From contig JAFSSK010000036.1 in NCBI GenBank assembly GCA_017451045.1, positions 1-49,176 on the forward strand: a stretch of DNA of 49,176 bases, in the 5' to 3' direction. This document shows, one piece after another, positions 1-49,176 of this stretch (position 1 is the first letter of the stretch; every line of letters begins with the position of its first letter). The notes beneath the pieces are model-generated. The model worked only from the letters and a program-made list of their open reading frames with translations. It had not been told where the DNA came from and did no database searches. The translations under genes were made by a program, and so were the position numbers. The DNA is from Clostridia bacterium. Its GTDB lineage: Bacteria > Bacillota > Clostridia > Oscillospirales > CAG-272.

Positions 1-35
1 AGGTGGAGAACGTAAACTTCTTCACGGGAGGCTGA
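1..35 (+). CDS. C-terminal tail of an upstream gene (partial)
   Basis: An open frame enters from the left edge and ends at a TGA at 33-35, reading VENVNFFTGG before the stop. The Shine-Dalgarno GGGAGG (25-30) for the next gene lies inside it and the next ATG follows directly at 36, which is the usual close packing of co-transcribed genes. Only about eleven codons are visible, so the product cannot be named and the frame could be chance. Confidence 0.35.
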   Translation, partial: VENVNFFTGG

Positions 36-770
36 ATGGAACAGATATATACCATCCCCATCAATGAGACATTCGAGCTCTGTATAGACGATCCGTCCTG
101 CGGGTGTCCCTTGTGCAGGCTGCACAGGCAGCTGGAGGAGAACGAGCTGGACAGAATCCTGGGGGCGGCTCTGATGGAGCCGGACGTCAGGATCGAAACG
201 AACAGGCAGGGTTTCTGCAGAACGCACTACGATATGATGTTCCAGCGCAAGAACAGGCTCGGCATGGCCTTGACGCTGGAAAGCCATCTGCACGAGCTGC
301 AGGACCAGATCTCGGACACGCTTCTTTCTTCCGGCGGCAAGCGGGCCGTCAAACGCATCGGAGAACTTGAGCAGAACTGCTATGTCTGTAACAGGATCAG
401 CAGGCACTGGAACAATATGATGGAGACCGTCGTCCTTTTGTGGGACAGGGATGAGAATTTCCCCGAAAAACTGAAAAAGCAGCCGTATTTCTGTCTGCCC
501 CACTACAAAGCGCTTCTGGAATACGCCCAGCGCAGACTCGGCAAGAAGCTTTCCGCTTTCGTCAAGGACTGCGAATCCGTTGAAAAGCCATATCTTGACA
601 AGCTGTGCGAGGACATCAGCTGGTTCTGCAAGAAATTCGACTACCGCTACGCAGACGAGCCTTGGAACGACGCGAAGGATGCGATCGAGCGTTCGATCAG
701 GTTCCTCCGCTCGGATCTTCACGCCAAACCCGGCGAATTCAAGCCGGGAGACAGCGGCGGACTTCGGTAA
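36..770 (+). CDS. DUF6062 family Cys-rich protein
   Basis: The 244-residue soluble protein has no signal peptide or membrane segment. It carries two similar metal-site-like halves: C22, C24 and C27 with C61-x2-H64, then C115-x2-C118 with C153-x2-H156. This spacing suggests two structural zinc sites, although metal binding is an inference. The pattern and length match the DUF6062 family, which is common in Clostridia and has no established function. The start is fixed by GGGAGG six bases upstream. It is followed without a gap by the methyltransferase, whose ribosome binding site overlaps its stop codon, so the two are probably translated from one message. Confidence 0.75.
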   Translation: MEQIYTIPINETFELCIDDPSCGCPLCRLHRQLEENELDRILGAALMEPDVRIETNRQGFCRTHYDMMFQRKNRLGMALTLESHLHELQDQISDTLLSSGGKRAVKRIGELEQNCYVCNRISRHWNNMMETVVLLWDRDENFPEKLKKQPYFCLPHYKALLEYAQRRLGKKLSAFVKDCESVEKPYLDKLCEDISWFCKKFDYRYADEPWNDAKDAIERSIRFLRSDLHAKPGEFKPGDSGGLR

Positions 771-781
771 GGAGTACAGAC

Positions 782-1336
782 ATGCTGGATCTTTTGGATC
801 TTCATAAAAAATTCATCCTGACGCACCTTCACCCGGGCGATACTGCCGTGGACTACACCATGGGAAACGGACACGACACCGAATTCCTTTCGAAGACGGT
901 AGGCCCGGACGGACACGTGTACGCTTTCGATATCCAGGAGCAGGCGCTCTCCTCCACGGCAGAGCATCTGAAAAACACCGGATGCTGTGAGAACTATACG
1001 CTGATACACGCGTCTCACCATCTGGTAAAAGACTACGTCCACGAGCCTGTCAAGGCCGGCATGTTCAATCTCGGCTGGCTTCCCGGCGGAGACAAGTCCA
1101 TCACGACGATGCGGCAGACAACGCTTCCCGCCATCGAGGCAGCGATCGATCTGATGGACAGGGACGCGATCGTCAACATCGCCGTCTACCCGGGCCACGC
1201 GGAAGGCGACGCGGAGGGGAAACTCATCTGCGAGTTCCTTTCCTCGCTGTCCAGATACCGCGTATGCTGCACGAAAGTGCAGATCCTGAATTCCCCGACG
1301 TCCCCCTATTTCATCGCCGTTGAAACAAAACCTTGA
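782..1336 (+). CDS. mnmM: MnmM/YtqB-type class I SAM-dependent tRNA methyltransferase
   Basis: The 184-residue protein is a compact Rossmann methyltransferase. It shows the SAM-binding region VDYTMGNGHDTEFL (about residues 19-32), an acidic motif II with FDIQ, and the family-typical NLGWLPGGDKSITT stretch. Members of this family (YtqB, MnmM) make the last methylation of mnm5s2U34 in tRNA wobble positions; older annotation calls them rRNA methylases. A longer frame exists upstream, but the ATG at 782 has AAGGAG (769-774) at good distance and gives the normal family length. The gene sits between DUF6062 and a VanY-like lipoprotein gene that begins one base after its stop. Confidence 0.8.
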   Translation: MLDLLDLHKKFILTHLHPGDTAVDYTMGNGHDTEFLSKTVGPDGHVYAFDIQEQALSSTAEHLKNTGCCENYTLIHASHHLVKDYVHEPVKAGMFNLGWLPGGDKSITTMRQTTLPAIEAAIDLMDRDAIVNIAVYPGHAEGDAEGKLICEFLSSLSRYRVCCTKVQILNSPTSPYFIAVETKP

Positions 1337-1337
1337 T

Positions 1338-2171
1338 ATGAGAACAAAACAACCGAATTCCATATTGCGCAGAAGCGCTTTGCTCTGTCTTGCATGCCTT
1401 GTCCTTATCCCTGCCCTGCTTGCCTGCCAGGGACTTGTACCGGACCCTGACACGCAGACAGAGACAGAGACGAAGCAGGACGAAGAAAAGTATACCTACC
1501 TGATCAATATAGAGCCCTACCTGCCCTTTATCGATCCCGAGGATCAAAGCCAATACCTTCTGCTTGTAAACAAAGAGCATCCGCTGGGAGAGTCCTATAC
1601 GCCAAAGGATCTTGCGGAACTGGAATGCCGCACGAACGGCGGAAAGACCTTGGAGCTCAATGAAACGGCCGCAAAGGCCCTTTATGCCATGCTTGCGGAA
1701 ATGAATGCCGACGGCATAACGGACGTAAGCGTCACCAGCGCCTACAGGACGTATGCCTACCAGAGCTGGCTTTTCAATTACTATACCGAGCAGGAGACCG
1801 CCTCCCACCCCGACTGGACGCAGCAGCAGGTGAAGGACTATGTCCTTACATACAGCGCGTATCCCGGCACCAGCGAACACCAGAGCGGCCTGTGCGTCGA
1901 TCTGTGGGTGGACGGGATGACGGATCTTGTCAACTACGGTGCTGAGACCTCTTCCCCGCAGGACCCAGGATTCGCGGAAACATTCGCTTATACCTGGCTC
2001 AAGGAGAACGCCTACCGTTTCGGATTCATCCTGCGATATCCCGAGGACAAGGAGTCCGTGACGGGTTATTCGTACGAATCGTGGCATTACAGGTTCGTCG
2101 GAAGGAAAGCGGCTGCGCAGATCTATCAAAACGGCCTTACGCTTGAAGAATATCTTGCAGAGCCACAATGA
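1338..2171 (+). CDS. VanY-like D-alanyl-D-alanine carboxypeptidase lipoprotein
   Basis: The 277-residue protein begins with a lipoprotein signal peptide (RR, hydrophobic core, lipobox LLAC with Cys30) and a Thr/Glu-rich linker, so it is probably anchored on the outer face of the membrane. The C-terminal domain is a peptidase M15/VanY domain: SAYRTYAYQ, the zinc motif SEHQSGLCVD and the downstream ESWHY that carries the last zinc ligand. Such enzymes trim D-Ala from peptidoglycan peptides. The start at 1338 is preferred over an in-frame TTG at 1320, which would put charged residues before the signal peptide. It overlaps the next gene by four bases. A role in vancomycin resistance is not implied, since no VanHAX genes are present. 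Confidence 0.85.
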   Translation: MRTKQPNSILRRSALLCLACLVLIPALLACQGLVPDPDTQTETETKQDEEKYTYLINIEPYLPFIDPEDQSQYLLLVNKEHPLGESYTPKDLAELECRTNGGKTLELNETAAKALYAMLAEMNADGITDVSVTSAYRTYAYQSWLFNYYTEQETASHPDWTQQQVKDYVLTYSAYPGTSEHQSGLCVDLWVDGMTDLVNYGAETSSPQDPGFAETFAYTWLKENAYRFGFILRYPEDKESVTGYSYESWHYRFVGRKAAAQIYQNGLTLEEYLAEPQ

Positions 2172-2188
2172 TCAAGGAGAATAGAAAT

Positions 2189-3070
2189 ATGCAATCGTTA
2201 CAGAAATTCAAAGGGATCTTCCCGGCGCTTGTCACGCCCTTCACGGCCGGGGACGAGCTGAATCTGAAATCCCTGCGGGACATCATCGAAATGAATCTGG
2301 CCGCTGGCGTCAACGGTTTTTACGTCTGCGGGAGCACAGGCGAGGCTTTCCTTCTTACGGACGAGGAACGGAAAGCGGTTTATGAAACGGCTGCAGAAGC
2401 TGTTAACGGACGCGCGACGCTGATCGCCCACGTCGGCTGCGTTTCCACCGCTCAGACCGTTTCTTTCGCGAAATACGCGGAAAAACTGGGGTACGACGCC
2501 GTGTCGGCCGTCGCCCCCTTTTACTACAAATTCAACTTCGAGGAGATCAAGGCGCATTACTTCGCGGTGGCGGACGCGGTCAGCCTGCCGGTTGTCATAT
2601 ACAACGTTCCCGTGTATACGGGCGTCAGCCTGTCCGTCAGCCAGGCCTCCGCGTTCCTGAAAGACGAAAGGTTCATCGGCATCAAGCATACATCCGGCGA
2701 TTATTTCGCGCTTGAGAGATTCAAGCAGGCCTTCCCGGACAAGATCATATACAACGGGTACGACGAGATGTGCCTGGCAGGCCTTTCCATGGGCGCGGAC
2801 GGCGCGATCGGCTCCACGTACAATTTCATGGCGGACAAGTTCTTAAAAATCCGCAGTCTTTTTCAGGCGGGTAAGAGCGATGAGGCGCTGAAAATCCAGC
2901 ATGAAGCCAACCGCATCATCAGCATCGTTTGCGAACTCGGCGTGATCCCCTCCGTCAAGGAGATCCTGACGCAGATGGGTTACCCGTGCGGCGACTGCCG
3001 CAGGCCGTTCGCTCTGCTCGATCCCTCCCAGAAGGAACGTCTGAAAAAGGAAATAACCAATAAGCTATGA
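2189..3070 (+). CDS. nanA: N-acetylneuraminate lyase (DapA/NanA superfamily)
   Basis: The 293-residue aldolase has the (beta/alpha)8 hallmark motifs: YVCGSTGEAFLL near residue 45, VIYNVPVYTG with the catalytic Tyr, and IGIKHTSGDY with the Schiff-base Lys. The KxTSGD form resembles N-acetylneuraminate lyase more than dihydrodipicolinate synthase. It would split sialic acid into N-acetylmannosamine and pyruvate in the cytosol. AAGGAGA lies before the ATG at 2189, so the in-frame ATG at 2168 is less likely. Its stop overlaps the start of a sialidase gene, which supports a sialate-using pair. NanK, NanE and a transporter are not in the window. Confidence 0.85.
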   Translation: MQSLQKFKGIFPALVTPFTAGDELNLKSLRDIIEMNLAAGVNGFYVCGSTGEAFLLTDEERKAVYETAAEAVNGRATLIAHVGCVSTAQTVSFAKYAEKLGYDAVSAVAPFYYKFNFEEIKAHYFAVADAVSLPVVIYNVPVYTGVSLSVSQASAFLKDERFIGIKHTSGDYFALERFKQAFPDKIIYNGYDEMCLAGLSMGADGAIGSTYNFMADKFLKIRSLFQAGKSDEALKIQHEANRIISIVCELGVIPSVKEILTQMGYPCGDCRRPFALLDPSQKERLKKEITNKL

Positions 3071-4068
3071 GACTCATAGATACCAAATGCGTCTGGTCCC
3101 CGGATGCCACCTACCAAAAACACCGGATCCCCGGCATGATCGTGACCGACAAAGGAACGCTGCTTGCCTACACGGAAGCCAGAACAGAAGACAGCGACTG
3201 GGCCAGGATGGATATCCTTCTGTACCGCTCGACGGATCACGGCGAATCGTTCGGGGCGCCGATCGTTCTGGCGCACGGAACAGACGCTCACAAGACCGTC
3301 AATAACCCTGTCATGATGCAGGACAAGGAAGGCAATATCCATTTCCTTCATGCCGAAGACTACGGCATCAACGGGGGCAGGATCCTTCACTATACCAGTT
3401 CCGATGACGGTCTGACCTGGTCTTTGCCCCAGGACATCACCTACGCGACGTTCCCTAGCATGAGAAACGCGTTCGCACTGGGTCCGGGACACGGCATCTG
3501 CACGCATGACGGCATTCTGCTGGTCCCCGTCTGGATGGTACCAAAGGAATTCGGTCAGCCGGTCGATTCGCACGTGCCTTCCATCATAAGCACCTTATAT
3601 TCTCTTGACAGCGGAAAGACATGGGACATGGGCGAAATGCTAGGCGACACGGAGGAAATCGTTAGCCCGAACGAAACGGTCGCGGCAGAGCTGCCGGACG
3701 GGCAGATCTACTTAAACATCCGCAATATGACCAATTACAGAGCCAGGGCTTACAGCGTTACCGGAATCGACGAATGGACGGAATACGGACGCGACAAAGA
3801 TCTTCCAGATCCCGTCTGTTTCGGATCCGTGATCAGATTCCAGGCCGATCTGTACTTTGTAAACTGCAACAGCACCGAAAGACGCGCCAACGTCTGCCTG
3901 CGGAAGAGTTCTGACGGGGGCAGAACGTGGCCGGCCCTTTTGCCCATAGATAAGGACAGAGGCGGTTACGCTGAGATTGCCGCCGACGAAACCGTTCCAC
4001 TTATCTATGTACTGTATGAAGAAGACGGCGGGACATGCTGCCATCTGGCAAGGATCGACCCCACATAA
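3067..4068 (+). CDS. Sialidase-type BNR/Asp-box glycosidase, apparently cytosolic
   Basis: The 333-residue protein is a six-bladed propeller of the sialidase superfamily. It has an RIP motif (R20-I-P) and four Asp boxes: STDHGESF (55-62), SSDDGLTW (111-118), SLDSGKTW (179-186) and SSDGGRTW (281-288). Candidate arginine-triad residues are R20, R219 and R257, with D44 as possible acid/base and Y302 in a GGYAEIA stretch as possible nucleophile. It releases sialic acid or a related sugar by family inference. No signal peptide, anchor or binding module is present, unlike most secreted bacterial sialidases. The ATGA overlap with nanA indicates translational coupling. The exact substrate is uncertain. 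Confidence 0.8.
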   Translation: MRLIDTKCVWSPDATYQKHRIPGMIVTDKGTLLAYTEARTEDSDWARMDILLYRSTDHGESFGAPIVLAHGTDAHKTVNNPVMMQDKEGNIHFLHAEDYGINGGRILHYTSSDDGLTWSLPQDITYATFPSMRNAFALGPGHGICTHDGILLVPVWMVPKEFGQPVDSHVPSIISTLYSLDSGKTWDMGEMLGDTEEIVSPNETVAAELPDGQIYLNIRNMTNYRARAYSVTGIDEWTEYGRDKDLPDPVCFGSVIRFQADLYFVNCNSTERRANVCLRKSSDGGRTWPALLPIDKDRGGYAEIAADETVPLIYVLYEEDGGTCCHLARIDPT

Positions 4069-4073
4069 GACAG

Positions 4074-4110
4074 AAACCGGGATGCGTCCGACATGGTCGC
4101 ATTCCGGTTT
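4074..4110. terminator. Bidirectional hairpin between sialidase and small lipoprotein genes
   Basis: AAACCGGGATGCG at the left pairs with CGCATTCCGGTTT at the right around a short loop, between two convergent genes. There is no long T run on either strand, so terminator strength is uncertain. It touches the stop codon of the minus-strand gene. Confidence 0.5.
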
Positions 4111-4403
4111 CAATATCTTGGCGTGAACGAGCCGTCTCCGGGGTTGTCGAATTCCGGATCTTCACTTCCCGTCCCGCTTTCTGTCTGGGTATCGTTTGTT
4201 TCAATCGTTTGTGAATCGTCTTTTGACTCTTCGGTCTGCTTCTCAATCTCCGTATCATCGTCTGCCTGATAAACGCTTTCTTGCGTATCATGCTTTTTGC
4301 TTTCCGATCCCTGCCCGTCCGGCATAAGTGCTGTGCAGCCGATACAGAAAAAGAGCAAAACAGCCAAAGAAACAGCGATGCCCGCGTGTCTTATATGACG
4401 CAT
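4110..4403 (-). CDS. Small acidic lipoprotein of unknown function
   Basis: The 97-residue product has a signal peptide with a lipobox (FFCIGC, Cys23) followed by a low-complexity tail rich in Glu, Asp, Thr, Ser and Gln, ending in a PRY tripeptide. It looks like a membrane-anchored, disordered surface peptide. The start is supported by GAAGGAG nine bases upstream. It lies downstream of the giant lipoprotein gene on the same strand, with an 11-bp terminator hairpin between them, so it is probably transcribed separately or by read-through. No family is recognised. Confidence 0.65.
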   Translation of the reverse strand: MRHIRHAGIAVSLAVLLFFCIGCTALMPDGQGSESKKHDTQESVYQADDDTEIEKQTEESKDDSQTIETNDTQTESGTGSEDPEFDNPGDGSFTPRY

Positions 4404-4434
4404 CAGGTTGCTCCTTCAAATGCTTTTTCTCTTT

Positions 4435-4469
4435 AAACAATACCCACGGGTTTCCCCGTGGGTATGTTT
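4435..4469 (-). terminator. Strong terminator hairpin after the giant lipoprotein gene
   Basis: A perfect 11-bp stem (ATACCCACGGG at 4440-4450 with CCCGTGGGTAT at 4455-4465) has a 4-base loop. On the minus strand it is followed by TGTTTAAAG, on the plus strand by GTTTTG, so it may work in both directions. It lies 68 bases past the stop of the 1384-residue gene. Confidence 0.7.
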
Positions 4470-4532
4470 TGTAACTAGATTATTGTTTCAATTGACGATG
4501 AAATCTTTCGTCAGCAGCTTACAATTTATTCG

Positions 4533-7500
4533 TTACACACCAACATTTGCAGCAACGATAGCTGTTACAGTAAGCTGAACGAGGTCAGCTCTCTGCGTAG
4601 CATTAGCCATCGTACCGAAGATGGTGTTCAGAGCAGCTTTCTGGTTGTTGATAATGACCTTCAGGCCAAGAGCGCCGGCTTCCTGATCATTGTTCTCATA
4701 AAGCTTCTGAGCGTCTTTGTCTGTGGGCATTTCAGCAGCGAATGCTTTTACAGCATCCTCGAATGCTTTGAGCTGGAGCGCATATTCAGAACCCTCAACA
4801 TAGTAGTTCTTGTAAGCGCCCTGAGCACCGGTAACGAGAGCAGCCTGAGCTTCGCTCAAACCGTTCGCGTTGATCGTAGCAGCGGCCTGGATGCCGGCAA
4901 GTGCGCTGGCACGTGCGTTCTCGTAGGCTTCAACATAGGCGTTGTAAGCGTTTGCTTTAGCCAAAACAGCAGCCACAATGTTGTTCTGAGCAGTTGTTGT
5001 AGCTGTCAGAAGAGCCGTGAAGGCTGTCTTGAATGTTGTCACATCCGCAAAGTTGTTGACGTATTGAGTGAACGATACAGCCTGTTCGTCAATCTTGTAA
5101 GCAGGAACAGCAACAGCTGCAAGCGCTGTGGTTGCATCTGCATAGTATGCGGCAATAGCAGCATTGCGATGGACATACTCGGGATGATTCTCATCAGCAG
5201 CCCAAGGAGCGATCTTGGCAGCCTTGTCGTTAACAAGTGCCGTTCCGTTGGCATCGAGTGCCACGCAGTAGTTCGCGTAAGCAAGCAGTGCCTCTTCGCA
5301 GCTGTCAACATATGCCGTCATTGCAGCTCCGCCTGCATTGAGGAAGTTATTCATTTCCGCCATCAGCACAGTAACATCATTGGCAATAGCGTCACCAACT
5401 GTGGTTTCAGTCTGAGCTGTGAAACCGTTGGCAGCATATTCTTCGAACGTTGCGCTCGCGTAAATGATCTTGTTGTTGGAATCTTTTGCGATGACATCGT
5501 TGTTGTTGGCATCCTTGGTCCAAGTCGGAACCTTGAATGTCAGCGCGAAGTCGAGCAGATTCTTATAACCCTTGTTGTAAATGACCTGAGCAACTGTCTC
5601 ACGGTCTGCAGTTCCATGGATATGATACTGATCATCAGCAACAATACCGGTGTTTGCATCGGAGTAGTATGTGGTCAGGGCTGTGATCTTGCCGGATCTT
5701 GAAACAGTGACGATTGCGTTGTAGGTGTCTTTCAGCATCGCAATCTTGCCTTCCGCTACGAGATCATCGAATGCGCCGGAAGCGGCATATTCGTTGGCAG
5801 CGATGTAGTCAGCAATGTCTGCGGCGGGAGCATATGCAAGAGCATGAGCAAGATCGTTGGTCCCCAGGAAGCTGAGGTAAGGATATTCATCATTAGGATT
5901 GATCGCGATTCCATCAACCAAGTTCTTATACTTGTTGAGGATGGTCTGGATCGCAGCTTCGCTTCCCAGCGCGCCGTTGGCTTCCAGCAGGTTGTGAACC
6001 TGGTTTGTAAAGAAGGCATCAAGTGCATTCTTGGCGGCAGTCACATTAGCTGCTGTGCTTGCATCAGCCACGATAACTTCCAGGTACTTGTCGGATGTCT
6101 CATAGTAAGCTTTCTTCAAAGCGTCTTCCATAGCAGCATATTTAGCTGTATAGGTTGCGTCCGAATCCTTGAGACCGTTGATGACAGCTTTCTGTGCAGT
6201 TGCGAGAGCTGTGAGAACTTCTGTCAGATGTGCCCGGTTGGTAACGGCAGGAGTCTTTGTCTTCTGCTCATCAGTCAGCGCATCAAATTCGCCCTGAGTA
6301 AGATTCGTGCTATGCGCTGTATTATACTCAGCAAGAGTATAGAACACAGCATCGGAATAGTTACCAGCTACGTCTGCGTTTTCATTTCTGTAATAAAGAG
6401 CAGCATATGCATCGATCTTTGTCGTATAGTAGGTAACATCCGGATAAAGCGTATCCTTGAACCAGGATTCAACACAGTCACCCGTGCAAAGAGCAGTGTA
6501 CGTTTTCTCAATGTAAGCATTGAGTTTAGCTGTGAAGGTGGCTTGACCCATCAGGTTGTATCCGTTGTCGGCTGTATTGCCTACAGCGTTCTTGGCAAGG
6601 CCTGTAATAGCAGCCATTGCATCGTCAGGCTCCACTTCGCATGCCTGCAGATAGTAATTGGAAACTCTCTGGTTTGCATATTCGATCGTGGTCATAGATG
6701 CCTGCACATTGTATTTACCCTGCAGGGTCGCAAACTGTGCCTGGTAAGCAGCTGTCAGTTCTGCAACGAGGTTAGAGATCCTTGTTACATACTGCTGTCT
6801 GTATGTGTCATAGTTGTCAGAAGCAGCCTGAGCATTGGCAGCGGCAGCGGCAGCAGCGGCGGCAGCGGCCTGCTGATCGGCAGCACTTCTCAGATCTGCT
6901 ACGAACTGAGTTGCTTTTGCGATCGTTGCAGTTTCCTGAGCCATGAATACTTTGCCGACATTGTTGATGCCTGCTTCGATTGCATTAGCATGGGCCTTGT
7001 AAGCATTTGCATCATTTGCATTAGCAGGAACAATGATAGCGCCCTGGGCGTTATAGTATTGTCCGCCAGCCTGGGTTTCGTTTTTAATCAGGTTGGCATA
7101 TGCTTCAACGATTGCGATGTAGAACTCAACAAAGTCGATCTTGACACCTGCTTCAGCATTGACGTCTTCGATCAGTGCATTGAGGTTATTGTTGTTTTCA
7201 GCCCACTTCAGCGAGCCTTCGCCCTTCGCCACAGTGAACATCTCGGTAATTGTCCCGGCAAGGACGTAATCCTGGTTGCCATAGTGGAGAACCGCAGTCG
7301 CGTTGGCTGTGAGTTCTGTCTGTGCTTCGAGGTACTGAGCGATTGCCAGTTTGGCAGTCTTGACAGCTTCGTAAGCTTCGACGTCTGCGCCAGTTGCGGT
7401 AACGACCTTAACAACATCATATTTCGGTGTCCCGTTAGCTGTAAATGCTTCGGTCAGTTTGCCGAGTGTGGCAGAAGCCAGAACGTCATTCTGGTTTGCA

Positions 7501-8687
7501 TCCTTTGTATAGGTTGTGAACCAGAACACTTCGTTGGCAGCATGAGCAACGGTCTTGTCGAACTCGTATGCTGAGATCTTCCAATGGTCAACATCCCACA
7601 CATACACACCATTGTTTGCACCAAATGTATAGTATGCGGAAGGAGTTACATTGATAGGAGCAAGGAACGCACCGACATAAACCTCGTCGTTCAAAGTGAT
7701 TACATTGTTATTCTTATTCAGGTAAACAGCGGCGATGTCTTTCAGTTCAAGCGTCGATGTCAGACCCTTTGCAAGCGTAACAGCCTCGTCGACCTTGTCG
7801 GAAATGGTCACAACAGCTGCAGCATTTTCCAGAAGCTGGAGAACACTGTCAAGTTCTTCTGTGGACAGAGCGCGCTGAAGAACCAGTTCATAGGTTGCGG
7901 TGAAATGAAGCGTTCCGGGAACGGAAGCAGGAGGATCCCCAGCCATATTGGTTTCGAAATAATCCTGTTCGCCGATTGCTTCAAGGACTTTGCCCCAGTC
8001 ATTACCTGTGTAAACTTTACCGTTGATCTTCTGAATCAGCGCGTTTGCTTTACCGGCAAATGTCTGGATCTCTTCTGTAGCGGCATTCCATTCAAGGTCA
8101 TGTTCTGCCAGATACTGTTTGACGACTGCTTCGTCAACACCAGTAGAGGTGGTAAGAGCCGCGATGGCAGCATCGGTATAAGCCTTTGCCTGAGCAACAG
8201 CTTCAGCGATCGCAGCGGAAGAGTCACCGCCGGAAACGGCAGCGATCATCGCGTCGACCTGTGCCTTCGTGTAGACGTCTGCGCCCTTCACGTAAGCGGC
8301 AAGAGCGTTCGTCAGTTCTGTCTTGGTCGCAAAGCCGGCCAGGTCAGTGGTGGGGATATCACTCTTTTTCGCATAATCAGCAAGGGCTTTTGCAATCTCG
8401 TCCAGAGCCTGAGCCTGTGTGAATGCGTCAGCTGTCTTGACATAATCTGCAAGAGCGTCAGCGAGCAAGCCCTGAACAGTTGCGGTTGTTACTGCACTTG
8501 CAGCTGCGGCTTTAGCTTCATTAGCTGTCTGCTGAGCAGCTTCTGCAGTTGCCTGAGCGGTTTCTGCAGCTTTCTGTGCAGTCGCATCCGAGCATGCTAC
8601 GAGCGCTACTGAAGCGACCATGATTACGGCCAGGATCAGTGCAAGACCACGCAGAATGCTTGTCTTGGATTTGATCTTTGTAAGCAT
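4533..8687 (-). CDS. Giant Ala-rich surface lipoprotein, function unknown
   Basis: The 1384-residue protein has a lipoprotein signal (ALVAC, Cys32), so it should be attached to the outer face of the membrane. Residues 35-75 are an Ala/Gln/Glu coiled coil. Residues about 80-160 contain spaced segments such as ADYVKTADAFTQAQALDEI and AAYVKGADVYTKAQVDAMI, which recall stalk segments of phage tail fibres and trimeric surface fibres. The remaining about 1200 residues are mostly helical, very rich in Ala, Asn, Tyr and Thr, with a poly-Ala run near position 610 and few Cys. No enzyme motif or known domain is recognised. Its base composition is lower in GC than neighbouring genes (about 42% in a sampled line, against about 55% in htpG). 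A LytTR operator and a regulator gene lie directly upstream. Confidence 0.7.
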   Translation of the reverse strand: MLTKIKSKTSILRGLALILAVIMVASVALVACSDATAQKAAETAQATAEAAQQTANEAKAAAASAVTTATVQGLLADALADYVKTADAFTQAQALDEIAKALADYAKKSDIPTTDLAGFATKTELTNALAAYVKGADVYTKAQVDAMIAAVSGGDSSAAIAEAVAQAKAYTDAAIAALTTSTGVDEAVVKQYLAEHDLEWNAATEEIQTFAGKANALIQKINGKVYTGNDWGKVLEAIGEQDYFETNMAGDPPASVPGTLHFTATYELVLQRALSTEELDSVLQLLENAAAVVTISDKVDEAVTLAKGLTSTLELKDIAAVYLNKNNNVITLNDEVYVGAFLAPINVTPSAYYTFGANNGVYVWDVDHWKISAYEFDKTVAHAANEVFWFTTYTKDANQNDVLASATLGKLTEAFTANGTPKYDVVKVVTATGADVEAYEAVKTAKLAIAQYLEAQTELTANATAVLHYGNQDYVLAGTITEMFTVAKGEGSLKWAENNNNLNALIEDVNAEAGVKIDFVEFYIAIVEAYANLIKNETQAGGQYYNAQGAIIVPANANDANAYKAHANAIEAGINNVGKVFMAQETATIAKATQFVADLRSAADQQAAAAAAAAAAANAQAASDNYDTYRQQYVTRISNLVAELTAAYQAQFATLQGKYNVQASMTTIEYANQRVSNYYLQACEVEPDDAMAAITGLAKNAVGNTADNGYNLMGQATFTAKLNAYIEKTYTALCTGDCVESWFKDTLYPDVTYYTTKIDAYAALYYRNENADVAGNYSDAVFYTLAEYNTAHSTNLTQGEFDALTDEQKTKTPAVTNRAHLTEVLTALATAQKAVINGLKDSDATYTAKYAAMEDALKKAYYETSDKYLEVIVADASTAANVTAAKNALDAFFTNQVHNLLEANGALGSEAAIQTILNKYKNLVDGIAINPNDEYPYLSFLGTNDLAHALAYAPAADIADYIAANEYAASGAFDDLVAEGKIAMLKDTYNAIVTVSRSGKITALTTYYSDANTGIVADDQYHIHGTADRETVAQVIYNKGYKNLLDFALTFKVPTWTKDANNNDVIAKDSNNKIIYASATFEEYAANGFTAQTETTVGDAIANDVTVLMAEMNNFLNAGGAAMTAYVDSCEEALLAYANYCVALDANGTALVNDKAAKIAPWAADENHPEYVHRNAAIAAYYADATTALAAVAVPAYKIDEQAVSFTQYVNNFADVTTFKTAFTALLTATTTAQNNIVAAVLAKANAYNAYVEAYENARASALAGIQAAATINANGLSEAQAALVTGAQGAYKNYYVEGSEYALQLKAFEDAVKAFAAEMPTDKDAQKLYENNDQEAGALGLKVIINNQKAALNTIFGTMANATQRADLVQLTVTAIVAANVGV

Positions 8688-8719
8688 AATTTGCCTCCAT
8701 TAATAAGATTTGTGCCTTA

Positions 8720-8725
8720 ATTTTA
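8720..8725 (-). promoter_or_regulatory. Probable -10 box of the giant lipoprotein gene
   Basis: TAAAAT on the minus strand lies 32 bases upstream of the start codon. The hexamer expected at -35 is far from TTGACA, which fits a promoter that needs an activator. The LytTR repeat lies 32 bases further upstream. Confidence 0.5.
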
Positions 8726-8757
8726 CACCAATGATATGTTTTTTGCATTCATCCCGT

Positions 8758-8786
8758 ATAAACGGTGCATATTTCGTACCAACGGG
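8758..8786 (-). promoter_or_regulatory. Predicted LytTR-type direct-repeat operator
   Basis: On the minus strand CCCGTTGGT (8778-8786) is followed, after 11 bases, by ACCGTTTAT (8758-8766). The published LytTR half-site is [TA][AC][CA]GTTN[AG][TG], with two direct copies 12 (plus or minus 1) bases apart. The second copy matches at all positions and the first at all but one, and the spacing fits. The orientation is toward the giant lipoprotein gene. The regulator gene next door (8889-9596) encodes a LytTR domain. Confidence 0.65.
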
Positions 8787-8888
8787 CATAGTTATCCCAT
8801 TAGTACATAGAAATGCCACTGTAAATATGACGCTTTCGGGACTGATTTTTCCGGTTTTGCCTTTCGGTAAAGCCTCCATGACAGGTTT

Positions 8889-9596
8889 TCAGGCGTCAGC
8901 GTAGGTCCGGAACACCGTTTTTGCCTCGGCGTAGCGGTTCTTGGCTATTGCCACCCTGTCTCCGTTGCACATCGTAAACTGATATCTGTCAATGCGCGTG
9001 GCAAATTTCAGGTTTACAATGAAACTGCGGTGTGAACGGTAGAACTGCCGCGGCGAAAGCTTGTTGTAAGTGTCGACCAGCGAACCGTACCCCACGAACA
9101 CATGATTCATCGTGTGAACGTCGAGTTCCGTTCTGAACACCTCCACGTAGAGAATGTCCTCAACACTGATCGAGATCTTACCGCCTTCAGTCCCTTTGAG
9201 CACAATCGAGGGCTTCTGGCGATGCTTTTTGGCCACGTAGCGGAAAGAATCACGCAGCTTCTTTTTGTTCAGATCCGTCGTCGGCAAGTATCCGGCTGGG
9301 AAAACGTCATATGCCTCGAGTGCTCGGGTCATATCCTCCGTGCAAAACACCACATCGAACTCATACCCTTCGTTCCGAAGCCCTCTGGCGAAATCAATAC
9401 CGTCACTATCTCCGATTCTGGTACCCAAATAAAGGAGCTGGATCTGATGCTCGTCCATCGCTCTGCGCAAGGAGCCCAGATCGGGAAAAACCTCAATGCC
9501 GGTGTCCAGGACGATCTCTTCAGACAGAACCTGGATCTGCGCTTGCAATTCTTCCGTCAACTGCCGGCTCTCAAAGCATATTGCAATGTTGAACAT
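8889..9596 (-). CDS. LytTR-family transcription regulator with degenerate receiver domain
   Basis: The 235-residue protein has an N-terminal CheY-like receiver fold (about 1-120) and a C-terminal LytTR DNA-binding domain (about 130-233, with the typical FYRSHRSFIVNL). In the receiver the phospho-acceptor Asp is replaced by Gly58 (LYLGTRIGDSDG where LDxxMPxxDG is expected). The acidic pair after beta-1 is absent (IAICFES), and the conserved Lys after beta-5 is Thr (GYLPTTD). Phosphorylation by a kinase is therefore unlikely, and no histidine kinase is nearby. It probably binds the direct repeat upstream of the next gene and controls the giant lipoprotein. GAGGAG precedes the start codon. Confidence 0.85.
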   Translation of the reverse strand: MFNIAICFESRQLTEELQAQIQVLSEEIVLDTGIEVFPDLGSLRRAMDEHQIQLLYLGTRIGDSDGIDFARGLRNEGYEFDVVFCTEDMTRALEAYDVFPAGYLPTTDLNKKKLRDSFRYVAKKHRQKPSIVLKGTEGGKISISVEDILYVEVFRTELDVHTMNHVFVGYGSLVDTYNKLSPRQFYRSHRSFIVNLKFATRIDRYQFTMCNGDRVAIAKNRYAEAKTVFRTYADA

Positions 9597-9633
9597 CGTC
9601 TCCTCGCAAAAAACCTTTTTTGGTATTTACCGC

Positions 9634-9662
9634 ATTATAACATAAAAATCAAGGGAACGCAA
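9634..9662 (-). promoter_or_regulatory. Sigma-A promoter of the LytTR regulator gene
   Basis: TTGCGT (9657-9662) and TATAAT (9634-9639) on the minus strand are 17 bases apart, about 38 bases upstream of the start codon. No LytTR repeat is visible here, so autoregulation is not indicated. Confidence 0.75.
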
Positions 9663-9994
9663 GAAAATTAAGAATAAATTTACAATTTCGGCAAAACCAT
9701 GCTTTTTAGAGGCTGTTTGCGCGCATTTCGGGTCGCAGACCGGGGTGGTGAGGGAGTTTTTCGCGTGCAAATCCGTACACCCGGCCGTTTTGCCGTCGTT
9801 TCAGCGTTTTGTCCGCAACCGGTTCCCTTATTATAAATGTAACCGTTTCCGCCAATTTCCTGCGTACACGCCGACAACCCCGTGATGACTGCCGTTCCAA
9901 AGGCAGATCTCACGGCCGCCGCGCATATGGACGCAGATTGTTTCCAGAACAGCGCCTTATGGCCTTTCCAGCTTTGCTTTTTTCATCAAAGCAC
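9663..9994. other. Gene-poor interval with no assignable feature
   Basis: These about 330 bases lie between the regulator promoter and the tRNA promoter. Several short frames are open on both strands, but none has a ribosome binding site with a plausible protein. I see no convincing tRNA, terminator or riboswitch. A small RNA cannot be excluded. Confidence 0.5.
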
Positions 9995-10023
9995 TTGACA
10001 CTTTTCTTTAGCCGTGGTATACT
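9995..10023 (+). promoter_or_regulatory. Promoter of tRNA-Pro
   Basis: TTGACA (9995-10000) and TATACT (10018-10023) are 17 bases apart, 11 bases before the first base of the tRNA. This is a near-consensus strong promoter, as expected for a stable RNA gene. Confidence 0.85.
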
Positions 10024-10034
10024 TTCTTACGTTT

Positions 10035-10111
10035 CGGGGTGTTGCACAGCTTGGTAGTGCGCTTGGTTCGGGACCAAGAGGCCGCTGGTTCGAGTCCAGT
10101 CACTCCGACCA
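10035..10111 (+). tRNA. tRNA-Pro (anticodon CGG), CCA end encoded
   Basis: The sequence folds as a cloverleaf. The acceptor CGGGGTG pairs with CACTCCG, the D stem is GCAC/GTGC, and the anticodon stem CTTGG/CCAAG has loop TTCGGGA, which gives anticodon CGG. The variable loop is AGGCC and the T arm carries TTCGAGT. The discriminator A and the CCA end are in the DNA. It reads proline CCG codons. It is a single-gene unit with its own promoter and terminator. Confidence 0.95.
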
Positions 10112-10124
10112 TTCAATCAACGAA

Positions 10125-10162
10125 AACCGCCGCAATCTGGGTTGCGGCGGTTTTTCTTTTTT
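10125..10162 (+). terminator. Rho-independent terminator of tRNA-Pro
   Basis: AACCGCCGCAA (10125-10135) pairs perfectly with TTGCGGCGGTT (10142-10152), followed by a T-rich run. It may also serve the converging htpG transcript, because the opposite strand has a TTTTCGTT tail. Confidence 0.9.
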
Positions 10163-10189
10163 AGCTTGTTGTTTCAAGCGCTTTTTAGA

Positions 10190-12094
10190 TCAGAGCATCA
10201 GATCGCAGATCATATCCCCGACTTCCGAAGGATTCTCCAGCTTCAAGCCGCTGATCAGTCTTGCGTTTGCGTACAGTATCTTGCTGTATTTGGCAAGTTT
10301 ATCTTTATCTTCTGAATAGAGTTCTTTTAATTTTGCCGTTATCGGATGGTTTGCATTGATTTCAAGGACCAATTCCGCTTTTACCTGATTCTCCTCGCCC
10401 GGCATCTTGTTCAGTGCCTTCTCCATGCCTACCGAGATGGCGCCCTCGCCGGACAGGCAGACGGGATGATTCTTCAAAGTATTCGTGAACTTCACGGAGC
10501 GCACGGCGTCCCCGATGCTTTCCTGCATGAACTTCAGCATATCGGCGGACGACTCGTTTTCCTCCTTGAGAGACTGTTTTTCCTCCTCCGTCGTGATATC
10601 CAGATCGTCCTGGCAGACGTTGGAGAATTCCTTCTCGCCGTACGTGCGCATCATCTGCAGTGCGAACTCGTCTATGTCCTCTGTCAGATACAGGACTTCA
10701 TATCCGTGGCTGATTACGGATTCTACCTGCGGGAGCAGTTTGATCTGATCCACCGTGTCGCCCGGCGCATAGTAGATCTTCTTCTGATCCTCCTTCATGC
10801 GTCCGACGTATTCCTTTAAGGTCACGAGTTTGTCTTCCGCGGAGGACTTGAACATGATGAAGTCCTGAAGCGTTTCCTTGTGCATGCCGTAATCCGTGTA
10901 GATGCCGTATTTCAGCTGCGTTCCGAAGGCCGCAAAGAACTTCTCGTAATTCTCCCTGTCGTTTTCCAGCATCTTCGAGAGCTCCGAGGAAATCTTCTTT
11001 TCCACGGACTTGGCGATGGCTTTCAGCTGCCTGTCGTGCTGGAGCATCTCGCGGGAGATGTTGAGAGACAGATCGGAACTGTCCACAAGACCATGCACGA
11101 AACTGAAGTAATCCGGCAAAAGATCCTTGCACTTTTCCATGATCAGTACGCCGGAGGAGTACAGCTGCAGACCTTTTTCATATTCTTTCGTGTAGTAGTT
11201 GTACGGCGCGTGGGACGGGATGAACAGAAGCGCCGTGAATTCCGTTGCGCCTTCCGCTTTCTGGTGGATCACTTTCAGCGGTTCCTGGTAGTCGTAAAAC
11301 TTTTCCTGGTAGAACCGGTTGAATTCCTCGTCCTTGACCTCTCCCGCCGGTTTCTTCCACAGCGGGACCATGCTGTTCAGCGTCTCGTCTTCCAGATACG
11401 TCTCGTATTCCGGTTTGTCGTCCGGCGTTCCTTCCTTCTTGCGGGATCTCTCCATCATCATGCGGATGGGATACCGGATATAGTCGCTGTATTTCTTGAC
11501 CAGGCCCTGGATCCTGTACGGTTCAAGGTATTCGCTGTATTTCTCGTCGTCCGTATCGTCCTTCAGATGGAGCGTGACGACAGTTCCTACATCGTCCTTT
11601 TCGCAAGGAGCGATCGTATAGCCGTCCGCCCCGCTGGATTCCCACTTGCAGCCCTCTTCGGCCCCGATGGCGCGGCTGACGACTTCCACTCTGTCGCTCA
11701 CCATGAAGGAAGAATAGAACCCGACGCCGAACTGGCCGATGATGTCCACCGGCGCCTTCGCGCTGTCTCCGCCCTCCTGGCTTGCTTTGAAATCGAAAGA
11801 CCCGCTGCGGGCGATCGTCCCGAGGTTGTTTTCAAGCTCCTCCATGCTCATGCCGCAGCCGTTGTCCGTGATCTTTATCGTCTTCGCGTCTTTGTTGAGT
11901 TCGATCCTGATCTCGTACTGATCGTTCGCAAGACCGATATTTGTGTCGGTCAGCGAAGCGAAATACCGCTTGTCGATCGCGTCGCTCGCGTTGGAGATCA
12001 GCTCGCGCAGAAAGATCTCCTTATGCGTGTAGATGGAGTTGATCATCATATCCAGCAGTTTTTTGGACTCTGTTTTGAATTGTTTCTTAGCCAT
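10190..12094 (-). CDS. htpG: Molecular chaperone HtpG (Hsp90)
   Basis: The 634-residue protein is full length for bacterial Hsp90. It has the GHKL ATPase N-domain with LRELISNASDA, the ATP-lid motifs DNGCGM and GQFGVGFYS, the middle domain, and the C-terminal dimerisation region. It assists folding of client proteins in the cytosol in an ATP-dependent way. The start MAKKQFKTESKKL was chosen over an in-frame upstream start because GAGGCGG precedes it and it matches the family N-terminus. Upstream genes on the same strand encode a zinc-ribbon membrane protein and a J-domain membrane protein. A 7-bp dyad sits in its leader; no CIRCE or CtsR box is seen. Confidence 0.95.
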   Translation of the reverse strand: MAKKQFKTESKKLLDMMINSIYTHKEIFLRELISNASDAIDKRYFASLTDTNIGLANDQYEIRIELNKDAKTIKITDNGCGMSMEELENNLGTIARSGSFDFKASQEGGDSAKAPVDIIGQFGVGFYSSFMVSDRVEVVSRAIGAEEGCKWESSGADGYTIAPCEKDDVGTVVTLHLKDDTDDEKYSEYLEPYRIQGLVKKYSDYIRYPIRMMMERSRKKEGTPDDKPEYETYLEDETLNSMVPLWKKPAGEVKDEEFNRFYQEKFYDYQEPLKVIHQKAEGATEFTALLFIPSHAPYNYYTKEYEKGLQLYSSGVLIMEKCKDLLPDYFSFVHGLVDSSDLSLNISREMLQHDRQLKAIAKSVEKKISSELSKMLENDRENYEKFFAAFGTQLKYGIYTDYGMHKETLQDFIMFKSSAEDKLVTLKEYVGRMKEDQKKIYYAPGDTVDQIKLLPQVESVISHGYEVLYLTEDIDEFALQMMRTYGEKEFSNVCQDDLDITTEEEKQSLKEENESSADMLKFMQESIGDAVRSVKFTNTLKNHPVCLSGEGAISVGMEKALNKMPGEENQVKAELVLEINANHPITAKLKELYSEDKDKLAKYSKILYANARLISGLKLENPSEVGDMICDLML

Positions 12095-12124
12095 TTTAGA
12101 TCCGCCTCTTTTTTTCATTCGTCT

Positions 12125-12160
12125 GGCGCAGTCTGTCACTTGGAATGGTCAGGCTGCGCC
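12125..12160 (-). promoter_or_regulatory. Dyad in the htpG leader
   Basis: GGCGCAG (12125-12131) pairs with CTGCGCC (12154-12160), 31 bases before the htpG start codon. There is no T run on the htpG strand, so it is not a clear terminator of the upstream gene. It could be a leader hairpin or an operator. Confidence 0.4.
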
Positions 12161-12231
12161 GTTTGTTCTTGCTATTATTATACCACTGATTCGTTCTCTT
12201 TTTACCTGCCGCCGCCAACTTTTCCGCATTT

Positions 12232-12657
12232 TCAGATTTTTACGGGGAACGAAGTCTTGCAGCAGGGGCAGGCGACCGTGTGGTCTCCCTTCTGCCTCGG
12301 CAGCCTTAGGACCTGCTTGCAGTGCGGGCATTTTTTGTATACGTGCGTTTTTCGGTCTTTCCACTTGTGCCGCTGCAGTCTGAACGCGTTGCCTATCCTG
12401 CGGAAAAACGAAACGACGACTCGGTTCTCCTGCTGCCTTCTCGGGCTTCTGGAGAAGAATCTGTAAAAGATCAGGAACAGAAGCAGGACCTCGCATCCCA
12501 TCAGGATCCACTTGACTGTCCCCTGGAGGAAAATGCTGACGACGAACACGATCACGTACAGCACCCATAAGACCATGTTCAGTGCGTCGTTTCCGTTCCG
12601 TCCGCTCATGAACATCGCCACCCGTTCCCGGAACGGCGGTTTATAGTTGTTTGCCAT
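12232..12657 (-). CDS. Membrane protein with C-terminal zinc ribbon
   Basis: The 141-residue protein has two hydrophobic helices (about 25-45 and 50-68). These are followed by an Arg-rich cytosolic segment and a C-terminal zinc ribbon formed by C110-x2-C113 and C130-x2-C133. Similar small proteins occur next to J-domain genes in Clostridia, but I know no assigned function. GGAGG lies nine bases before the ATG at 12657, which favours it over the TTG two codons earlier. It starts 14 bases after the J-domain gene ends, so both are likely on one transcript and may work together at the membrane. Confidence 0.75.
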   Translation of the reverse strand: MANNYKPPFRERVAMFMSGRNGNDALNMVLWVLYVIVFVVSIFLQGTVKWILMGCEVLLLFLIFYRFFSRSPRRQQENRVVVSFFRRIGNAFRLQRHKWKDRKTHVYKKCPHCKQVLRLPRQKGDHTVACPCCKTSFPVKI

Positions 12658-12671
12658 TTTCAAATCCTCCG

Positions 12672-13262
<591 letters not shown>

Positions 13263-13276
13263 TTACAGATTTGCCT

Positions 13277-14305
13277 TTATTCCGCCTGCGGCTGCGGCAC
13301 CTCGTACGCGTCGAAGTCACGCCAGAACTTCACCATGGCCGCCTGGTACCGTTCCCGGTCCACCATGTAGCTCATGCCGTGTTCCGCGCCGGGCACGACG
13401 AGAAGCCTTTTCGGCGCCGCGCACGCCTTGTAGTTGTCGTATGTCATGGATATCGGGACGAAATGGTCGTCCGTCCCGTGGATGAACAGCACGGGCGTCA
13501 GGTTCTTTCTGAGCGCGTCCGTCGTCGTGCAGTCCCTGGGATTCATCTGGATCTTGCGCCTGCATATCTCCGCGACAAGATCGCCCCGAAGGCCGTACAG
13601 AAGATGCAGATTGTTCTGCATCACGTGTTTCCAGATCATATGGGCGGACGTATACCCGCAGTCCGCCATGATGCCGTGTACCTGCGGCGGCAGCGTAAGA
13701 CCGGACGCCATGAGCACGGTCGCAGCGCCCATCGACACGCCGGCAAGATATACCGGCAGGTCCCCGGCTTTTTCGCTGATCGCGTAATTGACCCAGTCGA
13801 GCGCGTCGAACCGCTCGATCATGCCGAATCCCATGTAGTCTCCGCCGCTTGCGCTGTCGCTCTGGCCCCGCTGCTCCACGAGCAGCAGTGAGCAGTTCTT
13901 CTCGTGCAGGAAGGTTGAAATGATCCCGAAATCGAAATTCCAGCTGGAGCGCCAGCCGTGCATGGCAACGATGACGCGTTCGGGCTTTTCTGCCGGATAC
14001 CAGTGTCCGACGAGCGTGATGCCGTCGTATCCCGCGGTGATCTGTACCGTTTCTTCGCATTTCTGCTTCAGTTCTTCCGCCGCGGCGCTCGCCTGCTCCA
14101 GTATCTCCCGGCCCACCGCCTCGCCGGCGATCTTTTTCTTGGCCTTCCTGATCACGGCCGGCTCCTTGCGATCCAGCGCCTCTTTGAGCAGAAAGTTCGT
14201 AAGGGAGAAGGACAGAAGCGCGCAGGCCCCTGCCGCGGCCGTCACGCCAGCGGCGATGAGCAGACCTTTTTTGACGTTTTCCGATCTGTTTTCCTTACGT
14301 TCCAT
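13277..14305 (-). CDS. Membrane-anchored alpha/beta hydrolase
   Basis: The 342-residue protein has one N-terminal hydrophobic helix (about 15-35) and then a serine hydrolase fold. The nucleophile elbow is GVSMG, the oxyanion region is MHGWRSSWNFD, the Asp lies in HGTDDHFVP and the His in GAEHGMSY. It resembles the YqkD-type group of peptidase- or esterase-like hydrolases; the substrate is unknown. GGGAGG precedes the ATG at 14305, so the longer frame from 14341 is not used. It is the first gene of a minus-strand cluster that continues with the J-domain protein. Confidence 0.8.
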   Translation of the reverse strand: MERKENRSENVKKGLLIAAGVTAAAGACALLSFSLTNFLLKEALDRKEPAVIRKAKKKIAGEAVGREILEQASAAAEELKQKCEETVQITAGYDGITLVGHWYPAEKPERVIVAMHGWRSSWNFDFGIISTFLHEKNCSLLLVEQRGQSDSASGGDYMGFGMIERFDALDWVNYAISEKAGDLPVYLAGVSMGAATVLMASGLTLPPQVHGIMADCGYTSAHMIWKHVMQNNLHLLYGLRGDLVAEICRRKIQMNPRDCTTTDALRKNLTPVLFIHGTDDHFVPISMTYDNYKACAAPKRLLVVPGAEHGMSYMVDRERYQAAMVKFWRDFDAYEVPQPQAE

Positions 14306-14380
14306 TTGCGTTCCCTCCCTTTCGTTTTTTACAGTATACACCGGTTACATTAACTGAATATTAACTTTTTGCAAAACAGG

Positions 14381-14426
14381 AAAAACCGGCCGCGGCATCC
14401 TTTTCGTCGGATGTCCGTGACCGGTT
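14381..14426 (-). terminator. Terminator of the thrS-nucleoside hydrolase transcript
   Basis: AACCGG (14384-14389) pairs with CCGGTT (14421-14426), with a further inner stem. On the minus strand the stem is followed by TTTTTCCTGTTTTG. Confidence 0.8.
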
Positions 14427-14445
14427 CCTCGTATGATAAGAAGTT

Positions 14446-15336
14446 TTACCTGACGTCGATCAAATGCTCGATCTGATCCGCGTAATAATCCGTCTCATGC
14501 GCCGCGACCACGTAGGCGTGCGGGCCGTTCGGGTCTTTGACGAAACTGTTCGTCCCGTCCGAAGGATCCACAGACGCGTATCCCCGGACCTCTCCGTACC
14601 CGGCTGCAAGCGCAGATCCGGAAAGCGCGAGTTCCGCCGTCAGGGGATCCCAGGAGCATCTGCCCTCGGGCGTCCCGTACAAGCAAAGGACCCGCTTGAG
14701 CATATCGTCTTTCGGGAGCTGCTTTCCCGTGATCACGCGCTCGCCGATCTCAAAGCCCAAAAACGTGATCGGGACAGGACAGGTCTTGCACAGGATGCTT
14801 GCGCCTTCGCGGCCGCGCGCCGTGTGGCAGAAATTGTATTCGGTACCTTTTTCCTCGTCCCATCTGCCGGCCATCACCCAGAACCCGGCGACCTTCTCCT
14901 TCACCAGTTCAAGCCCGGAGAGCGGGGAGATGTCATCCCCTTCGCTCGAAAGGAGGTCTCCGACGATCTGCAGGAAGCCGATCTCGACGATGTCCACCTT
15001 GCCTTTCGCACCGGCCAGGAGCCGCCTGTACAGCCTGACGCCGTCCTCGGCGTCCTCATTGTGCCGGCCCTTGCCCTGCAGGAGTAGGTCGTTCTGGTAT
15101 TTTCCTGCATTACCGAGCCCCTCGGTGGCAGATCTGTCCAAGCCGATCGGCAGGTTCTCGATGCCCTCGTTCTGAAGGAAGATGTCGAGAGACTCGACAG
15201 ATGATTCGATGCAGGCGTTAACGGCGATGCCGAGAAGCTTTATGTCGCCGTTCACATGCGCCCTTGCCAGCACCCGCACGGCGATGGCGTCATCGCAGTC
15301 CTCGCCCCAGTCCGTTCCCAGAATGAATTCTCTCAT
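14446..15336 (-). CDS. Inosine-uridine nucleoside hydrolase superfamily protein
   Basis: The 296-residue protein starts with a calcium-binding motif of the nucleoside hydrolase fold, seen as TDWGEDCDDA with D9, D13, D15 and D16. This is a spaced variant of the usual DTDxGxDD. Members cut N-glycosidic bonds of ribonucleosides, but this variant subgroup is not well characterised and the substrate is unknown. GGAGG lies at good distance before the ATG. It begins 36 bases after thrS, without a promoter between them, so its expression is probably also governed by the threonine T-box. A terminator follows it. Confidence 0.75.
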   Translation of the reverse strand: MREFILGTDWGEDCDDAIAVRVLARAHVNGDIKLLGIAVNACIESSVESLDIFLQNEGIENLPIGLDRSATEGLGNAGKYQNDLLLQGKGRHNEDAEDGVRLYRRLLAGAKGKVDIVEIGFLQIVGDLLSSEGDDISPLSGLELVKEKVAGFWVMAGRWDEEKGTEYNFCHTARGREGASILCKTCPVPITFLGFEIGERVITGKQLPKDDMLKRVLCLYGTPEGRCSWDPLTAELALSGSALAAGYGEVRGYASVDPSDGTNSFVKDPNGPHAYVVAAHETDYYADQIEHLIDVR

Positions 15337-15372
15337 CGCACACCTCCTGCAATCGTTTTGCTGCGCGCCCGT

Positions 15373-17163
15373 TCAGTTCCTGACGCGGCGCTCGATCTTG
15401 TCCTTCAGTTCCGCGACGAACTCGTCCAGCGGCAGCGTCCTTGTCTGGTCCGTGTCTCTGTCGCGGACGGAGATCACGCCGTTGTCTATCTCGTTCTGAC
15501 CTATGATGATCATGTTGGGCACGCGGTTGACCTGTCTTGCCTCGCGGATCTTGTATCCGATCTTTTCGTTCCTGTCGTCAAGTTCCGCCCTGATCTTCTG
15601 ATTCATGAGCGTCTGGTAGACCTCTCTCGCATAGGCGGGATCCGTGCCCGGCAGCGTCATGACGGTTGCCTGGACCGGCGCGAGCCAGACCGGGAACTTG
15701 CCTTTCGTCTCTTCGATGATGTAGGCCATGAACCGGTCAAGGGATCCTAAGATCGCGCGGTGGATGACCACCGGCGTCTGGTCCGCCGATTCGGAATCCT
15801 TGTACTTGAGTTCGAATTTGGCGGGGAGACAGAAGTCCAGCTGACAGGTGGACAGCGTGTATTCCGCGCCGACGGCTGGCCGCACGTTGACGTCCAGCTT
15901 CGGGCCGTAGAAAGCGGCCTCGCCGATCTCTTCCGTGAAATCGATATGCAGATCCTTCAGTACCTGCCGCAGAGCGTCCTCGGCCTTGTTCCACATCTCG
16001 TCGTCCGGATGGTATTTCTTCTTGTCCGCCGGATCGCGCAGCGACAGCACGCACCTGTAGTCCGTGATGCCGAAATCCTTGTACGCGTCGAAGATCAGGT
16101 CCACGACCCGTCCGACTTCCGCCTCGATCTGATCGGGCGTGACGAACAGATGCGCGTCGTTCTGGCAGAAATGCCTGCCGCGTTCGATCCCCTTCAGCGT
16201 GCCGGAGGACTCGAAACGGAAATCGTGCGCGATCTCGCCGATGCGGATCGGCAGTTCGCGGTAGCTGTGCGGACGGCTGGCATAGATCATCATGTGGTGC
16301 GGGCAGTTCATCGGGCGGAGAACGAAATTCTCCCCCTCGACTTCCATCGGCGGGAACATGTTCTCCTTGTAATGATCCCAGTGACCCGAGGTCTTGTACA
16401 GCTGCACGGTGCCCACGCAAGGCGTCAGGACGTGCATGTATCCGCCCAGTCTCTCTTTTTCCTTGATGTAGTTCTCAAGCTCCTGCCAGACGGCGTATCC
16501 TTTCGGCAGGAACATGGGAAGTCCCTTGCCGACCAGGTCGTCCGTCATGAAGAGCTGCATTTCCTTGCCGATCTTGCGGTGGTCTCTCGACCTTGCCTCT
16601 TCCTGCTGCCGTTCGTACTCGTCCAGTTCCTCCTGGGTGCGGAAAGCGACGCCGTTGATCCTGACGAGCATCTTGTTCGCGCTGTCGTTTTTCCAGTACG
16701 CGCCGGACTGCTGGGTAAGCTTGAACGCCTTCAGCGCTTTCGTGTAGCACAGATGGGGTCCTGTGCACATGTCGATATAGTCCCCCTGCTGGTAGAAGCT
16801 GATGACGGCGTCCGGAGCCAAGTCTCCGATATGCTCCACTTTGTATTTGGCGCCCCGTTCCTCCATCAGTTTAATGGCGGCCGCTCTGTCCAGGATGAAC
16901 GGCTTTATCGGCAGGTTCTCCTTGACGATCTTGCGCATCTCGGCCTCGATGGCGGCCAGGTCCTCGTCCGTCAGTTTTGTGTCGCCCAGGTCGATATCAT
17001 AGTAAAAGCCTTTTTCCGTCGCAGGACCGTATCCGAAATCCGCGTACGGATACAGGCGCTTTACGGCCTGCGCCATGATGTGAGCCGCGGTGTGTCTCAG
17101 TACCTGCTCCTCCTGTTCGGCCGGGCATTCCGCGACGGTCCCGTCGCTGTAGATGATCTTCAT
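15373..17163 (-). CDS. thrS: Threonyl-tRNA synthetase (without TGS domain)
   Basis: The 596-residue class II synthetase charges tRNA-Thr. The editing domain has HTAAH and CTGPH. The catalytic domain has the zinc ligands in MNCPHH, RHFCQNDAH and HRAILGS, and the anticodon-binding domain follows at the C-terminus. Only about 23 residues precede HTAAH, so the N-terminal TGS domain found in E. coli ThrS is missing; shorter forms of this kind occur in other Firmicutes. A T-box leader lies upstream and a nucleoside hydrolase gene downstream. Confidence 0.95.
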   Translation of the reverse strand: MKIIYSDGTVAECPAEQEEQVLRHTAAHIMAQAVKRLYPYADFGYGPATEKGFYYDIDLGDTKLTDEDLAAIEAEMRKIVKENLPIKPFILDRAAAIKLMEERGAKYKVEHIGDLAPDAVISFYQQGDYIDMCTGPHLCYTKALKAFKLTQQSGAYWKNDSANKMLVRINGVAFRTQEELDEYERQQEEARSRDHRKIGKEMQLFMTDDLVGKGLPMFLPKGYAVWQELENYIKEKERLGGYMHVLTPCVGTVQLYKTSGHWDHYKENMFPPMEVEGENFVLRPMNCPHHMMIYASRPHSYRELPIRIGEIAHDFRFESSGTLKGIERGRHFCQNDAHLFVTPDQIEAEVGRVVDLIFDAYKDFGITDYRCVLSLRDPADKKKYHPDDEMWNKAEDALRQVLKDLHIDFTEEIGEAAFYGPKLDVNVRPAVGAEYTLSTCQLDFCLPAKFELKYKDSESADQTPVVIHRAILGSLDRFMAYIIEETKGKFPVWLAPVQATVMTLPGTDPAYAREVYQTLMNQKIRAELDDRNEKIGYKIREARQVNRVPNMIIIGQNEIDNGVISVRDRDTDQTRTLPLDEFVAELKDKIERRVRN

Positions 17164-17173
17164 GTTACTTCCT

Positions 17174-17428
17174 CCTTGTTTTTCCTTCTTCCCGGAAAGG
17201 AAAACACCCCTGACACAGAGTATTCTCCCGCTGTGTCAAGGGTGCATAATATACACGGTTCCACCTTGATCTTTCTCTCATTGCGTCTTTTACGCAGACA
17301 TACGGTAATGCATTTGACATTACGGCTCCGGACTGGTTTTCGCCCCGCTTTCCCACAAGGAATTCTCAGCTGCCTTCCTCTCTCTGTCTGTTCCGCCGGG
17401 GGTACTCGTTCCTTCATAGCCTTTGTAC
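17174..17428 (-). ncRNA. Threonine T-box riboswitch leader of thrS
   Basis: The 5' leader contains the conserved T-box stretch AAGGTGGAACCGTG (17255-17268, minus strand). Its TGGA would pair with a tRNA acceptor end. A terminator hairpin follows, with stem CACCCTTGACACAG and its partner (17205-17244) and then a T-rich run. An AGTACC in the 5' half (about 17400) is a candidate specifier region with the Thr codon ACC. Uncharged tRNA-Thr should favour the antiterminator and switch on thrS. Confidence 0.9.
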
Positions 17429-17434
17429 GTCCCT

Positions 17435-17463
17435 ATTATATGCTCCGGGACCGGAAAAGTCAA
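17435..17463 (-). promoter_or_regulatory. Promoter of the thrS leader
   Basis: TTGACT (17458-17463) and TATAAT (17435-17440) on the minus strand are 17 bases apart. Transcription would begin near 17428, giving a leader of about 265 bases. Confidence 0.85.
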
Positions 17464-17504
17464 GGCTCTGTTTCCCGCCGGAACAGCTTTTCGGCCGAAT
17501 GCAG

Positions 17505-17534
17505 TTGACAGACCGTCCGAATCGTGTCATAATG
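17505..17534 (+). promoter_or_regulatory. Promoter of the DtxR/MntR-type repressor gene
   Basis: TTGACA (17505-17510) and CATAAT (17529-17534) are 18 bases apart, about 30 bases before the start codon. It runs divergently from the thrS promoter. Confidence 0.6.
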
Positions 17535-17563
17535 AGAATGCAAATTCGTTTATGGAGGCCGTT

Positions 17564-17926
17564 ATGAAACTGCAGGAATCGGGGGAAATGTATCTGGAGA
17601 CCATCCTTGTCCTTTCGGAGAAGAGCAGGTACGTCCGGTCGATCGACATCGCCGAGCATATGAACTATTCCAAGCCCTCCGTCAGCCGGGCCATGAAGAC
17701 CCTTCGTGAGAACGGGTATCTCGAAGTGGACGGGAACGGCTTCATCACCCTGACCGAAACGGGGCTTTCCGTCGCGGAAAAGATCTATGAACGCCACCAC
17801 ATCCTCTCGCAGGCGCTGGTCACGCTGGGCGTGCCGGCGGATGTGGCCGTCGAGGACGCGTGCCGCATCGAGCACGTCATCAGCGACGAATCCTTCCAGG
17901 CCATCAAAAAGAAAATATCCGGCTGA
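17564..17926 (+). CDS. DtxR/MntR-family metal-dependent repressor
   Basis: The 120-residue protein has an N-terminal winged helix-turn-helix (YVRSIDIAEHMNYSKPSVSRAMKTL) and a short metal-binding/dimerisation domain containing ERHHIL and EDACRIEHVIS, whose His and Glu are typical metal ligands. It lacks the C-terminal SH3-like FeoA domain, so it is closer to MntR than to DtxR. It should repress metal-uptake genes when Mn2+ or Fe2+ is plentiful, but no metal transporter is adjacent. GGAGG fixes the ATG at 17564, ahead of an in-frame ATG at 17552. A strong terminator follows. Confidence 0.85.
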   Translation: MKLQESGEMYLETILVLSEKSRYVRSIDIAEHMNYSKPSVSRAMKTLRENGYLEVDGNGFITLTETGLSVAEKIYERHHILSQALVTLGVPADVAVEDACRIEHVISDESFQAIKKKISG

Positions 17927-17958
17927 GCGCCAAGCTCCCGCCGGAACGAAACTGCGGA

Positions 17959-17997
17959 ACAGGCCGCCGGAGATCCGGCGGCCTGTCGTTCTTTTTT
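17959..17997 (+). terminator. Terminator of the repressor gene
   Basis: ACAGGCCGCCGG (17959-17970) pairs perfectly with CCGGCGGCCTGT (17975-17986), followed by CGTTCTTTTTT. Confidence 0.9.
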
Positions 17998-18030
17998 GTA
18001 TCGGTCTGCGGCTTTTTTGCCGGCAGGCTT

Positions 18031-18675
18031 TTACTGTTTTGCGTTGTCCTGCTGCGCTTTCAGAAGATCGCGGATCTCCGTCAGCAGCTTGCCTGTGTTC
18101 TCGGAGACCTCCACCTGTGCGCGCCATGCTTCCATTTCCGCTTTTCTGGCCTCCTCTTCGCGGGCTGCCTTCTCAGCGGCTGCGGCTTCTGCGGCGGCCT
18201 TTTCGGCGGCGGCAGCTTCCTCGGCGGCCTTCGCTGCGGCTGCGGCTGCGGCTTTATCTTCGGAAGACTTCAGGTTTTCTTTCAGATCGTTCTGTTTCTC
18301 TCTTGCTTTCGCTCTGATTTTGGTCACGATCCGCAGGATCAGGAAGAACACCAGAGCGATGATCAGAAAGTCGATCACTTTCTGCACGAAGTTGCCCCAG
18401 AGCAGTGCGACTTCCGCAACATCCACGACTGTCTCGCCCGCTTCATCCAGATGCGTCACTTCCGGGCGGAGAATGATCTTCATTTCGCTCAGGTTGGCAT
18501 CATTTGTCAGAAGGGCCAGGATCGGAGATACGAAACCTTGTGTAAATGCACCCACGATTGCGGTGAATGCGCCGGCCACGGCAACGCCGACAGCCATGTC
18601 AATCACGTTCCCGCGGCTGATAAACGCTTTAAAATCGGCCCAGAACGTTGATTTCTTCTTTTCTTTTTTAGCCAT
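18031..18675 (-). CDS. mscL: Large-conductance mechanosensitive channel MscL with long Ala/Glu tail
   Basis: The 214-residue protein carries the MscL signature RGNVIDMAVGVAVAGAF in TM1 and a second membrane helix at about 88-118. MscL opens under high membrane tension and releases solutes during osmotic downshock. The usual length is about 130-150 residues. Here an extra stretch (about 125-200) of Ala/Glu/Lys-rich heptad-like sequence predicts a long cytoplasmic coiled-coil bundle. The tail could alter gating or act as a larger filter, which is inference. The gene has its own promoter upstream and stands alone. Confidence 0.92.
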   Translation of the reverse strand: MAKKEKKKSTFWADFKAFISRGNVIDMAVGVAVAGAFTAIVGAFTQGFVSPILALLTNDANLSEMKIILRPEVTHLDEAGETVVDVAEVALLWGNFVQKVIDFLIIALVFFLILRIVTKIRAKAREKQNDLKENLKSSEDKAAAAAAAKAAEEAAAAEKAAAEAAAAEKAAREEEARKAEMEAWRAQVEVSENTGKLLTEIRDLLKAQQDNAKQ

Positions 18676-18746
18676 CTCGTTGAATCCTTTCTTAGATTGT
18701 TCGCAAAGTCTTCCGGATGCTGTCCCCCAGGCTTTACTTTACTGAA

Positions 18747-18776
18747 ATTATACCATTGATGAAAAAAGCTTGTCAA
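18747..18776 (-). promoter_or_regulatory. mscL promoter
   Basis: TTGACA (18771-18776) and TATAAT (18747-18752) on the minus strand are 18 bases apart, about 71 bases before the mscL start codon. Confidence 0.8.
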
Positions 18777-18839
18777 GGCAAAACATAATGTTGCGTCACA
18801 TTTTTGGAGAAAAACACCGCCCCGCGCTCAATGCGGATC

Positions 18840-21800
18840 TCAGCCCTGCGGGAAGATCAGGCACTGCCCGGCTTTGCCGCGGTATATGTCTTTCGCGGCC
18901 TTTATCTCGCCGTCCCGGACGAACGCGGCCATGACCGTCCCGTCGGAAAGCTGGATTGCCTGGCATTCGCCGTCGTTGCGCAGGATGCGTTTGAATGCGC
19001 TTTTCCCGCCGGTGAAGTACACTTCGTACGCATACTTGCCGTCACGAAGCGGCACGGTGGCGGTGAAAGTCTTGAGCCCGTCTGGGCCGTCTGAAATCGG
19101 AGTCAAATTGTATTCCGCCTTTACGCCGTCCAGCAGTGATTTGTATCTGAACGAGTCACATGTAGCAGTTGCGCCGTCCTTACTGAATTTCACGAGTTCA
19201 GTTGCACGCTCTTCGATCACGGCATTCAGGTTCCCCGATCCGTCACATGCGCCGAGGACGACCAGCCCTTTATCCGATAAGAAGCAGGACACTGTCGCAT
19301 CGATTCCGTCGCAGGCGGATCTTGAACAGAGGATCCCGTAACTGCCGAGCGCCTGGCCGAAAGAAATCGCCCTGGACATGCTCTTCTTTTCCGTGTTTTT
19401 CCTGCCTTGCGGTCTAATCACGGTCCCGGGTTTCCGGAAACTGTTCGAAGAGATGTATCCTTCCTTCTGATGCATGAAACTCGTGAAAACACCCGCGTAC
19501 GGTGACTGTGACAGGCAGTGGACTCCGATATACCGGCCGTCCGCACGGCAGGTGAGTGAACCTGCTTTTGGGAAATACCGCAGAGAGGCCCGTCTTTCGT
19601 CCGTGCAGTTGCTCAGTTCATAGAAAAAGGCCTTTAATTCTTCTGTCCGGTATGTGTGTTCCGTCTGCTCCCCGAGCAAGAATATGGTCGGAATATACAT
19701 GGTCCATTCGAGCAAAAATTGCTCCTTCCCCATTTCTTCCATCCAGAACGGATCGAAGTCCCTGCCGGCGATCATACTGCGCTGTCCGTCAAGGATATGC
19801 CGTGTCAGGAAGAACCAGTCGTGTTCGGAGAACTTCCAGCAAGTGCCCCCGAGAATGAATGCCAGTTCTCCCATATAGATCGTGAAGTCCACGCCGTCTG
19901 AGCCGGATTGCCTTTTGCCTTTCAGGAGGTAGGACGCGTCGGTCTGTATCCCGTCCGGCGTTTTTTCATCTGTCAGTGACCCTAACGCCTTGCGCGCCGC
20001 GTCCATAATGTCCGGGTCGTTGACAAGTGCCGCGTAAAGGACCGTCCGCAGCACAAGCCCTGCCCCGGCAGAACCAACGACCTTCATATTGCCGTTGCCC
20101 GGCGTTACGAGCGTATACCGACTGAGCAGTTTTATACACAGATCCGATACGTCAGGGTCGATGAATTTTTTGCATAGGCAACACAGTTTTGCGGCATACA
20201 AGGCCGATTTTGCATCGGTACGCAGGCGCTTTTTATTAAGGTAGTACCGCAGGGCACCGTTGAGTTTCGAAACCGTTCCTTTATTATCAAAATCCACATC
20301 CGACGGGGCGGCCATGTACAGCCTTTCAAGGTAAGGAGCCAACTCTGATCCGTCCGCTTCGTCCCAGTGCCAGGTGTTTTCCGTTTCTCCGCGTACAAGT
20401 TCGTCCAGTCCCGTTTCCTTTCCGCTGACCGCGACGGTCAGGAAGCTGCACTTGATCTCGCCTGCCACCACATGCACGAGGTCCACTATGCGCTGATCAT
20501 ATACTCTGAACCCGGGTCTTGCCTCCAAAGACAGCTTGTTCTCGCCGGGCTCAAGCCGGACTTCCTGCCCCTGCCAGAGCAACATGGCTTCCGTTTTCGG
20601 CGGGATGCTGATATCGAAGTTTACCGTTTCCTCATCCCTTTGGTAGGAAACTGCTACCTTCCCGCACGGCAGTTTCAGGTTGCCGGAAACCTTGTGGACC
20701 TGAGAAACGCATACGGGCGCTATGACCAGTTTCTGATACTTTGTAACGCCGTCAGGCTGCCTGATCCCCAGGATCCTGCTGAACAGGTTCTCCACGACCG
20801 CGCCGAACATGGGGTGGTTGTGCGAGCGGGAGACCAGCCAGTATTCCCAGAAGGTCGTCGCGCCGATATCGCGCCAACGGCCGAATCCGTGCGGTTTTCC
20901 GGCGCACAGCATGCGCACTGCCGTTTCCGCCTCGCCGTATTCGAACAGAAGCCTTGTGACGATCTCCGTCCCGAAGATGCCTGTGTCGTACCACGGCTCT
21001 TTGCGGTAGTGCTCAAGGAAGTGCTCACGCGTCCTTTCGTCCCCGAGCCCGATGTCCAGCGCGAATCCGTTAGCGCCCTGCCGGTTTCCTAAAAAGTCTC
21101 CCTGGAGAGAATCGAAATAGGCGGCCGTGATGGCATCTTTCCGCTTTTCGATCTGAACCTGAAGAGAAAGCGCGGCTTTGCTATCCACCAGGATCTCCGT
21201 GATCTCCTGAAGCAGTTCGAGGCATTTGATATAGAAATAGTTGTTCACGAAAGGAGGCGGCAGGAGCACGTCGTCCGGCGTACACCATTCGCCCAGACAC
21301 CACTCGCCGCTCTTGTCGCTGCTGACCAGCATGTTTTTCGTGTGCTCTTCCAGATACTCGATGTATTGCAGCATCTGGGGGTACATATCCCGGAGCAGTT
21401 CCTTGTCCCCGTACATCCTGTAGTACACGTACGGGACGATGATGATGGCGCCGCCCCATCCGCCGGGGCCTCCGCCGCTCCTGATGTAAGGCGCCGTATA
21501 CTGCACGTGCCCCGTCTTTCTGTCCTGGCAGTCCGCTATGTCGCCCAGCCATTTTTTGTAAAACGCCTTGGCATCCATCGTCATCATGACCGTCTTGCAG
21601 GTCAGCTGTCCGTCCCCTGTATACCCGCGTCTTTCCAGGTGCGGACAGTCGGACGGGATACCCCTGTGCATGTTGGACAGCATGGTGTTCTGGAAGGTCT
21701 TCCAGATCCAGTCCAGCATGGGCTCGTCGCTTTCGAACTGCGCGGTGACGGGCACGTCTGCGTGGATCTTGATAACTTCCTCCACGACGCCGCCCGTGAT

Positions 21801-22673
21801 CTTGATATACCGGAACGCTAGCCAGGTGAACATGGGCTCCGCCACGCGGCCTTTACCGTCCGAGACGCAGACGAACCGCTGCCCGTGCCCGTGCGCGGGC
21901 TCTCCGTCCTCCAGTTCCTCGCCGAGAATGACCGTGACCGTTTCGCCGGCCGCCGCCGTGAGTCTTACGCGAACGATGGCCGACGTGTTCTCATACGCGT
22001 CGTATACGATCGTTCCGTTGCTGTTTGACAGTTCCTTCGGACGGACCCGGCTGATCTCCCGGTCCGCCGGGCAGCCTGTCATAAGATAGTCGGACACGAC
22101 GGGCAGGCTCAGCCTGACGCCCTGCCATCCTTCCGTGCAGGACGGATCGAGGCAGCTGTCGTCCCAGTCCGAGAAGTCATGTTTTTCCCCTTCGAGCAGA
22201 TTGCTTTCCGCCACGAAGGACTTATGCCACTCGACATCCGTATCGGAGTCGACGGTCACTGCTTTTTTGCCTGCCGTTATCTCCAGATGCCACAAGGCCT
22301 TCATGCATCCGAAGGACCTTTCGGGGTCCGTCGGGAAGCTGTACCAGCCGTTTCCCAGAAAGACGGTCAGCGTGTTGAGGCCTTTCTGCAGAAGTTTCCT
22401 GACGTTGTACTGCGGGACATAGATCCTGTGGGCCGTCTCCTCGCCCGCAGGCGAGAGCTCGCGCGGCTCATAGTCGCTGGAAAGCGGAAGGAAATAGTCC
22501 TCGCCGATCCTTTTGCCGTTGAGGTAGGCGACGAACGTGCCGAGGCCGAGAATGCGCAGTTCGGCCTTGTCGGGCTTTTCATCCAGCTCGAACGTCTGCC
22601 TTAGGACCGGACAGACGTTTTCATCGTCCGCCGAGATCCATTTCGCCTGTCCGAATAGTTCTTTCTGTGTCAT
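18840..22673 (-). CDS. Fusion of GH78 rhamnosidase-type module and PL8-like module
   Basis: The 1277-residue protein has no signal peptide. Residues 1 to about 735 match bacterial alpha-L-rhamnosidases (GH78). They show an N-terminal beta-sandwich with AKWIS, the catalytic-domain motif DCPHLERRGYTGDGQ (342-356) that keeps the family Glu and Asp, and GATTFWEYW (604-612). Residues about 745-1277 resemble polysaccharide lyase family 8: an alpha toroid with DGIQTDASY (907-915) and LGGTCWKFSE (941-950), then a beta-sandwich with FLSDKGLVVLGA. In the PL8-like half the expected catalytic His (HQHG in active lyases) and Asn (RTGAN) appear as LKGK and GSAGAG. GC is higher in the first half than in the second. 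No good ribosome binding site is seen at the start. Confidence 0.75.
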   Translation of the reverse strand: MTQKELFGQAKWISADDENVCPVLRQTFELDEKPDKAELRILGLGTFVAYLNGKRIGEDYFLPLSSDYEPRELSPAGEETAHRIYVPQYNVRKLLQKGLNTLTVFLGNGWYSFPTDPERSFGCMKALWHLEITAGKKAVTVDSDTDVEWHKSFVAESNLLEGEKHDFSDWDDSCLDPSCTEGWQGVRLSLPVVSDYLMTGCPADREISRVRPKELSNSNGTIVYDAYENTSAIVRVRLTAAAGETVTVILGEELEDGEPAHGHGQRFVCVSDGKGRVAEPMFTWLAFRYIKITGGVVEEVIKIHADVPVTAQFESDEPMLDWIWKTFQNTMLSNMHRGIPSDCPHLERRGYTGDGQLTCKTVMMTMDAKAFYKKWLGDIADCQDRKTGHVQYTAPYIRSGGGPGGWGGAIIIVPYVYYRMYGDKELLRDMYPQMLQYIEYLEEHTKNMLVSSDKSGEWCLGEWCTPDDVLLPPPFVNNYFYIKCLELLQEITEILVDSKAALSLQVQIEKRKDAITAAYFDSLQGDFLGNRQGANGFALDIGLGDERTREHFLEHYRKEPWYDTGIFGTEIVTRLLFEYGEAETAVRMLCAGKPHGFGRWRDIGATTFWEYWLVSRSHNHPMFGAVVENLFSRILGIRQPDGVTKYQKLVIAPVCVSQVHKVSGNLKLPCGKVAVSYQRDEETVNFDISIPPKTEAMLLWQGQEVRLEPGENKLSLEARPGFRVYDQRIVDLVHVVAGEIKCSFLTVAVSGKETGLDELVRGETENTWHWDEADGSELAPYLERLYMAAPSDVDFDNKGTVSKLNGALRYYLNKKRLRTDAKSALYAAKLCCLCKKFIDPDVSDLCIKLLSRYTLVTPGNGNMKVVGSAGAGLVLRTVLYAALVNDPDIMDAARKALGSLTDEKTPDGIQTDASYLLKGKRQSGSDGVDFTIYMGELAFILGGTCWKFSEHDWFFLTRHILDGQRSMIAGRDFDPFWMEEMGKEQFLLEWTMYIPTIFLLGEQTEHTYRTEELKAFFYELSNCTDERRASLRYFPKAGSLTCRADGRYIGVHCLSQSPYAGVFTSFMHQKEGYISSNSFRKPGTVIRPQGRKNTEKKSMSRAISFGQALGSYGILCSRSACDGIDATVSCFLSDKGLVVLGACDGSGNLNAVIEERATELVKFSKDGATATCDSFRYKSLLDGVKAEYNLTPISDGPDGLKTFTATVPLRDGKYAYEVYFTGGKSAFKRILRNDGECQAIQLSDGTVMAAFVRDGEIKAAKDIYRGKAGQCLIFPQG

Positions 22674-22761
22674 GCGCTTTTTGCGGCGATCCCGTACGGG
22701 ACGGTCCGCCTTCTCCCTTCCGTGTTTTCAGTGGGTTGGTATCTGCCTGTTTTTCAACAAA

Positions 22762-22790
22762 AGTATACCACATAGAACCTGCTGTTTCAA
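22762..22790 (-). promoter_or_regulatory. Promoter of the GH78/PL8-like gene
   Basis: TTGAAA (22785-22790) and TATACT (22762-22767) on the minus strand are 17 bases apart. It stands back to back with the trkA promoter; their -35 boxes are 14 bases apart. Confidence 0.65.
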
Positions 22791-22804
22791 GCCATGAAGG
22801 ACTG

Positions 22805-22833
22805 TTGACATTTTAATTTATTAATGCTATAAT
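22805..22833 (+). promoter_or_regulatory. trkA-trkH promoter, perfect sigma-A consensus
   Basis: TTGACA (22805-22810) and TATAAT (22828-22833) are exactly 17 bases apart. The spacer is AT-rich. The trkA start codon follows at 22881. Confidence 0.88.
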
Positions 22834-22880
22834 ACGAAACACCATTAAGAAAAGCGTGACACAAGCCACGGGAGGGTACG

Positions 22881-24257
22881 ATGAGAATTACGGTTGCAGG
22901 GTGCGGAAAAGTAGGTTCTGCGCTGGCCAAACAGCTGACGAACGACAATCATGACGTGACGCTGATCGACACGGATCCCGCCGTTCTGAACTCCTTGCAG
23001 GAGCGCACGGACGTCATGACGGCCGTGGGAAACTGCGCCTCCATGTCCGTTTTGCGCGAAGCCCGCATCGAGAACTGCGAAACGCTCGTTGCCGCCACAG
23101 GCTCGGACGTCATCAATCTTCTGTGCTGCGCGACGGCCCGTCACCTCAATCCTGGTATCCATACCATCGCGAGGATCCGGGACCCCGACTACGCCGCCCA
23201 GGCAAGGGCCATGCGGCAGTCTTTCGGACTGTCTCTCGTTGTCACGCCGGAACGTCTCGCGGCTGAAGAGATCCACAACCTGATCAAATACCCGGGCTTT
23301 TTGAAACGGCAGACGCTGATCAAGAGCAATCTGAAGATCGTTGAGCTGCAGGTCGACGCGAAAAGCCCGCTGCGTGACGTGCCCCTGAATTCGCTGTACA
23401 GCACCGTGAAATGCCAGGTCCTCGTGTGCGCCGTCCTCCGCGACGGTCAGGCGACGGTCCCCGACGGCAATTTCATCCTGAAGACAGGCGACAGGCTCTT
23501 CGTCACCGCCCAGTCCGAAAACCTTTCGATGCTGCTCAAGAACCTCGGCGTGATCACGCACAAGGCCAAAAAGGTCATCCTGGCGGGCGGCGGAAGGATC
23601 GCCTTCTACCTTGCGGAAAAACTGCACGCGTCGGGCATCTCCGTCACCATCATCGAGACCAATCCCGAGACATGCACAACGCTGGCGTCTCTCCTGCCGC
23701 CGGACGTTAATATCGTATGCGGAGACGCCAGCGACATGGATCTTCTGGAAAACGAAGGGCTTCCGGACAGCGATACGCTGGTGACCCTGACTGGCTTTGA
23801 CGAACAGAACATGGTCATCTCCCTTTACGGCAACAACTGCGGCATCCCGCAGATCATCACGAAGATCTCCCGCGAGGAGAACTCAAGGCTGATGTCCACC
23901 CTGCCGATCGGAAGCGTCATCGTGCCGCGCAGCCTCTGCTGCAACGACATCATCACCTACATCCACGACATGGACAACCGCAGCGGCGACGCGAAAGCGG
24001 TCCACACCATCGCGGACGGTCAGGCGGACGCTTATGAATTCTCCGTCGGGCCGGAACTGCAGCACCGCTGCAAGATCCCCCTGAAAAACCTGAAACTCAA
24101 GCCGAACATCAGGATCGCGGCACTGTCCCGCGGCAGCTCCTATGCCGTCATCCCGTACGGCGACACCGAGCTGGAGGTTGGAGACACGCTTGTCATCGTG
24201 TCCATCCACAATCCGGACGACTCGAACTTAAAACAGTTGAACGATATTTTTGCTTAA
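22881..24257 (+). CDS. trkA: Trk potassium uptake regulatory subunit TrkA
   Basis: The 458-residue cytosolic protein has two RCK units in tandem. Each starts with a nucleotide-binding Rossmann motif (VAGCGKVGSALAKQL at residue 5 and ILAGGGRIAFYLAEKL near 235) and ends with a TrkA-C domain. It binds NAD(H) and ATP/ADP and gates the TrkH channel. GGGAGG stands before the ATG. trkH follows after 12 bases, so the pair forms a two-gene operon driven by a consensus promoter and closed by a terminator at 25743. Confidence 0.93.
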   Translation: MRITVAGCGKVGSALAKQLTNDNHDVTLIDTDPAVLNSLQERTDVMTAVGNCASMSVLREARIENCETLVAATGSDVINLLCCATARHLNPGIHTIARIRDPDYAAQARAMRQSFGLSLVVTPERLAAEEIHNLIKYPGFLKRQTLIKSNLKIVELQVDAKSPLRDVPLNSLYSTVKCQVLVCAVLRDGQATVPDGNFILKTGDRLFVTAQSENLSMLLKNLGVITHKAKKVILAGGGRIAFYLAEKLHASGISVTIIETNPETCTTLASLLPPDVNIVCGDASDMDLLENEGLPDSDTLVTLTGFDEQNMVISLYGNNCGIPQIITKISREENSRLMSTLPIGSVIVPRSLCCNDIITYIHDMDNRSGDAKAVHTIADGQADAYEFSVGPELQHRCKIPLKNLKLKPNIRIAALSRGSSYAVIPYGDTELEVGDTLVIVSIHNPDDSNLKQLNDIFA

Positions 24258-24269
24258 AGCAGGTTTTAT

Positions 24270-25727
24270 ATGAACTACAAGATTATTGCTAGATTCATTT
24301 CCATGATCCTGGCAATCGAGGCCGGCTTTCTGTGCCTGCCCATCGTCTGGGCGATCATCGACAAAGAACTGCAGGTCATCGTCAGTTTCCTGATCTCAGC
24401 CGCTGCGGCGGGTCTTCTGGCATTCGTTCTCTGGCTGGTTTCCCGAAACGCCAGCCGTACGTATTTTGCCAAAGAAGGCATGGTCTGCGTCGGCCTTTCC
24501 TGGATCGCGATCAGTCTTTGCGGCGCCCTTCCCTTTGTCCTGTCCGGACAGATCCCGAATTTTCTGAACGCACTGTTCGAGATCGTGTCGGGATTTACGA
24601 CGACAGGCGCCTCCATTCTGACAGCCGTTGAGGGAATGTCCCGCGCCATCCTGTTCTGGCGTTCGTTCAGCCACTGGCTGGGCGGTATGGGCGTTCTGGT
24701 ATTCCTTCTGGCCATCATCCCGAACAACAGCCGCGACTCCGGCCTTTCCATGCACCTGATGCGGGCGGAAAGCCCTGGGCCCTCCGTTTCAAAGCTCGTT
24801 CCGAAGATGCGCCAGTCCGCCATGATCCTGTACCTGATCTACATGGCGCTGACGGTTCTTGACATCATTTTCCTGGTCTTCGACATGAGTTTCTTCGAAG
24901 CGGTCTGCACCGCGTTCGGCACCGCCGGAACGGGAGGTTTCGGCATACGAAACGACAGTCTTGCATCCCACAGCCCCTATGTCCAGATCGTGACGACCGT
25001 TTTCATGACGCTTTTCGGCATCAACTTTGCCTGCTACTACCTGCTTCTCATGCGCAAGATCAAGAACGTCCTCAAGGACGAGGAACTGCGCTTCTACATT
25101 CTGTTCATCTTGATTTCCGCCGGCGTTATCGCCGTCAACATCCATTCCCTGTACGACAGCTGGGGGGAAGCCATCAGGCATTCTTCCTTCCAGGTTGCCT
25201 CCGTTATGACGACGACGGGATTCGCGACGGCCGATTTCAACCTCTGGCCTACACTGTCCAAATGCATCCTGCTCGCCCTGATGGTCATCGGGTCCTGCGC
25301 AGGATCGACGGGCGGCGGATTCAAATGCTTCCGTATCCTGCTCATCGCCAAGACAGCCAAACGGAACCTTCAGCAGATCCTGCACCCGCAGCGGATCAAG
25401 CTGATCCGCATCAACGGTCAGGTCGTCGACGAGAAGATCATCGCAGGAACGGGCGCATACCTCGGCATCTACTGCTTCATTTTGCTGATCAGCACGGTCC
25501 TTGTGGGGATCGACGGCGGGCAGTCGGTGCTGACGTCGTTCACCTCCGTCATCGCTTGCCTGAACAACATCGGCCCCGGCCTTGACGCGGTAGGACCTAC
25601 CGGCAACTACGCCGCTCTTGCGCCGCTGTCCAAGGTCGTCCTGATCTTCGACATGCTGGCGGGACGTCTGGAGATCTATCCGGTCCTTCTTCTGTTCTCG
25701 ATCAACACCTGGCGCAGAAAGTCATAA
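24270..25727 (+). CDS. trkH: Trk potassium transporter membrane subunit TrkH
   Basis: The 485-residue integral membrane protein has about ten hydrophobic helices and the four selectivity-loop repeats of the Trk/Ktr/HKT family, for example SGFTTTGAS, GTAGTGGFG, VMTTTGFATAD and NNIGPG. It forms the potassium-conducting part of the uptake system with TrkA bound on the cytosolic side. The SCAGSTGGG stretch before a cytosolic segment is also typical. It closes the operon. Confidence 0.95.
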   Translation: MNYKIIARFISMILAIEAGFLCLPIVWAIIDKELQVIVSFLISAAAAGLLAFVLWLVSRNASRTYFAKEGMVCVGLSWIAISLCGALPFVLSGQIPNFLNALFEIVSGFTTTGASILTAVEGMSRAILFWRSFSHWLGGMGVLVFLLAIIPNNSRDSGLSMHLMRAESPGPSVSKLVPKMRQSAMILYLIYMALTVLDIIFLVFDMSFFEAVCTAFGTAGTGGFGIRNDSLASHSPYVQIVTTVFMTLFGINFACYYLLLMRKIKNVLKDEELRFYILFILISAGVIAVNIHSLYDSWGEAIRHSSFQVASVMTTTGFATADFNLWPTLSKCILLALMVIGSCAGSTGGGFKCFRILLIAKTAKRNLQQILHPQRIKLIRINGQVVDEKIIAGTGAYLGIYCFILLISTVLVGIDGGQSVLTSFTSVIACLNNIGPGLDAVGPTGNYAALAPLSKVVLIFDMLAGRLEIYPVLLLFSINTWRRKS

Positions 25728-25742
25728 TTTGTTTAAACATAA

Positions 25743-25782
25743 ACACGCGGTCCGCAAACGGGCCGCGTGTCTGTTTTTTTTC
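25743..25782 (+). terminator. Terminator of the trkAH operon
   Basis: ACACGCGGTCC (25743-25753) pairs with GGGCCGCGTGT (25760-25770), with one G-T pair, followed by CTGTTTTTTTTC. It may also stop the converging GH127 transcript. Confidence 0.9.
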
Positions 25783-25794
25783 TCTTTGTTTCAG

Positions 25795-27594
25795 TTACTC
25801 CTCCGCCGCGGCGAGCCAGACGGCCATGCTGTCCTCTCCCCGGTTGGCGAAAGCAAAATACGGGATCATCCGAAGCATCCTTTCCCTGCTTTCGGGTCTT
25901 GTGCCGCTGTAAAGCGGCCCGCTGCACTCAAGTTCCCTGCCCCTTATGACAAGATCGGGAAGGCCCGCGATGCCGGGCTGCTCCGCCGCCTCCAGCGGCA
26001 GCTTTACGCGAAGCTGATACGGCAGTTTTTTGCCGTTGTCCCCGCTCTCAAGGCAGTACACGACAGGCCCTTTCTGGACGGCCACGCACCCTTTCAGCGC
26101 GCGGACGGCCGGATTCGGGAAGACGGCCTGCGCGTCCATCGCCAGCGTAAGATTAATCTTTTCTGCGGGAGAGTCGATGACGGCGTATCCGTTTTCCATA
26201 CGGTACGGGCAGTCCAGCGTAAAGGACCGGCACCAGCCGGGAATCCGCAGACGCAGCCTTGACGCACCCGTCTGGGTGACGCGGACAGAGCCGCTGACGG
26301 GATAGTCCGTCTCGACTTTGACCTTTACGTTCCCGCTTTCCATCTCGGCGCCCGTATACTGATGGACGCAGATATCGGTTCCGTCCTGTCCGAAGATATA
26401 TTCTCCCAGCTGCGCCAGGATCCTGTTCAGGTTCGGCGGGCAGCAGGAACAGCCGAACAGGCTGACGCGCTGCGTTTCGGTCAAGTGTTCCTGGCCGATA
26501 CCTGCAAGTCTTTTTCTGTCCGGAAGGCTGATCTCCAGCGGATTCTCGTAGAAGAACGCGCCGCCGTCCAGCGAAAGCCCCGACAGCATCCCGTTGTAAA
26601 GTTCGCGTTCGATCGTATCCGCGTAGTCGGACTTTCCGTCCGCCTGGAGCATCCGGTGGCTGAAAAACACCATGCCGATCGCGGCGCACGTTTCGGCATA
26701 GGCCTTCTGCGGTTCAAGGTCGTAGGGGATCGTGAACGACTCGTTCTGATGGGTGGAGCCCGTCCCGCCGGTGATATACATTTTCCCGTTGACGATATCT
26801 TCGTAAATGGCCCTGCAGGCGTCCAGAAGACGTTCGTCCTTTTCGGCTATCCCGACGTCCGCCATGGCGGAATAGAGGTAAGCGGCGCGGACCGCGTGAC
26901 CCGTTGCCGTGCGCTGTTCTGCGACAGGCGCGTCCTGGGCCGCTGCCATCGGCGCGTCTTTGCCGTTTCGCCCGCGCATGTCCAAGAAGAACCTCGCCAG
27001 GCGCAGATACCTGTCGCACCCCGTGCATTTCCACAGCTTGACAAGCGCCAGTTCGATCTCTTCGTGCCCGGGCGTTACGAATGCGGCGCTGTTTTCCTTC
27101 ATGAAAACTTTTTCTATCAGATCCGCGTACCGGCGCATGATGGAAAGGAATCTGTCCCTGCCCGTCGCCTCGTAGTAAGCAATCGCAGCTTCGATCAGAT
27201 GACCGCAGCAGTACAGTTCGTGATTGCCGCGCTCCGTGAACCGCCTGTCCGGCTCGACGGCCGTATAGTAGCTGTTGACGTACCCGTCCGGCCACTGGCT
27301 CTTCTCGATGTCGTCGATGATCTTCTCGATCTTCTCTTCAAGATCGGGCCTGTCTTCCTTCGCCAGGATGTAGGATGCGCCCTCCATCCATTTCGCAACG
27401 TCGGAATCCCAGAATATGTGAGGCTTCGGGATGCCTTTCGAGTCCGGCGTCCAGCGGCACGCGAAGGCGCCGACGCGTCCCGTCTCGTAAAATCTGTCGT
27501 ATACGGCGTTGATCGTGACGCGGCTGTTCAGGTCCTGCTTTTCCTTCAGAAAACCGCCCGTCAGCTTTACGTTCCGGTATGAAACTGCCTGCAT
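25795..27594 (-). CDS. GH127 beta-L-arabinofuranosidase-type glycosidase (DUF1680)
   Basis: The 599-residue protein has the (alpha/alpha)6 barrel of GH127. The zinc and nucleophile residues are in place: AETCAAIG (Glu and Cys zinc ligands) and CSCCPPN (nucleophile Cys plus zinc-ligand Cys). In characterised members this cysteine-based enzyme removes beta-L-arabinofuranose from plant cell-wall glycoproteins. No signal peptide is seen, so it acts on imported oligosaccharides. GGGAGG precedes the ATG at 27594; the frame extends further upstream but without a ribosome binding site. It diverges from the M16C peptidase gene through overlapping promoters. Confidence 0.88.
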   Translation of the reverse strand: MQAVSYRNVKLTGGFLKEKQDLNSRVTINAVYDRFYETGRVGAFACRWTPDSKGIPKPHIFWDSDVAKWMEGASYILAKEDRPDLEEKIEKIIDDIEKSQWPDGYVNSYYTAVEPDRRFTERGNHELYCCGHLIEAAIAYYEATGRDRFLSIMRRYADLIEKVFMKENSAAFVTPGHEEIELALVKLWKCTGCDRYLRLARFFLDMRGRNGKDAPMAAAQDAPVAEQRTATGHAVRAAYLYSAMADVGIAEKDERLLDACRAIYEDIVNGKMYITGGTGSTHQNESFTIPYDLEPQKAYAETCAAIGMVFFSHRMLQADGKSDYADTIERELYNGMLSGLSLDGGAFFYENPLEISLPDRKRLAGIGQEHLTETQRVSLFGCSCCPPNLNRILAQLGEYIFGQDGTDICVHQYTGAEMESGNVKVKVETDYPVSGSVRVTQTGASRLRLRIPGWCRSFTLDCPYRMENGYAVIDSPAEKINLTLAMDAQAVFPNPAVRALKGCVAVQKGPVVYCLESGDNGKKLPYQLRVKLPLEAAEQPGIAGLPDLVIRGRELECSGPLYSGTRPESRERMLRMIPYFAFANRGEDSMAVWLAAAEE

Positions 27595-27635
27595 TTTTCC
27601 TCCCGTCCAACCCTGTAAGAGTGCGAAAAACAAGG

Positions 27636-27691
27636 TTGACTACATAAAAGATTTTCAATATAATTATATATGATGTTTCATCGCAATTCAA
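27636..27691. promoter_or_regulatory. Two divergent promoters with overlapping -10 boxes
   Basis: Rightward: TTGACT (27636-27641), 17 bases, TATAAT (27659-27664) toward the M16C peptidase. Leftward on the minus strand: TTGAAT (27686-27691), 17 bases, TATAAT (27663-27668) toward the GH127 gene. The -10 boxes share two bases, so RNA polymerase cannot occupy both at once. Confidence 0.75.
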
Positions 27692-27709
27692 TCATATCAG
27701 GAGGTTTTC

Positions 27710-30625
27710 ATGACTTTTACAGCTAAATCCTATCACGGTTTCAAATACCTCTCCTCGTCTCCGGTCAAATCGATCAAGGCGGTGATCCACCAGTTCGTGC
27801 ACGAAAAATCCGGCGCGAAACTGGCGTGGCTCGACCGCGAGGAGGAAAACAAATCCTTCGCCATCACGTTCAAGACCGTCCCGCAGGACAGCACCGGCAT
27901 CTTCCATATCCTGGAGCACTCGGTCCTGTGCGGCTCAGACAAGTATCCGGTCAAGGAGCCCTTCGTGGAACTGATGAAGGGGTCGCTGAACACGTTCCTC
28001 AACGCCCTGACGTTCCCGGACAAGACCATGTACCCGGTCGCCAGCTGCAACGACAAGGATTTTCTGAACCTCGTCAGCGTCTACATGGACGCCGTCCTGC
28101 ACCCCATGATCTACTCCACGCCCGAGATCTTCTACCAGGAGGGCTGGCATTACGATATCGAGGGCAAGGACAGCGAGGCGACGTACAAAGGCGTCGTGTT
28201 CAACGAGATGAAAGGCGCGTACGCGTCCGCGGAACGCCTGCTCGGCATCAGGATGAGCGAAATACTATTCCCGGACAACTGCTACGGCTTCTCCTCCGGC
28301 GGCGATCCCGAGCACATCCCGGATCTTACCTACGAGCAGTTCATAGCCGCCCACAAGCGCTTCTATCACCCGAGCAACGCCATGATCTTCCTGGACGGAT
28401 CCATCAATTTCGACGGCACGTTCGAACTGCTTGACTCCTTCCTTGCCCCGTACGACGTGGCCGAGCCTAATACGGATATCCCCATGCAGAAGCCAGTCCC
28501 CGCCGCCACCGTCCGGATGGAATACGAGGTCGGGAAGAGCGATCCGCTGGAAAACAAAACCCTCATTTCGTTCGGCTCCGTTGCAGGGACGTTCCGCGAC
28601 CGCGAGGAGAATAACGCCTTGCGAATCCTTGCGACCGCCCTGGCCGGTTCGAACGACTCGCCGCTGACGAAAGCGGTACTTGGCGCAGGCCTTGCGGAAG
28701 ATCTGACCATTTCGATCGACGACGACGGCGCACAGCAGACGGCCTTCCAGATCCTTGTCCGCAATACAGAAGAATCCAAACTCGACGAGATCAGAAAAGT
28801 CATCAGGACGACCCTGGAGTCCCTTTGCGACGGCAAGCTGGACCACGAGGACATCCTGGCCTCTCTCAACCGGATGGAATTCTCCGTCAAGGAACATGAT
28901 TTCGGCAACTTCCCCTCCGGCATCGTCTTCGCCATCGCGGTCATGTCCACGTGGCTCTACGGCGGCGACCCGAAAGACGCGCTGGAGACAGACGAGGTGT
29001 TCTCGTTCCTGCGCAGCAAGATCGACTCGGGCTACTTTGAGGATCTGATCCGCAAGTATTTCTTGAACGACGCCCGCATCGTCACCGTCATCGCCTGCCC
29101 GTCCCATACCGTCGGAGACGAGAACGCGCAGCGCGAGCGCGAGCGGCTGAGCAAGGCGAAAGCCTCCTGGTCCGACGAGGAAACGGAACTTTATATCGCC
29201 CGCAACAAGGATCTCGTGACGCGCCAGGGCACGCCCGATTCTCCGGAAGCGCTTGCGACTGTCCCGCAGCTGACGCTCGGGGATCTGCCGGCCTCGCTTC
29301 CCGTATCATTCCCGAAGGAGGAAACCGTCGGCGGCGTCACCCTTCTCCGCCATTCGAAAACGAACGAGGGCATCGTCTACCTGTCCCTGTATTTCGACGC
29401 GTCGGACATCCCGCTTGAGGAACTGAGTCCCATGTCGTTCGCGACAGACCTTTTCACCCAGCTGGACACCGAAGACCGGTCCGCGCTCGAGTTGCAGAAA
29501 GCCATCCGTTCCGATCTCGGCAAACTGAGCGTTTCCCTGACCCATCACCGCGGCGGTCTTGACATCTCCAAGGCACGGGTATATCTCGCCGTCCGCTGCA
29601 GCGCGCTGGAGCAGAAGGCCGAAACGGCCGTCAGCCTGATCCTCGAAACGGTCAAAAAGACTCTTCTGGACGAATCCCAGAACGAAAAGATCCGCGCCAT
29701 CCTCCAGCAGGAAAAGACTTCCAACGAACGGTACTTCGTCATGAGCGGACACGCCGCGGCACGCACGCGTCTTTTCGCCTACACGTCCGCGTCCGGCGTG
29801 GCTTCCGAATATATGGACGGTTATGAATACCTGCAGTGGCTCAAGGAAACGGAAAAGAAGGGCGAGGAGGGCATCAACGCTTTCCGCGCCGTCGTTAAAA
29901 AGAACCTGGACAGGATCCTTGACCGCTCTAGGCTTCTTCTGTCCGTCAGCGGCGGCATGGCTCCGTCACTGATTGAATCGCTGACGAAGAGCTTCGGCAT
30001 GACGGGCAAAGCGCCCGCGCCGGCTTCATACAAACCGCTCGGCATCCGCCGGGAAGGCATCCAGATCCCGGCTCCCATCGCTTTCACGTGCGTTGGAAGC
30101 AATCTGTACACATCCGGCATCCCGTATTCGGGCGGTCTGCGGGTGGCGGCGAAACTGCTGTCTCTGAACTACCTGTGGCTGACCGTCCGCGTCAAGGGCG
30201 GCGCGTACGGTTCCGGCCTGTCGGCCGAGAGGAACGGCGCCGTCAGTTGGTGGTCATACCGCGATCCCAACCCAGCCAATACGGTCAGGACCGACCGGGA
30301 GAGCCCCGCTTTCCTGCGTGAATTCGCGGGTTCGGGCGAGCCGCTCGATCAGATCATCATCGGCTCTGTCGCAGATCTTTTGCCTTACGAAACGGCCATG
30401 TCAGCGGTAGGATCTGAATGTACCAGATACTTCAACCACGTCACGGCCGAGGAAATGCAGAAGGTCTACGGCGAAATGCTGGCAGTCCGTTCGGCCGATC
30501 TTAAGACCGTCGCGGACGAGATGGAGAAGGTCCTTTCCGACGGTGCTGCCGTCGTCATCTCCTCCCAGGAGAAACTGGAGGAATGCAAAAAAGCAGGCCT
30601 CATCGACACGATCCTGCAACTGTAA
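27710..30625 (+). CDS. M16C zinc metallopeptidase (insulinase / presequence-protease type)
   Basis: The 971-residue protein is full length for the PreP/HypA group. The inverted zinc motif HxxEH is at H66-I-L-E69-H70, followed by SVLCGSDKYPVKEPF, a signature of M16C. The C-terminal half carries the substrate-binding stretch with VRVKGGAYGSG and a conserved Tyr/Arg region (WWSYRDPN). The enzyme encloses and degrades short unfolded peptides in the cytosol. AGGAGG fixes the start at 27710. A terminator follows at 30646. Confidence 0.93.
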   Translation: MTFTAKSYHGFKYLSSSPVKSIKAVIHQFVHEKSGAKLAWLDREEENKSFAITFKTVPQDSTGIFHILEHSVLCGSDKYPVKEPFVELMKGSLNTFLNALTFPDKTMYPVASCNDKDFLNLVSVYMDAVLHPMIYSTPEIFYQEGWHYDIEGKDSEATYKGVVFNEMKGAYASAERLLGIRMSEILFPDNCYGFSSGGDPEHIPDLTYEQFIAAHKRFYHPSNAMIFLDGSINFDGTFELLDSFLAPYDVAEPNTDIPMQKPVPAATVRMEYEVGKSDPLENKTLISFGSVAGTFRDREENNALRILATALAGSNDSPLTKAVLGAGLAEDLTISIDDDGAQQTAFQILVRNTEESKLDEIRKVIRTTLESLCDGKLDHEDILASLNRMEFSVKEHDFGNFPSGIVFAIAVMSTWLYGGDPKDALETDEVFSFLRSKIDSGYFEDLIRKYFLNDARIVTVIACPSHTVGDENAQRERERLSKAKASWSDEETELYIARNKDLVTRQGTPDSPEALATVPQLTLGDLPASLPVSFPKEETVGGVTLLRHSKTNEGIVYLSLYFDASDIPLEELSPMSFATDLFTQLDTEDRSALELQKAIRSDLGKLSVSLTHHRGGLDISKARVYLAVRCSALEQKAETAVSLILETVKKTLLDESQNEKIRAILQQEKTSNERYFVMSGHAAARTRLFAYTSASGVASEYMDGYEYLQWLKETEKKGEEGINAFRAVVKKNLDRILDRSRLLLSVSGGMAPSLIESLTKSFGMTGKAPAPASYKPLGIRREGIQIPAPIAFTCVGSNLYTSGIPYSGGLRVAAKLLSLNYLWLTVRVKGGAYGSGLSAERNGAVSWWSYRDPNPANTVRTDRESPAFLREFAGSGEPLDQIIIGSVADLLPYETAMSAVGSECTRYFNHVTAEEMQKVYGEMLAVRSADLKTVADEMEKVLSDGAAVVISSQEKLEECKKAGLIDTILQL

Positions 30626-30645
30626 TAAACCAAAAGGCATAATAA

Positions 30646-30689
30646 ACCGGGCAGCCCCTCCCGTCGGGAAGGTCTGCCCGGTCCTTTTG
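30646..30689. terminator. Terminator between convergent M16C peptidase and oxidoreductase genes
   Basis: ACCGGGCAG (30646-30654) pairs with CTGCCCGGT (30674-30682), then CCTTTTG. The minus strand has TTTATTATGCC after the stem, so both directions may be served. Confidence 0.75.
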
Positions 30690-30719
30690 TTTCGGCTGAC
30701 GCCGGATTCTGTATCCTGA

Positions 30720-31883
30720 TCAGTATGTACCGCTCAGATCGACAGGTCCTTTGGCGTCGACGACTTTTTTATAGGTGGAGTTCTTGATCTTTTCCTGCAG
30801 CTTTTCGTAGAAGAGGTCTTCGTCAAGCGGAAGAACGATCTCCTTGTCAAGCCAGGAGGACAGGAACGCTGCGTTGGAGATCGTCAAGCCATTGATGCCT
30901 TCCTTTCCCTCTGCCACCAGCGGTTCTCCATGAAGGATGTGCGCGGCGAAAGCGTTCAGCACGCCAACGTGCTGCTCGTTCTTTCCGTCCGTCGGAACGT
31001 CTTCCCAGTGGCCCTTTCCCTTTGCGAAGCCTTCCTTGCTTTCCACAAGGACTTTGGATGTCGGCTCCTCCTGGATGAAGATCCTGATCTTGGCGCTGTC
31101 GTCGCATACGATCTTGGCCTGATCCAGCGTGATCTCCAGGCGGTTGGTGCCCGGCCAGTCTCCGGTGCTGGTGATGAACGTCCCTGTCGCGCCGTTGGGG
31201 TATTCCACATAGATGCTGACGTCGTCTTCCACTTCGATGTCATGCCATTTGCCCTCGTGGCAGACGGCTCTGACTTTCGAAGGCATCCCGCAGATCCACT
31301 GCCACAGATCGAGCTGGTGCGGGCACTGGTTCAGCATGACGCCGCCGCCTTCGCCTGCCCATGTGGCACGCCATCCGCCGGAATTATAGTAAGCCTGGGT
31401 GCGGAACCAGTCCGTAATGATCCAGGATACCCTTTTGATGGGACCGTACTGGCCGCTCTGGACCAGTTCCCTGACCTTGCGGTACACGCAGTTTGTACGC
31501 TGGTTGAACATGATCGCGTACGTCTTGTCGCTGTGGGACGCGACTTCGATCATTTCGCGGACCTGTTTGGTATAAACGCCTGCCGGTTTTTCGCTCATCA
31601 CGTGGAGCCCGGCTTTCATAGCCTCGATACCGATCGTGGGATGGAAATAGTGGGGCGTCGCGATGAGGACCGCCTCGCACAGCCCGCTGTTGATCATTTC
31701 GGTTGCCGAATTGAAGCAGGCGATGCCCGGGATCAGTTTTTTGGCGACTTCCAGTTTGCTGCTGTCGATGTCGGCAGCGCAGGTCATTTCGATCTCAGGC
31801 AGCACGCCTTCGCTGGCGCTTCTCAGATGGGACGAGCCCATGTTACCGATACCGATAACACCTAATTTAAGCTTTCTGTCCAT
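30720..31883 (-). CDS. Gfo/Idh/MocA family oxidoreductase
   Basis: The 387-residue protein has an N-terminal NAD(P)-binding Rossmann domain (GVIGIGNMGSSH), the SEKPAG motif that carries the active-site Lys near residue 95, and a C-terminal alpha/beta domain with GGGVMLNQCPHQLDLW. Such enzymes oxidise or isomerise sugars and polyols. The exact substrate cannot be read from sequence. The ATG at 31883 has AGGAGG and fits the family start; the longer frame does not. Its leader holds a promoter and a small hairpin before the ribosome binding site. Confidence 0.88.
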   Translation of the reverse strand: MDRKLKLGVIGIGNMGSSHLRSASEGVLPEIEMTCAADIDSSKLEVAKKLIPGIACFNSATEMINSGLCEAVLIATPHYFHPTIGIEAMKAGLHVMSEKPAGVYTKQVREMIEVASHSDKTYAIMFNQRTNCVYRKVRELVQSGQYGPIKRVSWIITDWFRTQAYYNSGGWRATWAGEGGGVMLNQCPHQLDLWQWICGMPSKVRAVCHEGKWHDIEVEDDVSIYVEYPNGATGTFITSTGDWPGTNRLEITLDQAKIVCDDSAKIRIFIQEEPTSKVLVESKEGFAKGKGHWEDVPTDGKNEQHVGVLNAFAAHILHGEPLVAEGKEGINGLTISNAAFLSSWLDKEIVLPLDEDLFYEKLQEKIKNSTYKKVVDAKGPVDLSGTY

Positions 31884-31900
31884 TTGCAGTCTCCTCCTGT

Positions 31901-31921
31901 GGCACGTTTTTTGGCCGTGCC
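31901..31921 (-). promoter_or_regulatory. Leader hairpin next to the oxidoreductase ribosome binding site
   Basis: GGCACG and CGTGCC form a 6-bp stem just upstream of AGGAGG in the transcript. It might modulate translation or mRNA stability; no known riboswitch is recognised. Confidence 0.35.
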
Positions 31922-31935
31922 TGGTTTTCATTATC

Positions 31936-31964
31936 ATTATACTCTATCATATTTCTTTTTGCAA
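31936..31964 (-). promoter_or_regulatory. Promoter of the Gfo/Idh/MocA gene
   Basis: TTGCAA (31959-31964) and TATAAT (31936-31941) on the minus strand are 17 bases apart, 53 bases before the start codon. Confidence 0.75.
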
Positions 31965-32002
31965 TCTATTTCGGGATAAGAAAAGCGCCTTCCGCCCGAA
32001 CG

Positions 32003-32027
32003 TAAAACGGCCCGGAAATCCGGCCCG
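32003..32027 (-). terminator. Probable terminator of the HtrA-like protease gene
   Basis: CGGGCCGGA pairs with TCCGGGCCG (one mismatch) on the minus strand, followed by TTTTACG, shortly after the stop codon at 32046. Confidence 0.55.
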
Positions 32028-32045
32028 CTTCTGTAAAAGTAGCAA

Positions 32046-33419
32046 TCAGTAGGACACGATGTTCTCTTCGGTAATGGTCATATTAAGATCCATCTCCTCG
32101 CCGTTCCGTCTCACGCGGAGCGTAACGGTGTCGCCGGGTCTTGCGTCCAGCAGCGAATCCACCAGGTGATACTGCCTTGTGATCATCGTCGTCGTGCCGC
32201 GGACCGTCAGGCTGATCAGCACGTCTCCGCTCTGCAGGACACCTTCGGCCAGTCCGCCAGCCGTGACGGAATCGATGGCGATGGTCTCTTCGATGCTGAC
32301 CGTGCCCGTTTCGGTATTGACGACGGCACGCGAGTCAGTCTTGGCGACCGTCACGCCGAGATATCCGCGCTGGACGGTCTTGACGTTCTCGCCGTCGCAG
32401 TAGTAAAGGACGTTTTCGGCAATGGCGCGCACGACGGACGTCGGGATCGCGTAGGCGATGTTCTCGACGGACGAGCTTGCCGTTTTGGCGTTGACGATGC
32501 CGATCAGCTCACCCTTGTCGTTGTAAAGGCCGCCGCCGCTGTTGCCGGAATTGACTGCCGTGTCGATACGGATGACGCGGAAAGCCACGGTGGTGCTTCC
32601 GTCCGCGCCGGTCATGGAAATGTATTCGGACGGAACGCTGACGACGCCGCTCGTTACGGAAATGCCCGCAGCCTCGGGGTTGCCGACGGCGATCGCGGTC
32701 TGTCCGGCTACGATCTTGTTGGAGTCTCCGATAGTCGCCGGGACGGCTGCAGATGATCTGAGTATCTCGCTGTTCGAGATCTTCAGCACTGCGATATCGT
32801 AGTACATGGAGCCGCCGACATATGTGGCTTTGATCCCCTTGCCGTTCATTTCGGACCCGTACAGGTACACGGTGATCGAGTCGCTGATATGGTCCTGTGT
32901 GTTCGAATTGTTGTCATAGACGACGTGATAGTTGGTAAGGATGTAGGCCTCCCCCGCCTCCTTGTCCAGTTTGTAGATCACGCCGGACCCTGCAGACTGA
33001 TAAGTCTGATCCTGCGTCTGCGTCGTTCCGCCGCCGAAGAAAAATCCGAAGCCGCCCGTGGTGTACGTGACGGTGCGCGTGAACGTGCAGTAGACGCTGA
33101 CGGCGCTGAGCAGCGCCTTGGAGGAGGCATAGACGACGTCCGTCATCCCTTCCGCGCCCTCGATGGTGATGCTTGTGTTGTTGACTGTCTTGTCGCCTTC
33201 CGAAATATAGTCCGACGAACTCATTCTGACGTTCGACCCGTCGTCCAGCGTCAGGATGACGTTGCCCGATCCGTCCACGGAAACGCTCTTGACGGTATGC
33301 TCGCCGGCCGTACCGCTCTGTCCGCCGCCGACCTGAAAAGAGCACCCGCTGATCAGAAGCGACAGTGTCAGCGCCATAATGATCAGAATGCAGAATATCT
33401 TGTTTGTTTTTGTTTTCAT
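32046..33419 (-). CDS. Lipoprotein S1C serine protease (HtrA/DegP-like) with PDZ domain
   Basis: The 457-residue protein starts with a lipoprotein signal (LLISGC, Cys26). After an N-terminal beta-rich segment comes a trypsin-like protease domain with His in TNYHVVYD, Asp in MYYDIAVLKI and Ser in NSGNSGGGLY. A C-terminal PDZ domain (about 365-450) follows. It is a surface-anchored quality-control protease. The start at 33419 was chosen because the signal peptide begins there and AGGGGG precedes it. A -10 box and a 21-bp palindrome upstream indicate its own regulated promoter, separate from the transglutaminase gene, which ends with a terminator. Confidence 0.9.
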   Translation of the reverse strand: MKTKTNKIFCILIIMALTLSLLISGCSFQVGGGQSGTAGEHTVKSVSVDGSGNVILTLDDGSNVRMSSSDYISEGDKTVNNTSITIEGAEGMTDVVYASSKALLSAVSVYCTFTRTVTYTTGGFGFFFGGGTTQTQDQTYQSAGSGVIYKLDKEAGEAYILTNYHVVYDNNSNTQDHISDSITVYLYGSEMNGKGIKATYVGGSMYYDIAVLKISNSEILRSSAAVPATIGDSNKIVAGQTAIAVGNPEAAGISVTSGVVSVPSEYISMTGADGSTTVAFRVIRIDTAVNSGNSGGGLYNDKGELIGIVNAKTASSSVENIAYAIPTSVVRAIAENVLYYCDGENVKTVQRGYLGVTVAKTDSRAVVNTETGTVSIEETIAIDSVTAGGLAEGVLQSGDVLISLTVRGTTTMITRQYHLVDSLLDARPGDTVTLRVRRNGEEMDLNMTITEENIVSY

Positions 33420-33455
33420 AATGCAGAACCCCCTGTTCTTCTTGGTAGCGGCTTG

Positions 33456-33488
33456 ATTATACAACCGCTTTGTAAACTGTTTGTAAAG
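33456..33488 (-). promoter_or_regulatory. htrA-like promoter -10 box with adjacent 21-bp palindrome
   Basis: On the minus strand TATAAT (33456-33461) is preceded by an imperfect palindrome at 33468-33488 with half-sites CTTTACAAAC and GTTTACAAAG (8 of 10 positions symmetric). The palindrome covers the spacer and the -35 zone, where no good TTGACA is found. This is the position of an operator. Confidence 0.5.
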
Positions 33489-33503
33489 TTTTCCGCACTT
33501 TTC

Positions 33504-33532
33504 AAAAAGTGGGGCGCCGCTGCGGACGCCCC
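33504..33532 (-). terminator. Terminator after the transglutaminase lipoprotein gene
   Basis: GGGGCG and CGCCCC (33511-33532) form a stem, followed on the minus strand by ACTTTTTG. It separates the gene from the protease gene downstream. Confidence 0.7.
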
Positions 33533-33544
33533 CGAACATATCTG

Positions 33545-36085
33545 TTATGATGCGAATTTAAACTGGCCGCCGCCGGCGTCTGCCAGCGTCGTCCTTGATC
33601 CGTTCAGGTAGAACGATATCTTGCTGTTGTCCCCGCCGTCCAGCGTATACAGCGTCCCGCCGTACTGACCGGGGCCGATGTAGGAGGATTCCAGCTGGAT
33701 CTGGACGGATGTCGTCGAAACACTCAGTTTAAGAGCCGGATAGCTTTCCAGGCTCCTGATCCGCAGGCCTAAAAGGAGCGTGCTCGTGCCGCCGCTTCCT
33801 TCAACGCCGCCGATCGTGGCCGACCCGGCCTCTGTTCCCTCGCCCAGAACGATAAGGCTCTTGATCCCGCTCACCTGGATCGTGCCCGCCTTCAGCTTGA
33901 AGGCGCCTTCCAGCACGACCGGGTTGTCGCCTTTGGTGTTGATGGCAAGTACGGAGACATCGACGGAGGACCCGTCAAGTGAGGTGTAGCCGCGTACGTC
34001 CAGCGTTCCCGCCTTGATGTTGCCCGTCGCGAACAGCTGGGTCAGCGTGTAAACGGAGGAACCGGCGTTGCCGTTGATATTGAAGTCCATATGCTGCAGC
34101 GTGCCGCTGAGCAGAAGTTCGTAGTTACCGAGCGTCAGGTTCGTTTTGGACATCTCTACGCAGTCCAGAACGAGAGAGGACCGCAGGATCACCGCGTTGG
34201 GCACCGTCAGCGGCAGCACCGTGACGAGCGTGTTTTCATAAACGATCTCTTTTCCTTTGAAAACGATCCCTGCAACGTTCGGCCAGGTATAGGAGTCGAT
34301 CCGGTAGTCCCAGACGAACGCCTTGCTGCCGTACTCCTCGGACCACACGGATCCGTCAAGCACGATCGTATAGTTTGCGGTCGCGTCCGTCATGGCGTCG
34401 AAGGCGGCGTCGGGAGACTGGCAGACGATGCTTTCCGTGTCGTTTTTGATCAGCGTGACGGGCATGACGTACTCCTGCGCGGTCTGCGGCAGGTCGTACA
34501 GCCACCCAAGGCCCTCCCCTTCGGACGTCTCCTCGCGGTGATTCCCCGCGAACTCGTTATCCGGCAGGCAGAAGTAGTACATCCTGTAGTATTTCCCTGA
34601 AACGTCGTCGTACGTGACGTCCACGTCGAACCATTTCCCGCCCAGCTGGATCATGTTCCAGGCGTGGTTGACCTCGCCGGAAAGTCCCGAGACGAACAGA
34701 CACGGGATCCCCGCGCGGTTCATGAGTATCTGCAACACCTGCGCATACCCTTCGCAGACCATTTCCCCGCTGTTCACCATGCCGACGATGCTGTGCGCGT
34801 CGCTCGTGTCCATCGGCGTGACGCCGTCCGCCTTGTACGCGTAGTCCACCCGTTTCATCAGCGCCTGGTACAGCGTGACGGCCTTTTCATAGTCTTTCTG
34901 TCCGGGGGACAGTTGAGCCATCATCTCGCCAATAGCCGTCTCCAGCTTTTCGTTCAGCTCGCGGCGGTAGGCTTCCTGGTAGTATTCGTCGTCTACGATC
35001 AGCCTGATCTTGGACGGCGGCTGGGAGACGATACCGGTCGTCACGATCATATCCAGCCAGTAGTAGGTCGCGCCGTCGCAGCTGAATGCCTTGTAGGCGA
35101 CCTGCGCCTCACTGGCGTCCAGGCCCATCGAAGCGAAATTGATCTCGGGCAGCGAATGGAGAGACTTGCCGTTCAGGTTGTAAACCGCCGCCTGCTCGTT
35201 CGACCCGGCGCCGAACACCTCAGCCTGCTTGACCCATTCGATGTACAGCTTGCGCATCGTGTCGTTCGCCAGCGAATCGTATCCGTATACGGAATTGCCC
35301 GCGGGCACCGGAACGGCGCCGTCCACGTGGCCTTCGCCGCACGCGGCGCACACGCGCACGGAATGCCCGCCGTCGGCGGGAAGTTCATAAATATACGTAT
35401 GTCCCGTGGCTTCCACCGTACGGGTCCTTCTGTCGTGACATCTGTCGCAGACGGATTCTTCCTCTCCGTCCTCCGTACAGCCGGGAGTGACCGATATGGT
35501 CCATTCCCCGTAGTGGTGGCCGAGAGCCGCGACCGGTTCGGTCACGGTCTCCCCGCACCGCTGGCAGACGGCTTCCCGCTCGCCGGCCTCTTCGCAGGAA
35601 GGCTCATGGGTCACCGTCCAGGAAGTCAGGATATGTCCCGCGGAAGCGGAATCCCTGTCCTCCTTGGTTTCCCCGCAGCGCGAGCACCGGTAAATGGTAT
35701 ATCCGCCTTCGGCGGAACAACTGGGAGAGGTCTCGACGATCTCGTCCCACAAATGTCCCAGCGGATCGGTATAGTCCCGTTTCTGCGTGTCTTCGCAAAG
35801 TTCGCAGACATATACGGAATATCCCTCCTCGTCGCACGTAGGTGCTACGGTCTCTTTCAGGACGTACGAGTGGGGGCATTCCGTTTCTGCCGGTTCCGTC
35901 TCCGTTTCCGTTTCGGTCTGCGTATCTTCGGGCCGGCTTTCCTTCCCCGGTTTTGTTTCGGTCGCTGTCTGTTTCCCGGATCCGCCAAAACTGCCCAGCA
36001 GGGCGGAAAGATCGCAAGACGTCAGCGCTGCCAGAAGCAGACACGCAAGACAGATGCTTATGATTTTTACGATGATTCTTCTCAT
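33545..36085 (-). CDS. Transglutaminase-like lipoprotein with Cys-rich tandem repeats
   Basis: The 846-residue protein has a lipoprotein signal (LTSC, Cys24) and a Thr/Glu-rich linker. About five tandem repeats of 40-45 residues follow (about 65-270), each with CxxEG, Y-x-C-x-x-C and an ALGH-type end. A transglutaminase-like protease core lies near residues 460-520: Cys in MVCEGYAQ, His in NHAWNM and Asp in FDVDVTYDD. The C-terminal about 270 residues are beta-rich, with a solenoid-like appearance. Such proteins occur on clostridial surfaces and may cut or crosslink peptides. GGAG precedes the ATG, 16 bases after the XRE regulator gene. Confidence 0.82.
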   Translation of the reverse strand: MRRIIVKIISICLACLLLAALTSCDLSALLGSFGGSGKQTATETKPGKESRPEDTQTETETETEPAETECPHSYVLKETVAPTCDEEGYSVYVCELCEDTQKRDYTDPLGHLWDEIVETSPSCSAEGGYTIYRCSRCGETKEDRDSASAGHILTSWTVTHEPSCEEAGEREAVCQRCGETVTEPVAALGHHYGEWTISVTPGCTEDGEEESVCDRCHDRRTRTVEATGHTYIYELPADGGHSVRVCAACGEGHVDGAVPVPAGNSVYGYDSLANDTMRKLYIEWVKQAEVFGAGSNEQAAVYNLNGKSLHSLPEINFASMGLDASEAQVAYKAFSCDGATYYWLDMIVTTGIVSQPPSKIRLIVDDEYYQEAYRRELNEKLETAIGEMMAQLSPGQKDYEKAVTLYQALMKRVDYAYKADGVTPMDTSDAHSIVGMVNSGEMVCEGYAQVLQILMNRAGIPCLFVSGLSGEVNHAWNMIQLGGKWFDVDVTYDDVSGKYYRMYYFCLPDNEFAGNHREETSEGEGLGWLYDLPQTAQEYVMPVTLIKNDTESIVCQSPDAAFDAMTDATANYTIVLDGSVWSEEYGSKAFVWDYRIDSYTWPNVAGIVFKGKEIVYENTLVTVLPLTVPNAVILRSSLVLDCVEMSKTNLTLGNYELLLSGTLQHMDFNINGNAGSSVYTLTQLFATGNIKAGTLDVRGYTSLDGSSVDVSVLAINTKGDNPVVLEGAFKLKAGTIQVSGIKSLIVLGEGTEAGSATIGGVEGSGGTSTLLLGLRIRSLESYPALKLSVSTTSVQIQLESSYIGPGQYGGTLYTLDGGDNSKISFYLNGSRTTLADAGGGQFKFAS

Positions 36086-36101
36086 GAAATTATCTCCAAA
36101 T

Positions 36102-36764
36102 CTATATTGCGGACCCTGTGCCGCCGCCTTCTTTTTCGTCTTCAGCCGGAGCGTCGCTCTTCTGCGGCGCTTTCTGCTTCTGTGGCTTCTTGATCCCGAA
36201 CGACAGAAGGATCAGCACCTGCAGCGGGATCCCCGTCAGATACAGCTGCCACCAGAATCCCGGAATCGTCAGAAACAGAGCGGTCAGGAGTGTCCAGAGC
36301 AGTCCCGAAAGGATCGGCTTCAGAAATCTCCGCCCGTACCAGATGCAGGTCAGCACCAGCGTGGTGATCAGAGCCACCGGCACAGCGCATATGACCAGCC
36401 GCCAGGCCCATGCGATCGTAGGCGGGACCGCAATCCAGAGGATGATCATCGTCAAAAACGCGGCGGTAAGGATTCCGATCGCGCAAAGCAGGATCACGAC
36501 CGAAGGCCGGAACACACTGACGGGTTCTGCCGGCGGCGGGGCTACCTCTCCGTCATGCGTTTCAAGCAGCCAGTCGACCGTCACGCCGAACATGTCGGCT
36601 ATCTGTTTGAGCACGAAAACGTCGGGGATCGATTCCCCGCGTTCCCATTTGGAGACGGATTTGTCTGAGTAGTTCAGCCGTTCTCCGAGCTGCGCCTGCG
36701 TCATTTCCTGCCCGGTCCTGAGCAGGACGATATTCTGCGCAACGATCATCTTCAAGTCTTCCAT
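36102..36764 (-). CDS. XRE-type regulator with C-terminal membrane segments
   Basis: The 220-residue protein has an N-terminal Cro/C1 helix-turn-helix (LRTGQEMTQAQLGERLNYSD and KWERGESIPDV), then a short linker. Four hydrophobic helices (about 85-190) and a charged Lys/Glu tail follow. It is therefore a membrane-tethered DNA-binding protein that may sense an envelope signal. The ATG at 36764 with GGGGGAG upstream begins just before the HTH; the longer frame from 36809 has no support. It lies between the CarD-like gene and the transglutaminase lipoprotein gene and is likely co-transcribed. Confidence 0.82.
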   Translation of the reverse strand: MEDLKMIVAQNIVLLRTGQEMTQAQLGERLNYSDKSVSKWERGESIPDVFVLKQIADMFGVTVDWLLETHDGEVAPPPAEPVSVFRPSVVILLCAIGILTAAFLTMIILWIAVPPTIAWAWRLVICAVPVALITTLVLTCIWYGRRFLKPILSGLLWTLLTALFLTIPGFWWQLYLTGIPLQVLILLSFGIKKPQKQKAPQKSDAPAEDEKEGGGTGSAI

Positions 36765-36833
36765 GTCTCCCCCAAAAACAGTCATGGCACCGGACTGCCC
36801 CGGCGCCACGATCTACCCGAACACAGCCGCAGA

Positions 36834-37337
36834 TCATTCGCAGGCCAGTTTCGTATTCATCAGTTCTTCCATGCTCTCGAAAGTCTCGCCGAGAACGATG
36901 CTCAGCTCGCAGCAAAGGCAGTGCCTGGCCCGGCTTTCGTACTCGTTGTCCATGTCCGGCAGCCGCTTGTGCGCCGCGATGCAGTCAGACCGGCGCTTTG
37001 CCACGGTTTTCAGCAAACTGATATACTCTTCCGGGATCTGGCTGGCCAGAACGGCCCTGTACCTGTCCCGTCTCTCTTTTTCCGCGTCCACGCGAAGGAT
37101 AGAAATGTCGTCGAGACGCTTCAGGAGCTTCGCCGCCTCTTTTGCGCTGATCAGCGGCCGCATCGCCACCTGCGCGTTGTCCACGGGCGTAAAGATAGTC
37201 GAGTCGCCGATCTCGTGTACCGGTTTCAGCACATAGTAGAGCCTTTCGTCCTGCGGCCCGAACGGCGACGGGATAACGGAATCAACCAGACATACGCCGC
37301 TTGTTCCGTATACGATATAATCCTGTACCGAAAACAT
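36834..37337 (-). CDS. CarD-family RNA polymerase-binding regulator
   Basis: The 167-residue protein begins with the CarD/TRCF RNA polymerase-interaction domain (MFSVQDYIVYGTSGVCLV) and continues with a helical DNA-binding C-terminal domain. CarD proteins bind the RNA polymerase beta subunit and tune open-complex formation. The start at 37337 follows a GGGGAAG site. A TATAAT lies about 50 bases upstream and the right end of the tnpB element directly abuts it, so its natural -35 region may have been replaced. Confidence 0.82.
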   Translation of the reverse strand: MFSVQDYIVYGTSGVCLVDSVIPSPFGPQDERLYYVLKPVHEIGDSTIFTPVDNAQVAMRPLISAKEAAKLLKRLDDISILRVDAEKERRDRYRAVLASQIPEEYISLLKTVAKRRSDCIAAHKRLPDMDNEYESRARHCLCCELSIVLGETFESMEELMNTKLACE

Positions 37338-37384
37338 GATTCCGTCTTCCCCCTCTTCGCAAAAATACACTATCTCACATAGAT

Positions 37385-37390
37385 ATTATA
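37385..37390 (-). promoter_or_regulatory. -10 box of the carD-like operon at the transposon junction
   Basis: TATAAT on the minus strand lies two bases beyond the predicted right tip of the tnpB element (37393). Any -35 contact would fall inside the element, near its end hairpin. No TTGACA-like hexamer is found at the correct distance. Confidence 0.6.
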
Positions 37391-37392
37391 AC

Positions 37393-37480
37393 GTGAACTA
37401 CTCATGACTGAAGTCACGAGCTTCGTGTTGAGTTAACAAACACGGGGTGGACACACACCCACTACTCCCTGTTACGGGAA
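37393..37480 (-). ncRNA. Predicted TnpB guide RNA scaffold (reRNA/omegaRNA)
   Basis: The 3' end of tnpB and the right end form a row of hairpins on the minus strand: CCCGTAACAGGG (37467-37478), GGGTG/CACCC (37445-37460), CGTGTT/AACACG (37424-37444) and the end hairpin (37401-37420). In known TnpB systems this region is the RNA scaffold and the flanking DNA just outside the right end is the guide. Here the guide would begin at 37392 and read into the carD promoter. Confidence 0.6.
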
Positions 37481-38957
37481 ATACTTTATGGCTTTGAGTC
37501 TTTGCCTTGGCAACAATTCTTTTTCTGCGTTTTGCAGATCGGTTCAAATCCGTGAATTTGCAAACGGATACGAACTTTGTTAAGTAAGAGAAGTCCAGAA
37601 TATTGTCAAATATCTTTTCGTTGGCTTTTCTCCCAATATTCACTGCTCCGTTTACATCAGCGTTGATGAGAGTTCCTTGACCCGAGCGATACAATCCGCG
37701 CCGGATTCGCTTGCCGGAGAACACGACTTCGTCAGAATTCTTCAACGTTTCCGGCATGGTATCCTTGTCCAAGAAACTGGCTTTGGAGGTGTAGCTTTCT
37801 TCCTGCTCAAATAACTGAATCGAATACTGACTTGAAACAGACTGCAGTATGGAAAAGAACATGGCATGGGGTATACTCACAAACTCCTGGTTATTCTTAT
37901 GTCCCATGTCAACATTTTGTTTCCAGTCACTGTTTTTTCCTATGATCAGGTAGCTGATGTTTCGCTCACTCAGTTTTCTGAAGATGAAATGTGCTATCTT
38001 GTAGAATGTATCGGTCAGCAATGCGTCCCGTTTTCTTGACAGGGCGTTCATCCGCCTTGTCGTTTTCGGATGATAGGTTTTGGGATTATGTCCCTTCATC
38101 TGCATGCTGCGGAGTGCGGACATTTGCTTATTGTACCATTGGTTTCTGGATATCAATACTTCGCCCTTGACGATAATGGGTGTATTCCCCTTATTGTCTA
38201 CGATGGTTGCAAAGTTTCGAATACCCGGATCCAGCATGGCCACGCCAGCTTCGGAAGGTATGTCTTTCACACTTGTACATACAGACACTTTTTCTGTCTT
38301 GATTCCGTCGTCCGTGATGATATGAATCTGGTAGATCCCACAATACGGAACCACGCGGACTTCGATCAGTTTATCAGCAAAATGGGGCAGCTTGGATACG
38401 TCGAGTTTTTCCCTGCACTTAGGAAACCTGAGAAGACCGTTCTGTATTCTACATGCTATGTTGCTGAGCGTTGCCGTCTTGTGATCGGAATGAATGTAAT
38501 TGGGAATCTTTGGCTTTCCGTTCAGCAAATTCTCTTTCTTGATCAGCTCAAAATACGAATTCCATGCCTGTACACATTCCCGGATGGCAGCCTGTATCAA
38601 ATGTGCATGATGCGATCTGTAATCCACATTGTCCGATTCCTTGAATACGGCATCGAGAACGTAATAGTTCAAAAACCATTGCTCTTGAGTAGGCGGATCG
38701 AACAGCACCGCTTTCTTCCCGCCGGCCTGTTTCTTTAAAGCCTTCTCATTATGGGCATGTATGCCACCCTGAACAATCTGGAGCACTTCGTTTTCGTTAC
38801 TTGTCCTTTTGCAGGTTTCTTTAGCCAATCCGGTCATTGTGTTCCGGATGTAGAAGTTTGCAACGTTGTACATGTTCTTGGCCATCTGAGTGGCGGTTTC
38901 GCAGAATTCAAACAGCGGATGCTTAGGCTTGATGTTGATCTTTTCAACGTGATACAT
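37398..38957 (-). CDS. tnpB: TnpB-like RNA-guided nuclease, variant with relocated glutamate
   Basis: The 519-residue protein shows RuvC-I MLDPGIRNF (D243) and RuvC-III INADVNGAVNI (D434). The usual RuvC-II glutamate strand reads LIIGKNSDWKQ, with Gly340 where Glu is expected. A conserved EESYTSKASF (E386, E387) could supply the acid, as described for rearranged TnpB groups. The CxxC zinc finger between RuvC-II and III is also missing. The start MYHVEK has AGGAGG eight bases upstream. GC is lower than in the flanks (about 43% in a sampled line). The frame is intact to its TAG, which lies five bases before the right tip, so the gene may be active. Confidence 0.85.
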   Translation of the reverse strand: MYHVEKINIKPKHPLFEFCETATQMAKNMYNVANFYIRNTMTGLAKETCKRTSNENEVLQIVQGGIHAHNEKALKKQAGGKKAVLFDPPTQEQWFLNYYVLDAVFKESDNVDYRSHHAHLIQAAIRECVQAWNSYFELIKKENLLNGKPKIPNYIHSDHKTATLSNIACRIQNGLLRFPKCREKLDVSKLPHFADKLIEVRVVPYCGIYQIHIITDDGIKTEKVSVCTSVKDIPSEAGVAMLDPGIRNFATIVDNKGNTPIIVKGEVLISRNQWYNKQMSALRSMQMKGHNPKTYHPKTTRRMNALSRKRDALLTDTFYKIAHFIFRKLSERNISYLIIGKNSDWKQNVDMGHKNNQEFVSIPHAMFFSILQSVSSQYSIQLFEQEESYTSKASFLDKDTMPETLKNSDEVVFSGKRIRRGLYRSGQGTLINADVNGAVNIGRKANEKIFDNILDFSYLTKFVSVCKFTDLNRSAKRRKRIVAKAKTQSHKVFPVTGSSGCVSTPCLLTQHEARDFSHE

Positions 38958-39082
38958 ATACGTAATTCCTCCTTTCCTCAAGATTATTCTGCTGCTTATA
39001 TTCTACCAAACAGACTAACTGGGGTCAACAGATTACCATTAGGAAAAGAGTGAATTGTCTTACAAAAAGAGTTGCCTTTCAT

Positions 39083-39102
39083 CCCACGACTAAAGTCACG
39101 GG
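39083..39102 (-). repeat. Left-end hairpin of the tnpB element
   Basis: On the minus strand CCCGTGACT, TT and AGTCGTGGG form a 9-bp stem with two G-T pairs. It closely resembles the right-end hairpin (CTCGTGACT, TC, AGTCATGAG). On the plus strand the same positions mismatch, as expected for single-strand recognition by TnpA. Confidence 0.75.
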
Positions 39103-39167
39103 TGTTCCCGGCAATCATAAATTTATGAAAAGCGGTATTGCTTAATGCCACAAAAACTTGCCGAAAC

Positions 39168-39842
39168 TCAGTCCGGATTCTCCCCGCCTCTGTCCGTATC
39201 GTCCTCGCCGGCGTGGATCTTGGCCAGTTCCTTGTCCTTGTTCCACAGGTAACTGAACCTGAGTTCCTTCCCCTGGATCATCTTTTTTATATTGACGATA
39301 TGTTTGCAGACGATGGCGACTGCGGCCGGACACAGGCAAAGCGCCGCTATGGCGTCGCCTTGCAGGATCCCCCAGGTGACGGGAAACGCAATGGCGGCCG
39401 TCAGCGGGACGAGATACAGGTAGTTGGAAACGAAGAGGATGACCGTTTCCGCGCCGAGGAAGATCAAAAACAGCTTCCAGTCCAGCGCCAGGATCATTCC
39501 GCCGAGACACGCAAGTCCCTTGCCGCCCCGAAAACGCATATAGAATGGGAACATGTGGCCGAGGATACAGGCGCTGCCTGCCGCTTCGGCGATATACGGC
39601 CAGTCCTGCAGGACGGCTGCGGCTACCATAACGCATCCGAACGCCTTCATGAAATCGAAGATCATGCTGAAGACCCCCTCGAGGACACCTATCGAAATGA
39701 TCGCGTTGGAGGCTCCGGCGTTTTTCGACCCGCGTTCACGGATATCGAATCCGCGGATCCTGCCGATGATATAGGACGGGTTGACGCTCCCGACCGCATA
39801 GCAGATCAGGACCGTCAGGCAATAGACGGCAAACGGGGGCAT
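39168..39842 (-). CDS. plsY: Glycerol-3-phosphate acyltransferase PlsY
   Basis: The 224-residue membrane protein shows the three PlsY motifs: GSVNPSYIIG, GSKNAGASNA and HMFPFYMRFRGGKG. Several hydrophobic helices separate them. It transfers an acyl group from acyl-phosphate to glycerol-3-phosphate, the first step of membrane phospholipid synthesis. It follows trxA after 26 bases and is last in a minus-strand group. The tnpB element sits just downstream and leaves about 48 bases. Confidence 0.93.
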   Translation of the reverse strand: MPPFAVYCLTVLICYAVGSVNPSYIIGRIRGFDIRERGSKNAGASNAIISIGVLEGVFSMIFDFMKAFGCVMVAAAVLQDWPYIAEAAGSACILGHMFPFYMRFRGGKGLACLGGMILALDWKLFLIFLGAETVILFVSNYLYLVPLTAAIAFPVTWGILQGDAIAALCLCPAAVAIVCKHIVNIKKMIQGKELRFSYLWNKDKELAKIHAGEDDTDRGGENPD

Positions 39843-39868
39843 GGCTGTTGCGTTCTTCCCTCAGTTCG

Positions 39869-40171
39869 TCAGATGCCGAGTGCATTTTTCAGTTCGGCTT
39901 TCGGCTTGAAGCCGATACTGACGGCTGCTATTTCGCCTTTTTTGAAAAGCACGACGTACGGAATGGACTGGATGCCGTACTGCCCCGCGATCTGCGGTGC
40001 TTCGTCCACGTTCAGCTTGCCGAACGAAACGGACGGATTTTCCGCCTCCAGTTCCGCCAACAGCGGTGCCAGCATCCGGCACGGGCCGCACCAGTCTGCG
40101 AAAAAGTCAACAACGTAAAGATCCTTGCTGCGGATTTCCTCCGTGAAATTGCCGGCGTTCAGTGTTTTCAT
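39869..40171 (-). CDS. trxA: Thioredoxin
   Basis: The 100-residue protein is a typical thioredoxin with the active site WCGPC, FFAD before it, and the cis-Pro loop IQSIPYVVLF. It reduces protein disulfides with electrons from thioredoxin reductase, which is not encoded here. The start at 40171 has AAGGAG; the in-frame ATG at 40195 would add eight residues absent from the family. It lies between DUF445 and plsY on the same strand. Confidence 0.93.
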   Translation of the reverse strand: MKTLNAGNFTEEIRSKDLYVVDFFADWCGPCRMLAPLLAELEAENPSVSFGKLNVDEAPQIAGQYGIQSIPYVVLFKKGEIAAVSIGFKPKAELKNALGI

Positions 40172-40244
40172 TTCCTTAATCTCCTTGAATATCATTCTAA
40201 TAGAATTTTATCATTATGGTGCTGCTTTGTCAAGAACGCGGCAC

Positions 40245-41156
40245 TCAGATGAACACGTTCACCAGGCCGATCACGAACCCGATCAAAGCACCCAGATTCA
40301 CGATAGCGCTCAACTCTTTCTTCATGACGGACAGGATCAGTTTTTCCAGATCCTCCATCGGCATCGCGTCGATCTTTTCCTCGATGATCTTGGATACGTT
40401 CAGCCTGTCCAGCATGAACCCGGCGGCGCCTTCGAGGACTTTGTCGATCGTCCTGTCCCAGGCTTTGCGTACCTGCAGTTGGCTGTCGCCCGGTTCCGGG
40501 GCATCTGCCTGCTCTTCCCTCAGCAAGAGCGAATTCAGGTCCTTGTCCGCCAGCTGCTCCAGGGTGTTCCGGATGTACTGCCTTACCAGGTTGACGCGGA
40601 TGGTCCCGTCGGCCGTCACGGCCTCCGTCTCGGTCAGCGTGACGGTCAGCTGCCCCTTCATCATGTTGTGGACCATGTTCTCGTTGATGAAGACACGCAG
40701 CGGGTTGTTTCCCATCCGTTTCTTGATCGCCTGGTGGACTTTCTCTTCCAGAAAGTCGTTCAGCTCCTGGTTGTATGAGGCCTGCACAAGCTTGTCGAAG
40801 ATCAGTCCCTCCAGCGCGTCCAGCAGCACCTTCCGGTCTTTTTCCTCCATCATATCTCCTACCGTTATGCCGGACATCCATTCCCGCAATCTGATGCCGC
40901 CCTTGTCGATGAATTCGCTTCTAAGGTCCTCCTGCGTCAGCAACGTTCCCTGGACCGCGTCGCCAATCGCGCGCGCCAAATGGTGGCGCCGCTTGGGGAT
41001 GATGCCGGGCGTCAGCGGGATCTTCAGTTTGCCGATATGCCACGGTTTATAGGGGTGAAAAAGCATCTTTACCGCCAGGTAGTTGGTCAGCCACCCGATG
41101 GCTGCACCGATCAGCGGCCCAGAAATATAGTGAAGAATCGTAAGAAAAACTTCCAT
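40245..41156 (-). CDS. DUF445 family membrane protein
   Basis: The 303-residue protein has an N-terminal hydrophobic helix with GPLIGAAIGWLTNYLAVKMLFHP, the hallmark of DUF445. The middle is long and helical, with the PLTPGIIPKRR motif, and a second hydrophobic helix ends the protein (ALIGFVIGLVNVFI). It is probably a membrane-bound scaffold; no biochemical role is established that I know of. The start at 41156 follows AAAGGA and lies ten bases after the stop of the SGNH gene. Confidence 0.85.
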   Translation of the reverse strand: MEVFLTILHYISGPLIGAAIGWLTNYLAVKMLFHPYKPWHIGKLKIPLTPGIIPKRRHHLARAIGDAVQGTLLTQEDLRSEFIDKGGIRLREWMSGITVGDMMEEKDRKVLLDALEGLIFDKLVQASYNQELNDFLEEKVHQAIKKRMGNNPLRVFINENMVHNMMKGQLTVTLTETEAVTADGTIRVNLVRQYIRNTLEQLADKDLNSLLLREEQADAPEPGDSQLQVRKAWDRTIDKVLEGAAGFMLDRLNVSKIIEEKIDAMPMEDLEKLILSVMKKELSAIVNLGALIGFVIGLVNVFI

Positions 41157-41166
41157 GTCTGTCCTT

Positions 41167-42024
41167 TCAATCATCTTCGGCCGCCTGCAGCGGCAGCTCT
41201 GTCAGTATTGCGGCGATCAGTTCGTGGCCTTCTTTGTTCGGATGGGGGTCGAACAGAAGCGGATTGCTTGCGTCATAGGTGCCGTTCACCGGCGCCGTCT
41301 TTTGAGACGCGAAGGCCGCGTATACGTCCGCCACCAGAAATCCGTTTTTCTCGGCGCACTGCAGGATCCGCTCGTTCAGCCGGCGGACCAGCGAGTCGGC
41401 CAGCGTTGCCACTTTCCAGTTCACCCCTCCGATCCTGAGCGATGCGTCGGAGTCCGCATACGGATTGTATACCGTCAGCAACACGACTGGCGCGTCCGGA
41501 TTGGCCTTCCTTATGGCGGAAACGATCCCTGTCATATCCTCCGTGTACCGGTCTATCCCCGCCTGCGCGTCCGCGTTGAACTGCTGAAAGTCCGACACGA
41601 GTTCGTCCCCGCCCAGCGTCAGGTACCGGACCAGAAAGGGCGTATAGACCTGCAGGATGTTGTTGGCGCCGATGCAGACGACGACAAGATCCGCGTCCGT
41701 AAGTCCTTTCGCAAAGCCTTCGTTCCCGAGCCGTCTTAAAAGATCAGACGTGTCGTCACCGGACATGCCGAAGTTGCGATCCGCCCATGTTTTCTGCCCG
41801 CTTTGCGAAAGGTCTTCGCACAAAAGCGCCGAGAACCGGCCGTCCGCCGGTCTTTCCAACCCGAATCCCGCCGCGATGGAGTCCCCGAGCGTCACGCAGG
41901 TGCAGCCGGTCTTAGGAAGATCTGTATCTGTCCCCGTCTCTTCGGCAGTCCCGCTGCAGGCGGAGAAAAGAGCGGCGGCCAGCATGCCCGCAAGGAGTAT
42001 CGCTATCATCCTTTTCAGTTTCAT
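41167..42024 (-). CDS. SGNH/GDSL-type hydrolase lipoprotein
   Basis: The 285-residue protein has a lipoprotein signal (LFSAC, Cys23) and an SGNH hydrolase domain. Block I has Ser in TLGDSIAAG, block II Gly in NFGMSGDD, block III Asn in CIGANN, and block V Asp and His in FDPHPNKEGH. Such enzymes remove acyl or acetyl groups from lipids or glycans on the cell surface. GGGGAGG precedes the start. It heads a minus-strand group with DUF445, trxA and plsY. Confidence 0.88.
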   Translation of the reverse strand: MKLKRMIAILLAGMLAAALFSACSGTAEETGTDTDLPKTGCTCVTLGDSIAAGFGLERPADGRFSALLCEDLSQSGQKTWADRNFGMSGDDTSDLLRRLGNEGFAKGLTDADLVVVCIGANNILQVYTPFLVRYLTLGGDELVSDFQQFNADAQAGIDRYTEDMTGIVSAIRKANPDAPVVLLTVYNPYADSDASLRIGGVNWKVATLADSLVRRLNERILQCAEKNGFLVADVYAAFASQKTAPVNGTYDASNPLLFDPHPNKEGHELIAAILTELPLQAAEDD

Positions 42025-42084
42025 ACCCGGCCCCTCCCCTGCCTTCGGCGGTTCGATTTCTGGTGGAAAAAAGTTTCAAATCCC

Positions 42085-42113
42085 TTGCTTTTGCGATCTT
42101 TCAATGGTATAAT
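42085..42113 (+). promoter_or_regulatory. Promoter of the 118-residue lipoprotein gene
   Basis: TTGCTT (42085-42090) and TATAAT (42108-42113) are 17 bases apart, 45 bases before the start codon. Confidence 0.75.
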
Positions 42114-42158
42114 AAGTGCGGTTTCAGGCAAAAACTTTTGCACAAGGAGACAAACAAA

Positions 42159-42515
42159 ATGAAAAAGAATCTGATCCGTTTCACAGCGATTGCGCTGCTC
42201 GTCGTGATGGTAGTGTCCGTTCTGGCTTCCTGCGGCGGCCCTTCCGGAACCTACGGTGACACTTCCGGCATCGGTGGTGTCGAGTACACCTTCAAAGGCA
42301 GCAAGGTCACCATCAAAGTGGTTATCGCCGGTTTTGCCAAAGAGTTCGACGGCTCATACAAAATGGGCAAAGATGACGATGGCAACAAGACCATCACCAT
42401 GACGTTTGAGGGCAGCGACGCTTCTTCTTACTCCGGCACACACACTTATGCCGAAGGCAAAGATGACACCGGCGCTTACATCTCACTTGACGGCGTTAAA
42501 CTGTACAAGAAATAA
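42159..42515 (+). CDS. Small secreted lipoprotein of unknown function
   Basis: The 118-residue protein has a lipoprotein signal (VLASC, Cys25). A short beta-rich domain with alternating polar and hydrophobic residues (YTFKGSKVTIKVV and KTITMTFEG) follows and ends in LYKK. It resembles small single-domain lipoproteins of clostridia built like a lipocalin-type beta barrel, but no family is assigned. ATG 42159 has CAAGGAG at good distance; the longer frame from 42063 covers the promoter and is not used. It is a single-gene unit with its own promoter and terminator. Confidence 0.8.
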   Translation: MKKNLIRFTAIALLVVMVVSVLASCGGPSGTYGDTSGIGGVEYTFKGSKVTIKVVIAGFAKEFDGSYKMGKDDDGNKTITMTFEGSDASSYSGTHTYAEGKDDTGAYISLDGVKLYKK

Positions 42516-42532
42516 GCCAATTTATCCAGATC

Positions 42533-42566
42533 GCGCATCCCGGCTTCCGGGGTGCGCTTTCTGTTT
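42533..42566 (+). terminator. Terminator of the small lipoprotein gene
   Basis: GCGCATCCCGG and CCGGGGTGCGC form a stem with a short loop (42533-42557, one G-T pair), followed by TTTCTGTTT. Confidence 0.75.
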
Positions 42567-42573
42567 CTGCCTC

Positions 42574-43941
42574 TTACCTGCCGGTGATCCTGTCCGCGAC
42601 GTACAGTCCCATCGCACCGGACTGGGAAAGCCCGCGGGTAATGCCGGATCCGTCGCCTATGAGGTACATGTTGTCTGCGATCTCGAAATCGCCGTTGTGT
42701 TTCGGGCACAGCGAGTAGTATTTGTTCTCGCATCCGTAAAGGAGCGTGTCGTCGTTGGCGGTCCCCGGCGCCACCGCGTCGAGCGCGTAGATCGTTTCGA
42801 TGATATTTGTAAGGGCCCGGTACGGCATCACGATGGAAAGATCCCCCGGGAACGCCTTCATTGTGGGCCGGACGGTCCCGCCCTGCAGCCTGTGCGCGTT
42901 GGTGCGCCTGCCCCTGATCAAATCCCCGAACCGCTGTACCATGATGTTGCCTTCCGCGGCGAAGTTCATGTTCCTCGCGATGTTTTCGGCATATTCGGTC
43001 GGCTTGTTGAAATCGCCTTCGAAATGGATCGAGGAAAGGATCGCGAAGTTGCAGTTCTCCGTCTTCTTGTCCGCGTCTGCGAACGAGTGCCCGTTCGCGG
43101 TGATGACGCCGTGGTTGTTCTCGGCCGATACGAGACCGCCCTGGTTGAAGCAGAACATACGCGTCCTGTCTTCGAACGTCTTGGTGCGGTACAGGATCTT
43201 CGGCTCGTAGATCTGGCTGGAGAACTCCCGCCAGATGATATCCTTCATCTCGACGCGAACGCCGATGTCCACCGAGTTCGCGCCCATTTCCACGCCGAAC
43301 TTCTGGCACGTCTTCTTGACGAAATCCGCGCCGCTTCGGCCCGTGGCAATCACAAGGCACTTCGTCCTTATCTTTTCCGCCGGGCTGAGCGAAAGTTCGT
43401 ATGCGCCGTCTTTTTCGTCTATGTCCAGACACTCCGCTCCCGTACGCATCTCTGTTCCTGCCGCCTTCAGGTGCGCGATCAGTGCGCCCATCGTGCGCAG
43501 GTTGCGGTCCGTTCCGAGATGGCGGACGTTCATATCCAGCAGCCGCAGGTTGTGCTGCAGGCATTTCAGTTTGAGTTCCTCGGACGATCTGTACAGCGGC
43601 GGATAGTCCGGCGTGAACCCTTCCAGGATCTTGTCCACGCGGGTGATATACTCCATGGCCATATCCTCGCCAAGCTCGCTGCCGATGTTCCCGCCGTACG
43701 TTGTCCCGAGGTTGAATTTGCCGTCCGAGAAAGCGCCGGCGCCGGCGTACCCGCTTGTGATGCTGCAGATCTTGCAGTGCAGGCATGCCTTGTCCTTCCC
43801 GGCAGGACAGTGCCTTTTCTCCAGCTCGTATCCTTTTTCCAGTATGACCACTTTGGACTGCGGGCGGTTCTGCATGATCTGGTATGCGGCCATCAGTCCC
43901 CCGATACCGCCGCCGATAATGGCAACATCGTAATTCGTCAT
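42574..43941 (-). CDS. FAD-dependent oxidoreductase (COG2509 type)
   Basis: The 455-residue protein starts with an FAD/NAD(P)-binding dinucleotide fold (VAIIGGGIGGLMAAY) and an ILEKG acidic turn. A Cys-containing segment (CPAGKDKACLHCKIC) follows, a second ATGRSGADFV near residue 200, and the FAD-closing MYLIGDGSGITRGL at the C-terminus. It belongs to the poorly characterised flavoprotein dehydrogenases of COG2509, related to BaiN/HI0933-type enzymes. The CxxC group could hold a redox or metal site, which is inference. It is transcribed convergently with the small lipoprotein gene. Confidence 0.82.
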   Translation of the reverse strand: MTNYDVAIIGGGIGGLMAAYQIMQNRPQSKVVILEKGYELEKRHCPAGKDKACLHCKICSITSGYAGAGAFSDGKFNLGTTYGGNIGSELGEDMAMEYITRVDKILEGFTPDYPPLYRSSEELKLKCLQHNLRLLDMNVRHLGTDRNLRTMGALIAHLKAAGTEMRTGAECLDIDEKDGAYELSLSPAEKIRTKCLVIATGRSGADFVKKTCQKFGVEMGANSVDIGVRVEMKDIIWREFSSQIYEPKILYRTKTFEDRTRMFCFNQGGLVSAENNHGVITANGHSFADADKKTENCNFAILSSIHFEGDFNKPTEYAENIARNMNFAAEGNIMVQRFGDLIRGRRTNAHRLQGGTVRPTMKAFPGDLSIVMPYRALTNIIETIYALDAVAPGTANDDTLLYGCENKYYSLCPKHNGDFEIADNMYLIGDGSGITRGLSQSGAMGLYVADRITGR

Positions 43942-43976
43942 TTTCTTTTTCCTCTAAAAGAGTTCCTTTCGTCTGC

Positions 43977-44005
43977 CGGCGGCGCGCGGCCGCCGTTTTT
44001 TGTTT
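43977..44005 (+). terminator. Terminator-like hairpin facing right between two divergent genes
   Basis: CGGCGGC (43977-43983) pairs with GCCGCCG (43989-43995), followed by TTTTTTGTTT on the plus strand. No plus-strand gene ends near it; the nearest is about 1.4 kb upstream. It could stop antisense transcription or act as a leader hairpin on the minus strand. Confidence 0.55.
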
Positions 44006-44013
44006 GCCCCGTC

Positions 44014-44042
44014 TTGACCCGGCGGAAAAAGCCGAGTATAAT
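44014..44042 (+). promoter_or_regulatory. Promoter of the HD hydrolase gene
   Basis: TTGACC (44014-44019) and TATAAT (44037-44042) are 17 bases apart, 39 bases before the start codon. Confidence 0.8.
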
Positions 44043-44081
44043 GGACAGGAAGAATAGTTCATTTTTATAAGGAGGATGCCC

Positions 44082-44663
44082 GTGACAAACCGAGAAAGAT
44101 TCCTGGACATCTATAAGACCAATATCAAAAGAGAAGGAGCCGATCAGCTGCTTGAATGGCTCATTTCCGACAGAAGCGACTTTTTCACCGCTCCGGCCAG
44201 CAGCAAATTCCACGGTGCCTATGAAGGCGGTCTTCTCGAACACAGCCTGAACGTTTACGACTGTCTAAGGGACAACGCGCCGCGCCTTGCCAGGAAATAC
44301 AATTTCCGCTTCTCGGACGAGAGCATGGCGATCGCAGCGCTGCTGCACGACGTCTGCAAGGTGAACTTCTACAAGGTGGAGATGCGGAACGTCAAACGCA
44401 ACGGCGTCTGGGAACCCGTTCCCTATTACACCATCGATGACAACCTGCCCTACGGGCACGGAGAAAAATCCGTTTACATCATCTCCGGGTACATGAAGCT
44501 CACGCGGGACGAGGCTTTCGCCATCCGCTTCCACATGGGGTTCTCGGCAACGGACGATCCGGGCACCGTCGGAAAGGCGCTCGAGATGTTCCCGCTGGCG
44601 TACGCGCTGTGCTGCGCCGACATGGAAGCGTCCTACTACCTGGAAGGTTCCATCAAAGGCTGA
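44082..44663 (+). CDS. HD-domain phosphohydrolase
   Basis: The 193-residue protein has the HD fold: His in EHSLNVYD, the HD pair in LLHDVCK, a further His in GHGEKS and Asp in CADMEAS. It should be a metal-dependent phosphohydrolase; the substrate (nucleotide or RNA-related) is unknown. A GTG at 44082 is preferred because AAGGAGG (44069-44075) lies six bases ahead, while the ATG at 44076 directly touches this site. It has its own promoter and terminator. Confidence 0.8.
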   Translation: MTNRERFLDIYKTNIKREGADQLLEWLISDRSDFFTAPASSKFHGAYEGGLLEHSLNVYDCLRDNAPRLARKYNFRFSDESMAIAALLHDVCKVNFYKVEMRNVKRNGVWEPVPYYTIDDNLPYGHGEKSVYIISGYMKLTRDEAFAIRFHMGFSATDDPGTVGKALEMFPLAYALCCADMEASYYLEGSIKG

Positions 44664-44681
44664 TTAGTTTAAGCAAAGATT

Positions 44682-44719
44682 ACCGGCTGCCGGCAACGGC
44701 GGCCGGTCCTATTTTTTTG
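44682..44719 (+). terminator. Terminator of the HD hydrolase gene
   Basis: ACCGGC (44682-44687) pairs with GCCGGT (44702-44707), with an inner CCG/CGG stem, followed by CCTATTTTTTTG. It overlaps the end of the converging CPBP-like gene. Confidence 0.85.
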
Positions 44720-45686
44720 TTAAGGCAAGGATCACGAACAGCAAAACGTCCGCCAGCGTTCCCCAGGACCACAGCGCCCCTGCCGCCCTTCCGGGCAGCG
44801 TCCTGACAAGTCCTTTCCGTCCGGGCTGGCCTTCTTCTTTCGCGCGCCGGCGGACGGCCTTGTGGCATTCCCAGCAGAACAGCGCCGAGAAGATCAGTAC
44901 GGTGCTGACGCAGACGACGATCCAGATGCCCTTGACGGTCGTTTCGAAATAAAGCGTCTCCATGAACACCTGTCCGTACAGTCCGAAAAAGCCGAGGGCG
45001 ATCCGGATCAGCAGCGAACTGAGGCGGGAGCGGGTGATATACATGATGCCGAGAAGGCAAAGGCCCGTCAAAAACATCGCCAGGAATTTTCTCACGTCCC
45101 CGCAGAGGAAGCCGTAAAAGAGAGAGCCCGTAAGCCACGCGACGTCTTTGCCCCAGACTTTTGCGCAGGTCCTGCAGAAGCATCCCTGGAACAGGATCTC
45201 CTCGCCGATAGCCGGAAGAAGCACGAACGCCATGGACAGGTAAAGCACGTGCGAAACGCCTTCACCGTTCGCGGCCTTGAACGTCCCGTAAAGCACGTAC
45301 GGCTGCGCCTGCGAGTCTGCGGGCAGCAAAAGGACATGCAGGAGGACGACGGCGGCGGCCAGTGCGAAAAAGGCATAGACGAGCATCGGGATGTTGGCGG
45401 GACGGATAGCGAACGTGATGTCATCGTCCTCCCCGCGCGTTCTGGATCCCGGCGCGATCCCCGCGGCATAGCGGGCTGCCAGGACAGGCAAAAGCAGAAC
45501 TGCGAACAGCAGCGCCGTATATACGATCTCCGTTTCCCCACCCTCCGTACCGGACAGCGAAAGCCGTGCCGCAAGAAGCAGCAGCATGAAGGCGGCGGGG
45601 ATCCACAGGAAAGGATTCTCATCAAGGCCGGGCAATCGGACGCGGGTGACGCCGGCCCGGTTTTCTTTCTGCGCTCTGTCAGTCAT
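44709..45686 (-). CDS. CPBP-like intramembrane protease homologue, degenerate motifs
   Basis: The 325-residue membrane protein has about eight hydrophobic helices and resembles the CAAX protease/bacteriocin-processing (Abi) family. The first motif EExxxR is seen as EEILFQ (E162, E163, with Gln167 instead of Arg). The second motif FxxxH is not kept: SLFYGFLCGD lacks His. It is thus probably inactive or has altered chemistry. Its start overlaps the end of the DJ-1-like gene by eight bases without a clear ribosome binding site, so translation is likely coupled. Confidence 0.65.
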   Translation of the reverse strand: MTDRAQKENRAGVTRVRLPGLDENPFLWIPAAFMLLLLAARLSLSGTEGGETEIVYTALLFAVLLLPVLAARYAAGIAPGSRTRGEDDDITFAIRPANIPMLVYAFFALAAAVVLLHVLLLPADSQAQPYVLYGTFKAANGEGVSHVLYLSMAFVLLPAIGEEILFQGCFCRTCAKVWGKDVAWLTGSLFYGFLCGDVRKFLAMFLTGLCLLGIMYITRSRLSSLLIRIALGFFGLYGQVFMETLYFETTVKGIWIVVCVSTVLIFSALFCWECHKAVRRRAKEEGQPGRKGLVRTLPGRAAGALWSWGTLADVLLFVILALTKK

Positions 45687-46230
45687 AGCTGATCACGGAT
45701 TCTTTGATCTTCGCAGCCGCATCCCGACCGCGCAAAGCGCTTACCAGCGCAAGTCCGAATTCGAATGCGACGCCCATTCCGGCAGCCGTGATACGCTTTC
45801 TGTCCGAAACGACGGCAGACTTCCTTTGATCCTGCACGTCCGCACCCGTCAGTGAATTTTCAAATCCGGGATAGCAGGTCGCTTTGTACCCTTTCAGGTA
45901 TCCGCCCGCGCCGAGCACCATAGGCGCGGCGCGGATGGCGCAAAGGTATGCGCCATTCTTTTCCCCGGCTTTCAGGGCGGCCGCGACCGTCGGAGACTGC
46001 AAAAGGTTCTTCGCACCGGGCATGCCGCCGGGCAGGATGATCATTTCCGGCTTCGCGTCACGGAACATCGTGTCCGGGATGTCCGCCTGTACCTGGATGC
46101 CGTGCGACCCCTGAACGGACTCGCCGCCTATCCCGACCGTCGTCACCTCCACGCCTGCGCGGCGCAGAAGATCGAGCGGACACAGCGCCTCCACCTCTTC
46201 GAACCCATTGGCCAAAAACAAGTATACCAT
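45679..46230 (-). CDS. DJ-1/PfpI family protein with Arg at the nucleophile position
   Basis: The 183-residue protein has the complete DJ-1 fold: FLANGFEEVEA with the conserved Glu, LPGGMPGAKNL, and the nucleophile-elbow region LCAIRAAPMVLG. The reactive Cys of DJ-1/YajL (AICAAP) is replaced by Arg100, encoded by CGC. A Cys (C97) lies three residues earlier. Members act on glyoxal-type damage, as chaperones or as amidases; without the Cys these activities are doubtful. GGAGG precedes the ATG. The CPBP-like gene follows in the same transcript. Confidence 0.85.
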   Translation of the reverse strand: MVYLFLANGFEEVEALCPLDLLRRAGVEVTTVGIGGESVQGSHGIQVQADIPDTMFRDAKPEMIILPGGMPGAKNLLQSPTVAAALKAGEKNGAYLCAIRAAPMVLGAGGYLKGYKATCYPGFENSLTGADVQDQRKSAVVSDRKRITAAGMGVAFEFGLALVSALRGRDAAAKIKESVISYD

Positions 46231-46280
46231 CGTCTTACCTCCGTCGTCCCTGACAGTAGTCTGGATATTCTTCCAATTAT

Positions 46281-46309
46281 ATTATAGCACAACAAGCCCC
46301 GGTTGTCAT
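46281..46309 (-). promoter_or_regulatory. Promoter of the DJ-1-like gene
   Basis: ATGACA (46304-46309) and TATAAT (46281-46286) on the minus strand are 17 bases apart. Confidence 0.6.
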
Positions 46310-46387
46310 TGGTTTTTTGCCTTCCGGGCAGGTCCCCGCCGGCGCAGAGCCGGCCCGTCCCGGGACACCCGTAATTGCGCAAACAAC

Positions 46388-46416
46388 TTGACTTTCCGGC
46401 CGGTTTGTTGTAATAT
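46388..46416 (+). promoter_or_regulatory. Promoter of the DUF1294-rubrerythrin group
   Basis: TTGACT (46388-46393) and TAATAT (46411-46416) are 17 bases apart, 73 bases before the first start codon. No PerR-like box is obvious. Confidence 0.6.
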
Positions 46417-46489
46417 TCCTTATGGGTGCCGGCAGGATCACGGCGCCTGTGAGCCACGGCTGAAAACTGATCCGACGCGAGGGAAAAAT

Positions 46490-46783
46490 ATGTATCACAT
46501 CATTTTGCTGATCGTTTTCGCGGCATATCTTCTGATCATGTCGCTGATCGCCATCGGTCTTTACAAAAAAGACAAGAAGATGGCCGGCGGCGGGACTGAG
46601 GTGCGCATCAAGGAGAAATACCTGCTTGGTGTGGCCGTGATGGGCGGCGCTGCCGGCGCGTTCATCGCACGTCTTTTGTTCCGTCACAAGACGAACAAAT
46701 TCTATTTCACCGTCACCATCCTGCTCTCCCTGCTCCTGCAGGCAGGAACGCTGGTGCTCATGGTGATCAACGCTGTTCAGTAA
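46490..46783 (+). CDS. DUF1294 family small membrane protein
   Basis: The 97-residue protein has hydrophobic helices at both ends. Between them lies RIKEKYLLGVAVMGG and the conserved RLLFRHKTNKFYF, the hallmark of DUF1294. The function is unknown. GAGGG precedes the ATG at 46490; a longer open frame upstream covers the promoter and is rejected. It is the first of three closely spaced plus-strand genes that end with reverse rubrerythrin. Confidence 0.8.
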   Translation: MYHIILLIVFAAYLLIMSLIAIGLYKKDKKMAGGGTEVRIKEKYLLGVAVMGGAAGAFIARLLFRHKTNKFYFTVTILLSLLLQAGTLVLMVINAVQ

Positions 46784-46795
46784 GGAGGCGATAGT

Positions 46796-47011
46796 ATGGC
46801 ACAGAAAACCTCTTTGGAAAAATCCCACTCCAAGTGGAGCAATTTCAAACTGACGCTTCTTTCCGTCCTTACGTCGCTGTTCGTCACCTGCTTCTGGGTG
46901 ACCCTGGCGCTCAAGGACAAGCTCGACACGACGATCTTCACGGTCGCGCTGATCGTTTCCGGCGTCCTGACCGCTTTCGGTCTGGCGCTTTTCAACGCTT
47001 TCAAACGGTAG
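46796..47011 (+). CDS. Small two-helix membrane protein
   Basis: The 71-residue protein has a charged N-terminus and two hydrophobic helices (about 18-38 and 46-66) joined by [11 protein letters not shown], with a Lys-Arg end. No family is recognised. GGAGGCG lies eight bases before the ATG and the gene starts 12 bases after the DUF1294 gene, so it is very likely real and co-transcribed. Confidence 0.7.
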
Positions 47012-47042
47012 TTCAATTTCAATCATAACAAGGAGAAGAATC

Positions 47043-47594
47043 ATGAAAAAATGGAGATGCAAAGTCTGCGGCGAGATCATCGAGTCCGATGAATACCCGG
47101 CACAGTGCCCGCGCTGCAAAGTCAAAGGCGAGGACAAATTCGAGGAAGTGAAAGATGAGGGTCTGTCCTGGGCCGCCGAACACGTCGTCGGCATCGCGAA
47201 AGACGCGCCCGAAGATATCAAGGAAGGCCTGCGCGCCAATTTCGAGGGCGAGTGCTCCGAAGTCGGCATGTATCTGGCTATGGCCCGCGTGGCTGCGCGC
47301 GAAGGATATCCCGAGATCGCCATGTACTGGGAAAAAGCCGCTTTCGAAGAAGCTGAACACGCGGCGAAATTCGCAGAGATGCTCGGCGAGGTGCTGACGG
47401 ATTCCACCAAGAAGAATCTGGAGATGAGAGTCGCCGCCGAGAACGGCGCGACCGCAGGCAAGACGGATCTTGCCAAAAAGGCCAAGGCGCTGAATCTGGA
47501 TGCCATCCACGACACGGTCCATGAAATGGCCAGAGACGAAGCACGGCACGGCAAGGCGTTCGCCGGTCTTCTGGAAAGGTATTTCGGCAAATAA
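47043..47594 (+). CDS. Reverse rubrerythrin (rubredoxin domain first)
   Basis: The 183-residue protein starts with a rubredoxin-like iron site (C6-x2-C9 and C22-x2-C25), followed by a ferritin-like di-iron domain with [20 protein letters not shown] and [10 protein letters not shown]. This order is that of reverse rubrerythrin, an oxygen- and peroxide-reducing enzyme of anaerobic clostridia. It receives electrons from NADH through partner proteins. AAGGAG precedes the start. It closes a three-gene unit with a terminator. Confidence 0.92.
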
Positions 47595-47616
47595 TCCGCT
47601 CTGCAAACCGACAGAA

Positions 47617-47668
47617 GGCTGTCTGCACACCGGTTATCCGGCGGCAGGCAGCCCTCTTCTTATTTCGT
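47617..47668 (+). terminator. Terminator after reverse rubrerythrin
   Basis: GGCTGTCTGC pairs with GCAGGCAGCC (47617-47653, one G-T pair), followed by CTCTTCTTATTT. It may also serve the converging oxidoreductase gene. Confidence 0.75.
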
Positions 47669-47676
47669 TTTCGAAA

Positions 47677-48930
47677 CTATTTCCGTTCTTTCCGGATCTT
47701 TTCCCATTTCTCCCGCACGGCATCGTATACGGAGTCCGGGATATCCGGCGTTCCGCCGATCCTTGTCTGCAAAAGCTGGTCGCCGGCAGCCGACGGGATG
47801 GTGCAGGCGGTATCGTTACGCCACTTCTCGCGCTCCGCGGGATCTCTTAAGTTGGGTATCTCCACCGGCTTGCTCCCGTTCAGCACGGAACGGAATCCCA
47901 ACAGACCCGGCAGACCCATGTCGAGCGCCTGGTATACGTCGATGGTGTCGGCGTTCTTGTCCCCTTTGATCTTTTCTATAAAGTAGTACATGGAATAGAA
48001 ATCGGACCCGCCGTGTCCGAACCCGTTTCCCTTCTCGTTGTTCCTTTCGGCAGGCAGGTAGCTGTCGACAGGCCGGTTCGCGTACTCACCGGAGTATTCG
48101 TCCGCATATACGTAGATCCTTTCCATATGGCCCGCGCCCGCGGCTTCGCGCGCGCTCTCCATATGTCCCTTCGATCCGTATACGCTGTACCAGATGCTGT
48201 TGGTGTAAAGATCGCCGTGGATACTCTTGACGATGCCTCCGTTCTCGAGCGTCACCATCTCGACGGCAAACTGCCCGGCCTTCGCGCCCACGCGGTCGCG
48301 CCTTTCGTTCAGCGTTCCCTCGAACGCGCAGACGGAAACGGGGCGCAGACCGGTCATGTGGATGATCGGGCCCAGCGAATGCGTGCAGTAGAACGTGGAG
48401 AACACATTGTTGCGCCAGTGGTCTCTCTCGCCGTACGTGATCTCCGGCCAGATCGGTTCGCAGTTATGGACATACTCGCCCTCGCCGTACTCGAATTCGC
48501 CGATCTTCCCGGCTTCATAGAGTTTTTTCATCTCGCGGTTCGCCGTCATGTAGCAGTAGTTCTCGCCGTATGCGTACACAAGACCTGTTTCCTCAACGGC
48601 CTCGATGAGTTCGACCGCTTCTTTCATCGTTTGGCACGGCAGCACTTCGGAAAAGACGTGTTTGCCCGCTTTGAGACACTTGATGGCGAACGGCGCGTGC
48701 TCGTTGGCGTAATTCGCCAGCACGACGGCGTCCATGTCGTGCTTGATAAAATCGTCGAATCTCTGATAGTACGTGATCGGGAATTCCTTTAAGTCTGCCG
48801 CCACTTCGTCCAGAAGATACTGCTCCTTGTCGCAGATCGCCACAACCTCGGCATTATCCGATGTTTTGCAGTACTGGATCATGGAACGGCCCCTGTGGGC
48901 GCCCATTACGCCGACTCTGACTTTTTTCAT
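47677..48930 (-). CDS. Gfo/Idh/MocA family oxidoreductase (second copy)
   Basis: The 417-residue protein has an N-terminal Rossmann motif (VGVMGAHRGRSM), the SEVLPCQ segment at the usual EKP position, and a C-terminal alpha/beta domain. It differs clearly from the enzyme at 30.7 kb: the catalytic Lys of EKP is not present (SEVLP), so its chemistry is uncertain. The start MKKVRVGVMG at 48930 fits the family. No ribosome binding site is seen before it. The end hairpin of the probable IscB element lies only 18 bases upstream, so the native leader may have been cut off. Confidence 0.82.
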   Translation of the reverse strand: MKKVRVGVMGAHRGRSMIQYCKTSDNAEVVAICDKEQYLLDEVAADLKEFPITYYQRFDDFIKHDMDAVVLANYANEHAPFAIKCLKAGKHVFSEVLPCQTMKEAVELIEAVEETGLVYAYGENYCYMTANREMKKLYEAGKIGEFEYGEGEYVHNCEPIWPEITYGERDHWRNNVFSTFYCTHSLGPIIHMTGLRPVSVCAFEGTLNERRDRVGAKAGQFAVEMVTLENGGIVKSIHGDLYTNSIWYSVYGSKGHMESAREAAGAGHMERIYVYADEYSGEYANRPVDSYLPAERNNEKGNGFGHGGSDFYSMYYFIEKIKGDKNADTIDVYQALDMGLPGLLGFRSVLNGSKPVEIPNLRDPAEREKWRNDTACTIPSAAGDQLLQTRIGGTPDIPDSVYDAVREKWEKIRKERK

Positions 48931-48948
48931 CGAAATATAGCAAGGATA

Positions 48949-48995
48949 CCCCAACCTCTAAGTGTCAGCGTAGGTTGGGGAGGAATTGCTCCTCC
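48949..48995 (-). repeat. Paired hairpins at the end of the probable IscB element
   Basis: A perfect 9-bp stem, CCCCAACCT (48949-48957) with AGGTTGGGG (48972-48980), adjoins a 6-bp stem GGAGGA/TCCTCC (48979-48995). They overlap the stop and last codons of the partial nuclease gene. Their position suggests the right end of an IS200/IS605-like unit. Confidence 0.6.
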
Positions 48996-49176
48996 TTTGT
49001 TCGGTATCTTCTTGCATCCTCCATTCTGTTAAAATTGTTTTTGAGTGTTCAAGTAATCGTATTTGTTTCCAGTTTGCACTCGCGTGCACTTTCGTCCCGT
49101 CAAGATGACGGAGATCGAAATAGCCGCTTGTCCTTCTGCCGTATATGAAGCAAGTCTGCCCCTTGTATCTCACATA
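48958..49176 (-). CDS. C-terminal fragment of a probable IscB-like nuclease (partial)
   Basis: The frame is open to the window edge and ends at a stop at 48958; about 72 codons are visible. The sequence contains MRYKGQTCFIYGRRTSGYFD, then LRHLDGTKVHASANWKQIRL and LEHSKTILTEWR. This resembles the C-terminal segment that follows the HNH/RuvC-III part of IscB-type RRXRR proteins, as far as I recall the family. No catalytic motif lies in the visible part, so the call depends on sequence beyond the edge. A hairpin pair typical of IS ends overlaps its 3' end. Confidence 0.5.
   Translation of the reverse strand, partial: YVRYKGQTCFIYGRRTSGYFDLRHLDGTKVHASANWKQIRLLEHSKTILTEWRMQEDTEQRRSNSSPTYADT

Follow-up and report, generated by a model that had tools for sequence, protein, structure and literature searches.

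A conserved pair of LytTR-type repeats between an aspartate-less regulator gene and a giant lipoprotein gene in uncultured gut Clostridia

Several described regulators offer points of comparison for the locus discussed here. ComE of Streptococcus pneumoniae works with the kinase ComD. In LytTR sites, the two repeats are mostly separated by 12 bp, with a minority of sites having 11 or 13 bp between them, and at LytTR-activated promoters the repeats favor a position 10 bp upstream of the −35 element (PMC6193735). The phosphorylation site has been altered in several cases: with glutamate in place of the aspartate, ComE (D58E) is constitutive and CdtR (D61E) is partly active (PMC12482169), AlgR D54E is active (PMC4064291), and the ComE protein of Streptococcus mutans works even as D60A (PMC12323615). 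There are also receivers that lack the aspartate; glutamate is the commonest replacement among them (26%), with glycine accounting for 11% (PMC4395418). Here, we examine a pair of direct repeats that is likely to be the operator of the LytTR protein encoded beside it, a protein that would act as a kinase-independent activator serving one promoter and, through it, one abundant, fast-evolving surface lipoprotein.

The repeats lie in a stretch of 49,176 nucleotides from a Clostridia bacterium (contig JAFSSK010000036.1), which we refer to as the window. The features needed for the argument are as follows, from the regulator toward the lipoprotein:

8889-9596, minus strand: LytTR regulator gene, 235 aa, with a degenerate receiver (from Pfam, a receiver alignment and AlphaFold2)
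8913-9176, minus strand: LytTR DNA-binding domain at residues 141-228 of the regulator, of which it is the conserved part (Pfam PF04397, E 2.8e-15)
8778-8786, minus strand: distal half-site CCCGTTGGT, 8 of 9 positions against WMMGTTNRK, first base C
8758-8766, minus strand: proximal half-site ACCGTTTAT, 9 of 9 positions against WMMGTTNRK, 11 bp from the distal half-site (period 20)
8743-8748, minus strand: weak −35 element ATGCAA, 3 of 6 positions against TTGACA, 9 bp after the proximal half-site
8720-8725, minus strand: −10 element TAAAAT (TGTAAAAT), 17 bp from the −35 element, with TGTA.AAT in 15 of 15 loci
8694-8698, minus strand: Shine-Dalgarno sequence GGAGG, within a conserved leader
4533-8687, minus strand: giant lipoprotein gene, 1384 aa, 21% Ala and 0.9% Arg, with the codon usage of a highly expressed gene
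8592-8687, minus strand: lipoprotein signal peptide and lipobox LVAC (Cys32), from the sequence; the signal/N-terminal region is the part common to relatives
8238-8591, minus strand: residues 33-150 of the lipoprotein, an Ala-rich heptad-like start and then ALADYVK..DVYTKAQVDAMIA repeats (from BLAST)

On the minus strand, 8758-8786 reads CCCGTTGGT-ACGAAATATGC-ACCGTTTAT, with a spacer of 11 bp, and the pair sits in the 201-bp gap between the LytTR gene (8889-9596) and the lipoprotein gene (4533-8687), both on the minus strand. A preliminary description had reported two direct half-sites 11 bases apart on that strand, with 8 and 9 of 9 consensus positions, facing a 1384-residue lipoprotein gene and adjacent to a gene for a LytTR protein. 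The DNA and its translations bear all of this out (ORF 4533-8687 with lipobox LVAC, Cys32; ORF 8889-9596 with PF04397 at E 2.8e-15). The same description called the operator “textbook”, a word that does not fit: the 11-bp spacing (period 20) is a minority form, fixed in this clade, and the usual spacing is 12 bp (PMC6193735).

Taken alone, the window’s repeat pair would be suggestive only. One in 2000 dinucleotide shuffles of the window’s intergenic stretch equals the pair when the published consensus is applied at periods 20-22, and the 49-kb window contains a single period-20 match to a looser consensus, where 0.23 would be expected. The latter figure is what speaks for the reading in which the repeats arose by chance or were simply inherited, and regulate nothing. 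That reading becomes very improbable once relatives are compared: across 15 loci, the CC, TT and last T of the half-sites are nearly invariant and the spacing is strictly conserved, although the flanking intergenic sequence has diverged, and locus L040 has an identical G-to-A change in both half-sites.

The 15 orthologous loci were assembled from three sources. Ten orthologs, with 36–54% identity, came from searching 395 genomes of the family to which the window belongs with the regulator. Among named genomes, a search with the single regulator sequence found no close relatives; an alignment query succeeded, yielding 4 further loci that were held out when the motif was defined. With the window itself, the loci represent several genera of one Clostridia family, and the named-genome records are MAGs labeled Clostridia or Oscillospiraceae, ruminant guts being the source of several. 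An order-wide profile search for the regulator found, outside the family, only generic LytTR regulators among the matches listed, the best scoring 158 bits vs 364 bits for the window protein. The 15 orthologous regulators form one clade (support 100/99).

Regulator, site and giant lipoprotein gene follow one another in identical order and strand in 15/15 loci, and each of the 15 regulator-lipoprotein gaps contains two CCCGTTNRT-type repeats at period 20. Over the best pairs of the 15 loci, mismatches add up to 24 of 270 positions at period 20, compared with 87–103 at periods 17–19 and 21–25, and with 1000 shuffles of each gap, none reached the observed site score in any of the 15 loci. All 4 held-out loci carry both the gene pair and the site. 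The preliminary description had named absence of the repeat upstream of orthologous genes in related genomes as the outcome that would count against it; the repeat is present in 15/15. Conservation on this scale settles the question: the pair is functional sequence.

The repeat might be bound by another factor, such as the second LytTR protein of the same genome (contig C135) or an unrelated regulator, with the neighboring LytTR gene a bystander. The existence of that second gene is one point in favor, and another is that parts of the site can be read as a different kind of operator. The window half-site CCGTTTATACGG (8749-8766 region, covering the proximal half-site and the −35 side) also reads as a dyad, and three loci from one related genus (L037, L039 and L040) have a 7-bp inverted repeat, TTCATCG-AAAAA-CGATGAA, over the proximal half-site. 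In L036, an inverted repeat CATAC-TAAA-GTATG covers the proximal half-site and the −35 side. We rejected the dyad or inverted repeat as a common feature of the operator, since it is confined to the window and its closest relatives (L036-L040) and not seen in more distant loci; outside those closest relatives, most loci have no dyad. Moreover, the site and the orthologous regulator occur together in all 15 loci, lipoprotein genes without a LytTR neighbor lack the site, and the second LytTR gene belongs to another type of operon, next to a membrane-protein gene of its own. We therefore consider binding by another factor quite unlikely and take the adjacent LytTR protein as the probable ligand of the site.

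The direction of regulation is suggested by the anatomy of the promoter. In 15/15 loci, the paired 9-bp direct repeats, with their minority spacing of 11 bp, lie upstream of the −35 element: after the proximal half-site come 9 or 10 bp, a poor −35 element matching TTGACA at 3–5 of 6 positions, 17 bp, a −10 element of the type TGTA.AAT, and then a similar leader with GGAGG. In the window, transcription would start near 8713. With the proximal half-site only 9–10 bp from the −35 element, the LytTR protein could, once bound there, act as a repressor of the lipoprotein gene, for instance by standing in the way of RNA polymerase on the −35 side. However, repeats upstream of a poor −35 element are the known arrangement of LytTR activators (PMC6193735), and the codon usage of the lipoprotein gene suggests high expression. 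If the regulator activates a weak promoter, relatives that lack the site would be expected to have a near-consensus or consensus −35 element, and this is what is seen. Two loci, L133 and L137, encode a lipoprotein with a homologous N-terminus but have no adjacent LytTR gene; the leader of L133 is closely similar to that of the site-bearing loci. Neither has the site (the best pair has 8–10 mismatches), and the −35 element is TTGACT or TTGACA, 17 bp before the −10 element. The good −35 element of the site-less relatives points to activation by the regulator, as support rather than proof, since a fairly good −35 element (TTGAAA) also occurs in the site-bearing loci L007, L041 and L042 and the contrast rests on two comparators. 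On balance, repression is unlikely, and activation remains the reading that we carry forward.

The preliminary description had predicted a system of one regulator and one target and had proposed scanning the whole genome for the repeat. A pattern covering the observed variation has exactly one match in each of 11 genomes, and 10 of these 11 matches are at the lipoprotein promoter, while the reversed control pattern has 2 matches in all 11 genomes together. Because the pattern was built from these sites, the informative part of this result is the absence of other matches rather than the presence of the sites. Scanning the 395 genomes with at most 1 mismatch gave nine matches that are lipoprotein promoters, the remainder being no commoner than matches to the reversed pattern. 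The window’s own genome has four other matches with 2 mismatches, approximately the control level; this genome is 82% complete, and further targets are possible. Among 37 non-orthologous LytTR genes, no period-20 site and no recognized downstream lipoprotein gene were found. Present in 15/15 orthologous loci and essentially unique in each of 11 genomes, the site supports the predicted scheme, in which one regulator would control one surface target through one operator. Apart from the spacing, two points of that prediction need correction: the regulator is not a normal response regulator (its phospho-acceptor is Glu in 14 orthologs and Gly in the window), and a further LytTR gene, unrelated to it, is present in the same genome.

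Some matches and LytTR genes outside the main set are worth recording. The exception among the 11 genomes is G305, where the single pattern match is at L095 1501-1529 (G305:C4:47144-47172, minus strand), with the pair CCCATTCATATGCATATTCGACCGTTCGT. This pair matches the pattern better than the lipoprotein-promoter site of G305 does, is followed by a hairpin, and lies ~250 bp ahead of a gene for a secreted protein. That gene has a consensus promoter of its own, and the pair may be a second target, a relic or chance. In L055 and L058, a CCCGTT-type pair with 3 mismatches and the usual spacing (period 21) lies upstream of ordinary Asp-containing LytTR genes, and such pairs are possible autoregulatory sites, contrasting with the period of 20 at lipoprotein promoters. 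The second LytTR gene of the window’s genome (L001 1285-2522, contig C135) is directly followed by a gene for a membrane protein that is LiaF-like by our reading of its sequence, which would place this operon in the LytTR Regulatory System type.

The regulator has a DNA-binding domain that is easily assigned and a receiver that is not canonical. Its PF04397 match is over the cut-off, and the structure of the LytTR domain matches the AgrA LytTR-DNA complexes 4xqn and 3bs1. The AlphaFold2 model of the whole protein (pLDDT 88.7) has full-length ComE (4cbv) as its best PDB match, and the predicted fold of the N-terminal part matches receivers. The phospho-acceptor Asp and acidic pocket of a canonical response regulator are nevertheless lacking in the window protein, where Phe8-Glu9 replaces the acidic pair, Gly58 occupies the phospho-acceptor position and the conserved Lys is lost. 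Position 58 is Glu in the 14 other orthologs, and Asp in 37/37 other LytTR receivers. Because the receiver is aspartate-less across the whole clade, we infer that the regulator probably works kinase-independently. No kinase was found next to the regulator among the window’s neighbors by a Pfam scan, or by eye in the ORF lists of the other loci. The glutamate of the orthologs invites comparison with the phosphomimetic mutants, an argument that is not directly applicable to the window receiver, which has Gly58. Autoregulation through this motif is unlikely, as the 350 bp upstream of each of the 15 regulator genes contains no period-20 pair with fewer than 5 mismatches.

Loss of the aspartate need not mean a constitutive circuit. 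The receiver could be a pseudo-receiver responding to something other than phosphate (a ligand, redox or a protein partner), a reading that competes only with the constitutive part of the best explanation and to which we give a substantial, though lesser, chance. The receiver fold has been kept, acidic residue 8 and Lys are retained in 14/15 orthologs, and pseudo-receivers such as RitR use redox signals (PMC12632262). On the other hand, the window copy has also lost Asp8 and Lys, and no conserved partner gene was recognized beside the regulator in the window’s Pfam scan or the locus ORF lists. The reading of the regulator as a kinase-independent activator is compatible with either form of output.

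The gene that the operator faces encodes a protein with a bacterial lipoprotein signal and lipobox Cys (MLTKIKSK...VALVAC, residues 1–32), similar in 14 relatives. The lipoproteins of the loci range from 559 to 1511 aa and are Ala-rich and Arg-poor, and the window protein aligns with others only at the signal peptide and first ~150 residues; residues 33–150, likely a coiled-coil stalk, are the sole stretch of the mature protein that BLAST can align to relatives (residues 3–148 are 48% identical to the L133 protein). One subgroup has an Ig-like Big_3 domain at the start instead. The only Pfam match over the cut-off in the lipoproteins was Big_3 in L080 (L072 has a weaker one), and a search of viral contigs found no lipoprotein homologs. 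The AlphaFold2 model of residues 185–1384, mostly helix, has a mean pLDDT of 36.6 and was not used. Regulator, operator and leader have been kept while the lipoprotein bodies diverged past recognition.

Codon usage suggests that the lipoprotein is very abundant and very highly expressed, because rare codons are avoided and T-ending codons favored. In 15/15 loci, lipoprotein genes have 0–11 rare codons per 1000, vs 28–69 in neighboring genes, and T-ending codons exceed the neighbors’ average, with the smallest margin in L063. GC3 of the lipoprotein genes is similar to that of neighbors in most loci, so the codon bias is hardly due to base composition. For the window gene, the shift is in the direction of EF-G; the codon reference consisted of EF-G and neighboring genes, as ribosomal protein L2 was not found in the incomplete genome.

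Several observations concern the surroundings of these genes. Two long plus-strand open frames, 5844-7574 (576 aa) and 7584-8612 (342 aa), are antisense to the lipoprotein gene and are probably shadows of its codon bias. A 97-aa probable lipoprotein (4110-4403) is encoded directly after the giant lipoprotein gene on the same strand, and a perfect 11-bp hairpin (4440-4465) separates the two. Just beyond the giant lipoprotein gene, at 1320-4068, are genes for a VanY-type carboxypeptidase, a member of the dihydrodipicolinate synthase/sialate lyase family and a BNR (sialidase-like) protein. Elsewhere in the window, the ORF at 42476-44110 (544 aa; GC3 0.43; 152 rare codons per 1000) is far from its neighbors in composition and looks foreign, or not to be a real gene.

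Taken together, these features suggest the following circuit. Two LytTR domains would bind the two CCCGTTNRT-type half-sites, which are approximately two helical turns apart, and the bound pair, directly upstream of the weak −35 element, would recruit RNA polymerase to the lipoprotein promoter. Having lost the phosphorylatable Asp (Glu in the rest of the clade, Gly in the window), the activator would probably need no kinase, and output would then depend on how much regulator is present or on a signal that does not involve phosphate. What the sequences show directly is the site with its spacing and position, the order of the genes, the conservation and uniqueness of the site, the receiver residues and the codon bias; binding, activation as its direction, kinase independence and abundance at the surface are what we infer from them. 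A more ambitious version, which we advance tentatively and to which we give a little less than an even chance, is that the locus is a self-sufficient cassette: a LytTR activator held permanently “on” by the Asp-to-Glu change, with its own operator of 20-bp period, kept solely to drive a surface lipoprotein that ranks among the most abundant proteins of the cell. On this view, promoter, leader and signal peptide remained the same, whereas the body of the protein was exchanged or changed so far that it can no longer be recognized, being of a coiled-coil type in some genera and of an Ig-like Big_3 type in others.

If correct, the proposed circuit would offer a clear example from nature, in several genera of uncultured gut Clostridia, of a response regulator that no longer depends on its kinase and serves a single promoter. 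The product varies but the regulator and operator do not, so the DNA element could be used to locate a major variable surface protein of these bacteria from genome sequence alone. The clade-wide Asp-to-Glu change would also make the phosphomimic question testable in evolution, beyond mutants.

The locus resembles several known systems, each in part. Like the regulator here, CdtR of Clostridioides difficile is a LytTR response regulator with no known kinase partner, and its gene adjoins the gene set that it controls. CdtR is reported not to control its own gene (PMC12482169), and here no such motif lies upstream of the regulator; however, CdtR keeps Asp61 and has further targets, whereas here the Asp has been lost clade-wide and the target is a surface lipoprotein. 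ComE is the best full-length structural match and binds paired direct repeats, but it controls competence genes including its own operon. In the LytTR Regulatory Systems HdrRM and BrsRM of S. mutans, paired repeats 11–13 bp apart likewise lie just upstream of the −35 element (PMC6193735). Those systems, in contrast, are operons of a LytTR protein and a membrane inhibitor that activate themselves; here, the next gene encodes a secreted lipoprotein rather than a multi-pass membrane protein, and the 350 bp upstream of the 15 regulator genes have no such period-20 repeats. The half-site (CCCGTTCGTC in L043) is almost identical to CCGTTCGTC, the core of the AlgR box of Pseudomonas aeruginosa, although AlgR sites do not form evenly spaced pairs, many genes are under their control, and the Asp54 of AlgR can be phosphorylated. 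Finally, ChxR and RitR have receivers without a phospho-Asp, as the window regulator does, but carry OmpR/PhoB-type DNA-binding domains instead of a LytTR domain. Each part of the circuit is known in kind; the combination is new.
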